Shown here: positions 1 to 19,688 of the stretch, piece after piece | How the letters are laid out: every line of letters starts with the position of its first letter | Numbering within the stretch: position 1 is the stretch's first letter | Source of the DNA: Planctomycetota bacterium | GTDB taxonomy: Bacteria; Planctomycetota; JAMOSO01 | Direction of reading: 5' to 3' | NCBI GenBank assembly: GCA_027063065.1 | Contig: JAMOSO010000004.1 | Location: forward strand, 1-19,688 | Length of the DNA: 19,688 nt | Program-made: the position numbers and the translations under genes | Notes under the pieces: generated by a model | The model's database searches: none | Told to the model about the DNA's origin: nothing | The model's input: the letters and a program-made list of their open reading frames with translations, nothing else

Positions 1-198
1 GTTAGATTGTTTTTCTATTATTAAGCAGATATTGTCAAAACGATTTTTCAGAAAGTTAATAAAGGCAAACGTGCTATGCAGGTCTGAATTTGACGAACCC
101 GTCCAAATAGGAGCCTTGCTCCACAGTTGACTTAAAGAGCTTTCTGGGTCTTGTGTGCTCTTAGTATTTGCGGGTAATGCGAGTAATTGTTGAATAGA
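1..198 (-). other. start-less open reading segment, possible gene remnant
   Basis: This minus-strand frame stays open for 66 codons to the window edge and contains no ATG, GTG or TTG. Reading upstream in the same frame, there are three TAA codons (199-201, 208-210, 223-225) and then an ATG at 259-261 that opens a short hydrophobic run (MHLKFCLMLMTF). That could be the ruined signal peptide of a decayed secreted protein, followed by a plausible mature part (LLALPANTKSTQDPESS). I do not recognise a family. The opposite strand is also open from 2 to a TGA at 128-130 (43 codons), so it could instead be the tail of a plus-strand gene. Neither reading is secure; about 36-40 % of third positions are G or C in both, higher than the neighbouring genes appear to have. 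Confidence 0.25.
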
Positions 199-304
199 TT
201 ATAATATTTAAATAAAAGTAGTTTAAAATGTCATCAACATTAAGCAGAATTTAAGGTGCATGTTCCCTAGAAGATAACGCGGGTTGTCGGGTTGATAATG
301 TTTG

Positions 305-2161
305 CTAAATATTATTATTTTGAGCCCACAGAGCTAACATAGATAGAGCAAATAATTGATAAGAGTTATCAGTGATATTTTGCTTGTGTTGATTTAAAAG
401 GTTATCTAATTCCTTACGATAAAATAAGGTATTTAAAAAATTAGAATCATTTAATAATGTTCGCGTTGGTTTAAACCATTCTTTGCGATACCAGCGTGCT
501 AAAGGCACGCCAAAGCCCATTTTAGGGCGTTTAGTTATATTGTTCGGTAATATTTGTTTACCTATTGCATTTAATACTTTTTTGCGTGTATAACTGGCCG
601 TATAGTGCACAGGTAGGCTTGTTATAAAATCACTTAAATCTCTATCTAAAAATGGTGCGCGTACTTCCAATCCGTATGCCATAGAGGCACGATCAACTTT
701 TACTAAAATATCGTTTAACAAATATGTTTGTAAATCAATTTGCATTAATGCTTGGCGGATAGGTAAATCTTTAGATATGCCCGTTAATGGTTTAAGATTA
801 TTGTGAGAGTGTTTTAGCATCATATCTTTATATAGTTTTTGGCGTTGATATGTTTTAAATCTGCTAATTAATTCTAGGTAGCGATTTTTATTGTCTGTTG
901 CGCTAATGTCTAAAAGGCGTTGTATACGTCCAAAAAAAGTACGTTCTTCTTTGCGTTTGGGTAAGATGTTTTTTAGTGTATTAGCAAAATAAAGGCGTGT
1001 TTTTAATGGTAATAAATTACATATTTGAGCATAGTGCATCACTTGGTAGCGATAATATCCTCCTGCTAATTCGTCAGCACCGTCACCGCCTAACGCAACA
1101 CTTACTCGGCTTTTGGCAAATTTACTAAGCAACATTGTCGGCAATAAGGAACTGTCAGCAAAAGGTTCTTCAAATGTTTTGCTGGCATCAATTAAATTAT
1201 CCCAACTATTTGGGTTTACCTCTAAAAAATGATGTCGACTGCCAATTGCTGTGGCCACTTCTTGAGCGTAAGTGCGCTCATCATATTTGTTTTCGCTAAA
1301 TCCAATGCTAAAGGTATCGATAGGTTTATGGTTTAATTTGCTTGCCATATATGCTATTAACGAGGAATCTAATCCACCAGATAAAAATATGCCCAGAGGA
1401 ACATCAGAAACCAATCTTCTTTTAACAGATATTTCTAATAAATTTTTAGTTTGGTTTACAGCTTGTTTAAATGAACCGGTAAAAGTTGTTTTAAGTTTAG
1501 GTGTAAAATAATTTGTAATTTGCAATTGACCATCACTAAATACGGCATAACTGCCAGCGGGTAATTTTTTTATATCTTTGTATATGCTATGAGGTTCTGG
1601 TAAGTATTGGTATTGTAGGTACCAATTGATGGCTTGGTAATTAATAGCGTTATCAATCCAATTTAATTGGATTAATTGTGCCGGTCCAGAAGCACACGCA
1701 AACTGTTTGTTTTTAGTAGAGTAAAATAAAGGTTTTTGTCCAAAGCGATCTCTGGCGATATAAAAAACATTATTCTGTTTAAGATAAATTACTACGCTAA
1801 ACATACCGTTGACTTGATTAAAAGCTTTGGGGCCTATTTCTTCAAATAGATGTAATAAAACTTCGCTATCACTATTGCTTTGAAATTTATGTCCACGTTT
1901 TTCTAAATCAATTTGAAGTTTTTTATAATTATATATTTCACCATTGCAAATAATGGCAATGTCTTTTGTTTCGTTCCAGATAGGTTGTGTGCCACCGTCT
2001 ATATCAATGATAGATAGGCGTTGATGAGCTAATGTAGTTGCGCCCTGTATGTAAATACCTTGTCCATTTGGACCACGATGACTCATAGTGTTAAGGATTT
2101 GTTGTACATCGGATTTTTGCAAAGGTGTTAGGTTGTTATATGATGCAAAAATACCACACAT
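305..2161 (-). CDS. asnB: asparagine synthase (glutamine-hydrolysing) / amidotransferase
   Basis: This 618-residue class II glutamine amidotransferase fused to an ATP-dependent synthetase makes asparagine, or amidates a sugar acid, from glutamine, ATP and a carboxylate in the cytoplasm. The start fits because Met1 exposes Cys2 (MCGIF), the N-terminal nucleophile. Glutaminase motifs follow: SHRGPNG at 27-33, NGEIYN at 73-78, SDSE at 97-100 and RDRFGQKPL at 137-145. The synthetase half has the PP-loop SGGLDSS at 261-267, then LGGDGADELAGGYYR and VRAPFLDRDL. Length is normal for the long AsnB/AsnO type. Its ATG follows directly on the TAA of the membrane glycosyltransferase gene upstream, and its Shine-Dalgarno (AAGGA) lies in the last codons of that gene, so the two are coupled. 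Homologues of this type are often found in exopolysaccharide clusters, so a sugar-modifying role is possible. The general family is certain; the acceptor is not. Confidence 0.93.
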   Translation of the reverse strand: MCGIFASYNNLTPLQKSDVQQILNTMSHRGPNGQGIYIQGATTLAHQRLSIIDIDGGTQPIWNETKDIAIICNGEIYNYKKLQIDLEKRGHKFQSNSDSEVLLHLFEEIGPKAFNQVNGMFSVVIYLKQNNVFYIARDRFGQKPLFYSTKNKQFACASGPAQLIQLNWIDNAINYQAINWYLQYQYLPEPHSIYKDIKKLPAGSYAVFSDGQLQITNYFTPKLKTTFTGSFKQAVNQTKNLLEISVKRRLVSDVPLGIFLSGGLDSSLIAYMASKLNHKPIDTFSIGFSENKYDERTYAQEVATAIGSRHHFLEVNPNSWDNLIDASKTFEEPFADSSLLPTMLLSKFAKSRVSVALGGDGADELAGGYYRYQVMHYAQICNLLPLKTRLYFANTLKNILPKRKEERTFFGRIQRLLDISATDNKNRYLELISRFKTYQRQKLYKDMMLKHSHNNLKPLTGISKDLPIRQALMQIDLQTYLLNDILVKVDRASMAYGLEVRAPFLDRDLSDFITSLPVHYTASYTRKKVLNAIGKQILPNNITKRPKMGFGVPLARWYRKEWFKPTRTLLNDSNFLNTLFYRKELDNLLNQHKQNITDNSYQLFALSMLALWAQNNNI

Positions 2162-3406
2162 TTAGTTTTTCCTTAAAATAATAAGTATGCCTTGAGCGCA
2201 TAGCATAGACATAAAAGGTGTAATTGGCATCCTAAATCTAGGATGCGAATCTGGTCCAGTTATAGCTATTAAAATAATGCAAGATGTAAAACATAGCCAT
2301 TGCATGCTATCACTAAATTTAAATTTAAATTTTATTGCAGTTATGGCAATTAATATATAGGTTGCAAAGGTATATAGAACAAACGGTATTAAAAATAAAA
2401 TAGGCCATCCTGTTTTTTGAATATAATAAATTATGCCAGCTATTAGACCTTTGCTATTGATGATATTTAATGTACCTATAGAACCAATTTTAAATCCTAT
2501 TTTATTTAATAAATCGCCCGCAATAGGCATAAATAATACAAAACTTTTTTGCAGGTGTATGCCAAGATATGTAATAGGGTGAGCAAATATTATTTGTTTC
2601 CAACTTCTAGCAGCATAGAGAGCTTGAGATTGTGGGTGTTTTTGTAATTGTTTGTTAAACTTGGATTGCACCTGTGAAAATTTTTGATTGTTTATTTTGG
2701 CTTCTAATGCGGCAGCATGATATCTATATAGAGTTATATCGCCTACTGTGCCAATCGACCAAGTGCCAGCTATATTATGGGTGCGAATAACCCAAGGCAT
2801 CAACAGTAAGATGCTTAGCAATAAACCTAATAAATGTTTGTTTTGTTTTTTAATAATACAAAAAATCAAAAATACTCCTAAGACAAATATAGCAATCGGT
2901 CTGGTGTAACACATACCTGCCATACATATACCAAGGGCTATAGCACCAAGTTTGGTTTGTGTATTAAGCCAGATAATTGCCGACAGGAATAAACTTAAAA
3001 ATAAGGTTTCAGATAGTAAGCTCATTGCATACACGCACATAATCGGCGAGGCATAACAAATTATTATAGTGATTAATTTTATATTTTGATTTAATTTAAA
3101 AATCGTTGCAATCGTATAAAGTAAAAACAAGTTTAATATTTCTAAAAACAATTGAACCAGTATGATGCTTTTGGCTTTAGTGATATGTATTTTTGCTAAT
3201 ATATATAAAAAGATAGGATAACCAGGAGGTCTAAAAGTATGTGGTTTTAAGTCAATACTATATTGGTTAGTGCTTATTAGGTTGTCGCGTAGATTGATGT
3301 ATTCAAAAGAATCAGGACGATATAATTTAGATGTATCGGCAGTAAATAAAATAAAAATTCTAGCGCAAAACAATAGGGTAATTATTGATAAAAAAATATA
3401 TTTCAT
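2162..3406 (-). CDS. GT-C fold membrane glycosyltransferase (PMT/ArnT-like, GT39-type)
   Basis: This is a 414-residue integral membrane protein with about ten hydrophobic segments spread over its whole length. The first segment (residues 3-22) is followed by an outward loop carrying YRPDSFEY, with the acidic Asp placed as in the catalytic first loop of GT-C enzymes (protein mannosyltransferases, ArnT). The loop then has FRPPGYPIF, typical of the PMT_2 family. Such enzymes move a sugar from a polyprenyl-phosphate donor to a protein, lipid or glycan outside the membrane. The donor and acceptor cannot be read from the sequence. It is the first gene of a two-gene unit and abuts the amidotransferase gene with no spacer. 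I see no strong Shine-Dalgarno at its own ATG. It could also be a polymerase-like or uncharacterised membrane protein of the same fold. Confidence 0.75.
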   Translation of the reverse strand: MKYIFLSIITLLFCARIFILFTADTSKLYRPDSFEYINLRDNLISTNQYSIDLKPHTFRPPGYPIFLYILAKIHITKAKSIILVQLFLEILNLFLLYTIATIFKLNQNIKLITIIICYASPIMCVYAMSLLSETLFLSLFLSAIIWLNTQTKLGAIALGICMAGMCYTRPIAIFVLGVFLIFCIIKKQNKHLLGLLLSILLLMPWVIRTHNIAGTWSIGTVGDITLYRYHAAALEAKINNQKFSQVQSKFNKQLQKHPQSQALYAARSWKQIIFAHPITYLGIHLQKSFVLFMPIAGDLLNKIGFKIGSIGTLNIINSKGLIAGIIYYIQKTGWPILFLIPFVLYTFATYILIAITAIKFKFKFSDSMQWLCFTSCIILIAITGPDSHPRFRMPITPFMSMLCAQGILIILRKN

Positions 3407-3497
3407 GTGGGTAATGTTACTGTTAAAGGAGATTTATTAATAGCAATTACTATAATTTATTATGAATAATTATGCTTTTTAAGTGTTCGGGTTTGTT

Positions 3498-3525
3498 TTG
3501 AAATGACTTTATGTGTCGATAATAT
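3498..3525 (+). promoter_or_regulatory. probable sigma70 promoter of the serine acetyltransferase gene
   Basis: TTGAAA at 3498-3503 and TAATAT at 3520-3525 are separated by 16 bp. This places transcription start near 3532 and leaves an AT-rich leader of about 80 nt before the ATG at 3613. The match is 5/6 and 5/6 to the consensus, found by eye. Confidence 0.5.
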
Positions 3526-3612
3526 TGGTATAAGCTTGTATTTTAATTATGGTTTCTTTTAATACTTATTTTAATACTATTGTTGTCCCAAAAAGATAAT
3601 ATGAAAGAATAA

Positions 3613-4515
3613 ATGAATATGAATAATAAATTACGTCAAGAGATAGTTAAATCAATTGTTGCCACATATGAAAACTCACATGGGTTTAATCATATCGAAG
3701 GGCCAAATTTACCAGATAAGCAAGCTGTATTAGATATATTACAAGATTTAATCAGTATTGTATTTCCAAGTTTTGATAAGGAGCGCGCTTTACATTGGGA
3801 TATGGTAGAAGGTGTTATAGGTGATTTGGTGGATAAGGTTTATAAAAATTTAGTCTATCAAGTAAGTCGAGCTATTACTTATTCTGCTTGGACAAAACAA
3901 GAAAATATTGCAGATGTAAAAGATAAAGCTATTGCCAGTGTAGAAAATTTATTAAGAAGTATCCCCGATATTAGGAATGCTATAAAAACAGATGTTCAAG
4001 CAGCTTATGACGGAGATCCTGCGGCACAAAGTTTTGAAGAGGTGATAATAGCCTATCCCGGTTTATATGCGATAACAGTGCATAGGTTGGCTCATAATTT
4101 GTTTAATAGTGATATTCCAATTATACCTAGGATAATGAACGAACATGCGCATTCGAAAACAGGTATTGATTTGCATCCAGGCGCAACCATTGGCAATTAT
4201 TTTTTTATTGATCATGGTACTGGCGTTGTTATAGGCGAAACAACCACCATTGGTAACTATGTAAAAATTTATCAGGGTGTTACTTTAGGAGCTTTGTCTA
4301 TACCTAAAAACTCGCAAGAGATTAACGGTGTTAAGCGTCATCCTACTATCGAGGACGATGTTTGTATTTATTCTGGTGCAACTATTTTGGGTGGTAAAAC
4401 TAAAATAGGTACAGGTTCAGTAATAGGCGGTAATGTTTGGATTACTAAATCTATTAAACCGCATACTAAAGTGTATATTGGTAAACCAGATTTAATTGTG
4501 ATTCGTGATACATAA
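3613..4515 (+). CDS. cysE: serine O-acetyltransferase (EpsC/CysE type)
   Basis: This 300-residue enzyme transfers acetyl from acetyl-CoA to L-serine, giving O-acetylserine, the first step of cysteine synthesis. Residues 1-150 form the helical N-terminal part, longer than in E. coli CysE and like the EpsC branch. Residues 184-290 are the left-handed beta helix of hexapeptide repeats. The catalytic signature is clear: DLHPGATIG at 186-194, then DHGTG with Asp200-His201 (equivalent to the E. coli Asp-His pair), VVIGET, and IYQGVTLGA at 219-227. The protein ends in Thr, not in the Ile that E. coli CysE inserts into cysteine synthase, so that classic complex is not expected to form. A second in-frame ATG sits two codons downstream (3619); neither ATG has a strong Shine-Dalgarno. 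No sulfur genes are adjacent. A hairpin follows the stop. Confidence 0.95.
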   Translation: MNMNNKLRQEIVKSIVATYENSHGFNHIEGPNLPDKQAVLDILQDLISIVFPSFDKERALHWDMVEGVIGDLVDKVYKNLVYQVSRAITYSAWTKQENIADVKDKAIASVENLLRSIPDIRNAIKTDVQAAYDGDPAAQSFEEVIIAYPGLYAITVHRLAHNLFNSDIPIIPRIMNEHAHSKTGIDLHPGATIGNYFFIDHGTGVVIGETTTIGNYVKIYQGVTLGALSIPKNSQEINGVKRHPTIEDDVCIYSGATILGGKTKIGTGSVIGGNVWITKSIKPHTKVYIGKPDLIVIRDT

Positions 4516-4518
4516 TGA

Positions 4519-4548
4519 CACGGGTTTATTTTTTAGGATAAACCCGTG
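4519..4548. terminator. bidirectional terminator-like hairpin between convergent genes
   Basis: An 11-bp perfect inverted repeat (CACGGGTTTAT with ATAAACCCGTG) surrounds an 8-nt loop. It begins 3 nt after the cysE TAA and ends 6 nt before the stop of the convergent GH172 gene. The downstream T-run is weak on both strands, so it may act as a modest terminator or an RNA-end stabiliser. Confidence 0.55.
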
Positions 4549-4554
4549 CTTATT

Positions 4555-5694
4555 CTAAATTATTTCTAAATAATCTTTGTTTGGAAGTTTTGGAAATGGT
4601 GCAGTAGGTAAGTTTTGATACCAGTATGCAACTGATGATATATCGTCTTGTAAAGGCAAGTATCGACCATCTTTTCTCCATCCAAGAGCTTGCATAGTAA
4701 CTTTTAGTTTTTCTGTAAACCTAATTGGATCAGTTAAATGCCAACGATACATACTAAAACGTGTATTGGCGTTATATAATCCATCAGGTCTAATTACTAA
4801 AGGCACGCCGACATAAGGCGTGTTAAATTCTTGATATTGTTTGATATTGTGATTTTCAAAATTATATGATCCGCAAAAATAATCTTCTGTGCCTGTTCCA
4901 CATATTGTTGGAAATCCCGTAGAACCAGCCACTTCTTTGCCATCGGAGAGGTTTGGATTGTCATCATCATCTATATAAAATTTGATTTCACCTTCGCCCC
5001 ACCATTCGTTGTTGTTAAGTCCCCATGCCATATATGTGCCAACATAATGACCATGACCTTCAATGCTATCTAAAATAGTATATACTTCGCCATAGGGCAA
5101 TGGATTTACCCTGCGAAAGTGCGCGTGAAAATAAGCGGCATCTTCGGCTACTTCATTAAGAGCATAATTAATTTGGTAGTAAATGCGTGAATCTTGCGAG
5201 CTTATGTTTTCTAATTCTATACGGATGCGTTTGCGAAATGGCATTGGCCAATAACAGTTAAAAGCGCTACCAGGATTAACACATACAGCTAATGATGTAA
5301 CTTGAGCAAATTTAATTGACGCATACGCAGCTGCAAAAAAATCACCTATTGGACATTCTACACTTGGGTTTTCTTGATTGTCGTAATATATGCGTAAAAT
5401 GCTGTGGCGGTGCATGCCAGAAGGAGTCATCCATATTTGTTGTATACAGCCGGGCCCTTCGATGTCGGCTAATACAAATGTTTCGCCAGCTTTAATATCA
5501 TCAAAAGCGTGGGTTTTCCATCCTAAGCCCATTTCTCTTGAACCACCCCAAGCTTTGCCATTTTCATCCAAAGGTGGCATATCACGCGCACCGCCAGCAC
5601 GTTGACCAGTACGATTTTCAGAGCATATCGAACGGCTTTGTGCGTTTGATAGCAATGAGATATTTGATAAGCCACATTGTAATCCGTCAAACAT
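4555..5694 (-). CDS. DUF2961 / glycoside hydrolase family GH172 protein
   Basis: This 379-residue protein belongs to the DUF2961 family, now classed as GH172. Characterised members act on fructofuranose or D-arabinofuranose glycosides (difructose anhydride I enzyme, exo-D-arabinofuranosidases). Typical family stretches are KAWGGSREMGLGWK (47-60), IEGPGCIQQIWMT (78-90), RIYYDNQENPSVECPIGDFF (101-120), WWGEGEIKFYID (231-242) and GTGTEDYF (266-273). By family analogy Glu234 would be the nucleophile and Glu270 the acid/base. Between them lies an extra acidic loop (DDDNPNLSDGKEVAG, 243-257) that makes the spacing 36 residues, against 21 in the form I recall for the characterised enzyme. I see no signal peptide, so the enzyme is probably cytoplasmic. 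The start is fixed by GGAGAA 7 nt upstream. It diverges from an AraC regulator, which likely controls it. The substrate is unknown. Confidence 0.9.
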   Translation of the reverse strand: MFDGLQCGLSNISLLSNAQSRSICSENRTGQRAGGARDMPPLDENGKAWGGSREMGLGWKTHAFDDIKAGETFVLADIEGPGCIQQIWMTPSGMHRHSILRIYYDNQENPSVECPIGDFFAAAYASIKFAQVTSLAVCVNPGSAFNCYWPMPFRKRIRIELENISSQDSRIYYQINYALNEVAEDAAYFHAHFRRVNPLPYGEVYTILDSIEGHGHYVGTYMAWGLNNNEWWGEGEIKFYIDDDDNPNLSDGKEVAGSTGFPTICGTGTEDYFCGSYNFENHNIKQYQEFNTPYVGVPLVIRPDGLYNANTRFSMYRWHLTDPIRFTEKLKVTMQALGWRKDGRYLPLQDDISSVAYWYQNLPTAPFPKLPNKDYLEII

Positions 5695-5714
5695 AATAGT
5701 TCTCCATTTATTTA

Positions 5715-5787
5715 TTTGTTAAATATTTATATTATATTCATTATTTTTAATAAATTTATGGCAAAACTTAGCTTATTTTTGTTAAAT
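5715..5787. promoter_or_regulatory. divergent control region with direct repeat, candidate AraC operators
   Basis: The 101-bp gap between the divergent GH172 and AraC genes holds two identical copies of TTTGTTAAAT (5715-5724 and 5778-5787), 63 bp apart, close to six helical turns. One lies just upstream of the GH172 ribosome binding site and the other just before the araC ATG. A perfect TATAAT on the minus strand (5731-5736) has no recognisable -35, as expected of an activator-dependent promoter. The region is very AT-rich, so chance repeats are possible. Confidence 0.35.
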
Positions 5788-5795
5788 CTTAATAT

Positions 5796-6599
5796 ATGTC
5801 ATATTTTTATCGAAAATTATTTATTGATGTGGAACATTATGCAACCTTGCCATTTGCCATACGAGGTTTAGGTATTAATGAAAGCATGTCCGCCGATGAG
5901 ATTGTTAGGCCAAATGGAACAGAGGATTGGTTTATTTTATTTATGCAAAAAAATAAGGCTAAAATAGAAGGGGCGACTATATATCAAAATAAAATCATAA
6001 TTTGGCCACCGGGTTGTCCGCATAGGTATGGCGATACGGATAATGATTGGATACATAGTTGGATACATTGTAATGGTTCTAAGCTAGAAAGTATGGTGTC
6101 AGATTTAAGTTTACCTCTTAACAAATATTTTTTTGTCGATGATGATTTAATGATGCGGTCATTAATTGAATTATATCAAGAGATTTGTGATGTTAGGGGG
6201 GCGGACAAATCTATTTTAGAAAATTTATTTAAGGTTTTTTTATTGCGTTTGCGTAAAAATTATAAAAATTTTCAGCAGTTTCCTGCATTGGTTTATCAAA
6301 TTCGCTTAGCTATAGAACAAACATTTAATAAGTCAATTAATGTGGAATCTTATGCTAGAGAGTTTAATCTTAGTACTCCATATCTATGTAGTTTATATAA
6401 GCAGTATTATGGCACTACTATCAAACAAACTATTATTCGTATGCGTATGGAAATGGCATTGTATCTTTTGCGTAATATTAATTTATCGATTAGTGAAATT
6501 GCCAACCAAGTGGGTTACGGTGATGTTTTTCAATTTTCTAAGCAATTTAAACAGTATTTCACACATAGTCCCAAACAATACAGAAAATTGATTTTATAA
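5796..6599 (+). CDS. AraC-family transcriptional regulator
   Basis: This is a 267-residue regulator. The N-terminal part (about 1-100) looks like a cupin-type sugar-sensing half, with the family pattern 'IIIWPPGCPHRYGD' at 67-80 followed by a DWIHSWIHCNG strand (84-94). The C-terminal 100 residues are the double helix-turn-helix. The first helix-turn-helix is around 181-203 (INVESYAREFNLSTPYLCSL), the long linker helix carries RMRMEMALYLLRN (215-227), and the second helix-turn-helix has ISEIANQVGYGDVFQFSKQF followed by SPKQYR (258-263). It probably activates the divergent GH172 gene, and perhaps the SGNH hydrolase gene that starts 97 bp after its stop, in response to a sugar. No clear Shine-Dalgarno precedes the ATG, which suggests low expression. 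The ligand cannot be predicted. Confidence 0.93.
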   Translation: MSYFYRKLFIDVEHYATLPFAIRGLGINESMSADEIVRPNGTEDWFILFMQKNKAKIEGATIYQNKIIIWPPGCPHRYGDTDNDWIHSWIHCNGSKLESMVSDLSLPLNKYFFVDDDLMMRSLIELYQEICDVRGADKSILENLFKVFLLRLRKNYKNFQQFPALVYQIRLAIEQTFNKSINVESYAREFNLSTPYLCSLYKQYYGTTIKQTIIRMRMEMALYLLRNINLSISEIANQVGYGDVFQFSKQFKQYFTHSPKQYRKLIL

Positions 6600-6641
6600 A
6601 TTTATGTGGCATTTAATCTGTCTGTTATGGGGGTATTTAAA

Positions 6642-6669
6642 TTGACAACAATTTACCATTGTTTATTGT
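6642..6669 (+). promoter_or_regulatory. candidate promoter with an operator-like dyad before the SGNH hydrolase
   Basis: TTGACA at 6642-6647, a perfect -35, is followed after 16 bp by TATTGT (6664-6669). A dyad AACAAT-TTACC-ATTGTT occupies 6647-6663, almost exactly the spacer, where a bound repressor would block polymerase. Both elements were found by eye. Confidence 0.35.
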
Positions 6670-6696
6670 GTATTTTTTCTTTTTTTAGGTTAATTA

Positions 6697-7350
6697 ATGA
6701 AAATACAAAAAAATAGTAGATTAGTGATGATTGGTGATTCTATTACTGATGTTAGTAGAGTTAGACCAGTTGGCAATCCAAGGGGCGAGGGGTTGGGTAA
6801 AGGTTATGTTAATTTAGTTAATTCGATGCTTTTAACGGCTTATCCGCAGTTAGAAATAGGTGTTTTTAATACTGGTTGTTCTGGTAATAGAATTATTGAT
6901 TTAGAGGAGCGCTGGCAAAGTGATGTATTAGATTTAAAACCAGATTGGCTGTCGGTTATGATTGGTATTAATGATGTATGGAGGCATTTTGATAGTCCTC
7001 ATTCTGATATACAGGTTTCAATAGAAAAATATGAACAGGTTTTAGATGAATTGCTAGCTAAAACTAAGCCTATATTAAGCGGTGGTTTGATTTTGATGAG
7101 TCCGTATTTTATTGAGCCAAATAAGCAAGAGCCTATGCGGCAAATGATGGATGCTTATGGGTTAATTGTAAAAAAGATGGCTCAAAAATATGATGCTATT
7201 TTTATAGATATTCAAGCGGTGTTTGACGAAGCTACTAAATATCATAATCCAACTTTTATAGCTTGGGATCGTATCCATCCCGCAACACACGGGCACATGC
7301 TAATAGCCCGCGCTTTCTTAAATGCTATAGATTTTGATTTTAAAAATTAG
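6697..7350 (+). CDS. SGNH/GDSL-family hydrolase (probable carbohydrate esterase)
   Basis: This 217-residue protein has all SGNH blocks. Block I is MIGDSITD (11-18) with nucleophile Ser15. Block II is NTGCSGNRI (58-66), block III is MIGINDVW (88-95) with Asn92, and block V is WDRIHPATHGH (190-200) with Asp191 and His194. Closest in layout are acetylxylan and rhamnogalacturonan acetylesterase relatives, which remove acetyl groups from plant-type sugars. There is no signal peptide, so it should act in the cytoplasm on imported oligosaccharides, in step with the neighbouring GH172 enzyme, which also lacks one. It may be read from its own promoter or as the second gene after the AraC regulator (97-bp gap). 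The exact ester substrate cannot be told from sequence. Confidence 0.9.
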   Translation: MKIQKNSRLVMIGDSITDVSRVRPVGNPRGEGLGKGYVNLVNSMLLTAYPQLEIGVFNTGCSGNRIIDLEERWQSDVLDLKPDWLSVMIGINDVWRHFDSPHSDIQVSIEKYEQVLDELLAKTKPILSGGLILMSPYFIEPNKQEPMRQMMDAYGLIVKKMAQKYDAIFIDIQAVFDEATKYHNPTFIAWDRIHPATHGHMLIARAFLNAIDFDFKN

Positions 7351-7356
7351 TTTTGA

Positions 7357-7390
7357 TATAGAGCCATAATATTACAATCATGGCTCTATA
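7357..7390. terminator. terminator-like hairpin between SGNH hydrolase and glnS
   Basis: An 11-bp perfect stem (TATAGAGCCAT with ATGGCTCTATA) encloses a 12-nt loop. It lies between two convergent genes, 6 nt after one stop and 3 nt from the other. Short T-runs follow on both strands, so it may serve both transcripts. Confidence 0.6.
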
Positions 7391-7393
7391 GTT

Positions 7394-9082
7394 TTAAGAT
7401 TTCTTTTTACCCCAACTATCGCGCAACCCTATGGTGCTATTAAATATCAGTTTTTCATTGGAGCTATCTTTATCTAAACAGTAATAGCCATTGCGCATAA
7501 ATTGATAATTGCAGCCAATTTTGGCGTCTTTTAATGATGGTTCAAGTTTGGCGATAGAAGATATTTGTAAACTATTTTTGTTTATCTTTTCTAAAAAGTT
7601 TTTACCGTCACTTTCATCGCTTGGATTTGGGGTGCTAAATAGGTGGTCGTAATTGCGAATTTCTGCATTTATGGCGTGTTTTGCACTAACCCAGTGAATT
7701 GTACCTTTGACTTTGCGACCGTCAGGACTGTTGCCCCCTTTGGATTGGGGGTCATAGGTACAATGGATGGCTGTTATATTGCCGTCTTCGTCCTTGTCTA
7801 CACTTTGACAGGTAATAAAGTAAGCGCCTTTAAATCTAACTTCACGACCTATACCAAGGCGAAAGAATTTTTTAGGTGGCTCTTCCATAAAGTCGTTTTT
7901 TTCAATATATAATTCTTTGGCAAATGGTACTAAGCGTGTGCCATCGGCGTCATTTTCGGGGTTGTTTTCTGTTTCAAATTCTTCAACTTGATTGTCGGGG
8001 TAGTTGTCGATAATCACTTTAATGGGGTTTAATACAGCCATAACTCTTTGGGCTACTTTGTTTAAGTCTTCTCTTACTGAGTAGGTAAATTGATCATAAG
8101 TGATCATGGAGTCGACTTTTGAGACGCCTATCATATCGCAAAAATTGCGAATACCCTTGGGTGTGTACCCTCTGCGTCGCATTCCAGCAATGGTTGGCAT
8201 TCTTGGGTCATCCCAACCATTGACATGGTTTTCTTGCACTAATTGCAAAAGTTTGCGTTTGCTCATTACAGTATATTCAAGATTTAAACGGGCAAATTCA
8301 ATTTGTTTTGGTTTTTGTTTTTGTATATCTACTGCGTTGACAAACCAGTCGTAAAGTGGGCGGTTTACTTCAAATTCTAGGGTGCAAATAGAATGTGTTA
8401 TGCCTTCTATGGCATCGCTTAAGCCATGTGCCCAATCGTACATTGGATAGATGCTCCATTTATTTCCAGTGCGATGGTGGGCTATTTTGCGTATGCGATA
8501 CATCAATGGATCACGCATTTTCATATTGGGATGAGCCATATCAATTTTGGCTCGTAAAGTGTATGTACCGTCTTCAAATTTGCCGTTTTTCATATCTTCT
8601 AATAAGCTGAGGGATTCTTCGAATGGGCGTTCACGATCGGGGCTGTTTTTACCGGCTTCTTTGACGGTTCCTCTTGTGGCGCGTATTTCCTCTAGGTTTA
8701 AAGAGCATACATAGGCTTTGCCTTCACGGATAAGTTTTTGGGCAAACCCGTATAGTGTTTCAAAGTAATCTGACGAGTGGTAAAGCCTGTCTTGCCAATC
8801 AAAGCCTAACCATTTGACATCTGCTTGGATAGAGTTCTCAAATTCTACGTCTTCTTTTTCGGGGTTGGTGTCGTCAAATCGCAAATTGCAGGTAGCCCCT
8901 TTGTATAGTTGGCTAATGCCAAAATTTAGGCATATACTTTTGGCGTGACCTATATGCAAATAACCGTTGGGCTCGGGTGGAAATCTAGTTTTGATGGCTG
9001 TATAGCCGTTATTGTTTATGTCGTCTTCAATAATTTGACGCACAAAGTTTAAGGATTCTTCAGTTTTGTTGTCTGTACTCAT
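7394..9082 (-). CDS. glnS: glutaminyl-tRNA synthetase
   Basis: This 562-residue class I synthetase charges tRNA-Gln with glutamine. The Rossmann fold opens with RFPPEPNGYLHIGHAKS (33-49), with HIGH at 43-46. LRFDDTNPEKED follows at 67-78, then YDWAHGLSDAIEGITHS (215-231) and the KMSKS-type loop VMSKRK (272-277). The C-terminal half is the two beta-barrel anticodon-binding region, and total length matches bacterial GlnRS (about 550). YPMYDWAHGLSDAIEGITHS is characteristic of GlnRS, not GluRS. Possession of GlnRS means this organism need not make Gln-tRNA(Gln) through the amidotransferase route. AAAGG lies about 8 nt before the ATG. The gene is monocistronic, with tRNA-Asn upstream on the same strand but separated by that tRNA's terminator. 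Confidence 0.97.
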   Translation of the reverse strand: MSTDNKTEESLNFVRQIIEDDINNNGYTAIKTRFPPEPNGYLHIGHAKSICLNFGISQLYKGATCNLRFDDTNPEKEDVEFENSIQADVKWLGFDWQDRLYHSSDYFETLYGFAQKLIREGKAYVCSLNLEEIRATRGTVKEAGKNSPDRERPFEESLSLLEDMKNGKFEDGTYTLRAKIDMAHPNMKMRDPLMYRIRKIAHHRTGNKWSIYPMYDWAHGLSDAIEGITHSICTLEFEVNRPLYDWFVNAVDIQKQKPKQIEFARLNLEYTVMSKRKLLQLVQENHVNGWDDPRMPTIAGMRRRGYTPKGIRNFCDMIGVSKVDSMITYDQFTYSVREDLNKVAQRVMAVLNPIKVIIDNYPDNQVEEFETENNPENDADGTRLVPFAKELYIEKNDFMEEPPKKFFRLGIGREVRFKGAYFITCQSVDKDEDGNITAIHCTYDPQSKGGNSPDGRKVKGTIHWVSAKHAINAEIRNYDHLFSTPNPSDESDGKNFLEKINKNSLQISSIAKLEPSLKDAKIGCNYQFMRNGYYCLDKDSSNEKLIFNSTIGLRDSWGKKKS

Positions 9083-9165
9083 ATAATTAGCCTTTTATTA
9101 TTATCAGAAGCACAGATTTTAGAGAAAATGCCTTATATCTGCACGTTTTTTTGTACTTATTATAA

Positions 9166-9199
9166 TAAAAAAGCCCGCTGATTATAATCAACGGGCTTT
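9166..9199 (-). terminator. intrinsic terminator of tRNA-Asn
   Basis: Read on the minus strand, an 8-bp AAAGCCCG/CGGGCTTT stem, a 1-nt mismatch and a further TGAT/ATCA pairing around a 4-nt loop are followed by six T's (9167-9172). It lies 6 nt beyond the tRNA 3' end. Confidence 0.85.
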
Positions 9200-9205
9200 A
9201 TATAT

Positions 9206-9280
9206 TGGCTCCTCCGGTAGGATTCGAACCTACGACCAAGTGGTTAACAGCCACCTACTCTACCACTGAGCTACAGAGGA
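9206..9280 (-). tRNA. tRNA-Asn (anticodon GTT)
   Basis: This 75-nt tRNA folds as a full cloverleaf. The 7-bp acceptor stem is TCCTCTG with CGGAGGA, with one G-T pair. The D arm contains GCTCAGTGGTAGAG. The anticodon stem GGTGG/CCACT holds the loop CTGTTAA, giving anticodon GTT. The T arm has GGTTCGAATCC, the discriminator is G, and the CCA end is encoded. Confidence 0.97.
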
Positions 9281-9302
9281 ATATTTCTTTTTGTGAGGCG
9301 GA

Positions 9303-9330
9303 ATTTTATCGGTTTAATAGTTTTTTGCAA
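9303..9330 (-). promoter_or_regulatory. tRNA-Asn promoter
   Basis: On the minus strand TTGCAA (9325-9330) and TAAAAT (9303-9308) are 16 bp apart, followed by a GC-rich discriminator (TCCGCC). Such a discriminator is typical of stable-RNA promoters under growth-rate control. Confidence 0.6.
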
Positions 9331-9358
9331 GTTTTTTTTTGATTTTTTTTAAAATTTA

Positions 9359-9414
9359 AAAAACAGTTATTTTTTTAACCATATTGATTATTATACGGGT
9401 TTATAACTGTTTTT
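9359..9414. repeat. 12-bp inverted repeat upstream of the hexosamine kinase gene
   Basis: AAAAACAGTTAT (9359-9370) pairs perfectly with ATAACTGTTTTT (9403-9414). An inner AACC/GGTT pair lies within the 32-nt loop. It is 73 bp before the nahK-like start and could be an operator or a weak leader hairpin. The sequence alone does not decide between these. Confidence 0.4.
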
Positions 9415-9486
9415 GATTTAGGTACAAAGGTATCCATATTTTAACATAAGAGCATTACATGTGATTTATGCTATTAAAGGAGCTAT

Positions 9487-10587
9487 ATGACTATTAGCCA
9501 GAAAGAAATTATGCATCATTTTGATGTGCAGGGCGATTTTATTGACGCACAACCTTATGGATCTGGACATATTAATGATACCTATGCAGTGTATTATAGG
9601 GTTGGAGGAACTGATTTAAGATATTTGTTACAAAGGGTAAATCATTTAATATTTAAAGATGTACCTGCTTTAATGGAAAATATCGATAGGGTAACTACTT
9701 GTGTAATTCAAAATTTAGAGAAAGAAGGTGTCCAAGATATTTCTCGTAAGACATTAACATTAATTAAGACTTTAGATAATCAATCGTATTTTTTAGATGC
9801 AGATGGTAATTATTGGCGTTGCTATATTTTTATCGAAAAAGCCACAGGTCATGATATTGTACAATGTGAAAAACAAGCTTATGAAGCTGCTAAGGCCTTT
9901 GCAAAGTTTCAAAAAATATTATCTAATTTGCCTGGTAAGCCTTTAAATGAAACCATAGTCGATTTTCATAATGCGGTAAAACGTTTAAAAACTTTAGAAG
10001 ATGCCATTGCTAAAGATAGTTGTAGCAGGGTTGCTTCTTGCCAAGAAGAAATAGATTTTATTTTAAATCGTCGTGATTTAATTTGTTCATTGGTTAATTT
10101 ACAAGAAACTAACGAAATACCAACAAGACCCACCCATAATGATTGTAAACTAAATAATGTATTAATTGATGATCAAACAGGTGAGGCAACTTCTGTTATT
10201 GATTTAGATACTTTAATGCCTGGTTTATCACTTTATGATTTTGGTGATTTAGTACGCACTTCTACGTCGCCAGTGGCTGAAGACGAAAAAGATTGCTCTA
10301 AAGTTACCATGCGTATGAATATGTACAAGGCTTTGGTTGATGGCTTTATGTCTGAGGGTAAGGATTATTTAACTAAAAAAGAAATAGAACTTTTACCTGT
10401 TGGCGGGCAAGTGATTACTATAACTATTGGTATTCGTTTTTTAACTGATTATTTAAGTGGTGATACTTATTTTAAAACTAAGTATGACAATCATAATTTA
10501 GTGCGAGCTCGCACTCAGATTGCTTTAGTAGCTAGTATGGAAGAACAACTAGAAGCAATGCAAAATTGTACTAAAGATTTTTTATAG
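9487..10587 (+). CDS. nahK: N-acetylhexosamine 1-kinase-like phosphotransferase
   Basis: This 366-residue APH-fold kinase closely resembles bifidobacterial NahK, which phosphorylates GlcNAc or GalNAc at the anomeric position with ATP. Shared stretches are PYGSGHINDTY (23-33), YLLQRVN (46-52), RCYIFIE (111-117), THNDCKLNNVLID (216-228) with catalytic Asp219, VIDLDTLMPG (237-246) with metal-binding Asp, and YDFGDLVR (250-257). Towards the C-terminus are GIRFLTDYLSGDTYF and HNLVRARTQI. Length matches the family (about 360). The start is set by AAAGGAG 4 nt before the ATG. The next gene, 8 nt downstream, is a sugar nucleotidyltransferase whose Shine-Dalgarno overlaps this stop codon. The pair would make HexNAc-1-phosphate and then UDP-HexNAc. 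A related 1-kinase acting on another amino sugar is possible. Confidence 0.85.
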   Translation: MTISQKEIMHHFDVQGDFIDAQPYGSGHINDTYAVYYRVGGTDLRYLLQRVNHLIFKDVPALMENIDRVTTCVIQNLEKEGVQDISRKTLTLIKTLDNQSYFLDADGNYWRCYIFIEKATGHDIVQCEKQAYEAAKAFAKFQKILSNLPGKPLNETIVDFHNAVKRLKTLEDAIAKDSCSRVASCQEEIDFILNRRDLICSLVNLQETNEIPTRPTHNDCKLNNVLIDDQTGEATSVIDLDTLMPGLSLYDFGDLVRTSTSPVAEDEKDCSKVTMRMNMYKALVDGFMSEGKDYLTKKEIELLPVGGQVITITIGIRFLTDYLSGDTYFKTKYDNHNLVRARTQIALVASMEEQLEAMQNCTKDFL

Positions 10588-10595
10588 GAGATAAT

Positions 10596-11480
10596 ATGCA
10601 ACCTACATTATTAGTTTTAGCAGCGGGTATGGGCTCACGTTATGGTGGCTTAAAACAGATAGATAGCATAGGTCCAAACGGAGAGACCATTATAGATTAT
10701 TCTGTTTATGATGCGATTAAGGCAGGGTTTGGCAAAGTTGTATTTGTGATTAGAAAAGATATTGAAACAGAATTTAAAGCTGTAGTTGGTTCGCGTTATA
10801 GTGATAAAATTAAAGTTGAGTATGCTTTTCAAGACGGTAATGATTTGCCAGAAGGTTTTACTGTGCCTGAAGGCAGAGAAAAACCATGGGGAACAGCCCA
10901 TGCAGTGAGAGCAGCACGCAAAGTTGTTAAAGAACCTTTTGTAATTATTAATGGTGATGATTTTTATGGGGCTGACGCATATAAAACAGTGGCTAGTTAT
11001 TTGCAAGATAACGAAAAACAAGCGTGTATGGTTGGTTATAAATTAGGCAAAACATTATCATCAAATGGTTCGGTATCCAGAGGTATTTGTAAAACAGATG
11101 AAGATGATTGTTTAATCGAGGCTATTGAGACCCATGGTATTGAAAAAAAATCAGGTGATATAGTAGATGAAGAGGGTAATAAATTAAACAGTGATGATAT
11201 TGCCTCAATGAATTTTTGGGCAGCCAATCCAGAAATATTTGCTGTTATAGAAGAGATGTTTATTGATTTCTTAAAAGAAAAAGGTCAGGAGATGAAATCA
11301 GAATTTTATATACCTTCTATATTTACACATTTAATTAATAATTTAAATCAAAAAGTTAAAGTGTTAAAAAATGATTCTAGTTGGTATGGCGTCACTTATC
11401 GTGAGGACAAAGCCGAAGTGCAAGCAGCCATAGCAGATATGGTTAAGGCTGGCGATTATCCTAGCCCACTTTGGGGTTAG
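10596..11480 (+). CDS. sugar-1-phosphate nucleotidyltransferase (probable UDP-HexNAc forming)
   Basis: This 294-residue protein has an NTP_transferase Rossmann-like fold. The nucleotide-binding signature LVLAAGMGSRYGGLKQID spans 6-23, with the essential GxGxR at 11-15 and Lys20. KPWGTAHAVRAA follows (96-107), then the metal-binding NGDDFYG (119-125). It would couple a sugar-1-phosphate to a nucleotide, giving NDP-sugar and pyrophosphate. Being coupled to a NahK-like kinase (AGGAG overlapping the kinase stop, 8-nt gap), its substrate is most likely GlcNAc-1-P or GalNAc-1-P with UTP. It lacks the acetyltransferase beta helix of GlmU. The family is certain; the nucleotide and sugar are inferred from context. 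Its TAG abuts the stop of the convergent pilin-like operon with no spacer and no visible terminator. Confidence 0.85.
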   Translation: MQPTLLVLAAGMGSRYGGLKQIDSIGPNGETIIDYSVYDAIKAGFGKVVFVIRKDIETEFKAVVGSRYSDKIKVEYAFQDGNDLPEGFTVPEGREKPWGTAHAVRAARKVVKEPFVIINGDDFYGADAYKTVASYLQDNEKQACMVGYKLGKTLSSNGSVSRGICKTDEDDCLIEAIETHGIEKKSGDIVDEEGNKLNSDDIASMNFWAANPEIFAVIEEMFIDFLKEKGQEMKSEFYIPSIFTHLINNLNQKVKVLKNDSSWYGVTYREDKAEVQAAIADMVKAGDYPSPLWG

Positions 11481-12734
11481 TTATGGATGCGGCATTCGAG
11501 GGATAAAGAAAAATATTCCCGAGGTTGCCGCAACTTCACTTGCTGGTGAAAGCATCTGATTTACATCTGATATGATGGTTCTGCCTTCTGCAACTGCAGT
11601 TACTAATCTAGTTAATACTCGTCTATTTCTTTTGTTGCCAGATAAAATAACTTCAAATCCTGCTGGGTAATTTGCGTTTTTAGGGCCAAATTTAGGTACA
11701 GCATGAAGTCTATTTACTGTAGTGTCATTATAGACAACTGAAAAGTTTCCGGAGCTTAACGTGCCAGATAAATTTAAAAGCTCTTTATGTGTTTTAAATG
11801 TAATGGATTTAAACATTAAAGGCATTGCCATATAAGGCATAAAGCTAGTCATACGCACAAAGGTATAAAATGGGGTGTTTAAAAATGGGTTAGTGACGGA
11901 TCGACTCCAAAAAACGGTGATGCCAGCGCCATTTTGTGACACGGGAGTCATCATTGATTTAATAACTTTAGAGCGTTCTGGTTCATCAAGATTATTTACA
12001 TCATTAAAATCACCATATAGTTCTGATTTAGCTAAAATCAAATTTAAATAGCCGTTTTTAAAGCCTCCGTTTGTATTTGGAAAGCGTTGTTTGCCTTTGA
12101 TTTCGGATAAATAATACATTATAAATTGAAATCGTTTTAAATTGTAATTTGAATCATCTTTTTCAATGAGTGCTCCATTGAAATTAAACCAATGGTCATA
12201 AAAGTTGTGGTTTATATTTGCACCGGTTTTTGTTACAGACATTTTTTTTGCTGGGTGCATAGGGTTATGCCCCCACATATTAAATCCAAATCCAAAATTC
12301 CAACTAGGTGTACCATTAGATTTTATAACTAAATTATAAGGTTCTAGCTCTTTTGCCATAAATATCATATTGCCAGCATCATTTGGATTATAATCAGGAC
12401 TATTAATATCCATAGTGGTGCCTTCGTATGGTAAACGCAAATCTCCATAGGGCATATATTGCTGATTAAAATGAACTAAATTTAAATAGTGATTAGAGTC
12501 ATTTGGTGCATCTGGGGTAAATATGACGGCAGATTGTGAAACGTCTTGTTTGATTTGATTCATAATATCCATACCGTTTGTTGCAAGGTTATCTTGGATA
12601 GACATATTAATAACGGATTCTTTGGTGGAATCAATTAAAAGGGCGGTAATGGCGAATACAGAAGCAATCACAGCAGTTACCATGATTATTTCTAACATTG
12701 AAAAGTAGTGTTTGATTTGTTTAGTTTTAGTCAT
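11481..12734 (-). CDS. GspJ-like prepilin-type protein (third gene of the pilin-like operon)
   Basis: This 417-residue protein has a type IV prepilin N-terminus. A 10-residue charged leader MTKTKQIKHY is followed by FSMLEIIMVTAVIASVFAIT, with Phe at +1 and the required Glu at +5 (Glu15), then about 20 hydrophobic residues. The residue at -1 is Tyr, where nearly all prepilins have Gly. The extracellular part has no domain I recognise. It is rich in Asn, Phe and Gly and ends in a beta-like stretch that includes VILSGNKRNRRVLTRLVTAV. The large size and position as last gene fit a minor pseudopilin of the GspJ/PilW kind, built into a tip complex. Its ATG lies 1 nt after the TGA of the giant pilin-like gene, so translation is probably coupled. 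Confidence 0.75.
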   Translation of the reverse strand: MTKTKQIKHYFSMLEIIMVTAVIASVFAITALLIDSTKESVINMSIQDNLATNGMDIMNQIKQDVSQSAVIFTPDAPNDSNHYLNLVHFNQQYMPYGDLRLPYEGTTMDINSPDYNPNDAGNMIFMAKELEPYNLVIKSNGTPSWNFGFGFNMWGHNPMHPAKKMSVTKTGANINHNFYDHWFNFNGALIEKDDSNYNLKRFQFIMYYLSEIKGKQRFPNTNGGFKNGYLNLILAKSELYGDFNDVNNLDEPERSKVIKSMMTPVSQNGAGITVFWSRSVTNPFLNTPFYTFVRMTSFMPYMAMPLMFKSITFKTHKELLNLSGTLSSGNFSVVYNDTTVNRLHAVPKFGPKNANYPAGFEVILSGNKRNRRVLTRLVTAVAEGRTIISDVNQMLSPASEVAATSGIFFFIPRMPHP

Positions 12735-12735
12735 A

Positions 12736-15700
12736 TCAATCTTCTATATTAATGGTCATGATGTGGTGAGAATAATGTGTGTCGTTATAAATACCTGTTA
12801 CAGGGTCTTTGCGGTGATATTCGACCCTTAAGTAATAAGTACCCTTTGGAAAACCGTTTAGATTCCAAGTCATGGTGTAGTTCCAACGTGTTTTAGGTGC
12901 AGGGGCATCTGGTTCTGAACTTAAGAAATAACCTTGTGAAGGCAATCTTGCGGGTGCAGTAATATCAGCAGGTATTTCTAGACCAATATCTTTGGCTTTG
13001 CCTTCGGTATATACAGTGTCAGTGTTTAAATATTTCCAAGTTTTACGATTGTCATCAGAGTAGCCTACTTTAAAAAAGCCATCTGCTCCGGGGGTGGTGC
13101 TTTTATCGTATGTACCAATTTTTGTATATGTTTCACCGTCCCAGCGTTTCCACTGTAAGTTCCATTGCACACTAATAATGCCTGGTTTTTTTAAAGCGCT
13201 CATATCTGTTGGGGTAGTGATTTCAATTAAAGGTATTGGTTTTGTAGGGCATAGAGGATTGTCTGTAGAGCTGGCGCGTAAATGAGAATATAACAAGCTC
13301 ATAATGGCGTATCTTCCGATAAATACCGATCCGATTGTTGCTGTTTGAGCAATACCATGTATGGCAAAATAGCCTAAACGACTTTTATCATTTGGGTCAT
13401 AACATTGCATTAAGCCACTGGCAATTCCGCGTACGGGTTTGCCCCCAGAGGTGGCATATCCAGCATCGTGTTCATAAAACACTTGCAATATATTGGTATT
13501 AGTTCTTTGTGATACATAAGAAGATATATACCATTCGGCACCACCTCTACCTCCATCATTGATTCTCCATGGTCTATTGGATTGGATAGTTGTTGGCATA
13601 ACAATATTAAACATAGTTTCAAAATCATCTTTAATGTCTTGGCTGTTATGGGTAGTGGGCAAAATAGTGGCATTAGATGTCCAAAAATCATGGTCAAATG
13701 TTTTTCCGTTGGGGTTTTTAGCGTTGTAAAAAGATTTACATCCAGTTGTGCGACAACGCCTACCAGAATAGAATTTTTTTGCAGCCGGCACTGCGCTATC
13801 ATCTGCTTTACCAACACGGTAGTAATATGGTAGGGCAGATCCACTTTGCCAGATAGAACTGTCGGCATCTTTGTACAATTCACCAATAGATGGAGCGCAA
13901 ATCCAACCTGTTTTATGGCGTATATAATTTAAGCCATAGCCACCCATTCGTGGATTGCCAGCTCCGCCATTTGTTATGTGTTGTGCCCAACCTTTGCCGG
14001 ATTTGTTGTAGGGTTTACCATTGACGGGTATCGAGTATTTAAATCCATTGGCACTGTCATAGCCTATTTCGTTACCTATACCTATATAGTAAAAAGAATA
14101 ACCATTAATGGTGGTAAAAATAGAATTTGAGTTCATTATGGCTTCTCTTATCATTTGCATCATACGTGGGATGTCGTGTTCTATATGATCTGGCCCCCAG
14201 CCTTTATAATAAGGTTTAATACCTTCAGAGCTGGTTATGTCTGTGTTGGTAAAGAAACAATTATAATGTTTAGCTTTAAATACATCAGCGCATGGTTGGT
14301 ATCTAGGATCGCCCATTAGTTGGTATTTATCCGAAAATACCATGTTTTTATCATCGGCAAGTGATATGAATTTACCAGCTTTATATAAATTATGTATCCA
14401 TGTATGGGTCTGACTAAAATTTTCTGTACGATAGATCCAATTTTGTGGATCTTTAAAGTTTTCACTGCGAACAAATTCGCCATAGCGTGTGCCTGTTACC
14501 AACTCGTTAACGTCAATACCATCGTAATCTGTTTTTTTAAGGTTAATATCCCCGATTCTAGTTTCTACTTTTAACGGTGCAAATAAGTTGTTGATTTCAT
14601 CAGACACTATATTGTCAGGTAAATAGCTTAAGACAGTTTTTAATGATGGAAATGTAAATATCCAACGTGCTGTATTTTTGCGTTCGATACCTGTGGAGGT
14701 TAAATTTTGATCAAAATTGCCTTTAAAAGGGGTGGGCAAATATTCTAATCCATATAATTTGGCAGAGTTTTTTAAACCTCTTGAATTTTTATATGGTGTG
14801 CGTAAGGGGGTGTTGTACAGTCTAATGGCAATACTAAAATATCCTTTAACTGGAGTAATGCCTTGGCTAGAAGTTTTAATAAACACGGGATCGATGCGAG
14901 CATACATCTGATCGTCATCGGCAGTTAAGGCATCGTTTGTAGGGCTTGTGGGGTAGTTTAGACTATGTACGTTTAAATCAAAACGGGATGATGCGGGTGC
15001 AACTCCGCCTTCAATTCTTGTAATGCCAATATTGTTGAGTGATTCAATAATGTGTTCGCGTAAAGTAATCCAATCGTTGGCTTTTGTGTCGCCTAACGAT
15101 ATTTCTTTAAGTTTTATTAAAATTGTTATGGGTATAAGTGATAATCTATCGGGCTTTGTTTGGTCTGGTGCAGAATCTGATTGCCAAGCATATACGCGAA
15201 ATTTAGGATTTTGATCTATATTATAACGTGCATTTTCTGGGTGTGTGACTACTCGTACGCTTTCACTAAAGTTAATTAAGCCGACAACTTCACCTACTTT
15301 ATGTTCGGTTGCAGGGCTATCGTATAGTGCGCGAGTAGTTGAACTAGATTTTTTTTTGAGTATTTCTCCGCCGATATTTAACAAATCATTTAGTATTAAT
15401 GGGGAGGCAACTCCACCTGTATGATAATATAAGTTAGTTTGGCTTGTATTGATGTTTTTGCGTAAAGTAGGTATTGCCGAAGAGCATATTAAAAGAGAAT
15501 TAGCTGACCACCCGCTGGATATGCCAGAGCTTAATCTTATTTGGTTAGGGCTTACATCGATAATGGTGCCTAGCGTAACCATATTAGAACTAATAATAGA
15601 TAGTTTTTCTCCGTTGACTAATCCTTTACTAGATGTAACAGGGATGATGGTGTCGCCAGTATGTATATTGGCCAATAGTATTGCTTGGTGTGTTACAGGG

Positions 15701-17082
15701 CATAAAACTTGGTGTGTTGCGCTAACAGTACCGTATTCGCCACGCGAGATTGTTAATGTTTTTGTATCTTTGTTGATAGCTGTGATACGGCATACTTCGT
15801 TGTCTAAGCGTATATAATCGCCTACTTCCAAATCGGCATCGTCAGCTAAATTGTTTAATTGTGTAACCGATACAGTATTGGACGAAGAATCAATTGTTTC
15901 TCTAATTACGCTATGGGTTGCTTCGACAGCAATTCGATTTAAATCACCAGTAACCAAATTGTTGACCTGTGGGTGTTTAGCTGCATCGGCATAGTTGCGA
16001 GTGGCTGGTACAGGTAATAGCTCGCCATGTAAGTTTATAAAAAGGGCATTTTTATATTTTTGAGGATGTAAATGCATATCATCTAGTAATAAGGTGTATG
16101 GCATTTCTTCGTCTGGATTATTTGCTAAGCGCTTATTGTATAGCTCTAGCATTAAAGGATATGTATTTGCTTGATTATAAGTGTCGGCAACTGTGTATGG
16201 TGCTGGATTGGTTGTTGCATCGTAACCGTTATAAATTTTATCATTTTCATCTTTATGATATGCCTTAACTAATCTTGGTACATAATATTCACTGGTAGAA
16301 CTACCAGAAGGCATAACAGATGGGTAAAAGTAAGGGCTATTGTATGGTGTTTGTGCAGAATCTTTAACAATATTAAAAATAGGGGTATAAAACGGGTTGC
16401 GCCCGTAACCCATTTTTGTAATCCAGTGAACTCTAAAATCTAATCCAGAATTACGACTTTCCAAGTCTTTGATGGCATTTTCTACCTGTGGAATTAAATT
16501 GTTCATAAATACCCACCAGCCAGGTACACTTTCTAATGCTATTGCATATAAATCGTATACTTGTGTCGGTGGAAACCCAGGGTCGGCAGCTGTTTGTATG
16601 ATTGTCCATACTTCAGCTAACATAATGGCATCAGCTTTATTTTTAGATGTTAAAAATATTTGTACTCCAACTTTGCGTACATCCTTAGAGTTACTGTCTT
16701 CTGTGCTTTTTATTACATGAATACGACGTGAATATTTCCAATCAGTAGACTTGGCTGGATTGTTGCCGATTAACACATTATCGCTTATAGGGTTGGTAGG
16801 ATCTGTTATGTCTAATTGCGCACTTAAAATAGGGTTGGTAGAACTGCCGTCGCTTAAGTCGTCTAAGTATACTAAATCACCATCGCTATTTTTGGTTTCT
16901 TGAAAAGTTTTAAGTTCGTTTAAAATTTGCATAGCTTTTTCATAGCCAAACTTCTTTTCTTTGCCAATTTTTGCAAAAGATTGTTGGTTGGTTGTAAACA
17001 ACATAGCAGTCAATAGCGCTACCCCTAAGACGGCGCTGACAATCATTGCTTCAATTAATGTAAAATATTTTTTATTAATCAT
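12736..17082 (-). CDS. giant modular prepilin-like surface protein (1448 residues)
   Basis: I place the start at the ATG of 17080-17082, not at a TTG 24 nt upstream. The ATG overlaps the upstream TAA as TAATG, has GGAG 8 nt before it, and gives a short leader MINKKY followed by FTLIEAMIVSAVLGVALLTA with Glu at +5. The -1 residue is Tyr instead of Gly. After the transmembrane helix come several regions. One, around 173-235, has a strand-helix-strand pattern (DLYAIAL, PQVENAIKDLESR, FRVHWIT) that recalls a degenerate von Willebrand A fold without its metal motif. About 395-535 holds two short beta modules. A long central part is unrecognised. From about 1285 to the end the pattern is Ig/FnIII-like (WNLQWKRW, GTYYLRVEYHRKDP). 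Ordinary pilins have 120-250 residues. It is probably an adhesive or tip component of a type IV pilus or type II secretion-like fibre. Confidence 0.8.
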   Translation of the reverse strand: MINKKYFTLIEAMIVSAVLGVALLTAMLFTTNQQSFAKIGKEKKFGYEKAMQILNELKTFQETKNSDGDLVYLDDLSDGSSTNPILSAQLDITDPTNPISDNVLIGNNPAKSTDWKYSRRIHVIKSTEDSNSKDVRKVGVQIFLTSKNKADAIMLAEVWTIIQTAADPGFPPTQVYDLYAIALESVPGWWVFMNNLIPQVENAIKDLESRNSGLDFRVHWITKMGYGRNPFYTPIFNIVKDSAQTPYNSPYFYPSVMPSGSSTSEYYVPRLVKAYHKDENDKIYNGYDATTNPAPYTVADTYNQANTYPLMLELYNKRLANNPDEEMPYTLLLDDMHLHPQKYKNALFINLHGELLPVPATRNYADAAKHPQVNNLVTGDLNRIAVEATHSVIRETIDSSSNTVSVTQLNNLADDADLEVGDYIRLDNEVCRITAINKDTKTLTISRGEYGTVSATHQVLCPVTHQAILLANIHTGDTIIPVTSSKGLVNGEKLSIISSNMVTLGTIIDVSPNQIRLSSGISSGWSANSLLICSSAIPTLRKNINTSQTNLYYHTGGVASPLILNDLLNIGGEILKKKSSSTTRALYDSPATEHKVGEVVGLINFSESVRVVTHPENARYNIDQNPKFRVYAWQSDSAPDQTKPDRLSLIPITILIKLKEISLGDTKANDWITLREHIIESLNNIGITRIEGGVAPASSRFDLNVHSLNYPTSPTNDALTADDDQMYARIDPVFIKTSSQGITPVKGYFSIAIRLYNTPLRTPYKNSRGLKNSAKLYGLEYLPTPFKGNFDQNLTSTGIERKNTARWIFTFPSLKTVLSYLPDNIVSDEINNLFAPLKVETRIGDINLKKTDYDGIDVNELVTGTRYGEFVRSENFKDPQNWIYRTENFSQTHTWIHNLYKAGKFISLADDKNMVFSDKYQLMGDPRYQPCADVFKAKHYNCFFTNTDITSSEGIKPYYKGWGPDHIEHDIPRMMQMIREAIMNSNSIFTTINGYSFYYIGIGNEIGYDSANGFKYSIPVNGKPYNKSGKGWAQHITNGGAGNPRMGGYGLNYIRHKTGWICAPSIGELYKDADSSIWQSGSALPYYYRVGKADDSAVPAAKKFYSGRRCRTTGCKSFYNAKNPNGKTFDHDFWTSNATILPTTHNSQDIKDDFETMFNIVMPTTIQSNRPWRINDGGRGGAEWYISSYVSQRTNTNILQVFYEHDAGYATSGGKPVRGIASGLMQCYDPNDKSRLGYFAIHGIAQTATIGSVFIGRYAIMSLLYSHLRASSTDNPLCPTKPIPLIEITTPTDMSALKKPGIISVQWNLQWKRWDGETYTKIGTYDKSTTPGADGFFKVGYSDDNRKTWKYLNTDTVYTEGKAKDIGLEIPADITAPARLPSQGYFLSSEPDAPAPKTRWNYTMTWNLNGFPKGTYYLRVEYHRKDPVTGIYNDTHYSHHIMTINIED

Positions 17083-18524
17083 TATGGGTACTCCGGAGGA
17101 AGCCAACGTCTGGCAATTTTGTTTTTATTGTGATCTCCATCTTTATCAAATCCGTATAGCCAAGTTACAGGTTTGGTTTCAGTGCTGTTTTGTGAAATAG
17201 GTGCGGTTACCACGTATGGACTACGGTTCATTCTGTACACACCTAACCTAGTGGCAACGTCTTTTAAAATCATTGGGTCGTAATAAAATTCAGAAAAATC
17301 AGAGCCTAATCCACTAATATTAATTACTGGAGACATAAAAAACATAGACATCTCTATGCCAGCTACTATAGAACCGTAAAAAGTAGTGATAGCTGTATTG
17401 GTAAAACTGCCAGTAGAGCAGATTAAGCCAGAATAGCTATGTCCTGTGCCTGTAATTTTAATATTGCCATCGACAAACAAAACGCCAGAACCTTGTAATG
17501 GTTTAGCAGTAGTAAAATTTGCATTGCCTTGTAAATAGACTAATTTCATTTGGGGTAGTGGATTAGGAAGGTCTGCAAATGAATTGACGCTTATGTCGGC
17601 TAAAGAGCTAAGAGTGTTTTTGTCTACTCCAAAAATATCTTCTGTTGTTGCGCCAAAATTTTGCCCGCCATGTGTGGTTGAGTTTTCGTTAAATCCTTGA
17701 ATTTCAACATTGCCGCTAGTAAATGCATGTCCCATATTTTTTTGATATTGCACGGCTGAACCTTCGTTGCCAGGTCCAATTAGGCGTACTTTGTTTTTTA
17801 AATAAATCCAACTTCCTCGTCTTGCACTGACTAATAGTGCGGCAGCTGGAGGTTTAATGGTTAATTTGCGAAATTCTGTCTCCATTACAACTGAGGAGAG
17901 TACTTCTACATCGCCTTTATCTGCTAGAACTTCTGGAGCGACGCCATTTTGATGTTCTAATAGATCGCCAAGTACGCCGTGAAAATTAGTGTCGGGTGCT
18001 TTTTTCTTGCATAAAATACCTATAGCACGAACTTTCCATAAATCGCCAGAATGAGTTACATTTACTAAATCATCGTCCCATACTTCAAAACGTCCATATA
18101 AATCTTTTTCTAGATGAATTTCTCTTACTATGCCAATATACGGGTTTAAACTCGCTGGTGTGCGCCATTGATGATTAGAAGAGCATCTTCTAGGGTTTCG
18201 TTTAAAATAAGGCTCGTCTATTATGTTAAGTCGGCTTTCTTTGTGGGTAGGTTCGTTACAATAATCTAAAAACTCAAAAACTCTATAGTTGCCATCTTCT
18301 CGATTAGCATTTGGATTGCGTCTAAGCCAAGATAAGGTTTCTATTAATCCAGCTCTAGCCATATTCATGGCCATGCCATGATAAGCCCATTGTTGAGAAC
18401 GGTTTTTGGTATTGCTATGCAATGTTACAGATATAAACATTAACATAGCCAAGATGATTAACATTCCTAAGGCAACTGTGTAAAGTAAGTAGCCTTTTTC
18501 TTGCGAGCTCGAGACTTTATCCAT
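17082..18524 (-). CDS. PilX/GspK-like pilus-associated protein (first gene of the pilin-like operon)
   Basis: This 480-residue protein begins with QEKGYLLYTVALGMLIILAM (8-27), a prepilin-like junction with Gly11 at -1 and Tyr at +1. Position +5 is Thr, not Glu, as in GspK, the tip pseudopilin that lacks Glu5. The helix continues as AMNMARAGLIETLSWLRRN (52-70), the pattern seen in PilX/GspK proteins. Near the C-terminus, about 329-390, repeating strands (VYLQGNANF, GVLFVDGNIKITG, YSGLICSTGSF, FYGSIVAG) suggest a small beta helix, common in this family. The protein would cap or initiate a pilus-like fibre at the inner membrane. AAAGGA lies 7 nt before the ATG, inside the 3' strand of the riboswitch closing helix. 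Its TAA overlaps the next ATG by one base. Confidence 0.78.
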   Translation of the reverse strand: MDKVSSSQEKGYLLYTVALGMLIILAMLMFISVTLHSNTKNRSQQWAYHGMAMNMARAGLIETLSWLRRNPNANREDGNYRVFEFLDYCNEPTHKESRLNIIDEPYFKRNPRRCSSNHQWRTPASLNPYIGIVREIHLEKDLYGRFEVWDDDLVNVTHSGDLWKVRAIGILCKKKAPDTNFHGVLGDLLEHQNGVAPEVLADKGDVEVLSSVVMETEFRKLTIKPPAAALLVSARRGSWIYLKNKVRLIGPGNEGSAVQYQKNMGHAFTSGNVEIQGFNENSTTHGGQNFGATTEDIFGVDKNTLSSLADISVNSFADLPNPLPQMKLVYLQGNANFTTAKPLQGSGVLFVDGNIKITGTGHSYSGLICSTGSFTNTAITTFYGSIVAGIEMSMFFMSPVINISGLGSDFSEFYYDPMILKDVATRLGVYRMNRSPYVVTAPISQNSTETKPVTWLYGFDKDGDHNKNKIARRWLPPEYP

Positions 18525-18530
18525 CTTATT

Positions 18531-18632
18531 ATCCTTTATTCGGTAGCTAGACTGCCATAACTGTTAAAACCAGTTTTAGGCTCTAAAGCTTTGCGTCCTA
18601 TAATTTCTTATAGTTTGCCATTATCGTAAAAC
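18531..18632 (-). ncRNA. cyclic-di-GMP class I (GEMM-I) riboswitch
   Basis: Read on the minus strand, the leader of the pilin-like operon carries the invariant blocks in order. GGCAAAC is at 18619-18613. A 6-bp stem CTATAA/TTATAG is capped by GAAA, the tetraloop that docks in class I aptamers (18613-18598). GGACGCAAAGC is at 18598-18588 and GCCTAA at 18581-18576. The hairpin AACTG/CAGTT is at 18575-18559, then ATGGCAG...CTACCG. A closing P1 helix can form between TTTTACG (18631-18625) and CGAATAAAG (18542-18534), which contains part of the Shine-Dalgarno AAAGGA (18537-18532). There is no room for an intrinsic terminator before the ATG at 18524, so control is probably on translation. Whether ligand turns expression on or off is not settled by the sequence. 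Confidence 0.92.
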
Positions 18633-18649
18633 TTCTCTTCTCAGTATAG

Positions 18650-18677
18650 ATTTAAATGCTAAAACCTTAATAGTCAA
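18650..18677 (-). promoter_or_regulatory. probable promoter of the riboswitch-led pilin-like operon
   Basis: On the minus strand TTGACT (18672-18677) and TTAAAT (18650-18655) are 16 bp apart. An overlapping alternative is TTAAGG (18665-18670) with TATACT (18643-18648), also 16 bp. Either would start transcription a few bases to a dozen bases before the aptamer. Confidence 0.45.
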
Positions 18678-18730
18678 GTTTTAGGTGTATTTTATTTAAA
18701 ATAATTTTTTAAATATTTTTTAAAAAGTAG

Positions 18731-18758
18731 TTGCAATGGCAAAATTATTTTGTAATAT
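18731..18758 (+). promoter_or_regulatory. tRNA-Asp promoter
   Basis: TTGCAA (18731-18736) and TAATAT (18753-18758) are 16 bp apart, directly upstream of the tRNA. The -35 hexamer and spacer length are the same as for the tRNA-Asn promoter. Confidence 0.6.
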
Positions 18759-18771
18759 ATCATCTCTTCGC

Positions 18772-18848
18772 GGGGTTGTAGCTCAGTTGGTTAGAGCGCC
18801 TGCCTGTCACGCAGGAGGTCGAGAGTTCAAGTCTCTTCAACCTCGCCA
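18772..18848 (+). tRNA. tRNA-Asp (anticodon GTC)
   Basis: This 77-nt tRNA has a 7-bp acceptor stem GGGGTTG with CAACCTC (one G-T pair). The D arm contains GCTCAGTTGGTTAGAGC. The anticodon stem CCTGC/GCAGG holds the loop CTGTCAC, giving anticodon GTC. The T arm has AGTTCAAGTCT, the discriminator is G, and CCA is encoded. Confidence 0.97.
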
Positions 18849-18862
18849 TTATTCGCGAATTT

Positions 18863-18896
18863 AAACCCTTTAAACTTTGGTTTAAAGGGTTTTTTT
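18863..18896 (+). terminator. intrinsic terminator of tRNA-Asp
   Basis: A 12-bp perfect stem (AAACCCTTTAAA with TTTAAAGGGTTT) around a 6-nt loop CTTTGG runs straight into a T-tract that reaches 18896. It begins 15 nt after the tRNA CCA end. Confidence 0.92.
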
Positions 18897-18976
18897 ATGG
18901 GTAAATTTTCATTGATAGCTTAATTTATACAAAATTATTACCGATGTAATAATTGTACATTTACTAAAGGGGTATT

Positions 18977-19108
18977 ATGCCACATAAAAAACAAAAAATT
19001 AACACAGTATCACGTTGGACAGATCCTATGGTAGTTTTAAAAGCTCAAATTATAGTAGATAATATGGAAAAATTACTAGACGAGCGGGATTCTAAAGATA
19101 AATCATAA
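18977..19108 (+). CDS. small hypothetical protein of 43 residues
   Basis: This short open frame starts with ATG 4 nt after a strong Shine-Dalgarno (AAAGGGG at 18966-18972) and ends with TAA. The product begins MPHKKQKINTVSRWTDPMVV, is basic at the N-terminus, and continues with a likely helix (KAQIIVDNMEKLLDERD) and a charged tail. There is no signal peptide or membrane segment. I do not recognise a family. An 8-bp hairpin (18933-18954) lies just upstream. It is separated from the tRNA by a terminator and so must have its own promoter, which I cannot place with confidence. The strong ribosome site supports a real gene more than its length does. Confidence 0.55.
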   Translation: MPHKKQKINTVSRWTDPMVVLKAQIIVDNMEKLLDERDSKDKS

Positions 19109-19501
19109 TAGTCTTGGATTATTAATTTATAATAAGTAGCGCTTAGAAGTGCTGAGTGGTCAAAAAATATACATTAAATTAGCTGGACAATTATTAACCT
19201 TATTTGTTAAGTTGTTGATTAGATTAAAAGCTAGTCTATAAGTTTAGGTTAATAATAGATGCTTAAGCAATCAATTAAATATGTTAAACAAGATTTTATA
19301 TAAACTAATAAATAATGATTGTCATATAGCCATTATTTGTTATTTGGTAGTGTTTTTATGTGTTATAAAATATTTAGAGAAAAACTTTTTAGCTTAATTA
19401 GATGTGTAAGTTGATAGTAAAATTCTAGACATAATAGGTTTATCATGTAATATGTTATGTAGTTTAAATAGTTATTATATAGTTTTTTTAGGGAGTTGGT
19501 T
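19109..19501 (+). other. 393-bp gene-free AT-rich stretch with inverted repeats
   Basis: No credible gene is seen. There is an 11-bp perfect inverted repeat (ATTATTAACCT at 19190-19200, AGGTTAATAAT at 19246-19256) enclosing a smaller GATTAG/CTAGTC hairpin, and an 8-bp hairpin AAATAATG/CATTATTT (19310-19338). These could be leader RNA structure or operators for the receptor gene that follows, or chance pairing in AT-rich DNA. An open minus-strand frame at 19363-19644 is not supported. Confidence 0.35.
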
Positions 19502-19688
19502 ATGAGTTTAAGAAATAAGATTATACTTTTAGTTGTAGGGTCAATAGCTATGAGTAGCGTAGTGATATTGACTGTTGGTTTTGTTGGGCGTGAAAAACTG
19601 ATTAAGAGTATCGATAAAGAATTAGTTAAAGATAGTGAAAACAATTTAAAAACAATTGTGCGTGATATCGTACGTGTTTTAGAAGTGC
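19502..19688 (+). CDS. membrane receptor, N-terminus only (probable chemoreceptor or sensor kinase)
   Basis: Only the first 62 codons are inside the window. AGGGAG lies 6 nt before the ATG. The product opens MSLRNKIILLVVGSIAMSSV with a basic start and one transmembrane helix (about 6-27). An amphipathic, charged helix follows (REKLIKSIDKELVKDSENNL), then TIVRDIVRVLEV. This is the usual beginning of methyl-accepting chemotaxis proteins and sensor kinases that carry a Cache-type periplasmic ligand domain. The output domain is beyond the edge, so the choice between chemoreceptor, kinase and diguanylate cyclase is open. The 390-bp gap before it suggests its own promoter. Confidence 0.65.
   Translation, partial: MSLRNKIILLVVGSIAMSSVVILTVGFVGREKLIKSIDKELVKDSENNLKTIVRDIVRVLEV

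Follow-up and report, generated by a model that had tools for sequence, protein, structure and literature searches.

A class I c-di-GMP riboswitch aptamer adjoins a minor-pilin operon encoding a predicted giant modular pilin in an uncultured Planctomycetota lineage

Riboswitches for cyclic dinucleotides have been described ahead of type IV pilus genes in other bacteria. In Geobacter, GEMM-Ib riboswitches precede pilM and pilMNOP; they sense cGAMP and act by transcription termination on genes for assembly proteins (PMC9262584, PMC6456294). The type IV pilus operon of C. difficile, the main pilus operon of that species, carries a c-di-GMP-II riboswitch, whose aptamer class is unrelated to GEMM-I (PMC11477304). 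Within the GEMM-I fold, the selectivity for c-di-GMP or cGAMP is set by nucleotide 20 (PMC6456294, PMC9262584). Modular pilins, which join a pilin head to extra binding modules, are known and widespread; Streptococcus sanguinis PilB, which has a vWA module and a length of about 450 aa, is one example, and the most extreme multi-domain case named has 860 aa (PMC8179133). No report of GEMM-I before pilins in Planctomycetes was found in the literature searched.

How does the present locus compare with these systems? It lies in a window of 19,688 nucleotides (the whole stretch of DNA that was analysed). As in Geobacter, an aptamer of the GEMM-I fold stands before type IV pilus genes and, as in C. 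difficile, a c-di-GMP riboswitch is found on a pilin operon. In contrast to the Geobacter riboswitches, the aptamer is of the c-di-GMP type, adjoins the start codon and precedes minor pilins. The second gene of the operon shares with S. sanguinis PilB the combination of a pilin head and extra modules but encodes 1448 aa, with modules that have no Pfam match. The locus probably represents a class I c-di-GMP riboswitch that controls the translation of a three-gene minor-pilin operon with a giant modular tip pilin; ON at high c-di-GMP is mildly favoured (Table 1). Computation shows the aptamer with a specificity base of the c-di-GMP type, its adjacency to the operon, the conservation of the operon, and the c-di-GMP and pilus machinery of the genome.

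Table 1. Leader and operon features, in window positions
Feature	Position	Strand	Basis
c-di-GMP-I (GEMM-I) riboswitch aptamer	18539..18629	-	RF01051, 80 bits, E 1.3e-14, full length; also phylum model
P2 hairpin CUAUAA-GAAA-UUAUAG; GAAA tetraloop 18607..18604	18598..18613	-	Rfam alignment; covarying helix
G equivalent to Vc2 G20, selectivity base for c-di-GMP vs cGAMP	18619	-	Rfam alignment; invariant G11 of phylum alignment
CC; C18543 is the C92 equivalent, which pairs with a ligand guanine; CC alternatively pairs with Shine-Dalgarno GG	18542..18543	-	Folding
UAAAG, possible P1 3' strand, pairs with UUUUA 18631..18627 and overlaps Shine-Dalgarno	18534..18538	-	Folding
Shine-Dalgarno AAAGGA, 7 nt upstream of ATG	18532..18537	-	Sequence
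Possible sigma-70-like promoter, weak: TTGACT 18677.., TATACT 18648..	18648..18677	-	String scoring, low confidence
Gene 1: PilX-like protein, 480 aa	17082..18524	-	ORF; 27-32% identical homologues precede the giant gene in related loci
Gene 2: giant modular minor pilin, ~1448 aa, ATG start	12736..17082	-	ORF; homologues; PF07963 in relatives; head like GspI/XcpV, Z 8.0-8.9
~235-aa insert in gene 2 product, residues 382-616 counted from TTG	15259..15963	-	Homologous blocks stop at ~380, resume at ~616
Gene 3: PilW-like prepilin, 417 aa	11481..12734	-	ORF; PF07963 in 12/13 alignment members

The aptamer was searched for with cmscan, taking in the whole window and all 4227 families of Rfam 15, a check that an earlier sequence-only reading of this DNA had proposed. 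The match to RF01051 (c-di-GMP-I) scores 80.0 bits, where the gathering score is 35, and the only other matches in the window are two tRNAs. The alignment spans model positions 1-87 of 87 and the invariant positions are kept, which bears out the earlier description of the GEMM-I blocks as standing in the correct order, GAAA tetraloop included. The interval then given, 18531-18632, was essentially right; its strand, left unstated, is the minus strand. The GAAA tetraloop in P2, its receptor CCUAA..UAUGG in P3 and the A of GCAAAGC are all intact in the Rfam alignment.

A covariance model of 23 riboswitches from the same phylum, the window sequence among them, also recovers the aptamer, at 83.5 bits. 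The helices of this model covary, with 95% of cells paired compared with 74% in shuffles and with slid controls also far below, and two-sided changes occur in 10 of the 13 pairs. Across the 23 sequences, the core positions vary little or not at all. The element is a class I c-di-GMP aptamer, matched far beyond chance, and is in itself an ordinary member of a textbook riboswitch class. Like the GEMM-I aptamers Vc2 and Cd1, it matches the model over its full length and has the equivalents of G20 and C92 as well as the GAAA tetraloop with its receptor, and no difference is seen in the aptamer; by contrast, the window leader has a peculiarity of its own, a weak, AU-rich P1 that runs into the Shine-Dalgarno sequence. 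The genome (2.13 Mb, 90% complete) holds a single copy of RF01051, the one in the window.

Which dinucleotide would this aptamer bind? Many pilus and cytochrome genes of Geobacter stand under GEMM-Ib riboswitches, and an aptamer for 3',3'-cGAMP before pilus genes would have precedent there (PMC6456294). However, GEMM-Ib is marked by A at position 20, and the equivalent base here is G; we assigned the Vc2 G20 and C92 equivalents ourselves, by transferring that numbering to the Rfam alignment. In a Geobacter GEMM-Ib, the change A20G shifts selectivity to c-di-GMP (PMC6456294). The signalling enzymes of the genome also speak against cGAMP: seven of its eight GGDEF domains have GHxxGD, with the Asp kept. 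GHxxGD is the ordinary form of diguanylate cyclases, and Hypr enzymes have Ser there. It is extremely unlikely that the aptamer senses cGAMP, and c-di-GMP would be its ligand.

Judged by their motifs, at least seven catalytic-looking diguanylate cyclases appear to be encoded, along with one strong and one partial EAL domain and seven PilZ proteins. The pilus machinery comprises four full PilB/GspE-like ATPases, several shorter ATPases, PilC and PilD, and 13 N_methyl proteins are present. The diguanylate cyclases and the PilB, PilC and PilD genes that the sequence-only reading had suggested looking for are all found in the genome.

Only 14 nt lie between the end of the aptamer (18539) and the ATG of gene 1 (18524), in agreement with the earlier placement of the aptamer directly before the pilin operon. 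This distance leaves no space for a terminator, so that translation initiation is the natural target, and control would be translational. Two scans gave no convincing promoter upstream of the aptamer, one of them omitting the TTGACT/TATACT pair; by string scoring, TTGACT has as its partner a poor -10 element, 16-17 nt off, and the alternative, TATACT, a poor -35.

How would binding of the ligand alter translation? In the unconstrained ViennaRNA ensemble, computed with neither ligand nor tertiary contacts, the CC at 18543-18542 pairs with the GG of the Shine-Dalgarno sequence, and once C18543 is blocked, these two Gs reach unpaired probabilities of 0.88 and 0.75, compared with about 0.1 before. 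In the ON model, the ligand-pairing C and its neighbour would hold the Shine-Dalgarno GG in the ligand-free state; c-di-GMP would take up this C and free the Shine-Dalgarno sequence, and high c-di-GMP would lead to more pilus-tip adhesin. The CC:GG hairpin has two pairs only, which limits the model. The folding energy of the leader is no better than that of shuffles (z -0.26) and, being unremarkable, leaves ON to be offered as a hypothesis.

The same aptamer and operon might instead form an OFF switch, in which c-di-GMP would stabilise P1, and the overlap of UAAAG with the Shine-Dalgarno sequence would block translation at high c-di-GMP. Five pairs between UUUUA and UAAAG plus CG/CG are possible and, once P1 has formed, the AAAG of the Shine-Dalgarno sequence is fully paired, which argues for OFF. 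GEMM-I OFF switches exist, for example Cd1 of C. difficile (PMC9262584). However, P1 consists of A-U and G-U pairs only beyond the CG, the state with P1 lies about 4 kcal/mol above that with the pocket alone, and in Cd1 binding takes place with no P1 helix detected (PMC9262584). The release of CC:GG and the covering of the Shine-Dalgarno sequence by P1 point in opposite directions, and the sign is the least certain part of the proposal. ON is mildly favoured because P1 is weak here, because of the behaviour of Cd1, and because the riboswitch-controlled pilus gene pilM is ON (PMC9262584); OFF is a real, if less probable, alternative.

The three genes are tightly packed. The stop of gene 1 and the ATG of gene 2 overlap in TAATG, and gene 3 begins 1 nt past the gene 2 stop. 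The order is the same in 14 of the 14 related loci listed gene by gene: a protein of about 360-490 aa with a hydrophobic N-terminus, the giant protein, and a prepilin-type protein of about 310-390 aa. This shared order marks the operon as a conserved unit. The proteins of the window operon match no Pfam or NCBIfam model. Among their relatives, PF07963 (N_methyl) is matched by 12 of 13 members of the gene 3 alignment and by 22 of 32 members of the giant-protein alignment, the window protein being without a match in either. In gene 1, no Pfam pilin family, including those of PilX/GspK type, matches any of 13 members; its gene position and N-terminal hydrophobic helix place it as PilX-like, in the PilX/GspK position. 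The earlier description of three pilin-like genes is well supported for genes 2 and 3; gene 1 is a candidate by position and hydrophobic helix only.

The N-terminus of the gene 2 product, KKYFTLIE, keeps Glu+5 and lacks Gly-1. Tyr rather than Gly precedes the expected cleavage site in the products of both gene 2 (KKY/FTLIE, the slash marking the site) and gene 3 (KHY/FSMLE). This may explain why PF07963 misses the two window proteins.

The giant protein has about 1448 aa from its ATG, or 1456 aa from the TTG start chosen by the ORF tool. Its relatives range from 1043 to 2119 aa, where 2119 is an open frame and the complete ones measured reach 2105. AlphaFold2 models have mean pLDDT values of 55 and 56 and are usable for residues 1-350 and the C-terminal 170 only. 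In these parts, a helix at residues 9-67 is followed by strands, the arrangement of a pilin or pseudopilin head after a long alpha1. By VIA-align, the head matches the minor pseudopilins XcpV/EpsI (GspI) with Z 7.4-8.9. S. sanguinis PilB is the top Foldseek match, a weak one (E 4.4e-3), with Z 5.6 on the head. An alpha/beta domain occupies model residues 173-350, and the C-terminus is Ig/FnIII-like, with Z up to 7.9, a score at which many unrelated beta-sandwiches tie. On these models, the giant protein is predicted to be a modular pilin, in which a minor pilin of the GspI/PilV type carries large additional modules.

Two further observations concern its modules. The domain after the pilin head had been guessed from sequence to be a vWA domain; VIA-align, which matched PilB on the head only (residues 41-165), does not support this identity. 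The insert of about 235 aa is absent from every relative seen and resembles repeated small beta modules.

Given the PilW/GspJ type of gene 3 and the PilX/GspK position of gene 1, the simplest reading is that the operon encodes a tip complex whose GspI/PilV subunit is modular. The giant pilin is probably a tip adhesin, which would display its binding modules at the pilus tip. If the proposal is true, a single RNA adjusts the adhesive pilus tip to the c-di-GMP level, and the c-di-GMP lifestyle switch is tied directly to one pilus-tip operon in an uncultured Planctomycetota lineage.

Counting the window's own genome, 30 of 392 genomes from the phylum have homologues of the giant protein. In named genomes, confirmation was obtained for 96 candidate loci, most of them from Planctomycetota, with others from Acidobacteriota and one Elusimicrobia MAG. 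They represent a family of giant modular pilins that is unannotated although widespread in Planctomycetota, Acidobacteriota and others, and whose modules have no Pfam or NCBIfam model. RF01051 is present in 131 of the 392 genomes. Where a genome has both the riboswitch and the giant pilin (e.g., G025, G049, G051, G053, G362, G382), they lie in different places. No riboswitch was found at the other giant-pilin loci (0/99), many of which have less than 2 kb upstream, too little to inform (the 1.5-kb flanks of L032-L050 and several short contigs). Comparative support for the link between riboswitch and giant pilin is thus absent.

Could the aptamer then be a decayed or non-regulatory remnant that stands before the operon by chance? 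Its absence from the other giant-pilin loci examined would fit such a view. However, the aptamer retains every invariant position and a high score, it is placed exactly at the start codon, and other pilin genes of the phylum also have GEMM-I ahead of them; a remnant is very unlikely. The genes first downstream of RF01051, as read from translations, include PilM (L030), major-type pilins (L168, L179), small PilV/PilW-like prepilins (L169) and a PilX-like protein (L172). The pairing of GEMM-I with pilin genes thus recurs in the phylum.

The riboswitch and its general pairing with pilus genes are known; a riboswitch on the giant pilin family is unreported in the literature searched. Of the novelty suggested by the sequence-only reading, what stands is the pairing with the giant pilin, found only here; GEMM-I on pilus genes is known elsewhere and recurs in the phylum. 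We are evenly divided on whether this is the first c-di-GMP-I riboswitch that directly controls translation of a giant (>1,000 aa) modular pilus-tip family, acquired within the lineage, the relatives compared being of phylum level only. The closest relatives of the window's genome among the compared genomes belong to the same phylum and none is nearer. Those that could be matched to named records are Planctomycetota such as Candidatus Brocadiia, which places the genome in that phylum and gives no support to the earlier impression of a Lentisphaerota-like genome; that guess is probably traceable to the KKYFTLIE-type prepilin ends.

Several other riboswitch loci were observed in the phylum. In genome G168, a c-di-GMP-I riboswitch (L182:212-298) lies ahead of two genes for small PilV/PilW-like prepilins, an independent pairing of riboswitch and minor pilins. 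Two pilin genes in genome G087 follow a riboswitch (L184:178-271) whose best score is to c-di-GMP-I-GGC (RF03167), not RF01051. In about a dozen Planctomycetota loci, RF01051 stands directly before a gene for a FliA/WhiG-like flagellar sigma factor, as read from translations (L002, L004, L005, L006, L009, L010, L013, L020, L021, L022, L028, L167, L170, L176). Genome G048 (L012, L025), of family f42, has 35 c-di-GMP-I riboswitches in 3.6 Mb, and many genomes of this family have at least 10 each. Their neighbours include an NrfH-like cytochrome, which suggests anammox-type bacteria. Behind the riboswitches at L012 and L025 lies a terminator formed with the aptamer 3' strand, an arrangement that suggests ON logic.

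At the far end of the window, the plus strand from 19502 to 19688 holds the first part of an ORF that resembles a membrane sensor (MSLRNKIILLVVGS...) and is cut by the contig end. It is possibly a methyl-accepting or Cache-type sensor.
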